From a virus, in IMG/VR virus record IMGVR_UViG_3300030107_004639, positions 1-32,696 of that record: DNA of 32,696 nt; one strand, 5' to 3'. The notes under the pieces are model-generated. The model saw only the letters and a program-made list of their open reading frames with translations. It was not told the origin of the DNA and did no database searches. The position numbers and the translations under genes were made by a program. Shown one piece after another: positions 1-32,696 of this stretch (positions within the stretch are counted from its first letter, which is position 1; the number at the start of each line of letters is the position of its first letter).

Positions 1-66
1 GATTCTGGCAAAAGACGAGAAACCCCTTATGGAAAGACAGCAATAGTATGGCGAAAAAAAAAGTAG
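1..66 (+). CDS. C-terminal end of winged-helix DNA-binding protein (partial)
   Basis: The first 66 bases read in frame 1 as the C-terminus of a protein ending in TPYGKTAIVWRKKK and a TAG stop at 64-66. The same end is seen in the complete gene at 32042-32332, whose last residues are nearly identical. The start lies outside the window. The stop overlaps the start of the next gene (ATG at 48), as in the other copy. It is therefore the left-end remnant of the winged-helix gene that heads the rightward operon. Confidence 0.85.
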   Translation, partial: DSGKRRETPYGKTAIVWRKKK

Positions 67-356
67 CTACAAAAGCCGAGAAAGAGCATATGTCCAAAGT
101 AGCCCAGATGGGTTGTTATGCTTGTGAAGTTAATGGAATAGAAAATCATGCAGAGATACATCACATCAGAAAGCATACAGGAATGGGGTTAAGACCGCCA
201 CACAGCGACACAATCCCTTTATGCAGCATCCACCATAGGACAGGTAAAGATTCAATACATTTGGGCAAGAAATTATTTATTAAAAAGTATGGAACAGAGC
301 AAGAAATATTAAAAATTGTTAAGAGGAGATTAAGTGGAAATTCAGAAGAGATATAA
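48..356 (+). CDS. Ref-like HNH nuclease (RecA-dependent nuclease family), allele 1
   Basis: This small basic protein (102 aa) has a zinc/HNH architecture: CxxC at residues 23-26, a His-His pair at 38-39, an IPLCxxHH motif (C59, H62, H63) and H71 before a YG tail. The pattern matches the Ref family, known from phage P1 Ref, a nuclease that cuts DNA at RecA filaments and D-loops. A role in recombination or late DNA processing is inferred from the family. Its start lies inside the end of the winged-helix gene. Its last residues (SGNSEEI) are encoded by sequence that the diverged copy at 32314 lacks, so the C-terminus has been extended by the neighbouring insertion. A generic HNH endonuclease is the alternative. 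Confidence 0.75.
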   Translation: MAKKKVATKAEKEHMSKVAQMGCYACEVNGIENHAEIHHIRKHTGMGLRPPHSDTIPLCSIHHRTGKDSIHLGKKLFIKKYGTEQEILKIVKRRLSGNSEEI

Positions 357-1244
357 CGAATTTAAAAAAAATCATTGTTGGCAATATGAAATTAGACTTA
401 AAAATTACAATAATGATTTAAAAGAAGCTAATTTAACAGAGGATATAGTTAAAACACTTACTACTGATGATTTTAATTTTGAATATGTAGATAAAGCCAA
501 TAAATTTAAGTGTTATGAAATTTCAAAATTTATAGAAAGACACGAATGGTTAGGTAAAATGCCAATATGGATTACTCATAGATTTGTTGCTAGATTAAAA
601 TTAAATAATATTCTTGCTGGTGTTATTGTATTATCAACTCCAAACACCTTTTCGTATTTATTAGGTAAAGAAAATAAAAATATAGAAAAATTAATATCAA
701 GAGGTGCTTGTGTATCTTGGTCGCCAAAAAATTTAGCTTCTTGGTTAATAATGAAATCAATTAAATTTATGGTTAAACATACAGAGTTTAGAATTTTTAC
801 AGCTTATTCTGATCCTGAAGCTAAAGAATTGGGTACTATTTATCAAGCTTGTAATTTTTTATATTTAGGTAATTCTTTTGGCGGTAAATTGCAATTTTTT
901 GATAATGCTAATCCTAAAAGGGGTTGGTTTGGTGTTAATGGTTTTTCAGATAGAAGCCAAATTATTAGATATGCCAAATTGTTAAATATTAAATGGCAAA
1001 AATCTTGGTATAAATATGTTGGTGCTAAACAAAATTATAGAAAAATTAATTGGCATAATATTCCTGAAGATGTTGCTTTGAAGTTAAAAGCCGCAAGAAA
1101 ACAACATCAAAATAAATGCCAAAAAAGACAATCATTATCTAAACATAAATACGCATACATTTTAGGTAAGAATCGTAAAGAAACTAGAGAATTAAAAAAA
1201 ATGCTTAAAGTTAAAACTTATCCATATCCTAAAGAAAGGGGTTT
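334..1244 (+). other. 911-bp cassette absent from the diverged copy at the window end
   Basis: The sequence GAGATTAA ends at 333 and also at 32584. In the right-end copy it is followed directly by ATGAGTAGAAAATCTGG, which here begins at 1245. The extra block therefore runs exactly from the GTG of the Mom-like gene to the base before the ATG of the replication gene. No terminal inverted repeats or target duplication are visible, so it looks like gene gain or loss by recombination rather than transposition. Confidence 0.8.
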
Positions 1245-1248
1245 ATGA
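334..1248 (+). CDS. Mom-like DNA modification protein (GNAT-fold acyltransferase-like)
   Basis: The 304-aa product has a GNAT-like core at about residues 55-185 followed by a basic Lys/Arg/His-rich C-terminal third that could bind DNA. The segment with RGACVSW, NLASWLI, FTAYSDPEA and GTIYQACNF resembles the Mom family. In Mu, Mom modifies adenines and protects phage DNA from restriction. R123, S136, D160 and Y170 are spaced about as I remember the important residues of Mu Mom; this was not checked by alignment. The start is GTG at 334, with the SD AAGAGGAGA at 321-329 inside the upstream nuclease gene. The diverged copy at the right end lacks exactly this gene. Another GNAT activity cannot be excluded. 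Confidence 0.65.
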   Translation: MEIQKRYNEFKKNHCWQYEIRLKNYNNDLKEANLTEDIVKTLTTDDFNFEYVDKANKFKCYEISKFIERHEWLGKMPIWITHRFVARLKLNNILAGVIVLSTPNTFSYLLGKENKNIEKLISRGACVSWSPKNLASWLIMKSIKFMVKHTEFRIFTAYSDPEAKELGTIYQACNFLYLGNSFGGKLQFFDNANPKRGWFGVNGFSDRSQIIRYAKLLNIKWQKSWYKYVGAKQNYRKINWHNIPEDVALKLKAARKQHQNKCQKRQSLSKHKYAYILGKNRKETRELKKMLKVKTYPYPKERGL

Positions 1249-1823
1249 GTAGAAAATCTGGGTATTTTATATGTTATCGTAATATTTGGCAACATCCTGT
1301 ATTTAAGAACCTATTACAAGCTTCTTGCTGGATATATATGATTAGTTCAGCTTCCCATCAGGATAAGGATTTAATGTTTTTAAATAACAAGATATTCGTA
1401 AGAAGAGGGGAGTTAATATTTCCTTTAAGAATTAATGCTAAAAGATTTAAAATGAGTTATAGTGAGATGCGTACTTTCATACTACGGCTAGTGCGTAGAA
1501 AAATGATAACCACTAGAACCAACCACCTACAGCCCACCTCTAACCACCCTAACCGAAAAGTAACCCTAATTAAGCTTGTAAATTACGATCAATTTCAGTA
1601 TGTGGATAACCAGCAACCACCTCCCAACCACCTATCGCAACAAGTACTAAATAACAATACTAATAAACATATACTAATTAGTAGTAATAAAAATGTTAAT
1701 AAGATTAGCAAGGAATACGAAGAAATAGGTACTGAAGATCATTATGTGATTTTAAAGAAAAAATCTAATGGTAAGAAGTATTTAAAGCATAAGTGGAAAG
1801 ATGAACCTTTAAAGGATTATTGA
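1245..1823 (+). CDS. Winged-helix replication initiator / DnaD-like protein
   Basis: The N-terminal ~115 residues start SGYFICYRNIWQHPVF and continue through a RRGELIFPLR segment to a HTH-like stretch (MSYSEMRTFILRLVRRKMI). This resembles the N-terminal winged helix of phage replisome organisers (O/DnaD-type proteins). The middle is Asn/Thr-rich and probably flexible, and the C-terminus is basic. Such proteins bind the phage origin and recruit the host helicase; that role is inferred from the family and from the absence of a phage polymerase. The ATG at 1245 overlaps the stop of the Mom-like gene (ATGA) and follows AAAGGGG. A second, partial copy begins at 32585. Confidence 0.55.
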   Translation: MSRKSGYFICYRNIWQHPVFKNLLQASCWIYMISSASHQDKDLMFLNNKIFVRRGELIFPLRINAKRFKMSYSEMRTFILRLVRRKMITTRTNHLQPTSNHPNRKVTLIKLVNYDQFQYVDNQQPPPNHLSQQVLNNNTNKHILISSNKNVNKISKEYEEIGTEDHYVILKKKSNGKKYLKHKWKDEPLKDY

Positions 1824-2428
1824 TGAAAGTATTAATAGCTTGTGAATATTCTGGTATAGTAAGAGATGCTTTTGCAGCTAAAGGTCATAATGCTTGGAGT
1901 TGTGATATTTTACCAACCGAATCTAAAGGAAACCATATTCAAGGAGATGTATTAAAACATTTAGATAAAAATTGGGATTTAATGATAGCACACCCACCTT
2001 GCACTTATTTATCAAATGTTGGTGTAAGATGGTTATATAAAAATGGTAAATTAAATAAAGAAAGGTTTAATAAAGGACTTAAAGCTAAAGAATTTTTTTT
2101 AAAATTATTAAATGCTAAAATACCTAAAATATGCGTAGAAAATCCAAAACCAATGAAAATTTTTAATTTACCTAAAAATAGTAGTTATGTAGAACCTTAT
2201 GAGTTTGGACACCCTTTTTCTAAAAGAACTTATTTGTGGTTAAAAAATTTAGCACCATTATTTGCTACAAATATTATTGCTTCACATACTACTTTTTTAC
2301 CTAGTAATACTGGTGGAAAGAAAAGAAACCAAAAATATAATATAAAAAAAATACCAAAAAATTATAATAAAGAACATTCAAGATTTTGGACAGGAATTGC
2401 AGAAGCTATGGCAAATCAATGGACATAA
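1823..2428 (+). CDS. C5-cytosine methyltransferase-like protein
   Basis: This 201-aa protein has the compact SAM-methyltransferase layout common in phages. Motif I is at residues 5-15 (IACEYSGIVRD), an acidic cofactor segment is near 28 (CDILP), the catalytic PPCTYLS motif has Cys60, and VENP follows. Its start overlaps the previous stop (TGATG), so I chose ATG 1823 over TTG 1820. The length leaves little room for a target recognition domain, as in other phage members annotated as DNA methylases, so specificity is unknown. With the Mom-like gene it forms a likely anti-restriction pair. It could also be a non-DNA-specific Rossmann methyltransferase. Confidence 0.65.
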   Translation: MKVLIACEYSGIVRDAFAAKGHNAWSCDILPTESKGNHIQGDVLKHLDKNWDLMIAHPPCTYLSNVGVRWLYKNGKLNKERFNKGLKAKEFFLKLLNAKIPKICVENPKPMKIFNLPKNSSYVEPYEFGHPFSKRTYLWLKNLAPLFATNIIASHTTFLPSNTGGKKRNQKYNIKKIPKNYNKEHSRFWTGIAEAMANQWT

Positions 2429-2563
2429 ATGATAAATATCTTGCGAATTTTTAAATATGTAAGAAAAAGACTAATAAAACTCTCGCTAGAAAACAGAAGA
2501 TTGAAAGTTCAACTAGAATACTATAAATCTATTGTGGAGTCTTATAATAAGCGAAAACATTAA
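2429..2563 (+). CDS. Small basic helical protein, 44 aa
   Basis: The ORF begins one base after the methyltransferase stop, and its own stop overlaps the next start (TAATG). The product is basic and leucine-rich, with a predicted coiled-coil stretch (SLENRRLKVQLEYYKS). Position and coupling support a real gene. I do not recognise the function. Confidence 0.55.
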   Translation: MINILRIFKYVRKRLIKLSLENRRLKVQLEYYKSIVESYNKRKH

Positions 2564-2847
2564 TGGTCAGAAAAAAGTCAAAATATCGCCACATTTCAAT
2601 AGGCAAAAAAAAGTTTTATTATTATAAGATTAAATGGCAAGATATACTTGGAGATTCAGGACACGCATCGTCTAAAGAATTTGATGAAATGCTCCCAGCT
2701 ATTAAGTTCACTTATGGCTTTATCTACCGAAAAAACAAGAAGTATTTATGGACATTTAACACCTATGATGAAAAGGAAGATGAATTTACAGATCGTAATG
2801 TATTTCCTATGGGAGTTGTGCTAAATATACAAAAGATAGAAATATGA
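2563..2847 (+). CDS. Conserved-looking hypothetical protein, 94 aa
   Basis: The protein is rich in aromatic and lysine residues, with a basic N-terminus (KKSKYRHISIGKKKFYYYKI) and a WQDILGDSGHASSKEF segment that suggests a small beta-rich fold. The start overlaps the upstream stop and the end overlaps the next ATG (ATGA at 2844-2847), so it is coupled on both sides. I do not recognise the family. A small DNA- or RNA-binding role is possible but unproven. Confidence 0.65.
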   Translation: MVRKKSKYRHISIGKKKFYYYKIKWQDILGDSGHASSKEFDEMLPAIKFTYGFIYRKNKKYLWTFNTYDEKEDEFTDRNVFPMGVVLNIQKIEI

Positions 2848-3227
2848 AAAACGACAAAAATAAGGCACAGACACAAAAAAGACAAAATGTAGTAGGCAGA
2901 CCAAGAATTAAGCTAGATATAGAAATCCTTAAAAACCTTGCTTCTATTGGATGTCCAACTTATGAAATTGCTAGTGTATTAGGAGTATCTGCTAGAACAT
3001 TAGAAAGAAATTATGCCGAAATTATTGACACTTACAGAGAGAAAGGAAAATCCTCTTTAAGAAAGAAAATGTGGGATAAAGCAATTAAAAAAGACAATAC
3101 TTTGATGCAAGTTTTTTTAAGTAAAAATGTTTTAGGTATGTCTGATAAAGTACAACAAACAAATATTACAGAACCCTTACCCTTAATCATTGATGGAAAA
3201 GCTGAAGATGTTGAAGAGGTTAAATAA
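2844..3227 (+). CDS. Putative terminase small subunit
   Basis: The 127-aa product carries a clear helix-turn-helix near residues 35-58 (GCPTYEIASVLGVSARTLERNY). A helical segment follows (SLRKKMWDKAIKKDNTLMQVFLSKNVLGM), as in small terminase subunits whose N-terminal HTH recognises pac or cos DNA. The tail is acidic. The large subunit lies 3 kb downstream across a block of tiny genes, which is unusual but compatible. The start overlaps the previous stop. The alternative is a transcriptional regulator with the same HTH. Confidence 0.6.
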   Translation: MKNDKNKAQTQKRQNVVGRPRIKLDIEILKNLASIGCPTYEIASVLGVSARTLERNYAEIIDTYREKGKSSLRKKMWDKAIKKDNTLMQVFLSKNVLGMSDKVQQTNITEPLPLIIDGKAEDVEEVK

Positions 3228-3361
3228 TGGGTAAGCTTCCAAAGTGGGGAGCTAATACTTATAAAAAAAGACATAAGAGAAAAAGAAAAGGTCGCCACAA
3301 AAAAAGAAGAAATAAACACGAAAAAAGAATGAAGAAATATCAAAAGAAAACTGGCAGATAA
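3227..3361 (+). CDS. Arg/Lys/His-rich microprotein, 44 aa
   Basis: ATG 3227 overlaps the terminase stop (TAATG). The product begins MGKLPKWGANTYKKR, and more than half of its residues are Lys, Arg or His, with almost no acidic residues. Such a protein should bind nucleic acid or polyanions. It is one of several Lys/Arg-rich microproteins in this genome (see 17197 and 25703). The function is unknown. Confidence 0.6.
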   Translation: MGKLPKWGANTYKKRHKRKRKGRHKKRRNKHEKRMKKYQKKTGR

Positions 3362-3365
3362 CTTT

Positions 3366-3557
3366 ATGGATAATAAAAACGATTTAGATTTGTCAATGAA
3401 TCAATCTTTGGCTAATAAGTTTGAACGACTTTATAAAGAAGAAAAAAGTAGGAGGCAATTTGCTGAAAAAGAATTACAAGAAGTTAAAGATGATAATAAA
3501 AAGCTATCATTACAAATTAGCGATATGATTAACAAATTAAGAGATGCACAATTCTAA
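3366..3557 (+). CDS. Coiled-coil protein, 63 aa
   Basis: The protein is almost entirely charged heptad-like helix from residue 12 onward (LANKFERLYKEEKSRRQF, then KELQEVKDDNKKLSLQI). It is coupled to the next gene through a stop/start overlap (TAATG). No catalytic motif is present. It is probably an oligomerising small protein of unknown role. Confidence 0.65.
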   Translation: MDNKNDLDLSMNQSLANKFERLYKEEKSRRQFAEKELQEVKDDNKKLSLQISDMINKLRDAQF

Positions 3558-3760
3558 TGAAACGACAAATGTTTTACTCCAATGGAGAGATGATAGATTA
3601 CAGGTTGCCTAATAGCTTTGTTAAATCTACTACTAAACAAGCTTGTGGGAATTGTGCCATGTATTCTAATCGTAGAGGTTTTTGTGGAATTTTTAAATCT
3701 TATGGAGTTAGGGATAACTATGTTTGCCACAAATGGCGACTCCGATATTTCCAGCGATGA
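3557..3760 (+). CDS. Cysteine-containing putative zinc-binding protein, 67 aa
   Basis: Four cysteines are arranged as CGNC (residues 30-33), FCGIF and YVCHKW, consistent with a small zinc or metal knuckle. The N-terminus (MKRQMFYSNGEMIDYRLP) is not a signal peptide. The end overlaps the next start as ATGA. I recognise the pattern as typical of small metal-binding phage proteins but cannot assign a role. Confidence 0.65.
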   Translation: MKRQMFYSNGEMIDYRLPNSFVKSTTKQACGNCAMYSNRRGFCGIFKSYGVRDNYVCHKWRLRYFQR

Positions 3761-3954
3761 AATTCCTAGTTATTCTTATCCTAGCTGCCGAACCTATTAT
3801 ATTACCTTTTAACAATGCCTTAACTTGCTTTGAACAAGGTCAAGCTTACATAGAAACAATAGCCACCTATTACGAACAAACAGATAATATTAATCAAGGT
3901 TGGTACACCCAAAATGGTAAATTGGTTTATGGATTTTATTGTGATATAGAATAA
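3757..3954 (+). CDS. Small secreted protein with signal peptide, 65 aa
   Basis: I chose ATG 3757, which overlaps the previous stop, because it places a signal sequence at the N-terminus (MKFLVILILAAEPIILPF). A mature part of about 45 residues with two cysteines (ALTCFEQGQAY, GFYCDIE) follows and could form a disulfide in the periplasm. A longer in-frame start at 3724 would hide the signal. The function is unknown; an envelope role such as exclusion or lysis is possible. Confidence 0.55.
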   Translation: MKFLVILILAAEPIILPFNNALTCFEQGQAYIETIATYYEQTDNINQGWYTQNGKLVYGFYCDIE

Positions 3955-3959
3955 ATATT

Positions 3960-4088
3960 ATGCAAATAATTATAGCAATATTAATGATGAGTAGTGTGGA
4001 GTCTAATTTAAACCTAGATTCTGTTGAACAATATACATCTGCCAAAAAGGTAGTTCAGGTCGTAAGATTAGTACATGGAATTAAATGA
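3960..4088 (+). CDS. Microprotein with hydrophobic N-terminus, 42 aa
   Basis: The ORF starts five bases after the previous stop and ends in overlap with the next ATG (ATGATAATG region). Its N-terminus (MQIIIAILMMSS) is short and hydrophobic, and the remainder is polar (SVEQYTSAKKVVQVV). It fits the pattern of coupled microproteins here, but it is short and unrecognised. Confidence 0.45.
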   Translation: MQIIIAILMMSSVESNLNLDSVEQYTSAKKVVQVVRLVHGIK

Positions 4089-4177
4089 TAATGTATAACC
4101 ACCCTTATGACATACAAATAACATCAATGTTTGTTTTTATAACATTGTATTTAGTAATCGTGGAGATCGTGTTTTAA
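4085..4177 (+). CDS. Single-pass membrane microprotein, 30 aa
   Basis: This 30-residue ORF has two possible starts (ATG 4085, overlapping the previous stop, or ATG 4091). It consists mostly of a hydrophobic stretch (SMFVFITLYLVIVEIVF). The stop overlaps the following start (TAATG). Support comes only from coupling and composition. Confidence 0.35.
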   Translation: MIMYNHPYDIQITSMFVFITLYLVIVEIVF

Positions 4178-4302
4178 TGCCAAGACCTGTTTTAAAATTT
4201 CTGGTTAGATTAAGAATGTGGTATGCTGATTTTAGAGGGCATCATGGTATGAGATGGGATTATGAACCATCAGAACATTACTTTGGTAGAAAAAAAAAAT
4301 GA
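4177..4302 (+). CDS. Basic aromatic microprotein, 41 aa
   Basis: The product has a distinctive composition, with MPRPVLKFLVRLRMWYADFRG and HGMRWDYEPSEHYFGRKKK joined by a His. It is rich in Arg, Trp, Tyr and His and lacks a membrane segment. Start and stop overlap both neighbours. I do not recognise it. The conserved-looking sequence and the coupling favour a real gene. Confidence 0.55.
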   Translation: MPRPVLKFLVRLRMWYADFRGHHGMRWDYEPSEHYFGRKKK

Positions 4303-4559
4303 CAGATAAAATTATTACATTATTAGTTGGATTACTCATAGCTCTGGGTGGCTGGTCGCTTTCCAGAACATTTGAACTATCTACTATCCAAGCAGTACAT
4401 GAAGATAAAGTAGATAAATTAGAACGACAGGTTTTAAAACTAGAAGAACAAATGGATAAAATGATGGATTCAGATGAGGATATTATGGAACAACATAAAC
4501 AATTATTTAAAATTTTAGAAAAAGGAGATACTCCATCAGGGAGTTATAATTATAACTAA
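4299..4559 (+). CDS. Membrane-anchored coiled-coil protein, 86 aa
   Basis: An N-terminal transmembrane helix (IITLLVGLLIALGGWSL) is followed by a long charged heptad region (VHEDKVDKLERQVLKLEEQM). The protein would sit in the inner membrane with the coiled coil on one side. The arrangement recurs in the next gene and at 5595, so these may form hetero-oligomers. The overlap with both neighbours (ATGA, TAATG) suggests coupled expression. The function is unknown. Confidence 0.6.
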   Translation: MTDKIITLLVGLLIALGGWSLSRTFELSTIQAVHEDKVDKLERQVLKLEEQMDKMMDSDEDIMEQHKQLFKILEKGDTPSGSYNYN

Positions 4560-4975
4560 TGCCTAAACCTTTAAAAATATCAGAAGAAGCAGCAGTTCAA
4601 ATGCCAATGAAAACAGTTTTATCATTGATTACAATGGTAGCTATTGGTACTTGGGCTTACTTCGGTATTATTGAAACTCAAAATAAAATTTCAACAACAT
4701 TAGAATTAATGGAAAAAGATTTAACCGAGAATACAGAGTTTAGAATCAAGTGGCCAAGAGGTCAGTTAGGCAGCTTACCAGCAGACTCCGAACAATTTAT
4801 GATGATTGAGGATTTATACAAAACTACCGATAAGCTAAATAAACATATTGAGTCTATGGCTTTGAATAGAGTGAACATAGAATTTTTAAGAAAACAAATG
4901 GACAAAGTATTAATGGATATTGAAAAGCTTAAAGATGCTAACAGAGAAATTCATTATAAGAATGGAACACCCTAA
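4559..4975 (+). CDS. Membrane-anchored coiled-coil protein, 138 aa
   Basis: A transmembrane helix is predicted at about residues 18-38 (MKTVLSLITMVAIGTWAYFGI). It is followed by mostly helical, charged sequence with a GQLGSLPADSEQFMMIEDLY segment in the middle and a C-terminal coiled coil (VNIEFLRKQMDKVLMDIEKL). No enzyme motif is seen. It is adjacent to and coupled with the similar 86-aa protein. I do not recognise a named family; a role in membrane remodelling or phage defence is speculation. Confidence 0.65.
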   Translation: MPKPLKISEEAAVQMPMKTVLSLITMVAIGTWAYFGIIETQNKISTTLELMEKDLTENTEFRIKWPRGQLGSLPADSEQFMMIEDLYKTTDKLNKHIESMALNRVNIEFLRKQMDKVLMDIEKLKDANREIHYKNGTP

Positions 4976-5188
4976 ATGGAAACAGTGGTCGCATTATTAA
5001 TGTTTGTAAATTTTGAGATTAAGGAACATCGTATTCAACCCTCGATGGGAGTTTGTTTGCGAGGTAAAAGAGAAGCCGAGAGGACTTATTCAGATACAGT
5101 TTCTTATAAATGTGTAAAAGCCCAAGCTGAAGTACATAATAATTCAGATGGTTCTAAATACATTAAAAAGATCGTTTTGAGTGATTAA
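4976..5188 (+). CDS. Hypothetical protein, 70 aa
   Basis: The ORF starts immediately after the previous stop. Its N-terminus (METVVALLMFVNFEIKEHR) is weakly hydrophobic and could act as a signal. Two cysteines (GVCLRGKREAE, SYKCVKAQAEVH) may pair. The mature part looks like a small mixed alpha/beta domain. The function is unknown. Confidence 0.6.
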   Translation: METVVALLMFVNFEIKEHRIQPSMGVCLRGKREAERTYSDTVSYKCVKAQAEVHNNSDGSKYIKKIVLSD

Positions 5189-5309
5189 AAAATATTTTAT
5201 TTTCTTTTTTTCTTTATTAATCGGTTTAAGTCTAGGCATAGCCATAGGATTTAGTATTTATCATTATTTTTTTATGGATAAGTTTAGCTGTTGTGGTGTA
5301 TATGGATAG
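5181..5309 (+). CDS. Single-pass membrane microprotein, 42 aa
   Basis: The GTG start at 5181 overlaps the preceding gene by eight bases. The product has a basic N-terminus, one long transmembrane stretch (FFFSLLIGLSLGIAIGFSI) and a short tail with a CC pair. The stop overlaps the start of the next ORF. The composition is typical of phage inner-membrane microproteins. The role is unknown. Confidence 0.5.
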   Translation: MIKKYFIFFFSLLIGLSLGIAIGFSIYHYFFMDKFSCCGVYG

Positions 5310-5439
5310 TATGGATAATTGTAAAAAATGTGGACATGAATGTCATTGCAGTATGGAGCATCATGCAGACTCTGAAAAAGTTTGCTTATGTGATTATTGT
5401 GAATGTAGTAACAGAGAAGAGGATAAAACTTATGAATAA
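5302..5439 (+). CDS. Cys/His-rich microprotein, 45 aa
   Basis: The product has eight cysteines and four histidines in 45 residues (CKKCGHECHC, then MEHHADSEKVCLCDYCEC). This density predicts binding of one or two zinc ions or another metal. Its start lies in the previous gene's stop and its end overlaps the lipoprotein start. It was found by reading the frame directly and is easily missed, because a longer ORF in another frame covers the same region. The function is unknown. Confidence 0.55.
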   Translation: MDSMDNCKKCGHECHCSMEHHADSEKVCLCDYCECSNREEDKTYE

Positions 5440-5593
5440 ATTATTTTTAATTTTGGCTTTATTCTTTGCTTTAAGTGCCTGTTCAGTAGGCAAGAAATGT
5501 ACTTATACGCAAGATGGAACAAAGATAAGTAGCTGGATATGGTTTTATGGCAATGATAAGCCGATTGATTTAGATAACATGAATTGTAATTAA
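5432..5593 (+). CDS. Small lipoprotein, 53 aa
   Basis: ATG 5432 gives a classic lipoprotein signal (MNKLFLILALFFALSAC) with the lipobox LSAC and a mature part of about 37 residues. A longer in-frame ORF reaches back to 5291, but that part is out of phase with the Cys-rich gene and has no signal, so I reject it. The protein would be anchored in the periplasm-facing membrane. Phage lipoproteins can act in exclusion or as o-spanins. No partner i-spanin is adjacent. Confidence 0.6.
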   Translation: MNKLFLILALFFALSACSVGKKCTYTQDGTKISSWIWFYGNDKPIDLDNMNCN

Positions 5594-5594
5594 G

Positions 5595-5810
5595 ATGGAC
5601 TTAAAAGATAAGATTGTTGGTTTAGCTTTAGTTACTGCTATTGGTTTGATTGGTTGGAACTTAAAAGAAACTTGGAATATGAAAGAACAAGTATTTAAGC
5701 TGCAACAAGGACAAGAAATTTTATCTAAACAAATAAAGAAGAATACAAATTTTGTTAAAAAGAACATTAAAAAGCTTAACAAGAAAAAGAAAAAGAAGAA
5801 CAACGAATAA
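5595..5810 (+). CDS. Membrane-anchored coiled-coil protein with poly-Lys tail, 71 aa
   Basis: An N-terminal transmembrane segment (IVGLALVTAIGLIGWNL) is followed by a helical region (MKEQVFKLQQGQEILSKQI) and a strongly basic end with a run of six lysines. The architecture parallels the proteins at 4299 and 4559. The basic tail would sit at the membrane surface and could bind nucleic acid or lipid headgroups. The function is unknown. Confidence 0.55.
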   Translation: MDLKDKIVGLALVTAIGLIGWNLKETWNMKEQVFKLQQGQEILSKQIKKNTNFVKKNIKKLNKKKKKKNNE

Positions 5811-5815
5811 ATCGT

Positions 5816-5938
5816 ATGTATGGTTTCTTAAAAAACGCAGGTGGTATGGTAAGAGAAGATGAAATTCAGAGCATTACAGTTTCTTCGCAGAAGAAAGAAG
5901 CAAAGGCAAAAAATGGAGAGAACAGAACGATGGATTAG
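5816..5938 (+). CDS. Polar microprotein, 40 aa
   Basis: This short ORF (MYGFLKNAGGMVREDEIQ, then a Lys-rich polar tail) shares 26 bases with the start of the downstream lipoprotein. Its N-terminal sequence looks like real protein, but no SD is obvious. It is a weak call. Confidence 0.35.
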   Translation: MYGFLKNAGGMVREDEIQSITVSSQKKEAKAKNGENRTMD

Positions 5939-6116
5939 ATACCTCATAACTTTTTTATGGGTATGTTTATTTATGGCTATAACTGGCTGTGAAAATACAA
6001 AACAATCTATTGGAATCTCTACTAAACCTTTTACATCAGATGAGAAATTAGAGGATAGCACAAAGCTTAACTGGAAAATTACTTGGGGTAAGATTCGTAA
6101 TGAGGATAAAGATTAA
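5913..6116 (+). CDS. Small lipoprotein, 67 aa
   Basis: I chose ATG 5913 because it gives a lipoprotein signal: a basic N-terminus (MERTERWIRY), a hydrophobic core (LITFLWVCLFMAI) and the lipobox ITGC. A start at 5859 would add 18 very basic residues. The mature part is polar. The stop overlaps the next ATG (TAATGA). It is the second of three lipoproteins in the genome and lies 320 bases after the first. Its role is unknown; exclusion is a reasonable hypothesis. Confidence 0.55.
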   Translation: MERTERWIRYLITFLWVCLFMAITGCENTKQSIGISTKPFTSDEKLEDSTKLNWKITWGKIRNEDKD

Positions 6117-6364
6117 TGAAATATATCCTCATGTTTCAAGTGTGTAGCTTAATTGCTCAACAATGTTACCCTGTCATGACCGATAGAGAACCTGTTGATG
6201 CTTGGTCTAAATGTGTTGAAAAAGGAGCTAATAAGGTTATAGAGTTAGTACAAACTGATCCTATCTCTTGGGATAAGTATAAATTTATTGTAAAGTATTG
6301 GTGTAATGAAGATAACTCTAACAAAAGCCCAACATCAGGTCAGCCAATCGAAGAAGAGATTTAG
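6116..6364 (+). CDS. Secreted cysteine-containing protein, 82 aa
   Basis: A short hydrophobic N-terminus (MKYILMFQVCSLIAQQC) looks like a signal. It is followed by a compact domain with paired cysteines (CYPVMTDREPVDAWSKC, VKYWCNEDN) that may form disulfides in the periplasm. Its last 59 bases also encode the start of the large terminase in another frame. I do not recognise the family. Confidence 0.6.
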   Translation: MKYILMFQVCSLIAQQCYPVMTDREPVDAWSKCVEKGANKVIELVQTDPISWDKYKFIVKYWCNEDNSNKSPTSGQPIEEEI

Positions 6365-7592
6365 AGTTTTAATATCAGGAAGAAGATTTGGAAAGACACA
6401 TCTTGCTATAACCGAGATGATGAAATATGCTGCCAAACCAGTTCAAAATATTTGGTATGTTTCTCCCACCTTTAAAATGTCTAGGGAAATATGTTGGTCT
6501 AATCTTAAAACCATGCTCCACGCATTTAACTGGATTGAAGATATTAACGAAACCAATCTAACTGTAAGAATTAAAAAATCCAATAGCACCATAAGCTTAA
6601 AATCAGCAGATCAACCAGATGCTTTACGAGGTACAGGAATTAACTTTTTAATATTAGACGAATTTGCCGATATAGATAAAAGAACTTGGTATGAAGTATT
6701 AAGAGCTTCTATTTCAGATAAATATTCAAATGGTAGAGTCTTATTCTGCGGTACTCCTAGAGGGTATGGAAATTGGAGTTATGAGCTTTACCTTAAAGGA
6801 AAACAAGACGAGGAATGGGAGAGTTTTCAATTTACTACTTTACAAGGGGGTATGGTTGATAAGTCAGAGTTAGAACAAGCAAAAACAGATTTAGATCAAA
6901 GAACATTTAGACAAGAGTTTGAGGGTACATTTGAGAACTATGCTGGAACTGTTTATTACAATTTCCACCCAGTAGAAAATGTTGTTGAAAAAAAGATAGA
7001 TTGGACAAAACCTTTACATATTGGAATGGACTTTAATGTTGATCCAATGTCAGCTTGTGTTGCACAAATAGAAAAAGATAAGGTTTATTTTGTTGATGAA
7101 ATAGTCATTTATTCAAGTAATACTGATGAAATGTGCCAAGAAATACATGATAGATATGGCACAAAAATTCCAATCTTCATTTATCCTGATCCAGCTTCAA
7201 GACAAAGAAAAACAAGTGCTGGAGGAAGAACTGATTTAAGTATTTTACAAAATGCTGGGTTTAAAGTTAAAGTTAAACACAAACATCCAGCCATTAGAGA
7301 TCGAGTCAATGCAGTCAATTCAAGACTTAAAGATTCTAATGGTGTAAGGCATATTTTCATTTCACAATCTTGCAAAACTTTGCTAAAAGGATTACAAAGA
7401 CAAATATACAAGGAGAATACAAATATTCCAGATAAGGAAGAGGGTTTTGACCACATGAACGATGCGTTAGGTTATTTGATTGAATACATAAAACCACTAA
7501 CGATAACTTCGCCTTACTCTGCTCCGACAAGATGGAATATTAAACAAAAACAATATGGCATTAAACAGGGATCAACTTCTCGCTACTCATAA
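6306..7592 (+). CDS. terL: Terminase large subunit
   Basis: The 428-aa DNA-packaging motor has an N-terminal ATPase with Walker A SGRRFGKT (residues 24-31), Walker B FLILDEF (114-120) and coupling motif FCGTPRG. The C-terminal RNase H-like nuclease has GMDFNVDP, YPDPASR and DHMNDALGYLIEY, which supply the acidic residues. It pumps genomic DNA into the prohead through the portal and cuts concatemers. The start at 6306 lies 59 bases inside the upstream gene. A nearer ATG would lose the typical TKAQ region before Walker A, so the overlap seems real. The end overlaps the portal gene by 38 bases. Confidence 0.95.
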   Translation: MKITLTKAQHQVSQSKKRFRVLISGRRFGKTHLAITEMMKYAAKPVQNIWYVSPTFKMSREICWSNLKTMLHAFNWIEDINETNLTVRIKKSNSTISLKSADQPDALRGTGINFLILDEFADIDKRTWYEVLRASISDKYSNGRVLFCGTPRGYGNWSYELYLKGKQDEEWESFQFTTLQGGMVDKSELEQAKTDLDQRTFRQEFEGTFENYAGTVYYNFHPVENVVEKKIDWTKPLHIGMDFNVDPMSACVAQIEKDKVYFVDEIVIYSSNTDEMCQEIHDRYGTKIPIFIYPDPASRQRKTSAGGRTDLSILQNAGFKVKVKHKHPAIRDRVNAVNSRLKDSNGVRHIFISQSCKTLLKGLQRQIYKENTNIPDKEEGFDHMNDALGYLIEYIKPLTITSPYSAPTRWNIKQKQYGIKQGSTSRYS

Positions 7593-8970
7593 AGATTACA
7601 AAGAGAATGTAAATCATTGGGAATACTTTATTAGAAGCTATAATGGTGGATTTGATTATCAAGTCGGTCAATATCTTAATCGTTATAATTTAGAACTTGA
7701 CAACGAGTTTAATCAAAGACTTTTAAATACTCCTTGCGATAATCATTGCAGAAACATTATACAAATTTATTCATCTTTTCTTTTTAGAGTTAAGCCAACA
7801 AGAGAATTTGGAGAAATGCAAGATGAAGCTAGTTTAGAATCATTCTTAAAAGATACTGACCTTGATGGAAACAATTTTGATACTGTTATTAAACAAGCTC
7901 AAAATTATGCTGCCATTTATGGACATAGTCTTTTAATTTTAGACAAACCTAAAGTCGTAAGCAATACTAAAGCTGACGAATTACAACAAGACATTAGACC
8001 TTACCTATCAATCGTAACCCCTGAAAATATTTTAGATTGGAATTACAAAAGAGAATTAAATGGTCGTTATGTTTTAGATTATTTAAAAGTGCGAGAAGAA
8101 GTAGATAGAGATGGAGGTATTTATTTAAGATGTTGGTATTTAGACAGAGTAGATACACACTATGTAAAAGATGATAGAACTGATTCCATTTTAATAGATA
8201 CTGCCGAGAATCAGATTGGCAAGATACCAGCAGTTATCTTATACAATTCTAAATCGCACAAAAGAGGAATTGGTCAATCTGACTTAACTGATATTGCTGA
8301 TTTGCAAAAAGCAATCTACAATGAGTTCTCTGAAATAGAGCAACTGATTAGATTAACAAATCATCCCTCATTAGTTAAGACACCATCGGTCAATGCTTCT
8401 GCTGGAGCTGGTGCAATAATAGAAATGCCTGAAGAGATTGAACCTAATCTCAAACCATATCTGTTGCAGCCATCAGGTTCTAACCTACAATCCATCATGG
8501 ACTCCATTACAAAGAAAGTAGAATCCATCAATAGAATAGCACATACAGGAGCAGTTAGAACTACTAAAACACAAGTATCATCTGGTATCGCTTTACAAAC
8601 AGAATTTGAATTACTTAATGCAAGACTATCCGAGAAAGCAGACAATCTACAATTAGCCGAAGAACAATTATTTAAACTATATGCACAATTTCAAAATGTA
8701 AATTTTGATGGAGAAATAAATTATCCTGAATCATTTAACATAAGAGATTTTGCAACAGACCTTATGTTTTACCAACAAGCCAAAGCCATCAATGTTAAAT
8801 CTCCTACATTAGTCAAAGAGATTGATAAAGAAATTGCAAGAGCTGTGGTAGATGATAACGAAAAACTAAATATTATCTTTGACGAGATAGATACGAAACC
8901 AGAAGTAGGCGAATTTACACAAGACGAAGTAGTCAAAGAAACAGTAGAAGATGAAGCCATAGAAGAATAA
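7555..8970 (+). CDS. Portal protein
   Basis: The 471-aa size, its place directly after terL and its features fit a siphovirus portal. Near residues 120-165 lie the wing segment (NYAAIYGHSLLILDKP) and the PYLSIVTPENILDW motif. These are followed by the IGQSDLTDIADLQKAIYNEFSE clip/stem region and a C-terminal VSSGIALQTEFELLNARLSEK helix. Portals form the dodecameric ring at one capsid vertex and dock the terminase and neck. The acidic tail (EDEAIEE) is common. The gene overlaps terL by 38 bases, keeping motor and portal translation linked. Confidence 0.9.
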   Translation: MALNRDQLLATHKDYKENVNHWEYFIRSYNGGFDYQVGQYLNRYNLELDNEFNQRLLNTPCDNHCRNIIQIYSSFLFRVKPTREFGEMQDEASLESFLKDTDLDGNNFDTVIKQAQNYAAIYGHSLLILDKPKVVSNTKADELQQDIRPYLSIVTPENILDWNYKRELNGRYVLDYLKVREEVDRDGGIYLRCWYLDRVDTHYVKDDRTDSILIDTAENQIGKIPAVILYNSKSHKRGIGQSDLTDIADLQKAIYNEFSEIEQLIRLTNHPSLVKTPSVNASAGAGAIIEMPEEIEPNLKPYLLQPSGSNLQSIMDSITKKVESINRIAHTGAVRTTKTQVSSGIALQTEFELLNARLSEKADNLQLAEEQLFKLYAQFQNVNFDGEINYPESFNIRDFATDLMFYQQAKAINVKSPTLVKEIDKEIARAVVDDNEKLNIIFDEIDTKPEVGEFTQDEVVKETVEDEAIEE

Positions 8971-8975
8971 TATGT

Positions 8976-9968
8976 ATGGCAGATATTTTAGAAACCTCAA
9001 CAAAATATCGCATTAAGCAGATAGAATTTGCTGAAGCTGAATATTACGAACAACTTACAAAAGTTTTAGATAAGATAGAAGATGATATAACTTCTCTTGC
9101 TAATAAATCTTTACCCACAACAGATGGAAAGCTAATTGAATTAAGAGCAGCTATTGCTATTAGACCACAAATTAAAGCTATCTTGGAAAGAGAATATCTA
9201 GCTTGGTCAGATACAGTTGTTAGAAAAGGATTTAACAAACAAGCTAAAAGAGTTGAACGAGCTTTTAAAACAATAGGAAGAATACCAAAAGAATTTCAAG
9301 AATTAACTAAAGGCGATCTAGCTTTAATACAAAATTTAAAACAACAATACTTTACTCAATTTAAAGACATCTCTAATACCTTTACAAGAACCTTATCTGA
9401 AAAGGTTTATCAAAATACATTATTAGGTTCTGAATTTACTGTATTAGAAAAAGAATTAAGACAAACGATTAATGGAATATATGCAAGTTCCAAAGACCCT
9501 GAAATTAATAAGCTAGTTAAGTTTGTTAAAAAGAATAAGAACAAAAAATCAATGCAATCAAGAGTAGATAAAGCAGTTGCTACATTACAATCTAAATTTG
9601 GCAGAGATAGAGCTGGGGAAAACATGAAAAGATATGCTGGGCAGCTATTAAACGACTCATTACGAGATTTTGATGCAACATTAAACTTTAATAAAGCTAA
9701 TGATGCTGGACTTACTTATGTTAAATATTATGGAGATATTATTCCAACCACAAGAGAGATTTGCAGAAATTTAGTAAATGGAGTATATAATAGACGAAAA
9801 GGTGGACTTTTTACAATTGATGAAGTCAGACGACTTTGGAACAGCACGAGTTGGGGTGGAAAGAAATCTGGAAACCCTTTAGTGGTTCGAGGTGGTTATA
9901 ATTGTCGTCATCAATGGTCTTATGTCAATCCAGATTGGTATGACAGTAAAGGCGAACTAATAATATAA
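8976..9968 (+). CDS. Minor head protein (Mu gpF-like)
   Basis: The 330-aa product is a helical N-terminal region followed by the typical C-terminal domain: TREICRNLVNGVYNRRKGG, IDEVRRLW and GGYNCRHQWSYVNPDW. The CR...G.NCRH signature is that of Mu gpF/SPP1 gp7-type minor head proteins, which sit in the capsid near the portal and help initiate assembly or DNA ejection. Its position between portal and scaffold is the usual one. The remote possibility of an ADP-ribosyltransferase fusion, known in some gpF relatives, finds no support in the sequence. Confidence 0.8.
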   Translation: MADILETSTKYRIKQIEFAEAEYYEQLTKVLDKIEDDITSLANKSLPTTDGKLIELRAAIAIRPQIKAILEREYLAWSDTVVRKGFNKQAKRVERAFKTIGRIPKEFQELTKGDLALIQNLKQQYFTQFKDISNTFTRTLSEKVYQNTLLGSEFTVLEKELRQTINGIYASSKDPEINKLVKFVKKNKNKKSMQSRVDKAVATLQSKFGRDRAGENMKRYAGQLLNDSLRDFDATLNFNKANDAGLTYVKYYGDIIPTTREICRNLVNGVYNRRKGGLFTIDEVRRLWNSTSWGGKKSGNPLVVRGGYNCRHQWSYVNPDWYDSKGELII

Positions 9969-9982
9969 CAATAGGAGAAAAT

Positions 9983-10681
9983 ATGTCCGAAGAACAAAAG
10001 GTAGTTGCACCTGAAACGCAACAAACACCAAAAGAAGAAGTAAAAGTAGAAGCACCCAAACAACAAACTTTTACCCAAGCTCAACTTGATAACATTATCA
10101 AATCAAGACTAGAAGCCGAGCAAAGAAAACATCAAAGAACATTGGAAGATGCAAAGAAAGCAGAACAAGAAGCTTTAAAAGAAAAAGAAGTTAAGGAAGC
10201 TAAATCAAAAGCCGAACTTGAAAAGCTTATGCAACAAAGAATATCTGAAAAAGATACAGAAATTCTAAAATATAAGAATGAAATCAAGAAAGAAAGAATT
10301 GATAATTCTATTATGTCTGTTGCATCTAAAAATAATGCCATCAATCCAAGCCAAGTGGTTTCTTTACTCAAAGACACAGTAAAATTAAATGACGATGGTA
10401 GAGTAGAAATACTTGATAATAATAGCAATATTCGTTATAACGAAAAAGGAAACCTCTTAACGATTGAAGAAAAAGTTAAGGAGTTCTTACAGGCGAATCC
10501 ACACTTTTCCGTAAGTGGTAAATCTGGCACAGGAAGTCAGAGTTCTGTCGAAGGTAAAACTGTAAAACCATTCAATATTCAGGATTTAGATATGAGTAAG
10601 CCAGAGGATCGTGCTAAATATGCAGAATATCGCAAAGTTCGAGATTCAAAACCTACTCAAATTAATTTAACAAGTAAATAA
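9983..10681 (+). CDS. Capsid scaffolding protein
   Basis: The protein is highly charged and helical: Glu/Lys-rich coiled coil from about residue 50 to 120, with an N-terminal Gln/Pro-rich part and a less charged C-terminus. It lies directly upstream of the major capsid gene with its own good SD (AGGAGA at 9973). These are the usual marks of a scaffold that shapes the prohead and is then lost. No protease motif is visible, so exit or host proteolysis rather than self-cleavage is likely. Confidence 0.8.
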   Translation: MSEEQKVVAPETQQTPKEEVKVEAPKQQTFTQAQLDNIIKSRLEAEQRKHQRTLEDAKKAEQEALKEKEVKEAKSKAELEKLMQQRISEKDTEILKYKNEIKKERIDNSIMSVASKNNAINPSQVVSLLKDTVKLNDDGRVEILDNNSNIRYNEKGNLLTIEEKVKEFLQANPHFSVSGKSGTGSQSSVEGKTVKPFNIQDLDMSKPEDRAKYAEYRKVRDSKPTQINLTSK

Positions 10682-10696
10682 TAAGGACAAATAACA

Positions 10697-11539
10697 ATGG
10701 CAAATGAAAGCACAAGTTCTACACTATCGGAACTATACACAGAGATAGTAGCTGAAGCATTGTTCGTAGCAAGTGAAAGATCGGTAATGCGACCACTTGT
10801 AAAAAACTATGCTATTAGCGGTGGTGGAAAGTCAGTTGAAGTTCCTGTCTATGCAGCAGTTTCTGCAGCAGCAGTATCGGAAGCGGCTGATTTATCTAAC
10901 ACAGCAATCAATCCAACTTCTGTAACTATTACAGCAAGTGAAAATGGGATAATGACTACGCTAACAGATTTAGGAAGAAACGCATCTCCTAGAAATGTTG
11001 CAGCAGACATTGGAAAACTATTTGGTGAAGCGATTGCAAAAAAAATAGACACAGACTTAACTGCATTATTTGATGGATTTTCAACATCTGTCGGTGGTGC
11101 TGGAACAGAAATAACTGTGGCTAAAATCTTTGAAGCAGTAGCTAATTTAAGACAAGCGGCAGTACCAATGCCTTTAGCTGGTGTACTTAATCCAAAGGTT
11201 GCATACAATGTGAAGAAAAACTTAACTAATACTTTTGTTAATCCAAATCCTAATGACTTAACTAACGAAGCATTAAGAACAGGATATGTTGGAAACATCG
11301 CTGGAGTTCAAATGTTTGAAACTTCAAATGTTGATGGAACTTCTGACACAGACAACTGTAAAGGTGGTATTTTCCACAAAGATGCTTTAGGTTTAGCAAT
11401 GATGCAAGACCTGAAAATCGAAACTCAAAGAGATGCATCTTTAAGAGCAGATGAAATCGTAGCAACAGCAGTTTATGGTGTTGGCGAATTACATGACTCT
11501 TATGGTGTTGAAATATTAGGCGAATCAGTAATCAACTAA
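10697..11539 (+). CDS. Major capsid protein
   Basis: The 280-aa Ala/Thr/Val-rich protein follows the scaffold gene. It has features of an HK97-fold shell protein: an N-terminal helix (LSELYTEIVAEALFVASE), a beta-rich E-loop-like region with TASENGIMTTLTDLGR, a spine-helix region (AADIGKLFGEAIAKKIDTDL) and a VLNPKVAYNVKKNL segment. The codon use is less AT-extreme than in its neighbours, as expected for the most expressed gene. It is preceded by AAGGAC and followed by a strong hairpin, which could stabilise its transcript. Fold assignment is inferred from layout, not structure. Confidence 0.88.
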   Translation: MANESTSSTLSELYTEIVAEALFVASERSVMRPLVKNYAISGGGKSVEVPVYAAVSAAAVSEAADLSNTAINPTSVTITASENGIMTTLTDLGRNASPRNVAADIGKLFGEAIAKKIDTDLTALFDGFSTSVGGAGTEITVAKIFEAVANLRQAAVPMPLAGVLNPKVAYNVKKNLTNTFVNPNPNDLTNEALRTGYVGNIAGVQMFETSNVDGTSDTDNCKGGIFHKDALGLAMMQDLKIETQRDASLRADEIVATAVYGVGELHDSYGVEILGESVIN

Positions 11540-11550
11540 TAACACTTTTC

Positions 11551-11572
11551 TATGGCGGAGAAATCCGCCATA
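11551..11572 (+). terminator. Hairpin after the major capsid gene
   Basis: TATGGCGG and CCGCCATA form a perfect 8-bp stem around the 6-base loop AGAAAT, directly after the capsid stop. No U-run follows (GGATATAA), so full termination is doubtful. It probably acts as a partial terminator or as a 3' end protecting the capsid message. Confidence 0.5.
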
Positions 11573-11598
11573 GGATATAAATAAAACAGGAGAACATA

Positions 11599-11793
11599 AT
11601 GGAAGAAATGGTAAGTTTAAAAAAAGGTAGTAAAATTATCAAAAGAACCAAAGCTAATTACGAAGCTAATACACAACATTGGAAAAACAGAGGTTTTTCT
11701 GTAGTTAATGATAAAGCTCCAGAAAAAAAGATTGTTGAAAAAGCTAAAAATGTTGTAAAACTTAAACCTAAAAAGAAAAAAGGAAAAAAGTAA
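11599..11793 (+). CDS. Lys-rich small protein, 64 aa
   Basis: The gene has a good SD (CAGGAG) and begins MEEMVSLKKGSKIIKRTKANYE. It has a WKNRGFSVV segment that resembles a small helical domain, and a C-terminal tail of alternating Lys, Pro and Gly (KLKPKKKKGKK). Its place after the capsid gene recalls small head-decoration or head-tail proteins, but the basic tail suggests DNA contact. The function is unknown. Confidence 0.6.
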   Translation: MEEMVSLKKGSKIIKRTKANYEANTQHWKNRGFSVVNDKAPEKKIVEKAKNVVKLKPKKKKGKK

Positions 11794-11895
11794 ATGGAAA
11801 CTATTAAAGAATTATGGGAAATGGCTAAAGCAAATCCTAAAGTATCAGCAGGAATTGCAATTGCTATTTTAATTATTATATTAGCGGTAAAATAA
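11794..11895 (+). CDS. Single-pass membrane microprotein, 33 aa
   Basis: The ORF starts on the base after the previous stop and ends one base before the next start. It has a short polar N-terminus (METIKELWEMAKANPKV) and a C-terminal transmembrane helix (AGIAIAILIIILAVK). A membrane microprotein between head and neck genes is unusual. Confidence 0.5.
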   Translation: METIKELWEMAKANPKVSAGIAIAILIIILAVK

Positions 11896-11896
11896 C

Positions 11897-12382
11897 ATGA
11901 CGAATTTTACTGGTGCTAATGTCATGAACGCAGGAGATGCTTCTAACTACCAAGCTGACATCTATACTTTTGGTTTATCATCTACTTCATCTGAAGTAAC
12001 ATTTTTTATAACCCAAACAACCAATGATATTTTAAGAGAATTAAGAATCAAATGGTGGCCCACATATAAAAGCAATATCTATACCGACATCACAGTTTTA
12101 AATACTGCTGAAATGGTTAATACAAAAGTTAATTTAGATCAGTTCACAAGAGCTGGTGTATATTTATTTTTATCAAGATATTTATTACCTACATTAACTA
12201 AATTTAGACCTGAAGCAGATAAAGATAGATTTGAAAGAATGATTGAGTTTTATTCATCAGCTTATGCAAAAGAATTTCAATCTATTTTAGAAGATGGTGT
12301 TGAATATGATAGTGATGCTGGTGGAACTATTGTATCAAGTGAAAGAGAATCTTTACATTCATATAGACGATTAACTAGATAA
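11897..12382 (+). CDS. Putative head-tail adaptor (neck) protein, 161 aa
   Basis: This mostly helical protein (FFITQTTNDILRELRIKWW, RAGVYLFLSRYLLPTLTKF, DRFERMIEFYSSAYAKEF) sits in the position of HK97 gp6/SPP1 gp15-type adaptors that attach to the portal. No specific signature was recognised; the call rests on position, size and helical pattern. Its stop overlaps the next start (TAATG). Confidence 0.55.
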   Translation: MTNFTGANVMNAGDASNYQADIYTFGLSSTSSEVTFFITQTTNDILRELRIKWWPTYKSNIYTDITVLNTAEMVNTKVNLDQFTRAGVYLFLSRYLLPTLTKFRPEADKDRFERMIEFYSSAYAKEFQSILEDGVEYDSDAGGTIVSSERESLHSYRRLTR

Positions 12383-12864
12383 TGGCTGTTGCGGTTAAGT
12401 TAAAAACGAATCAAAAATTAGTAGCAAAAAACTTTAAAAGACTAGCAAGAAAACTCCCTAGAATTATTGATAAAGGATTATTACAAGGTGGTTTTCATTT
12501 ATTAGAAATAATTAGAACTAAATCTGCTAAAGGACAAGACTTTAGAGGAAATCCTTTCGCACCTTACTCAGAGGGTTATTTAAAAAAATTACAAAGAGAA
12601 GGAAAACCAACTAAAGTAGATTTATTTTATTCGGGTCGTATGATGGGAGCTTTAACTCCTAATGCTAGAACAGTTAGAAAAATAGGAAATAACATTGTTG
12701 GAGTTTCTTTCTCCAATGCTCAAATGATGAAAAGAGCTTTATTTAATCAAGTATTAAATGATCCAAAAAGAGAATTTTTTGGCTTTAATTCAAGAACAGA
12801 AAATATTATAGGTAAAGCATTTAATAGATTTATAGCAAAAGAAATAAGAAACAGTAGAATTTAA
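12382..12864 (+). CDS. Virion morphogenesis / tail completion protein (Mu gpG / HK97 gp10-like)
   Basis: The 160-aa basic protein contains the family pattern GQDFRGNPFAPYSEGYLKKL followed by VDLFYSGRMMGALTP and a VSFSNAQMMKRALFNQ segment. These are characteristic of phage virion morphogenesis proteins (gpG-like) that act at the head-tail joint or tail completion. It is coupled to both neighbours by TAATG overlaps. The family call is good; the precise step is inferred. Confidence 0.7.
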   Translation: MAVAVKLKTNQKLVAKNFKRLARKLPRIIDKGLLQGGFHLLEIIRTKSAKGQDFRGNPFAPYSEGYLKKLQREGKPTKVDLFYSGRMMGALTPNARTVRKIGNNIVGVSFSNAQMMKRALFNQVLNDPKREFFGFNSRTENIIGKAFNRFIAKEIRNSRI

Positions 12865-13142
12865 TGGCAAAATATAAAGGAAGAAATGTTAAACTTAATA
12901 AACCTTTTAGAACTCCATCAGCTTCTAAAAAGTTTGGTGTTTATGTTAAAAATACAAGAACAAACAAAGTTAAGATTGTTAGATTTGGTGCTAAAGGTAT
13001 GAGTATTAAAAAAAATATACCAGCTAGAAAAAAATCTTTTATGGCAAGATTTAAACCTATACTAGCAAAAGTAAAAGGACAAAAAAATTTAAGTCCAGCT
13101 TATTGGGCAGTTCAAAGTTGGAAAACAGGATTTAAAATATGA
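12864..13142 (+). CDS. Basic head-associated protein of the YWxxxxW type, 92 aa
   Basis: The very basic protein contains LNKPFRTPSASKKFGVYVKN, VRFGAKGMSIKKNIPARKKSF and AYWAVQSW. This order resembles a domain I know from prohead core or head-associated proteins of other large phages, where the motif ends YWSCxxW. Here the cysteine is replaced by Ala-Val. Its place among neck genes suggests a minor capsid or stopper-linked role. The family resemblance is from memory and should be checked. Confidence 0.5.
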   Translation: MAKYKGRNVKLNKPFRTPSASKKFGVYVKNTRTNKVKIVRFGAKGMSIKKNIPARKKSFMARFKPILAKVKGQKNLSPAYWAVQSWKTGFKI

Positions 13143-13576
13143 GTGTAAGAGAAGATATAGCAGCTAATATTAAAACAGTTATAGACGCAATCAGTAGTCC
13201 TGATGTTAAGCTCTGTACTAGGCAGCCATTTGAATTAGAAGAATTATCACAAGCACAATATCCAGCAGTTATTATTCAAACATCAGAAGAAAATAGAGAA
13301 GATCAAGAATTAGGAAGTGGAGCTAAAACTAGAACTGGCACTATTGACTTTGTAATACTAGGTTTTGTTAAAGGTGCAAATACCAATATAGATACATTGA
13401 GAAATGCTTTAATTACAGCGATTGAAACTGCCCTTGAAAGTGATATAACTAGAGATTCTAACGCACTTGATACCGAAGTTATACAAGTGGAAACAGACGA
13501 GGGTACATTGTTTCCTGTAGGCGGTATTAGAATGGTTGTTAGATGTATGTATGAATATCAATCTGGAACACCATAA
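13139..13576 (+). CDS. Tail terminator-like protein, 145 aa
   Basis: The product opens with a helix (REDIAANIKTVIDAISS), then QYPAVIIQTSEENRE, a beta segment (GTIDFVILGFVKGAN) and another helix (IDTLRNALITAIETAL). It ends with VGGIRMVVRCMYEYQSG. This alpha/beta order matches the lambda gpU/DUF3168-type tail terminators that cap the tail tube. Position right before the tail tube genes supports it. Confidence 0.65.
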   Translation: MSVREDIAANIKTVIDAISSPDVKLCTRQPFELEELSQAQYPAVIIQTSEENREDQELGSGAKTRTGTIDFVILGFVKGANTNIDTLRNALITAIETALESDITRDSNALDTEVIQVETDEGTLFPVGGIRMVVRCMYEYQSGTP

Positions 13577-13584
13577 GGAGAATA

Positions 13585-13803
13585 ATGAGTAAAGTAGATA
13601 AAATATTAGATAAAATACTTAAAAAAGTTAATCAAGTTGAAAAGCTACACGACAAAGAATCTTTGCTTTGTGAAGAGGTTAAAGATTTGGTAGAAGAGAT
13701 TAGAGAAAAACAAACAGATATTGAAGAAGAAGAGGATTTTGAAGAAGAAGAGCTTGACGAGGATATTGAAGAAGATATTGACGAAGAAGAAGAAAAGGAT
13801 TAA
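13585..13803 (+). CDS. Acidic coiled-coil protein, 72 aa
   Basis: After a basic helical start (MSKVDKILDKILKKVNQVEK), the last half is nearly all Glu and Asp. It has a good SD (AAGGAG). No family is recognised. The strong charge split could let it bind one of the very basic small proteins of this phage, or mimic DNA, but this is speculation. Confidence 0.6.
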   Translation: MSKVDKILDKILKKVNQVEKLHDKESLLCEEVKDLVEEIREKQTDIEEEEDFEEEELDEDIEEDIDEEEEKD

Positions 13804-13814
13804 AAGGATTTATT

Positions 13815-13979
13815 ATGGCTAAAGATATTAAATTACATAAAGATGGGCATGAAGTTATAATTAACGAAACTCAACTTGAAAATTTTATAGCACTTGGTTA
13901 TAAGAGAGAAGAAGATAAACAAGTTAAACCAAAAAAGGAAAATAAAAAATGGCAACACACTTCGGAAAAGAGGGAGTAG
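13815..13979 (+). CDS. Small protein with FALGY-like segment, 54 aa
   Basis: The N-terminal 30 residues (IKLHKDGHEVIINETQLENF, then IALGYK) look like the short motif that often precedes tail tube genes and in larger proteins interacts with structural partners. The C-terminus is Lys-rich. The last 31 bases overlap the tail tube gene in another frame. It is below the usual ORF cut-off but has an acceptable SD (AAAGGA at 13803). Confidence 0.5.
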   Translation: MAKDIKLHKDGHEVIINETQLENFIALGYKREEDKQVKPKKENKKWQHTSEKRE

Positions 13980-14335
13980 TTAAAGCTGGTGGAACTGGTA
14001 TAGGCGAACTAACTGGTTACACACTTGAAACAACTGCTGATGTTGTAGAAGATACTCAATTATCTGATGCAACTAAATCATTTGTAGCTGGAAGAACATC
14101 ATTTTCAGGAACTTTAGAAATGAGTTATGATGAAACTGATTCTCCACAACAAACATTAACTGCTGGAACTTCTATTTCTTTTGTATTAGGCCCTGAGGGT
14201 GATGGTTCAGGAGATGAAATTTTTTCAGGTTCTGGAATTATTACTGGTATGAGTGTTAATGTTGGATTAGATGCAATAACTACTAGATCAGTTACTTTTC
14301 AAGGCACAGGAACATTAACTAGAGGCACTGCTTAA
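13949..14335 (+). CDS. Major tail tube protein
   Basis: The 128-aa beta-rich protein begins ATHFGKEGVVKAGGTGIGEL. It contains TLETTADVVEDTQLSDATK and a FVAGRTSFSGTLEMSYDE strand-turn-strand, and ends with ITTRSVTFQGTGTLTRGTA. This is the typical pattern of short siphophage tail tube proteins, which stack as hexamers into the tube. It sits just before the chaperone frameshift genes, as expected. Confidence 0.82.
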   Translation: MATHFGKEGVVKAGGTGIGELTGYTLETTADVVEDTQLSDATKSFVAGRTSFSGTLEMSYDETDSPQQTLTAGTSISFVLGPEGDGSGDEIFSGSGIITGMSVNVGLDAITTRSVTFQGTGTLTRGTA

Positions 14336-14344
14336 TCCTAATTT

Positions 14345-14698
14345 ATGTCAGTTATTGACAGAGTTAAAACTCATTTTGAAACTCTCAAAACTATAACGAT
14401 TGAAGTTGAGGAGTGGAAAGATGAGCATGGTAATCCATCTGTCTTTTATTCAGAACCTTTAACTCTTGAAGAAAAAAATGTGATTTTTAAAAAATCAAAT
14501 AACTTTCAAGATTTAACAGTTCTTGTTGATCTACTTATAATGAAGTTGAGGGTTAAAAATGACAAAGGCGAAATGAAAAAAGCTTTTGAACCTGAAGATA
14601 AATTTTCTTTAAGAAAAAAAGCAGACTCCAATGTTATTGCAACAATAGCTAATAAAATCCTTGCCGATACCAATTACGAGGATGCCGAAAAAAAGTAA
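14345..14698 (+). CDS. Tail assembly chaperone, short form (gpG-like)
   Basis: The 117-aa frame-0 product lies between tail tube and tape measure genes, the fixed place of the lambda G/GT chaperones. Its sequence includes ITIEVEEWKDEHGNPSVFYSE, LTVLVDLLIMKLRVKNDKG and a C-terminal helical part. Chaperones bind the tape measure and recruit tube subunits. Frame 0 stops at TAA 14696-14698, directly after a slippery heptamer. A fraction of ribosomes should continue into the -1 frame to give the long form. Confidence 0.8.
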   Translation: MSVIDRVKTHFETLKTITIEVEEWKDEHGNPSVFYSEPLTLEEKNVIFKKSNNFQDLTVLVDLLIMKLRVKNDKGEMKKAFEPEDKFSLRKKADSNVIATIANKILADTNYEDAEKK

Positions 14699-14871
14699 AT
14701 AGCGACCCAGCTACAAGGTCGCTTCTGGTTGTAGCCGACAGACTTCACATTACAATCCAACAAGTTTTAGAAATGCCTGTAAGCCATTATAATTTATGGT
14801 TAGCTTACTTGAAAAAAGAGCAAGATGAGTATAAAAGTCAAGAGAGGATGGCACAACATAAAAGGTATTAA
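14345..14871 (+). CDS. Tail assembly chaperone, long form made by -1 frameshift (gpGT-like)
   Basis: Reading switches to the -1 frame after AAG at 14693-14695, so the next codon is GTA at 14695-14697. The added 58 residues are sensible protein: VNSDPATRSLLVVADRLHIT, then VLEMPVSHYNLWLAYLKKEQ, ending one base before the tape measure ATG. The LLVVADRLxIT...VLxMPxxxxxLWxAY pattern is that of T-domain extensions in other siphophages. The product would be about 175 aa. The frame has no start of its own at the slip point, which argues for frameshifting over separate translation. Confidence 0.82.
14689..14723 (+). promoter_or_regulatory. Programmed -1 ribosomal frameshift site
   Basis: The slippery heptamer A AAA AAG occupies 14689-14695 in the correct phase, with codons AAA and AAG in frame 0. 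A five-base spacer follows, then a perfect 7-bp stem (AGCGACC 14701-14707, GGTCGCT 14717-14723) with a 9-base loop. Heptamer, spacer and stem match the known design of bacterial -1 sites. The frame-0 stop TAA lies in the spacer. Confidence 0.88.
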
Positions 14872-16554
14872 ATGGCACAGAAATTAAAAATAGATATAGT
14901 AGCAAAAGATAGGTCGAAACAAGCCCTACAAGGTTTGCAAGGAAGCTTGGGTAGATTAAAAGCATCTATTTTTAGTTTGCAAAGTGCCTTTGTAGGATTA
15001 GGTGCTGGTCTTGTTATTAGAAATATTATTAATACAGGAAAGCAAATTGAAAACCTACAAGTTCAATTAAAATTCTTATTTGGTTCAGCAAAAGAGGGTG
15101 CAAAAGCTTTTGATGAAATGGCGAAGTTTGCATCTAAAGTTCCTTTCTCCCTAGAAGAAATACAACGAGGTTCAGGAGTATTAGCAGTTGTTAGTGATGA
15201 TGCTGCTGAACTTGCTAACTTAATGAAGATAACTGGTAATGTAGCAGCAGTTACAGGACTAGATTTTAAAACAACAGCCGAGCAAATCCAAAGATCATTA
15301 AGTGCTGGTATATCAGCAGCCGATTTATTTAGAGATAAAGGTGTTAAAGATATGCTAGGTTTTAAAGCTGGAGCAGTAGTATCAGTAGAAGAAACAGTAG
15401 CAGCTTTTGAAAGAGTATTTGGATCAGGTGGAAGATTTGATGGAGCTACTGATGAACTAGCCAAAACATTTAGTGGTACTCTCTCAATGATAGGCGATAA
15501 AGTTTTTAACTTTAAAAGAACTTTATTAGATGCTGGTTTTTTTAATGAATTAAAAAGACAACTTGGCGACCTTAATGAATTTTTTGAAACAAATGCAAAA
15601 GAAATAGAAAAAATAGCGATACAAATAGGAACAAATTTAGCTAGTGCAATCATTAAAGCTGCAAAGGCAATTAAATTTCTTTCAAATAATATTAGAGAAT
15701 TACAATCTGTTTTAGGAATTTTGCTTGTTGCTTTAGGTGGTACTTTTAAAATATTAACTGGTATCGCTTTAATTGTTAATGATATTAATAACAGAATTAA
15801 AGCATTAATAAATCCTACTGAAAATTTAAACAAATTATATGAATTTCAAGATAATAAAGTAAAATCTATTCTTGACGCACAAGAAAGAATAACAAAACAA
15901 ATTGAAAAACAAGAAGCACCTATTAAAACAATTAGAGAACAATTTGAAGAATTAAATAAAGGTTCTATTGCTAAAATAGAAGAACAATTTAAAAACATCA
16001 ATACTACTATTGCTAAAGGTGTTAATAGTGGAATTACAAAAATGTCTGATGGTTTAGCAAGAGCATTAATACTTGGTGAAAAATTAAGCGATACATTTAA
16101 AAAAATGGCATCAGAATTATTAGTTAGAGTTTTAAGTAAGATTATTGAAGTTATTGCAAGAAAAGGTGTTGAACTTGCTCTTGAAAAATTGATTACAAGA
16201 GAAAAAGAAAAACAATTTCAATTTGAAAATGCAAAAGCAAGAGGTAGTAGTATGGGAAGTTCATTATTAAATTTTGGATTATCTAAATTATTTGGTTTTG
16301 CTAGTGGTGGTGCTGTATCAAAAGGTAAGCCAGTTGTTGTAGGAGAAAGAGGGCCAGAATTATTTGTACCAAACCAAACAGGACAAATTACACAAAATGC
16401 AAGAGGAGCTAGTGGTAGTCCTGTTAATGTTAATTTTAGTATCACAACTTTAGATGCTAGAGGGTTTGAGGATATGTTAGTCCAAAGTCGTGGAACTATA
16501 TCAAGTATTATTAATCAAGCGGTTAATGAAAGAGGAGCTAAAAACTTAATCTAA
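14872..16554 (+). CDS. Tail tape measure protein
   Basis: The 560-aa protein starts with MAQKLKIDIVAKDRSKQAL, has Ala/Gly-rich hydrophobic helices (FVGLGAGLVIRNIINTG, LQSVLGILLVALGGTF) and long coiled coils. It ends with the common motif FASGGAVSKGKPVVVGERGP and ELFVPNQTG. Tape measures set tail length; at about 0.15 nm per residue this predicts a short tail near 80-90 nm. No peptidase or lysozyme domain is visible. The start lies one base after the stop of the chaperone long form. Confidence 0.9.
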   Translation: MAQKLKIDIVAKDRSKQALQGLQGSLGRLKASIFSLQSAFVGLGAGLVIRNIINTGKQIENLQVQLKFLFGSAKEGAKAFDEMAKFASKVPFSLEEIQRGSGVLAVVSDDAAELANLMKITGNVAAVTGLDFKTTAEQIQRSLSAGISAADLFRDKGVKDMLGFKAGAVVSVEETVAAFERVFGSGGRFDGATDELAKTFSGTLSMIGDKVFNFKRTLLDAGFFNELKRQLGDLNEFFETNAKEIEKIAIQIGTNLASAIIKAAKAIKFLSNNIRELQSVLGILLVALGGTFKILTGIALIVNDINNRIKALINPTENLNKLYEFQDNKVKSILDAQERITKQIEKQEAPIKTIREQFEELNKGSIAKIEEQFKNINTTIAKGVNSGITKMSDGLARALILGEKLSDTFKKMASELLVRVLSKIIEVIARKGVELALEKLITREKEKQFQFENAKARGSSMGSSLLNFGLSKLFGFASGGAVSKGKPVVVGERGPELFVPNQTGQITQNARGASGSPVNVNFSITTLDARGFEDMLVQSRGTISSIINQAVNERGAKNLI

Positions 16555-17174
16555 TGAGTGGTGCATTTCCTATATCTAGTGCTAAATTTGAAACATTAGG
16601 CATCAAGTCTATACAAAATACTATTATCTCAAAATCAGATAGTGGAAAAAGATTAGCAAGACAGATTGATGGACAACGATGGGGATTTACAGTTTCTATT
16701 ATTACAGGAACTAGATCAGGTGTTTATGGAGAGCTGATGGCTTTTATCGTTAAGCAAAGAAGTGGTAAAGAAACTTTTACGATTGTTCCTCCAGAAATAG
16801 AAGATGCTAGAGGAAGTGAAACAGGAAGTGTTTTAGTTAATGGCGCACAATCGGCTGGAGATACAACGATTGCTATGGATGGATTTGCTGGAGATGGTGC
16901 TGGAAGATTTAAAGCTGGAGATTTTATAAAGTTTGCAAGTCATACTAAAATTTATATGGTGGTAAGCGATGTTACTTCGTCAAGCAATGCAGCAACGATT
17001 ACGATTGAACCCCCTTTAGTTGCAGATATAGCAAATAATTCAGCAGTTACTTATGATGATGTTGCTTTTACAGTTTATTTAACTTCTGATATTCAGGAGT
17101 TTGGTGCAGTTGGATCAGATAAAGATGGAAACACTTTATATAAATATGAATTTGATGTTGAAGAAGCTTTATAA
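16554..17174 (+). CDS. Distal tail protein-like (DUF2460-type), 206 aa
   Basis: The protein begins MSGAFPISSAKFETLGIKSI and continues as a beta-rich fold (GQRWGFTVSIITGTRSGVYG). A central insertion resembles a small beta-barrel with alternating Gly and Asp (TIAMDGFAGDGAGRFKAGDF). Its place between tape measure and the DUF2163-type gene fits a distal tail or baseplate hub protein. The family name is tentative. Confidence 0.6.
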   Translation: MSGAFPISSAKFETLGIKSIQNTIISKSDSGKRLARQIDGQRWGFTVSIITGTRSGVYGELMAFIVKQRSGKETFTIVPPEIEDARGSETGSVLVNGAQSAGDTTIAMDGFAGDGAGRFKAGDFIKFASHTKIYMVVSDVTSSSNAATITIEPPLVADIANNSAVTYDDVAFTVYLTSDIQEFGAVGSDKDGNTLYKYEFDVEEAL

Positions 17175-17196
17175 TTTTATAATAGGAGGAGCATAT

Positions 17197-17271
17197 ATGC
17201 CAAAGAAAAAAAAGAAGAAAAAAAAGAATAAGAAGAAGAAAAAAGGCAATAAGAAAAAAAAAAGAAGATAG
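17197..17271 (+). CDS. Poly-lysine microprotein, 24 aa
   Basis: ATG 17197 follows a perfect SD (AGGAGGAGC, 17184-17192) at good spacing and opens a 24-codon ORF starting Met-Pro. Of 24 residues, 17 are Lys and 2 Arg, interrupted by Asn and Gly; there is no acidic or hydrophobic residue. The perfect SD argues that it is translated. It should bind DNA, RNA or acidic surfaces. Runs of AAA/AAG codons can also stall or slip ribosomes, so a regulatory role in cis on the next gene, whose ATG lies three bases after the stop, is an alternative. Confidence 0.5.
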   Translation: MPKKKKKKKKNKKKKKGNKKKKRR

Positions 17272-17274
17272 AGC

Positions 17275-17499
17275 ATGAAATACTTGGTAAAGTATTGGAT
17301 TAATGTTGATATGTTAGCTGAAGAAATAGTAGATAGCGAACATATTAACATTGATACAAATGATTTAGGAAAATTTAAAGAACCAAGTAAAAATGCTAAA
17401 TATAAATTAATAGATACAATAAAGGTAAAACGAACAAGTTACGAACAATATGACACGAAGTCTAACATCAGCAGTAAAGACAGAACTCGCAACAAGTGA
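17275..17499 (+). CDS. Small hypothetical protein, 74 aa
   Basis: The ORF starts three bases after the poly-Lys gene and overlaps the next tail gene by 50 bases. The sequence MKYLVKYWINVDMLAEEIVD looks like one alpha/beta unit, followed by polar residues and a basic C-terminus. I do not recognise it. The large overlap makes the annotated end less certain. Confidence 0.5.
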   Translation: MKYLVKYWINVDMLAEEIVDSEHINIDTNDLGKFKEPSKNAKYKLIDTIKVKRTSYEQYDTKSNISSKDRTRNK

Positions 17500-18016
17500 G
17501 ATACGACCAGTACATCTTATTACTATCAGCTTTGGCACTCCTGTTAATATTACAGATTGTTCATTTGATTTAACTTCCTCTATATCTGGTTCTTCAGTTA
17601 CTTATACTAAATCAAGTTTTATTATGGGTATCTCTAACTTTTCAGAAGAAACAGATATAACAAAACAATCATTAGACTTTACATTATCTGGAGCTGACCA
17701 AACTTTTATTTCTACTTGTTTAAATGAGAATATCGTTAATGATGCTTTTACAATGTATAGAGGTTTTTTAAATGATAGTAATGCTTTAATAGCCGATCCT
17801 TTTTTAATTTACAAAGGCACAATAGATACATTTGGTATAAGCGAATCAGGTACAGAATCTAATGTTACTTTAAGAATTGTATCTCATTGGGCAGACTTTG
17901 AAAAAACAAATGGTCGTAAAACAAACAACATATCACAACAAAGATTTTTTAGTTCTGATGTCGGTATGAATTTTTCTAGTCAAACAGTATTAGATATTAA
18001 GTGGGGTAGAGCATAA
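17450..18016 (+). CDS. Tail protein, DUF2163-like
   Basis: The 188-aa beta-rich protein starts MTRSLTSAVKTELATSEIRP and carries PVHLITISFGTPVNITD, then ISNFSEETDITKQSLDFTLS and VTLRIVSHWADFEKTNGR. This matches DUF2163-like hub proteins found in gene transfer agents and alphaproteobacterial phages, which connect the distal tail with the J-like tip. A NlpC/P60 peptidase often follows in those clusters, but none is present here. The stop and the next ATG overlap (TAATG). Confidence 0.7.
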   Translation: MTRSLTSAVKTELATSEIRPVHLITISFGTPVNITDCSFDLTSSISGSSVTYTKSSFIMGISNFSEETDITKQSLDFTLSGADQTFISTCLNENIVNDAFTMYRGFLNDSNALIADPFLIYKGTIDTFGISESGTESNVTLRIVSHWADFEKTNGRKTNNISQQRFFSSDVGMNFSSQTVLDIKWGRA

Positions 18017-20946
18017 TGGGATTTGGAAGTGTTTTTAAATCAATAACTAAAATATTTAAAGCACCTATTAAGATTATTACAAAGGCATTTTCTTGGTTAA
18101 TGCCTAAACCAGAAGTTCCTGATTTTGGAACAACAGAATTTGACGATTTTGAAAAAGGTATATTATTAAATAAATCTTCCAACGATGCAAGTATTCCTGT
18201 CATCTATGGAACAAGAATGGTTGGTGGAACTAGAGTATTTATGGAAACATCAGGAACAGATAATACTTATTTATATATGGCACTTGTTTTAGCAGAGGGA
18301 GAAATCAATGACATTACTGAAATAAGAGTTAATGATAATGCTGTTACTTGGTCTGGAGATTTAGCAGACAATACACAAAGAACAGTTGGAAGTGGCGATG
18401 GTAATTTTTACAAAGATAGTGCTAGTTTAATTACAGTAGAACCGCACTATGGAACTGACTCTCAATCTGCATCTACATTATTGTCCACATTATCTAGTTG
18501 GGGTTCAAATCATAGATTAAGAGGTATTGCATATTTAGCTTTAAGATTTACTTGGAATCAAGATGCTTTTTCAGGCATACCAAAAGTACAAGCTGTCGTA
18601 CAAGGTAAAAAAGTAGTCGCTTATAATTCAAGTTCAGTTGCACAATCAGCAGCTTTTTCTGCAAACCCAGCATGGTGTTTATTAGATTATTTAACTAATG
18701 CTAGATATGGAAAAGGTTTAGCAATAACAGATATTGATATTCCTAGTTTTTATACTGCATCAACTGTAGCTGATACTAATGTTACACCCTATTCAGGCGG
18801 TTCAGACATCAATATTTTTGACACAAATGCAGTAATAGATACATCACAAAAAGTTTTAGAAAATGTAAGAGAATTATTAAAAGGTTGCAGAGGATATTTA
18901 CCATTTACAGGAGGTAAATATAAATTAATTATTGAAACTACTGGTTCTGCTTCTATTACATTAACCGAAGATGATATTATTGGTGGTTACTCACTACAAA
19001 GTGAAGATAAAGGTAATAAATATAACAGAGTGATCTGTAGCTTTGTCAATCCTGCTAGGAACTACCAAGTTGATGAAGTGCAATTTCCGCCAATAGACGA
19101 TAGTGGTCTTTCTAGTGCTGACCAACACGCAACAATGAAAACTGCGGATGGTGGTTTTTTATTAGAGGGTAGATTTGATTTTAAAACATTAACATCTCCT
19201 TACCAAGCAGAAGAGATGGCAGAGATTATATTAAGAAGATCAAGAGAAGCATTAAAATTAGATATTAGCTGTGGTGGCGATGCTTATGATTTAGCCATTG
19301 CAGATATAGTAGCAATTACACATAGCTCATTAGGATTTAGTGCAAAAAACTTTAGAGTTGTTGCAATAACATTTAACGAAGATTACACAGTTAATTTGTC
19401 TTTAGTAGAACATCAAGATTCACATTATACTTGGGCATCTAAAACAGTTGTAACATCAACACCAAGCACAACATTACCTAATCCATTTAGTATAACAGCA
19501 CCAGCTTCAGTTACCTTAACCGATGAATTAGTTGAGTATTCAGATGGAGTAGTTTTAACAAGATTAAATATTGTGGTAGGAGCAAGTACCGATAAATTTG
19601 TTCAATACTATCAAGTCGAAGCTAAACAAAGCACAGAATCAGATTACAAAATTTTAGGTAAAGGAACACAATTAAATTATGAAATGCTCAATGTAGTTGA
19701 TGGTAAAATTTACAATGTTAGAATCAAAAGTATCAACGCACTTGGAGTTAGCAGTACATATACTTCTGCCAATCGAACTATAATAGGAGCAACAGCTACA
19801 CCCTCTGATGTTTCTACATTATCTATATCTATGGTGGGTTCGGATTCCATGCAATTACAATGGACTCCTGTTACAGATTTAGATGTATCTTATTATGCAA
19901 TTCGTTATCAAGATGTTACCAGCGGTGCTGGTTGGAACTCCTCAACAAATTTAACCCAAGTCGTAAGAAGAAAATCAAATAGTGTTACAATCAATGCAAG
20001 AACAGGAGCTTTTTTAATTAAAGCTGTTGATAAATTAGGAAATGAATCTGATAATGAAGCTATTGTGTATTCTAATATTTCAAGTTTAGAACACTATACA
20101 AATGTTGCAACTTATAACGAAGAAACAGCAAGTGCAGTTACAGGATTAGGTTGGAATGGAACTTTTGATGGAAATTGTGTTAAGGGCATGGATTCTTCTA
20201 ATATTGAAGTGGCTACTTTAGATACGATTACTCAATTTGATGACACAGTTGGAAATTTTGATTCAGCAGAGGGAGTATTTGATTTAGGTGGAACTGATAC
20301 GACTTCAAATCCTACTTATTATGCTTCTAATATTGAATCATCAGGAAATTATATTGGTTCAAACACCATTACTTTAGATGCTATCTATGATGCAACTTTT
20401 CAAGCTACAATAGATATGGTTACAAATGATTTATATGATTTATTTGATAGTGGAAGAGATGCTAGTACCTTTGATGATGCAGTAGGCCCTTTTGATGGAA
20501 CAGCACCATCAAAATGCAATGCCTTTTTACAAGCTGGTTCAAGCACAAGTTCTTTAGGAGCAATCACGACTTATGCAGATATTTCTCAACAAGCAACTTT
20601 AAAAGGAAGATATTTTAAATTTAGGTTAAAATTGACGAGTGATGACAATAATGCTAGACCTGAAGTTTCTAGTATGCAAGTAAAATTAGTATTAGAAAAA
20701 AGATTAGAAAGTGGAGAAGATGTGGCTAGTGGTGCTGGTGCAAAAGCCATTACTTATTCCAATGCTTTTTATGCTTCTCCAGCAGTAGGAATAGCTGCAC
20801 AAAATATGGCGACAGGAGATTATTATACAATTACAAGTAAAACTAAAACAGGATTTACCATTACTTTTTACAATAGTTCGGCAGCAGCACAAGACCGAAC
20901 TTTTGATTATGTAGCGAAAGGATATGGTTTGAAATCTGCTAGTTAA
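18016..20946 (+). CDS. Tail tip attachment protein (lambda J-like)
   Basis: The 976-aa protein opens with a short amphipathic helix and the hub part (DASIPVIYGTRMVGGTRVF, YMALVLAEGEINDITEIRVN, LRGIAYLALRFTWNQDAF). The middle has NPAWCLLDYLTNARYGKGL and DTSQKVLENVRELLKGCRGY, typical of phage tail tip J proteins. Two fibronectin type III-like domains follow (about residues 495-690), and the last 280 residues are a beta-rich region probably linked to fibres. The protein forms the tail tip that contacts the host. It is the largest gene in the window. Confidence 0.85.
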   Translation: MGFGSVFKSITKIFKAPIKIITKAFSWLMPKPEVPDFGTTEFDDFEKGILLNKSSNDASIPVIYGTRMVGGTRVFMETSGTDNTYLYMALVLAEGEINDITEIRVNDNAVTWSGDLADNTQRTVGSGDGNFYKDSASLITVEPHYGTDSQSASTLLSTLSSWGSNHRLRGIAYLALRFTWNQDAFSGIPKVQAVVQGKKVVAYNSSSVAQSAAFSANPAWCLLDYLTNARYGKGLAITDIDIPSFYTASTVADTNVTPYSGGSDINIFDTNAVIDTSQKVLENVRELLKGCRGYLPFTGGKYKLIIETTGSASITLTEDDIIGGYSLQSEDKGNKYNRVICSFVNPARNYQVDEVQFPPIDDSGLSSADQHATMKTADGGFLLEGRFDFKTLTSPYQAEEMAEIILRRSREALKLDISCGGDAYDLAIADIVAITHSSLGFSAKNFRVVAITFNEDYTVNLSLVEHQDSHYTWASKTVVTSTPSTTLPNPFSITAPASVTLTDELVEYSDGVVLTRLNIVVGASTDKFVQYYQVEAKQSTESDYKILGKGTQLNYEMLNVVDGKIYNVRIKSINALGVSSTYTSANRTIIGATATPSDVSTLSISMVGSDSMQLQWTPVTDLDVSYYAIRYQDVTSGAGWNSSTNLTQVVRRKSNSVTINARTGAFLIKAVDKLGNESDNEAIVYSNISSLEHYTNVATYNEETASAVTGLGWNGTFDGNCVKGMDSSNIEVATLDTITQFDDTVGNFDSAEGVFDLGGTDTTSNPTYYASNIESSGNYIGSNTITLDAIYDATFQATIDMVTNDLYDLFDSGRDASTFDDAVGPFDGTAPSKCNAFLQAGSSTSSLGAITTYADISQQATLKGRYFKFRLKLTSDDNNARPEVSSMQVKLVLEKRLESGEDVASGAGAKAITYSNAFYASPAVGIAAQNMATGDYYTITSKTKTGFTITFYNSSAAAQDRTFDYVAKGYGLKSAS

Positions 20947-20979
20947 TGTTATAAAAAGAGGATATAAGGATAAAAAAAT

Positions 20980-21984
20980 ATGAGTTCAGTTTCAGATTAC
21001 AGTTTAGCGAATCAAGGGTTTAGTGCGTTTCGTACTGAATTAAATAATATACTTGGTGCAATAAACACACACAATCTCGCAACATCAGCTCCATCAAGTT
21101 TAGCTGCTGGAAGTATATGGGTGGATTCAAGCTCGGCTGGAACACATACTTTAAAATATTATGATGGTTCAGATAGTATTACTTTGTGTAATGTTAATAC
21201 TTCAGCAAACACAGTAGATTTTATAGACTCATCAGTTACAACAGAATTAAGTGGAGATTCCACACCACAATTAGGCGGAAATTTAGATACCAACTCACAT
21301 AACATTTTAATAGACGATGCACATTTTATAGGAGATGAAAATGGCAACGAACAAATAATATTTCAAACAACAGGTTCAGCAGTTAATGAATTAGAAATTA
21401 CAAATGGAGCAACAGGTAATGGCCCAATTCTAGGAGCAAGTGGGGAAACCAATGTGGACTTACATATTAAACCAAAAGGTTCAGGAAAAACAGTTATAGG
21501 TTCTGCTGGTGCTTCTGCTTATTTAACAACAAGTGGAACATACGATTTAGTTTTAGATACTAATAAAGGAACAAACTCTGGAAATATTACAATAACTGAT
21601 GGAGCAAATGGTAATATAGATATTACAACAAATGGAACAGGAGCTATTAAGTTTAATGATTTAGCTTATATTCCACAACAAGCATTAACTTCTTCTTCAA
21701 ATGCAGTAGCTTGGGATGCACAAGCCGCACCTAACGCATATCATCAGACATCAGAAAATACGACTTTATCTGCACCAAGTAATGCAGTTGAGGGTTCGTT
21801 TATTTGTATAGAAGTTAATTTTAACGGAAGTCATACTTTTTCGTTTAACGCAACATTTCATTTTTCGGCTGATACTGCACCTACGACAACAGATACAGAT
21901 GGCAAGACAGACATTTTTGTTTTCCGTTACAATGGTTCAATTTGGCAAGAAGTTGGTAGAACTTTAAACATACCAGAAAGTTAA
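20980..21984 (+). CDS. Tail fibre protein, beta-helical, 334 aa
   Basis: After a short helical attachment region (ANQGFSAFRTELNNILGAIN) comes a Gly/Thr/Ser-rich repetitive beta region (LDLVLDTNKG-like units, NGNIDITTNGTGAIKFNDL). It ends with a C-terminal domain containing GSFICIEVNFNGSHTFSFN. This composition is typical of trimeric tail fibres. It comes directly after J, so it probably attaches to the tip. Receptor unknown. A weak SD (AAGGAT) precedes the ATG. Confidence 0.65.
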   Translation: MSSVSDYSLANQGFSAFRTELNNILGAINTHNLATSAPSSLAAGSIWVDSSSAGTHTLKYYDGSDSITLCNVNTSANTVDFIDSSVTTELSGDSTPQLGGNLDTNSHNILIDDAHFIGDENGNEQIIFQTTGSAVNELEITNGATGNGPILGASGETNVDLHIKPKGSGKTVIGSAGASAYLTTSGTYDLVLDTNKGTNSGNITITDGANGNIDITTNGTGAIKFNDLAYIPQQALTSSSNAVAWDAQAAPNAYHQTSENTTLSAPSNAVEGSFICIEVNFNGSHTFSFNATFHFSADTAPTTTDTDGKTDIFVFRYNGSIWQEVGRTLNIPES

Positions 21985-21988
21985 AATT

Positions 21989-22594
21989 ATGTGGGCATTA
22001 GTAGAAGATAACGCAATAATAAAAATAATTAATCAACCAAAAGCTATGGTTATTGGAGATGTTCGTCATTCAAGAAATATCTTTTCTTCCAGATGGACTA
22101 ACGAAGAAAGAGAAGCTATTGGAATCTATGAAGTAGTCTTTGATTCTAGCAACAAAAGAGATGATGCATATTATAATAATACAAATCAATCTTTTGATTA
22201 TGCAGATGGAGTTGTTACAGCTTCTTATGGAATTGCAACACCTAAAAGATTAAACGATGAAGATGCAGTTGACACTGATGGTAATCCTTTTTTAGATGAT
22301 GAAGGAAACCAATTAATTAATTATGGTTTAAAAACAGAAAAGAAAAGAATTATAAAACAACAAGCATCAAGATTATTAACAGATACAGATTGGTATGTTA
22401 TTAAAGCAACTGATGTAGCAGAATATTCAGTACCAAGTGCTGTTGCAACTTTTAGAACAAATGTCAGACAACGATCAAACGAAATGGAAACTGCCATTGA
22501 CAATGCTGCTGATGTAGATGCTTTAGCGGCTTTATATGTTTATAATGAAAATGGTGAAAGACCATTGGGTGAGTTTCCAGTATTGGAGATTTAA
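21989..22594 (+). CDS. Tail fibre assembly-like protein, 201 aa
   Basis: The protein starts MWALVEDNAIIKIINQPKAM, has a middle part rich in Asp/Asn, and a C-terminal helical region (KRIIKQQASRLLTDTDWYVI, RTNVRQRSNEMETAIDNAAD). The sequence 'LLTDTDWYVIKATD' resembles the conserved LxxTDWxxxR-like segment of small fibre-associated or assembly proteins encoded next to tail fibres. Position between two fibre genes agrees. Whether it is in the virion is unknown. Confidence 0.55.
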   Translation: MWALVEDNAIIKIINQPKAMVIGDVRHSRNIFSSRWTNEEREAIGIYEVVFDSSNKRDDAYYNNTNQSFDYADGVVTASYGIATPKRLNDEDAVDTDGNPFLDDEGNQLINYGLKTEKKRIIKQQASRLLTDTDWYVIKATDVAEYSVPSAVATFRTNVRQRSNEMETAIDNAADVDALAALYVYNENGERPLGEFPVLEI

Positions 22595-24030
22595 TGATTC
22601 CAATTTTATCAGGCAATGTAGCATCAGCATTACCAACTGGATATGACATAGATAATTCCTGTCTGTTTAATGCTGGTGATGATGCAAGATTATCAAGAAC
22701 ATCGCCTAATAGTTCTCCAACAAATGCAAAAAAATTTACTTTTTCTTGTTGGGTTAAAAGAGCAAATTTAGGTTCTGATCAACAAATTATAGATACTTAT
22801 AATGGTACATCTGGTGAGCAATTCCAACTATATTTTAAAAGTGATGATACGATAAGAATACAAGTTTATGATGGAAGTGCTACATCTGCTCAATTTATAA
22901 CAAATAGAGTATTTCTTGATTGTTCGGCTTGGTATTCAATTATTTTTTCCTATGATAGTACACCAAGTACACCGAGTTCATCTTCCGTTAAATTATATAT
23001 TAATGGAGTTCAAGAAACTTCTTTTTCTACAGAAACTTATCCAGCACAAAATGATGATGGGGAATTAGCATTACAAAATCATGTTCAGTATATTGGAAAC
23101 GATAATGGTAATGCCAGAGATTTTGCTGGTTATCTAGCAGAAGTGATTGGTGTTGATGGACAAGCATTAGCAAACACAGCATTTGGTGAATTTGATTCTG
23201 ATTCCCCAAATATATGGAAGCCGATAAATGTTAGCGGAATTAATGTAGGCGTTTTAGGTTTTTATTGTGACTTTAAAGATAGCTCAGCTTTAGGAAATGA
23301 TGTATCAAGTGTTGGAGATTTTACAGCATCTAATCTAGCCGCAACAGATCAAAAAACGGACACTCCAACAAATAATTTTGCTGTTTTTAATCCGCTTACT
23401 AATCGTGATGCTGCAAATGGAACTTGGTCAGAAGGAAATTTAAGAGTTCTTGCATCAACTGGTGATATGTCAAGATATTGCACACTTCCAATTCCTTTAA
23501 ATTTTAAATTTTATTTTGAAGTTAAAGCACCAATCGTAGGTGCGCAAGCTGGGTGCGGTGTAACATCAGTACACGATCCTAGTGGAGTAAGAACCAAAAT
23601 AGGAGATCATAGCACTGGTTATGGTTGGAAATTTAGAGGAGCTGCATCAGTAGTACAATATTTTAATGCTGGATCATCAAGCAATCACAGCACTAGCAAT
23701 CCGTCTGATGGTTCAATAATGGGATTTGCTGTTGATTGTGCAAATGGTAGAATACATATGCACATTGACGGAACTTATTTAGATAGTTCTGATCCGACTG
23801 ATAACAATCCAAATTCTGTTGTAACTGGATTTTCAACAACAATAAATCAATATTTACATATGTCTTTAGATACACGAAGCGCATCACAACCTATTATGGA
23901 ATTTAATTTTGGTAATCCAGTATTTAGTATTAGCTCTGGAAACACAGATGCTAATGGATACGGAAATTTTGAATTTTCCGTGCCTGCGGGGTATCTGGCT
24001 TTTTGCACCAAGAATATGGCGGACTTTTAA
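22594..24030 (+). CDS. LamG-lectin-like tail adhesin, 478 aa
   Basis: Residues about 40-210 have the pattern of a concanavalin/LamG jelly roll: KFTFSCWVKRANLGSDQQII, SSVKLYINGVQETSF and GYLAEVIGVDGQAL. A second beta-sandwich, SPRY-like in appearance (GWKFRGAASVVQYF, MGFAVDCANGRIHMHIDG), occupies about 290-450. The protein ends with FSVPAGYLAFCTKNM. Such proteins bind carbohydrate at the cell surface. The start overlaps the upstream stop (TAATG). It is a candidate host-range determinant. Confidence 0.7.
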   Translation: MIPILSGNVASALPTGYDIDNSCLFNAGDDARLSRTSPNSSPTNAKKFTFSCWVKRANLGSDQQIIDTYNGTSGEQFQLYFKSDDTIRIQVYDGSATSAQFITNRVFLDCSAWYSIIFSYDSTPSTPSSSSVKLYINGVQETSFSTETYPAQNDDGELALQNHVQYIGNDNGNARDFAGYLAEVIGVDGQALANTAFGEFDSDSPNIWKPINVSGINVGVLGFYCDFKDSSALGNDVSSVGDFTASNLAATDQKTDTPTNNFAVFNPLTNRDAANGTWSEGNLRVLASTGDMSRYCTLPIPLNFKFYFEVKAPIVGAQAGCGVTSVHDPSGVRTKIGDHSTGYGWKFRGAASVVQYFNAGSSSNHSTSNPSDGSIMGFAVDCANGRIHMHIDGTYLDSSDPTDNNPNSVVTGFSTTINQYLHMSLDTRSASQPIMEFNFGNPVFSISSGNTDANGYGNFEFSVPAGYLAFCTKNMADF

Positions 24031-24031
24031 T

Positions 24032-25114
24032 ATGGCAACTTTTACAGCAGTAGACGATCCACAAGCGCATTTCCAGATTAAGCTCTATACTGGCGAACAC
24101 GGAAGTGGTAGTGGTACTTCTGCTCATACTTTAGACGGTACTACCGATATGCAACCAGACTTGGTTTGGATTAAAACAAGATCAAATACTTCAAGCCATC
24201 AAATGCACAGTGCATTAACAGCAGAAGCATATCATTATGTAAAACCAGATGCGACTACCACATTAACTACAAGTAATACTGCCGCTTTAACTTCTTTTAA
24301 TTCTGATGGTTTTACTCTGGGTTCTGATGGTGTTATTAATGAAAATGGTTATACTTATGTTGCTTGGTGTTGGAAAGCTAATGGTTCAGGATCAGCAAAT
24401 ACCGATGGTAATACTAACACGACAAAAACTTCAGCTAATACTACAGCAGGTTTTTCAATGATAACTTATGATGGAGATGGAGCTGCTGCTACGCTTGGAC
24501 ACGGGCTTGGGGATAAAAAACCAAAATTTATAATACAAAAAAATTTGAGTGATACCGAAAATTGGCAAGTACAACACGGATCAAAAGGTGCAACATATTG
24601 GGCAACATTAAATACAACTAATCAGTTTGATACTAATAGTGCAAGATGGAATGATACCGAACCTACAACAAGTCTTATTACTATTGGTTCAGATAGTTCT
24701 GTGAGTCAAAGTGGAGAAAATATGTTTATGTTAGCTTGGGCAGAAGTTCAGGGTTATAGTTCTTTCGGAAGTTTTGTTGGGAACGGTGAAACAGGAAATG
24801 CAGGAAATGTAATTATGACAGGATTCAGGCCCGCACTTGTAATAATTAAAAAATCATCTGCGTCTGGTTCATGGCTAATTTTCGATTCTAAACGAGCATC
24901 AACTGGCAATGTACCAGAAGGTTCTACGGGAGTTAATTCTTATTTAGAGCATACTACTGGAACTGAACAAGGTGACAATCCAATTATTTTTCTTTCAAAT
25001 GGTTTTCAATGCAGAGATAGTTTAACCCAAGCATCTGGGGCAACTTATATTTATGCTGCTTGGGCAGAACAACCATTTGTAAATTCAAATGGAGTACCTT
25101 GTAATGCTCGTTAA
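24032..25114 (+). CDS. Tail adhesin with three tandem repeats, 360 aa
   Basis: I chose ATG 24032, just after the previous stop, instead of the in-frame start at 23909 that would lie inside the lectin gene. Three units of about 100-115 residues repeat. Each opens with a related strand (PDLVWIKTRS, PKFIIQKNLS, PALVIIKKSS) and closes with an Ala-Trp strand (YVAWCWKA, FMLAWAEVQ, YIYAAWAEQ). The repeats suggest a modular beta-sandwich fibre that evolves by duplication. It is coupled to the lectin-like gene and probably works with it in adsorption. Confidence 0.65.
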   Translation: MATFTAVDDPQAHFQIKLYTGEHGSGSGTSAHTLDGTTDMQPDLVWIKTRSNTSSHQMHSALTAEAYHYVKPDATTTLTTSNTAALTSFNSDGFTLGSDGVINENGYTYVAWCWKANGSGSANTDGNTNTTKTSANTTAGFSMITYDGDGAAATLGHGLGDKKPKFIIQKNLSDTENWQVQHGSKGATYWATLNTTNQFDTNSARWNDTEPTTSLITIGSDSSVSQSGENMFMLAWAEVQGYSSFGSFVGNGETGNAGNVIMTGFRPALVIIKKSSASGSWLIFDSKRASTGNVPEGSTGVNSYLEHTTGTEQGDNPIIFLSNGFQCRDSLTQASGATYIYAAWAEQPFVNSNGVPCNAR

Positions 25115-25135
25115 TTAACTTAAAGGAGTTCATCA

Positions 25136-25627
25136 ATGCAATTATCAAAACATTTTAAATTACACGAATTTGAAAAATCAGCAACAGCAATAAGATTAGG
25201 TATTAAAAACAAAGCTGGTGCTGGTGATATTAAAAATTTAGGAGATTTGTGTTACGAAATTTTAGAACCTGTTAGAGCAAAGTTTGATGAAAAACCTGTT
25301 ATCATTACTAGCGGTTTTCGTAGTGAAGAATTATGTGAAGCAATTAAATCTTCCAAGACAAGTCAGCATACCAAAGGTCAAGCAGTTGATTTTGAAATAG
25401 CTGGTGTATCTAATTTAGAAGTAGCTTTATGGATTCAAAACAACTGTAATTTTGATCAACTTATTCTCGAATTTTGGAAAGAAGAAGATAATGATCCTAA
25501 TTCTGGCTGGGTGCATTGTAGCTTTGTAGAGGGTAGTAATAGAAAACAAGTTTTGACTTTTAATGGGAGGGAATATACAAATGGATTACCTGACGCTAAA
25601 TGGTCTGGTGGTCAATTAAGAAATTAA
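25136..25627 (+). CDS. Endolysin, peptidase M15 family
   Basis: The 163-aa enzyme has the zinc-binding pattern of M15 (VanY/L-Ala-D-Glu type) peptidases: SQHTKGQAVDFE with H78 and D85, and GWVHCSF with H127. It is preceded by PVIITSGFRSEEL. It cleaves peptide stems of peptidoglycan to release virions. No signal peptide is present, so a holin must let it reach the wall. The start has a very good SD (AAAGGAG at 25122-25128). Adjacent small membrane proteins at 25795 and 27016 are the likely helpers. Confidence 0.88.
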   Translation: MQLSKHFKLHEFEKSATAIRLGIKNKAGAGDIKNLGDLCYEILEPVRAKFDEKPVIITSGFRSEELCEAIKSSKTSQHTKGQAVDFEIAGVSNLEVALWIQNNCNFDQLILEFWKEEDNDPNSGWVHCSFVEGSNRKQVLTFNGREYTNGLPDAKWSGGQLRN

Positions 25628-25702
25628 AATTATATGAATATGTTTTTTAGAGGAATTGAATTTTTTTATCATTTATTTAAACACTTAAACAAGGAAAAGA
25701 AA

Positions 25703-25795
25703 ATGCCAAAAAGCAAATACAAAAAATTTAAAAAGAAAGCTGGGAAAACTGGCAAAGGAAAGTCTTATACTTATCCTAAAAAGAAAATGAAATAA
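25703..25795 (+). CDS. Lys-rich microprotein, 30 aa
   Basis: From ATG 25703 (SD AAGGA seven bases upstream) the product is 30 residues, MPKSKYKKFKKKAGKTGKGK followed by a SYTYP segment and a basic end. The frame is open back to ATG 25634, which would add a hydrophobic-aromatic leader (MNMFFRGIEFFYHLFKHL) but has no SD. The stop overlaps the next ATG (TAATG). It is the third highly basic microprotein of the genome, here inside the lysis region. Confidence 0.5.
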   Translation: MPKSKYKKFKKKAGKTGKGKSYTYPKKKMK

Positions 25796-25992
25796 TGCCA
25801 TCACAAAGTCAAAAAAATGGAGAAGCCATTATTCGGATTGAGGGCGAGTTAAAATTACTTAAACAAGAAATCCAACATATACGAGGTAATCATATTGCCC
25901 ATTTAGAAATGAGAATTTCTCGAATGGAAAAAGTAATGTGGACTATTTGTTTAATCGCAACCACTCACTTACTCTTCACAGTATTGCATTAA
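25795..25992 (+). CDS. Holin-like membrane protein (XhlA-like arrangement), 65 aa
   Basis: A charged helix (AIIRIEGELKLLKQEIQHIR) is followed by a C-terminal transmembrane segment (VMWTICLIATTHLLFTVLH). This coiled-coil plus single C-terminal TM layout is that of XhlA-type lysis accessory proteins. Its place 168 bases after the endolysin supports a role in lysis. No motif proves it. Confidence 0.55.
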   Translation: MPSQSQKNGEAIIRIEGELKLLKQEIQHIRGNHIAHLEMRISRMEKVMWTICLIATTHLLFTVLH

Positions 25993-26007
25993 TTCAACTT
26001 ATAACAT

Positions 26008-26027
26008 ATATACTATATGTAGTATAT
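26008..26027 (+). promoter_or_regulatory. Palindrome overlapping the phosphoesterase start codon; possible promoter/operator
   Basis: ATATACTA (26008-26015) and TAGTATAT (26020-26027) form a perfect 8-bp inverted repeat around TATG and include the first bases of the ATG at 26026. No SD precedes that ATG. TATACT at 26009-26014 resembles a -10 box, with TTGCAT (25984-25989) as a weak -35 at 19 bases. The gene could have its own promoter and a leaderless message controlled by a repressor here. Confidence 0.35.
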
Positions 26028-26724
26028 GTTTAAATCAATTTTAGTTATATCTGACCTACACATCCCCTATCATCATCAAGATAGCTTTGAATTTTTAAAA
26101 GCAATTAAGAAAGAATTTAAACCAGACTTCATCGTTAATATTGGCGACCTGTTAGATTTTCACGCCATCAATATGCACACTCACGATCCAGATTTATATT
26201 CTGCTGGACACGAATTAGATAAATCCAAAGAATACATTAAACAATTAGAATCTATTTTTCCAAAGATGGTGGAAGTAGAAAGTAATCACTCTAGCTTGGT
26301 TTATAGAAGAGCTTTAAAATTTGGAATGAGTCGTCAATTTTTAAAAGACTATGGAGATTTTTTAGGAACAAAGAAATGGAAATGGGTAGATGATTTAACT
26401 TTAAAAATGAGTAATGGACAAAAGTGTTTCTTTACACATGGAAGAAGTGCTGATGTATTAAAGGTATCTCAAACAATGGGTATGAGTGCTGTGCAAGGCC
26501 ACTACCATACCAAGTTTGTTATAAGCTATTGGGCTAATCCTGATAATCTATTCTTTGCTATGAATGTAGGATGTTTAGCTGCACAAAAACACATGGCTTT
26601 TGCTTATGCCAAAAACTTTAGAACAAGATTTATTATGGGTTCTGGTGTTATTATAAATGGTATTCCACGATTATTACCAATGGTCTTGAACTCTAGTGGA
26701 AGATGGATTAAGAAGATAGTATGA
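26026..26724 (+). CDS. Metallophosphoesterase (calcineurin-like)
   Basis: The 232-aa protein has the five-part dimetal signature: D10-x-H12 (ISDLHIP), G40-D41 (NIGDLLDFH), N87-H88 in ESNHSS where GNHD is usual, THG with H138, and GHYHT with H159 and H161. It is probably cytoplasmic. The substrate cannot be told: phage members include DNA repair nucleases (SbcD-like), protein phosphatases and nucleotide phosphatases. It lies in the late region between lysis genes, so a role late in infection is likely. Confidence 0.8.
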   Translation: MFKSILVISDLHIPYHHQDSFEFLKAIKKEFKPDFIVNIGDLLDFHAINMHTHDPDLYSAGHELDKSKEYIKQLESIFPKMVEVESNHSSLVYRRALKFGMSRQFLKDYGDFLGTKKWKWVDDLTLKMSNGQKCFFTHGRSADVLKVSQTMGMSAVQGHYHTKFVISYWANPDNLFFAMNVGCLAAQKHMAFAYAKNFRTRFIMGSGVIINGIPRLLPMVLNSSGRWIKKIV

Positions 26725-27026
26725 ACAAAAATGGTACTTTAAACGAACATACAAGCCCACAGGCTGCGTTAAAAGAACAAAGTGGGGGTAACCATTACCT
26801 AGATAATGCTATTCAGCCAATAGAATACATCGTGGCTAATAAGCTTAACTTTATTGATGGCAATATTGTGAAGTATGCAACTCGTAATAAAGAGGGCGAA
26901 ACAGATGAAGAAAGATATAACAAAATTATTCATTATGCCAAACTTGGTAAAGAATTAAAAGAAAACCCAAAACAAGAATCTTGGGTTAATGGATTTAAGA
27001 AATGGAAAAAAAATAATGTGGTTTAA
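26721..27026 (+). CDS. DUF3310 protein
   Basis: The 101-aa protein carries the DUF3310 core: GGNHYLDNAIQPIEYIVANK, then FIDGNIVKYATR and a helix with KIIHYAKLGKEL. These small proteins are common in phages and are sometimes called nucleotide kinase-like, but no kinase P-loop is visible, so I keep the family name only. The start overlaps the phosphoesterase stop (ATGA) and the end overlaps the holin. Confidence 0.8.
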   Translation: MNKNGTLNEHTSPQAALKEQSGGNHYLDNAIQPIEYIVANKLNFIDGNIVKYATRNKEGETDEERYNKIIHYAKLGKELKENPKQESWVNGFKKWKKNNVV

Positions 27027-27381
27027 ACTTATAAACAATCCGATAACTAAAATGGCATTTAATAAAGTAACAGACCATTTTAAACACAAAGCTGAAAAAG
27101 TTAAAACTATTAGACAAGCAGAAATAGAAGCTTGTAAAGAAGTTGATGTTGCTAGAATTAAATCACAAGATAAAAGTTGGAAAGATGAAATTTTACTTAT
27201 CTGGCTAATAGGAATGTTAAGTACAGGTTGGTTTGAAAGCACAAGAGATAGATTTGAGGAGTGGGTAAGAATTATAAACGAACTTCCTGACTCTGTATGG
27301 TATCTTGTAATTATTGTTTTTACAGCAACATTTTCTACAAAAATGACAGACAAGGTATTGAACAGGAATAAGAAAAAATAA
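27016..27381 (+). CDS. Holin (GTA 3TM holin-like), 121 aa
   Basis: I chose ATG 27016, because MWFKLINNPITKMAFNKV is the conserved start of the 3TM holin family of gene transfer agents and phages. The earlier in-frame ATG (26989) lies deeper in the DUF3310 gene. A charged amphipathic region (HKAEKVKTIRQAEIEACKEV) precedes two hydrophobic segments (EILLIWLIGMLSTGWF, VWYLVIIVFTATFSTKM). It would permeabilise the inner membrane to release the M15 endolysin. The basic C-terminus is in the cytoplasm. Confidence 0.7.
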   Translation: MWFKLINNPITKMAFNKVTDHFKHKAEKVKTIRQAEIEACKEVDVARIKSQDKSWKDEILLIWLIGMLSTGWFESTRDRFEEWVRIINELPDSVWYLVIIVFTATFSTKMTDKVLNRNKKK

Positions 27382-27668
27382 TGCTAGGAACAAATTGGTT
27401 TAAAAAAAAAGAAAAGAAAAAGGCAGTCAGCAATCCGATTGATTATGTTATTACAGAGCTAGATGTTAAGCTGCATAGTTATCATACTCCTTTAGGATGT
27501 TATGCTTCATTTATTTTTATAGATGAAAAACCATATTTTCCTAGAGTCAAAAAAACCTTACATGAACTAAACAAACACCCTGACGCATTTGTTTTAGATC
27601 ATCATTATACGACTAAAGAAATAACTCCTAAAACTGATTTAACAGGATTAGAAATTATTAAGCACTAA
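27381..27668 (+). CDS. Hypothetical protein, 95 aa
   Basis: Coupled to the holin by a TAATG overlap. After a basic start (WFKKKEKKKAVSNPIDYVIT) comes a compact alpha/beta sequence with LGCYASFIFIDEKPYFPRVK and HPDAFVLDHHYTTKEITP. No family is recognised. It is the last rightward gene. Its final 21 bases also encode the end of a leftward membrane protein. Confidence 0.6.
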   Translation: MLGTNWFKKKEKKKAVSNPIDYVITELDVKLHSYHTPLGCYASFIFIDEKPYFPRVKKTLHELNKHPDAFVLDHHYTTKEITPKTDLTGLEIIKH

Positions 27669-27794
27669 ATAACCAAATCCCATTAGTAAGCATAAGAAGC
27701 TTAAACCTAATAAAAAGAATACTGATCTTTTTAATTCTTTTCGGTTTTCCATTCTTTCGTACTTACCTTTTTTATTTATATATAAGTAGTCCAT
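27648..27794 (-). CDS. Single-pass membrane microprotein, 48 aa
   Basis: On the reverse strand, ATG at 27794 follows AAGGATGAGCA, a good SD at 27802-27806, and opens a 48-codon ORF. The N-terminus is basic (MDYLYINKKGKYERMENRKE), followed by one transmembrane helix (SVFFLLGLSFLCLLMGFGYL). It is the last gene of the leftward arm and overlaps the rightward gene end by 21 bases. It is too short for the usual cut-off, but the SD and the charge/TM layout are convincing. Confidence 0.6.
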   Translation of the reverse strand: MDYLYINKKGKYERMENRKELKRSVFFLLGLSFLCLLMGFGYLVLNNF

Positions 27795-27815
27795 TGCTCA
27801 TCCTTTATACCACAA

Positions 27816-27871
27816 GGGCGGTTTAGAAAGGAGGTGTGATGAATTTAATAAACAACACACTTCAACCGCCC
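27816..27871 (+). other. Structured element with 16S-tail-complementary segment
   Basis: GGGCGGTT (27816-27823) and AACCGCCC (27864-27871) are perfect 8-bp arms. Inside them GTGTG (27834-27838) and CACAC (27856-27860) form a second stem around an 18-base loop holding an ATG. The segment TTAGAAAGGAGGTG (27823-27836) is complementary to the 3' end of bacterial 16S rRNA as I remember it (CACCTCCTTTCTAA). It could be the leader of a small ORF or a small RNA on either strand. Confidence 0.45.
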
Positions 27872-27895
27872 AAATGGATTCAGAAATACCGCTAG
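27839..27895 (+). CDS. Possible 18-aa leader peptide with an extreme Shine-Dalgarno
   Basis: ATG 27839 follows AAAGGAGG with a four-base gap and encodes MNLINNTLQPPKWIQKYR. The stop (TAG 27893-27895) lies in the loop of the hairpin at 27879-27907, so a translating ribosome would melt that hairpin. No gene follows on this strand. It may therefore be a leader or decoy rather than a functional peptide. Confidence 0.3.
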   Translation: MNLINNTLQPPKWIQKYR

Positions 27896-27912
27896 GCAGG
27901 GTCTGAATTTTG
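27879..27912 (+). terminator. Candidate terminator between the convergent arms
   Basis: TTCAG plus ACC (27879-27890, with an AAAT bulge) pair with GGTCTGAA (27900-27907) around a 9-base loop, followed by TTTTGTT. It would end rightward transcription before the leftward genes. Stability is moderate because of the bulge. Confidence 0.4.
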
Positions 27913-28257
27913 TTATCCCTCTTGCTTACCAGCAAGAGTTAAATCTCTTTTTACCTCTGTTTGTCTAACAGATAAATAGCGATCTAAATTATTATAATTC
28001 AGTTTAGCTTTAATAAGCTGACCCTCTGCGTGGGCATAGCTTTTGATGATGTTTTGATATTCGGTATCGGTTCTAGCTTTGTGTTCGGCTTCTGCAACTG
28101 ATTTACAGGTTAGTTTATGTTTGGCAAAGCATTTAGAAAAGGTAGCTTTTCTTCCCTCATCTAATAAAATAACTTTCTCTGCCCATTCACTCCATTGGTT
28201 AGAAGCTTGTGTCATTCTTTTATATGCTGCTTTACTATTTAGATTTAGTGTGTCCAT
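27913..28257 (-). CDS. Helical hypothetical protein, 114 aa
   Basis: The protein is almost entirely helical and charged (NQWSEWAEKVILLDEGRKAT, CKSVAEAEHKARTDTEYQNI, LNYNNLDRYLSVRQTEVKRD). Its conserved-looking segments suggest a widespread phage early protein. SD AAAAGGAAA precedes the ATG at 28257. It might take part in replication or recombination with the neighbouring exonuclease and SSB-like protein, but I cannot assign a family. Confidence 0.6.
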   Translation of the reverse strand: MDTLNLNSKAAYKRMTQASNQWSEWAEKVILLDEGRKATFSKCFAKHKLTCKSVAEAEHKARTDTEYQNIIKSYAHAEGQLIKAKLNYNNLDRYLSVRQTEVKRDLTLAGKQEG

Positions 28258-28271
28258 TGTTATTTCCTTTT

Positions 28272-28562
28272 TTAATTTAAACTTTGTCTTTCATATTTAT
28301 CAAAATACTTTAATCTTTTATCAAGTGCTTTATCTAATTTTTTGTCATCTGGTGCTTCACTATCTATTTGAGATTGATTTATATGAATATATTTTAAAGG
28401 TCTATTACCTATTTTTTCCATAAGTAAATATCCTGTATCTTCTTTAAAAAGTTTTGGAACATTAATCTCTGGTTTAATAGGTAAAGGAATTGTATATAAT
28501 ACACCTTTTTTTAAATTCTTTTCCTTAAAGATTTTTTCTAATTTTTTTTGTATCTTATTCAT
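28272..28562 (-). CDS. Hypothetical protein, 96 aa
   Basis: The N-terminus is strongly basic (KIQKKLEKIFKEKNLKKG). It is followed by GVLYTIPLPIKPEINVPKL and DTGYLLMEKIGNRPLKYI, a pattern suggestive of a small alpha/beta fold, and a charged tail. There are two adjacent ATGs; I prefer the second (28562) because AGGAG is then six bases away. The start overlaps the upstream stop. No family is recognised. Confidence 0.55.
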   Translation of the reverse strand: MNKIQKKLEKIFKEKNLKKGVLYTIPLPIKPEINVPKLFKEDTGYLLMEKIGNRPLKYIHINQSQIDSEAPDDKKLDKALDKRLKYFDKYERQSLN

Positions 28563-28773
28563 CATTATCTCCTAATTTAATTTCTTTAATATTAATTTCT
28601 TCATCTTCAATATCTGATTTATCTTCTTTGATTAAAGTGCAATCATATCGAGGATTAGCATTTTGATTTTCTGCAATCCATTTTGCTTCTTCTTCAGATA
28701 CATTTTTAATTAAGTAAGTGTCATTATGTTTTTGTATATAGCTCAATGTTACTTCCCAATTTTTTTTATTCAT
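28555..28773 (-). CDS. Hypothetical acidic-tailed protein, 72 aa
   Basis: The first 50 residues (WEVTLSYIQKHNDTYLIKNV, EEEAKWIAENQNANPRYDC) look like a small folded domain. The last 25 are mainly Glu, Asp and Ile. The end overlaps the next gene's start. The function is unknown. Confidence 0.55.
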   Translation of the reverse strand: MNKKNWEVTLSYIQKHNDTYLIKNVSEEEAKWIAENQNANPRYDCTLIKEDKSDIEDEEINIKEIKLGDNDE

Positions 28774-28782
28774 ATTATCTCG

Positions 28783-28950
28783 TTAGCTTATGCTTTCTTT
28801 TTTTTCTTGTTCTTTTATTTTATAATCAATCTCATATTGTTTATTATTTCCACAATCAAAACATGAATTATATTCTTTATCATTATTATAATTAATAATA
28901 ATCATATATGGGTAGCTTATGCTTTCTCTGCAATTTATACATTTATTCAT
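28783..28950 (-). CDS. Small zinc-ribbon-like protein, 55 aa
   Basis: The product has two CxxC knuckles (MNKCINCRESISYPYM and SCFDCGNNKQYEI) separated by a beta-hairpin-like stretch, the layout of a zinc ribbon. A charged tail follows. SD AGGAG is close to ATG 28950. A 15-base direct repeat (TAGCTTATGCTTTCT at 28784-28798 and 28913-28927) marks both ends of the gene and makes ESIS appear twice in the protein. Such ribbons often bind DNA or RNA. Confidence 0.55.
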   Translation of the reverse strand: MNKCINCRESISYPYMIIINYNNDKEYNSCFDCGNNKQYEIDYKIKEQEKKESIS

Positions 28951-28958
28951 TTTATCTC

Positions 28959-29228
28959 CTATGGGTAATTATACATATCCTTTGCATATTGTTTTAGTTC
29001 TTTAATTTTCTTTTCGTATTTATTAATCTTTTTCATCATTAACCTATCCGCTTCCTTTTTAACCTTTTCAATCTCTTCCAAAAACTCCATACGCAATTCT
29101 CCATTTAACTTTTTATGGGATTGTTCAATTTCAATAAGTCTTTGATTTTCAAGATTAAGAAGTTGAATTTCATCATTTTTTAAATCCAACTCTTTTTTTA
29201 ACAACAAGATTTCGTTGTGTTCTTGCAT
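28959..29228 (-). CDS. Coiled-coil protein, 89 aa
   Basis: Nearly the whole sequence is long heptad helix (EILLLKKELDLKNDEIQLLN, EFLEEIEKVKKEADRLMMKK). It lies two bases downstream of the SSB-like gene on the leftward strand. A structural or bridging role is likely. No domain is recognised. Confidence 0.65.
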   Translation of the reverse strand: MQEHNEILLLKKELDLKNDEIQLLNLENQRLIEIEQSHKKLNGELRMEFLEEIEKVKKEADRLMMKKINKYEKKIKELKQYAKDMYNYP

Positions 29229-29230
29229 AA

Positions 29231-29674
29231 TTAAAAAGGAATTTCATCGTCAAATTCCTCCAGATTCTCTTCTACCTTAATTTGCTTTGTTTGTATAGCT
29301 TGGGGTTGAGGTGTTGGTTGTACTTGAACAGGTGGAACTTGTATTTTTTTCATTCCATCTATCGCACCTGATTTAAAGGGTTTAACCATATAAATAGAAA
29401 CTACCTGTTCTGTGTCAGCACCATATTTAGTTTCTTTTGCATCTTGTGTTTTACTACCCCATTTCAGCATATAACCTTGTTTAGCATAAGCTTGTACTTC
29501 AGGTGTTTGATACCATTCAATAACTTGACTCAAAGAATATAGCTTTCGTGTTAAACTGCACATTAATTTAGCTTTTGTAGCTGAAGCTTGATATTCCATT
29601 TGTGGTGCTTTTTTTCCTGTTTCATATAGCTTTATTGATAACCCACAAAAGGGCATATTATATTTATTTTGCAT
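29231..29674 (-). CDS. SSB-like single-stranded DNA-binding protein, 147 aa
   Basis: The N-terminal ~100 residues (KAPQMEYQASATKAKLMCSL, GYMLKWGSKTQDAKETKYG, VVSIYMVKPFKSG) look like a small beta-rich domain. They are followed by a Pro/Gln-rich linker (VPPVQVQPTPQPQAIQTK) and the acidic tip EFDDEIPF. A flexible linker plus a DDxIPF tip is the hallmark of bacterial SSB, whose tip recruits repair and replication proteins. The OB fold itself is not evident by eye. The gene overlaps the exonuclease gene, which supports a shared role in recombination. Confidence 0.65.
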   Translation of the reverse strand: MQNKYNMPFCGLSIKLYETGKKAPQMEYQASATKAKLMCSLTRKLYSLSQVIEWYQTPEVQAYAKQGYMLKWGSKTQDAKETKYGADTEQVVSIYMVKPFKSGAIDGMKKIQVPPVQVQPTPQPQAIQTKQIKVEENLEEFDDEIPF

Positions 29675-30467
29675 ATTTTTTACTCCTTAATTTATTATAC
29701 TCGTTCATGCGTTTCTTAAAATCTTCTTCAATCGCATTAATATACTTACAAGCTTTAAAAGCTTTTAAATATTTAGATGTTATTTTATAAGACATTAATG
29801 AAACATCTTTGGCTGGTTCTTTAGGAACATTCAATACTGCTAAATAGTCTATCTTATAGTCAGTTGAATCTTCACAAAGTTTTTTATAAGTGTGTAGTTG
29901 AATAGGCATATCAAAATAAAAATCTTTAGAAGTTTTTATATCCAATATTCCATATTTACCTTTCCACGATGGTTTAGTCACAATCATATCACAAGTACCG
30001 CACACATCTAAATCTGTACTATACATTGTTTTTTCTGTGTCCATTGCTTTAAACCCTGACTTATCCCAATAAGCTTTAAACTTAAAAAACATAGTCTTTA
30101 AAGGTTCAGTTTCAGGTAAAGCAAAGTCTTGTTTGGTTACATAACATTCTGCAAGTTTATGCAGATTTGTACCAATAGAACTCGCTTCTTCTTTTAAAGT
30201 TTTTACTTTAGCTTTTAGGTCGTCAGTAAATTGCTGGGAAAAATCTATTGGCTTACCCATAGCTTTAAACTTATTACTTAAAGCTTGATAAACAATATGT
30301 TCACTCCACCACATCAAAGCACCCTTGCCTGACCTTTCTCCTATTAAGGAAGTTACTCCCTTTTTAGGTTCTCCATTAACCTTATATCTATATCTCCCAC
30401 CTTTAGGATTAAATTCAATAAGGTTTCCATTCTTATCTTTAGCTTTTATTATCACTATCTCCTCCAT
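29664..30467 (-). CDS. PD-(D/E)XK exonuclease (RecB/Cas4-like)
   Basis: The 267-aa protein contains the RecB-family nuclease motifs: IGTNLHKLAE (H103), VCGTCDMIV (D160) and YGILDIKTSKD (D176, K178), with a later YxxQLHTY-type helix (MPIQLHTYKKLCE). The N-terminus (KKGVTSLIGERSGKGALMWW) is typical of phage recombination exonucleases. It probably resects DNA ends for recombination with the SSB-like protein encoded just downstream. No annealase is recognised nearby. Overlaps the XRE gene by 29 bases. Confidence 0.8.
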   Translation of the reverse strand: MEEIVIIKAKDKNGNLIEFNPKGGRYRYKVNGEPKKGVTSLIGERSGKGALMWWSEHIVYQALSNKFKAMGKPIDFSQQFTDDLKAKVKTLKEEASSIGTNLHKLAECYVTKQDFALPETEPLKTMFFKFKAYWDKSGFKAMDTEKTMYSTDLDVCGTCDMIVTKPSWKGKYGILDIKTSKDFYFDMPIQLHTYKKLCEDSTDYKIDYLAVLNVPKEPAKDVSLMSYKITSKYLKAFKACKYINAIEEDFKKRMNEYNKLRSKKYAK

Positions 30468-30834
30468 TAATTAATTGTGTAATTGGCTTTGTAAATGTTT
30501 CAACTCCAATATAAGGTTTTTTGTTTTCGGTGTTTTTATTAAATGTTTTAATGACCTTATTAAAATAAACAATTAATAATAGTAGTTTATACAAAGGAAC
30601 AGCATTAACTCCATTTTCGTATTTTTGAATTTGCTGGAATGTAACATCTGCTGCTTTGGATAAATCGGTTTGGGTTAAATTTAAACTTAACCGAATTTCT
30701 TTAATCTTAAATCCCATATAGTGCGTAAAGTCGCTTCTTGAAAACCAGCCATTGTTATAATGACTCGTTATTCTATTCAGCATATTGACAGCTCCTTGAT
30801 AGGATTGTTCTTTGTTGTATTTATTTTTTCTCAT
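30439..30834 (-). CDS. XRE-family transcriptional regulator, 131 aa
   Basis: An HTH of the Cro/CI type occupies about residues 45-95: IKEIRLSLNLTQTDLSKAAD, then VTFQQIQKYENGVNAVPL. An N-terminal extension of about 40 residues (QGAVNMLNRITSHYNNGWFS) and a short C-terminal tail are unusual for Cro and too short for a CI dimerisation domain. It is likely to act on the divergent control region at 31787-32041. There is no integrase, so lysogeny control is not implied. Confidence 0.75.
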   Translation of the reverse strand: MRKNKYNKEQSYQGAVNMLNRITSHYNNGWFSRSDFTHYMGFKIKEIRLSLNLTQTDLSKAADVTFQQIQKYENGVNAVPLYKLLLLIVYFNKVIKTFNKNTENKKPYIGVETFTKPITQLINGGDSDNKS

Positions 30835-30844
30835 ATTTTCCTTT

Positions 30845-31156
30845 TTAGTTTAGAACTGAATGTCCTCTGTTTAAAATACAATTACGATAAAACTTTGGAT
30901 AATTGTATTCTAGTTTATCTGATAACCACAATGTTGATGCTCTCCACCAAACATTATAAACCGCTTTAGAACTTTCTACTAAAGTGTTGGTGTGGTCTTT
31001 AGCAACTTTTTTACAAATTACTAAATCGTTTGTAATATTTTCAGCTTTACTTTCATTGAAAGTACCGCTTCTTCCTGATGTATCAATGATTGGTGTGTAT
31101 GATGCACAAGCATTTAATAGAGTGCAGAATACTATAACTCCCATTACCTTTTTCAT
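30845..31156 (-). CDS. Lipoprotein, 103 aa
   Basis: The signal MKKVMGVIVFCTLLNACASY has a good lipobox (LNAC), and the mature domain carries three more cysteines (VICKKVAKDH, YRNCILNRGHSV). Trp-rich VYNVWWRASTLWLSDKL could contact membrane. SD AGGAG precedes the ATG at 31156. Leftward early expression would fit superinfection exclusion, but this is inference. A host-derived envelope lipoprotein is the alternative. Confidence 0.65.
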   Translation of the reverse strand: MKKVMGVIVFCTLLNACASYTPIIDTSGRSGTFNESKAENITNDLVICKKVAKDHTNTLVESSKAVYNVWWRASTLWLSDKLEYNYPKFYRNCILNRGHSVLN

Positions 31157-31173
31157 AATTATCTCCTTTTTAT

Positions 31174-31341
31174 TTAATTACCAGCAATTTGCTTTACCAA
31201 GTTTGGCTGTATTACTTCTGCCAACTTCCAAGCTCTTTGCCTTTTTTCCTCTTTAGCTTTAAGCAATTCATTTTCTTTTTTCTTTTCTTTAGATAAAGCT
31301 TTATGAAATTGCTGATGGATTTTAAGTTCTTTTTTATCCAC
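31174..31341 (-). CDS. Charged helical protein, 55 aa
   Basis: A GTG start at 31341 overlaps the upstream stop (TAGTG) and has AAGGAG eight bases before it. The product is Lys/Glu-rich helix (MDKKELKIHQQFHKALSKEK, then KEEKRQRAWKLAEVIQPNLV). It is below the usual cut-off and has a non-ATG start, but coupling and SD support translation. The function is unknown. Confidence 0.5.
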   Translation of the reverse strand: MDKKELKIHQQFHKALSKEKKKENELLKAKEEKRQRAWKLAEVIQPNLVKQIAGN

Positions 31342-31592
31342 TATAACTTCTCCTTTGTTAGTTTAGCTGCGTATTCTTGCTGGTCTTTTAAATGAGCTTC
31401 CACATGAGAACCCATTAAATTTTCAGCAGAATTTCTTTGTTCTTTTGGTAACAAGTTCCAACCAACTCTTACTTTGGTTGTTTCTTGTTCTGCTTTTACT
31501 TTAGCAATATCTCCGAATGTTGTTTGTGGTGTAAATATTCTGTTAAATTGTTTTGAAAACTCTTTAACAGCACTAAAGTCTTTTAGTTTCAT
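31341..31592 (-). CDS. Hypothetical protein, 83 aa
   Basis: The sequence (KLKDFSAVKEFSKQFNRIF, FGDIAKVKAEQETTKVRVGW, LMGSHVEAHLKDQQEYAAKL) looks like two or three helices and one strand. SD GGGAGG is well placed. The start overlaps the upstream gene's stop. No family is recognised. Confidence 0.6.
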   Translation of the reverse strand: MKLKDFSAVKEFSKQFNRIFTPQTTFGDIAKVKAEQETTKVRVGWNLLPKEQRNSAENLMGSHVEAHLKDQQEYAAKLTKEKL

Positions 31593-31759
31593 ATTGCCTC
31601 CCTTTTATCTTGCTTCATTTTATCTTGTGCTTTTTCAAAGCAATCTAAAAAATCTTTTACAAGTTTATCATCGTCAATATATTTTTTTTCGATGTTATAC
31701 TTTTTCATTAGTTCTTTAGTTTTTTTAACTATCGTCTTATTATCACTTGCTTTTATCAT
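31589..31759 (-). CDS. Hypothetical protein, 56 aa; first gene of the leftward arm
   Basis: I chose ATG 31759 (MIKASDNKTIVKKTKELMKK) because GGGAG lies seven bases upstream; the in-frame ATG at 31786 has no SD. The product is a short charged helical protein ending in DKMKQDKREAI. Being first, it is probably expressed early. The function is unknown. Confidence 0.55.
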   Translation of the reverse strand: MIKASDNKTIVKKTKELMKKYNIEKKYIDDDKLVKDFLDCFEKAQDKMKQDKREAI

Positions 31760-31924
31760 TTTATCTCCCTTGTTATTATTAAACATATAAACAACTTAAT
31801 AATTTAGTTGTATTTAGTCAATATATAAAAAAACCGCATAAAACCTAGCTTTTTTACTATTCTTGCCTTATTTTACACTATAGTTGTATTGATTTATTAA
31901 AATTATTCATGTAAAACGAATCAC

Positions 31925-31980
31925 TAGAGATAATTTGTTTTAATTAAAAAAATTGTTATAAGAAGATATAATTATCTCTA
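31925..31980. repeat. 11-bp inverted repeat in the rightward promoter region
   Basis: TAGAGATAATT (31925-31935) and AATTATCTCTA (31970-31980) are perfect reverse complements separated by 34 bases. The -35/-10-like boxes lie between the arms, and the right arm begins inside a TATAAT. Two operator half-sites allowing a looped or paired repressor, or a cruciform, are the options. Confidence 0.55.
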
Positions 31981-31998
31981 AAATTAATTATAAAACAT

Positions 31999-32037
31999 AG
32001 GCGGAAGCGACTCCCTTGCTTCCGCCTTTAGGGAGGA
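31999..32037 (+). promoter_or_regulatory. Leader hairpin able to pair with the Shine-Dalgarno
   Basis: AGGCGGAAGC (31999-32008) and GCTTCCGCCT (32018-32027) form a perfect 10-bp stem with the loop GACTCCCTT. The loop bases CTCCC (32011-32015) are complementary to GGGAG (32031-32035) of the SD for the gene at 32042. The hairpin ends with only three Ts, so a terminator is less likely. A pseudoknot that hides the SD could control translation of the first rightward gene. Confidence 0.55.
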
Positions 32038-32041
32038 GATA

Positions 32042-32332
32042 ATGAATAAACAATTAGAGTTAGATTACAAAGCTCAAAACTATACCGATACTTCTAAATC
32101 GGCATATATCCAACAAAAGCCAAAATTACTTACTAAAAGAGAACGAGTATTTGAGTTCTTAAAAAGCCAAGCTTCTACTAATTATGAAATAGCAGAAGAA
32201 TTGGAAATGACATTAAGCTCTGTATGTGCAAGATGTAGGGAGCTTCAGGTATTAGATTTGGTAGAGGATTCTGGCAAAAGACGAGAAACCCCTTATGGAA
32301 AGACAGCAATAGTATGGCGAAGAAAAAAGTAG
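32042..32332 (+). CDS. Winged-helix DNA-binding protein
   Basis: After a polar N-terminus, residues about 30-92 read as a winged helix: LLTKRERVFEFLKSQAS, NYEIAEELEMTLSSVCARCR as HTH, then LVEDSGKRRETPYGKTAIVW as the wing. It heads the rightward operon under a likely regulated leader and could be an early activator or repressor, or an origin-binding protein. SD GGGAGGAG is strong. Its stop overlaps the nuclease gene start, as at the left end of the window. Confidence 0.75.
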   Translation: MNKQLELDYKAQNYTDTSKSAYIQQKPKLLTKRERVFEFLKSQASTNYEIAEELEMTLSSVCARCRELQVLDLVEDSGKRRETPYGKTAIVWRRKK

Positions 32333-32592
32333 CAACTAAAAAGGAAAAAGAGTGGATGTCTAAAGTTCAGGCATTAGATTGTTTAATATGTTCTTCTCCA
32401 GCTAATATTCATCACATTAGACCTAAAGGCACAGGCATTGGTAGAAGATCAAGCCATTATGAAACAATCCCACTTTGCCATTTTCATCATCAAGGCCAAT
32501 TTAGTATTCATAATAATAAAAAAGCATTTGAAAAAAAATATGGAACTGAAAAGGAATTATTAGAAATTGTTAAGAGGAGATTAAATGAGTAG
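32314..32592 (+). CDS. Ref-like HNH nuclease, allele 2
   Basis: The 92-aa product has the same architecture as the protein at 48: CxxC (23-26), HH (33-34), IPLCHFHH (C55, H58, H59) and H65 before the YGTEKEL tail. The first and last thirds are well conserved, while the part between the CxxC and the IPLC motif differs strongly in sequence and length. It ends with RRLNE and its stop overlaps the next gene (ATGAGTAG), without the Mom-like insertion. Confidence 0.75.
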   Translation: MAKKKVATKKEKEWMSKVQALDCLICSSPANIHHIRPKGTGIGRRSSHYETIPLCHFHHQGQFSIHNNKKAFEKKYGTEKELLEIVKRRLNE

Positions 32593-32696
32593 AAAATCTG
32601 GTTATTTTATCTGCTATCGTAATATTTGGCAACATCCTGTGTTTAAGAACCTATTACAAGCTTCTTGCTGGATATATATGATTAGTTCAGCTTCCC
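32585..32696 (+). CDS. Replication initiator, second copy (partial)
   Basis: The ORF begins ATGAGTAGAAAATCTGG and continues open to the window end. It matches the first 112 bases of the gene at 1245 with four differences, all silent third-position changes (Gly, Ile, Cys, Val). The remaining gene lies outside the window. It starts directly on the SD that the Mom-like gene uses in the first copy. Confidence 0.8.
   Translation, partial: MSRKSGYFICYRNIWQHPVFKNLLQASCWIYMISSAS

What the first reader, a model, noticed from the sequence alone, without database searches (positions are those of the whole stretch)
334..1244. A Mom-like gene inserted start-to-start between two essential-looking genes
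Comparison of the two copies inside the window shows that the extra 911 bp begin exactly at the GTG of the Mom-like gene and end at the base before the replication gene's ATG. In the short form the SD AAGAGGAGA serves the replication gene. In the long form it serves the modifier, and the cassette brings its own AAAGGGG for the replication gene. It is a clean anti-restriction module gained or lost as a unit and placed at a translation-start junction.
Basis: partly seen in the sequence, partly recalled or inferred. Interest (0 to 1): 0.75.

Follow-up and report, generated by a model that had tools for sequence, protein, structure and literature searches.

The report
Swappable DNA-modification gene in ocean phage
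A virus of the ocean's commonest bacteria carries a one-gene "DNA disguise" cassette (a relative of phage Mu's Mom enzyme) that runs exactly from one gene start to the next, at a spot where close relatives carry nothing or a different DNA-modifying gene, so these phages appear to swap such genes at a fixed slot.

Summary
The window is one ~32.3 kb pelagiphage genome (nearest isolates HTVC026P, 111P, 112P, 202P) whose contig ends overlap but differ: one end reads HNH nuclease, Mom-like gene, DnaD-type gene; the other lacks the 911 bp at 334-1244. The protein is a Mom-family member: Pfam Mom is above cutoff, the best fold match is the Mu Mom crystal structure, and Mu's Ser124 (S124A is inactive) is conserved. 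Relatives show that the junction is a slot. Of 106 distinct HNH-DnaD junctions, 32 are empty and 59 hold only a short ORF; the rest hold mostly one of two distant Moms, a C5 or N4/N6 methyltransferase, a TET-associated glycosyltransferase or a nuclease gene. A second slot just before the nuclease holds 23 inserts: Moms, methyltransferases and PAPS-reductase-like genes. Nuclease allele and slot content reassort (all four combinations seen), and the cassette is more alike between two lineages (99.0%) than its flanks. So it is an exchangeable unit, probably spread by recombination in conserved flanks. The anti-restriction role is inferred from Mom; no host target was shown. Mom genes and phage mosaicism are known; I did not find this start-to-start modification-gene slot described.

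The parts
48..356 (+). HNH nuclease gene, allele A (RecA_dep_nuc / phrog_1588), left neighbour of the cassette
   Evidence: Pfam 43.9 bits against cutoff 26.9, phrog_1588 E 1e-29
313..333 (+). Boundary block at the nuclease 3' end with the Shine-Dalgarno AAGAGGAGA (321-329); shared by empty, Mom and C5-methyltransferase forms
   Evidence: Sequence comparison; no difference from L005 between 313 and 434 although the nuclease body is 59-66% alike
334..1248 (+). Mom-family DNA-modification gene, 304 aa, GTG start; the cassette unit is 334-1244
   Evidence: Pfam Mom 49.1 bits against cutoff 27.1; phrog_1384; fold match 8bv8
1235..1241 (+). AAAGGGG, Shine-Dalgarno-like site for DnaD inside the last codons of the cassette gene
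   Evidence: Read directly; other cassettes also carry purine-rich sites there
1245..1823 (+). DnaD-type replication gene (helicase loader-like), right neighbour
   Evidence: phrog_2514 DnaD-like helicase loader E 5e-17; called DnaD domain protein in isolates
1823..2428 (+). Second DNA-modification gene: cytosine-type DNA methyltransferase (phrog_757); neighbour, not part of the cassette
   Evidence: phrog_757 E 1e-47
32042..32332 (+). HTH-like gene (phrog_1123) upstream of the nuclease; the second insertion slot lies between it and the nuclease in relatives
32314..32592 (+). HNH nuclease gene, allele B, at the other contig end, joined directly to DnaD (short form)
32572..32580 (+). AAGAGGAGA serving DnaD directly in the short form
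   Evidence: Read directly
32585..32696 (+). 5' end of DnaD in the short form (second genotype), cut by the contig end
   Evidence: 96.4% identical to 1245-1356

Best explanation
The insert is a one-gene cassette for a Mom-family enzyme that most likely adds an acyl-derived group to N6 of adenines in phage DNA and so hides that DNA from host nucleases. It sits in an exchange slot between the HNH nuclease gene and the DnaD-type gene of pelagiphages. The cassette runs from start codon to start codon. It takes over the Shine-Dalgarno that otherwise drives DnaD and carries a new one in its own last codons, so each arrangement keeps the operon translated. Contents are swapped between co-infecting phages by recombination in the conserved flanks: the nuclease 3' end with its SD block on the left, DnaD on the right. 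Other modification genes enter the same slot. Shown by sequence: family, slot, boundaries, reassortment. Inferred: chemistry, protection role, recombination machinery.
For: Family: Pfam Mom above cutoff, phrog_1384; fold best match 8bv8, Z 16.6 over 196 residues against 13.6 for the next GNAT; Mu Ser124 = S136, invariant. Slot: 106 distinct junctions, 32 empty, 59 with a short ORF, 14 with a large gene, 8 of these 14 DNA-modification genes; second slot with 23 inserts, 20 of them Mom or methyltransferase. Reassortment: nuclease alleles A and B each occur with Mom and with C5-methyltransferase. Recent transfer: Mom 99.0%, DnaD 96.7%, nuclease 59-66% between window and L005. Start-to-start rule repeated by an unrelated Mom: L085 against L101. 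Turnover: slot content differs in 9 of 20 groups with 95% or more DnaD identity.
Against: No biochemical test. The residues HYSRR of Mu Mom are HEWLGK here, so the chemistry may differ. Almost no restriction systems are reported in SAR11. GIY-YIG and NinG-like genes use the slot too, so it is not reserved for modification. The SD block is short, and coding plus SD constraint could keep it alike without serving as a crossover site. Start-to-start units with SD hand-over are partly expected in any packed phage operon.
Confidence: 0.72

Rival explanations
1. The nuclease and the Mom-like gene form a phage-borne restriction-modification-like pair: Mom marks phage DNA and the adjacent HNH nuclease destroys unmarked host or competitor DNA.
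For: The two genes are adjacent here and in 11 junctions where Mom lies on the other side. [quoted passage not shown]
Against: The nuclease is present in dozens of relatives with no modification gene on either side (26 with both slots empty, 37 with only the short ORF). The same Mom occurs with nuclease alleles only ~65% alike. Outside this phage group Mom is rarely next to this nuclease (5 of 80 loci). The nuclease resembles Ref, a recombination nuclease.
Confidence: 0.08
2. The gene is a mobile hitchhiker placed by homing-type cutting from the neighbouring HNH nuclease, or by endonuclease genes that use the same slot, and spreads without benefit to the phage.
For: GIY-YIG and NinG-like genes occupy the same slot in six junctions, and the nuclease gene itself is exchanged between lineages.
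Against: The nuclease is present whether or not the slot is filled, unlike a homing endonuclease tied to its insert. Unrelated cassette genes share the slot, and most are DNA-modification genes. The Mom gene shows low dN/dS (0.004 to 0.036).
Confidence: 0.1
3. The short form at the window end is an assembly artefact, so nothing about gain or loss follows from the window.
For: It is a contig terminus that disagrees with the contig start, from a mixed population; reads are not available here.
Against: 32 of 106 distinct junctions, including isolate HTVC026P, are empty; L021 and L076 have almost the same junction sequence (AAGGAGAAGATTAAATGAG). Upstream DNA of the short form matches L008 at 97.2%. 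Gain or loss is therefore established without the window end.
Confidence: 0.05

Closest known systems
Phage Mu Mom (PDB 8bv8), N6-adenine DNA modification enzyme
   Same: Fold over nearly the whole Mu chain (Z 16.6), Ser124, Arg, Asp and Tyr of the active region, C-terminal YPK motif.
   Different: About 17% identity. 304 aa against 231-241, with an extra N-terminal helix and a central insertion. HEWLGK in place of HYSRR. Lies in a replication operon with its own SD, next to a nuclease, not behind the translational activator Com (Mu annotation).
Conserved hypothetical (Mom-like) protein of Vibrio phage 501E54-1
   Same: 42% identical over 98%, including the N-terminal extension.
   Different: 148 kb phage, other gene neighbourhood.
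Gene exchange at short boundary sequences in lambdoid phages, especially the lambda nin region (own knowledge; principle cited in PMC3029335)
   Same: Single genes exchanged beside replication genes at gene junctions that carry ribosome-binding sequences.
   Different: Different phages and genes. Here most large inserts are DNA-modification genes, and a crossover at the boundary block is inferred, not observed.
Accessory module of Charybdis elements, marine mobile elements (PMC12324425)
   Same: Same accessory set: methyltransferases, PAPS-reductase-like and Mom-like proteins.
   Different: Different element. There the genes form an accessory operon, not single-gene slots in a phage replication operon.
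DNA hypermodification genes of HTVC023P-type pelagiphages (PMC9599517)
   Same: Pelagiphages acquiring DNA-modification genes.
   Different: Thymidine hypermodification by partner genes, in another phage lineage.

Membership tests
Mom protein family (PF25680 / phrog_1384) | Profile match above the curated cutoff | tested here: met
   49.1 bits against 27.1; phrog_1384 E 8e-18
Mom protein family (PF25680 / phrog_1384) | Mom variant of the GNAT fold | tested here: met
   8bv8 first by Foldseek and by VIA-align, above all other GNATs; model pLDDT 72.5
Mom protein family (PF25680 / phrog_1384) | Residue whose loss inactivates Mu Mom (Ser124) | tested here: met
   S136, invariant in all six aligned Moms
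Mom protein family (PF25680 / phrog_1384) | Modification of adenine N6 in DNA | not testable with these tools
   Needs mass spectrometry or raw nanopore signal
Mom protein family (PF25680 / phrog_1384) | Protection from restriction enzymes | not testable with these tools
   No host restriction target identified
Ref / RecA-dependent nuclease (PF16786), the left neighbour | Profile match above the curated cutoff | tested here: met
   43.9 and 35.9 bits against 26.9 for alleles A and B
Ref / RecA-dependent nuclease (PF16786), the left neighbour | RecA-dependent DNA cutting | not testable with these tools
   Biochemistry needed
Boundary-sequence gene exchange | Short conserved sequence at the junction shared by different contents | tested here: met
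   AAATTGTTAAGAGGAGATTAA before the empty, Mom and C5-methyltransferase forms; its GTTAAGAGGAGATTAA also before the other Mom in L033
Boundary-sequence gene exchange | Crossover placed in that block | tested here: inconclusive
   Window against L005 places the left edge at about 313, but SD and coding constraint could keep the block alike; L009 lacks the block
Homing endonuclease cassette | Nuclease present only with its insert | tested here: not met
   The HNH gene is present with empty, short-ORF and filled slots

The most novel reading that the evidence does not exclude
The Ref-like nuclease gene with its SD-bearing boundary blocks is a dedicated swap site at which SAR11 phages exchange chemically different DNA-modification genes as plug-in cassettes, which implies a so far unseen and changing DNA-targeting defence in SAR11 that selects for new marks.
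Probability: 0.22. Interest if true: 0.72.

Novelty: new variant of a known kind. Interest (0 to 1): 0.5.

Why it matters
SAR11 is described as nearly free of restriction systems, yet its phages keep fast-changing slots for several chemistries of DNA modification, which points to an unseen DNA-targeting pressure in the ocean's commonest bacteria. The slot is also a clear case of how a phage adds a gene to a packed operon without breaking translation, and a fixed address at which to look for new modification enzymes in metagenomes.

Tried and rejected
Bacterial and archaeal genomes searched with the Mom protein: no relative found. Exact search for the SD block plus start codon: only the contigs of L005 and L006, so the window's exact empty junction has no copy in IMG/VR outside this record. 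Single-sequence search of solved structures gave nothing useful; the profile of six Moms, which includes Mu Mom itself, found 8bv8. Motif avoidance as a sign of restriction: GATC and CATG are low in the window but also in isolates without Mom, and GANTC is only slightly under expectation; no conclusion drawn. A general link of Mom with this nuclease: adjacent in only 5 of 80 Mom loci, so the pairing belongs to this phage group, not to Mom. First nuclease scan failed for lack of conservation and was redone with closer sequences. Considered and put low: phage-borne restriction-modification pair, homing hitchhiker, assembly artefact (see rivals).

Full report
WHAT THE WINDOW IS. The window is a whole IMG/VR virus record of 32,696 bp. 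Its closest annotated relatives are Pelagibacter phages HTVC026P, HTVC112P, HTVC111P and HTVC202P, 31.6-32.5 kb, alike at about 76-79% over parts. The ends overlap: 1-336 with 32267-32587 and 1245-1356 with 32585-32696. The overlap is not identical, so the contig has most likely run round a circular map and ended in a second genotype of the same population.

OBSERVATION. Exactly 911 bp, 334-1244, separate the two forms. They begin at the GTG of a 304-aa ORF and end at the base before the DnaD ATG. AAGAGGAGA lies before the start codon in both forms; AAAGGGG lies in the last codons of the ORF. The Mom-like gene overlaps the nuclease by 23 nt and DnaD by 4 nt. The nuclease genes of the two ends also differ (69.8%), so the window alone does not show a clean insertion; relatives do.

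THE PROTEIN. Pfam Mom PF25680 scores 49.1 bits against a cutoff of 27.1, and phrog_1384 (Mom-like) has E 8e-18. The AlphaFold model has mean pLDDT 72.5. Its best solved match is 8bv8, phage Mu Mom S124A: Foldseek E 5e-8, Z 16.6 over 196 residues, against 13.6 for the best other GNAT. Among viral models Mom of Salmonella phage FSL SP-031 comes first. Residue 124 of the 241-codon Mu reading is Ser; it aligns with S136 here and is invariant, as are R123, D160, Y170 and the C-terminal YPK. The nearest annotated relative is in Vibrio phage 501E54-1, 42% over 98%. HYSRR of Mu is HEWLGK here. The protein is a member of a divergent Mom subfamily; its chemistry is inferred from Mu Mom.

THE JUNCTION IN RELATIVES. 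Scans of viral contigs with DnaD and nuclease queries gave 106 distinct nuclease-DnaD junctions. With start codons corrected the slot is empty or nearly so in 32, holds only a short ORF (mostly ~53 aa) in 59, a large gene in 14, and one is unclassified. Large genes: Mom three times (window and L005/L006 of one lineage, L033 of another at ~30% identity), C5 methyltransferase twice (L008, L009), N4/N6 methyltransferase twice (L030, L077), TET-associated glycosyltransferase once (L070), GIY-YIG four times, NinG-like twice. A second slot, between the HTH-like gene and the nuclease, holds 23 inserts: 11 Moms, 5 methyltransferases of phrog_11619, 4 of phrog_757, 3 PAPS-reductase-like. These are counts of distinct sequences, not of independent events. 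DnaD falls into 62 groups at 95% nucleotide identity; 20 have two or more members, and in 9 of these 20 the content of the slots differs. On the DnaD tree at least 17 changes of state are needed; Mom and N4/N6-methyltransferase each need at least two.

BOUNDARIES AND REASSORTMENT. In the window's own group (DnaD about 94-96% nt) nuclease allele A occurs with Mom (window start) and with C5-methyltransferase (L009), and allele B with Mom (L005), with C5-methyltransferase (L008) and empty (window end). All four combinations require recombination between nuclease body and slot. Window against L005: nuclease body 59-66%, then no difference from 313 to 434, Mom 99.0%, DnaD 96.7%; Mom is more alike than DnaD (Fisher p 0.003). 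The left edge of the exchanged piece thus lies in the last ~20 nt of the nuclease gene, the block with the SD. The same block stands before the empty, Mom and C5-methyltransferase forms, and most of it in L033. An independent case: L085 and L101 are alike up to ATGGCAAA, the first codons, after which one continues as a different Mom and the other as the nuclease; similarity returns only at the nuclease 3' end. The rule that an insert begins at a start codon thus holds for at least two distant Mom lineages at two neighbouring junctions.

HOW IT PROBABLY WORKS. Shown: a unit from start codon to start codon stands where relatives have nothing or another such unit; it uses the SD already present and brings one in its 3' end. 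Inferred: crossovers in conserved flanks during co-infection, by phage or host recombination enzymes (the phage encodes an exonuclease, and a Ref-like nuclease). Inferred: Mom modifies adenines and protects against DNA-cleaving defence. The SD hand-over may be a general result of packed operons, since the end of each gene contains its neighbour's SD; selection would keep only arrivals in register. Against a simple restriction story stands the reported near-absence of restriction-modification systems in SAR11 (PMC9516812).

KNOWN AND NEW. Mom-like genes are common in phages (272 phage records match one pelagiphage Mom), and exchange at gene boundaries is a classical idea (PMC3029335). Charybdis elements carry the same accessory set (PMC12324425), and other pelagiphages carry thymidine hypermodification genes (PMC9599517). 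In nine library searches I found no description of Mom in pelagiphages or of this double slot (among them); the library lacks most subscription journals. Verdict: a new variant of a known kind, of moderate interest.

Noticed in passing
L070:3792-4925: A pelagiphage-like contig has a TET-associated glycosyltransferase (PF20691, 138.8 bits) in the same slot; whether a TET/JBP or hydroxymethylcytosine gene accompanies it was not checked.
   Followed up: no
L087:1625-2446, L105:2170-3000, L196:93-914: PAPS-reductase-like genes (phrog_424) fill the slot upstream of the nuclease where other relatives have Mom or methyltransferases; their link to DNA modification is unknown.
   Followed up: partly
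L005:6676-7386, L006:2583-3293: Directly after DnaD these contigs carry a 236-aa protein with an HNH-like end (HLDHIKPCASFDL...NLRPLEAFKN), where the window has a phrog_757 methyltransferase: a possible third exchange position.
   Followed up: no
window 29231-29674 (-): 147-aa ORF without a PHROG match; its close relative in L005 (1785-2228) ends in DDPIPF, like the C-terminal tail of single-strand binding proteins. It lies next to an exonuclease gene (29664-30467).
   Followed up: partly
L003:5265-5777: In HTVC112P the nuclease has an N-terminal part (EHFEVIDRNRHR...) like the separate ~53-aa ORF that fills the nuclease-DnaD slot in many relatives: a possible fusion of the two.
   Followed up: no
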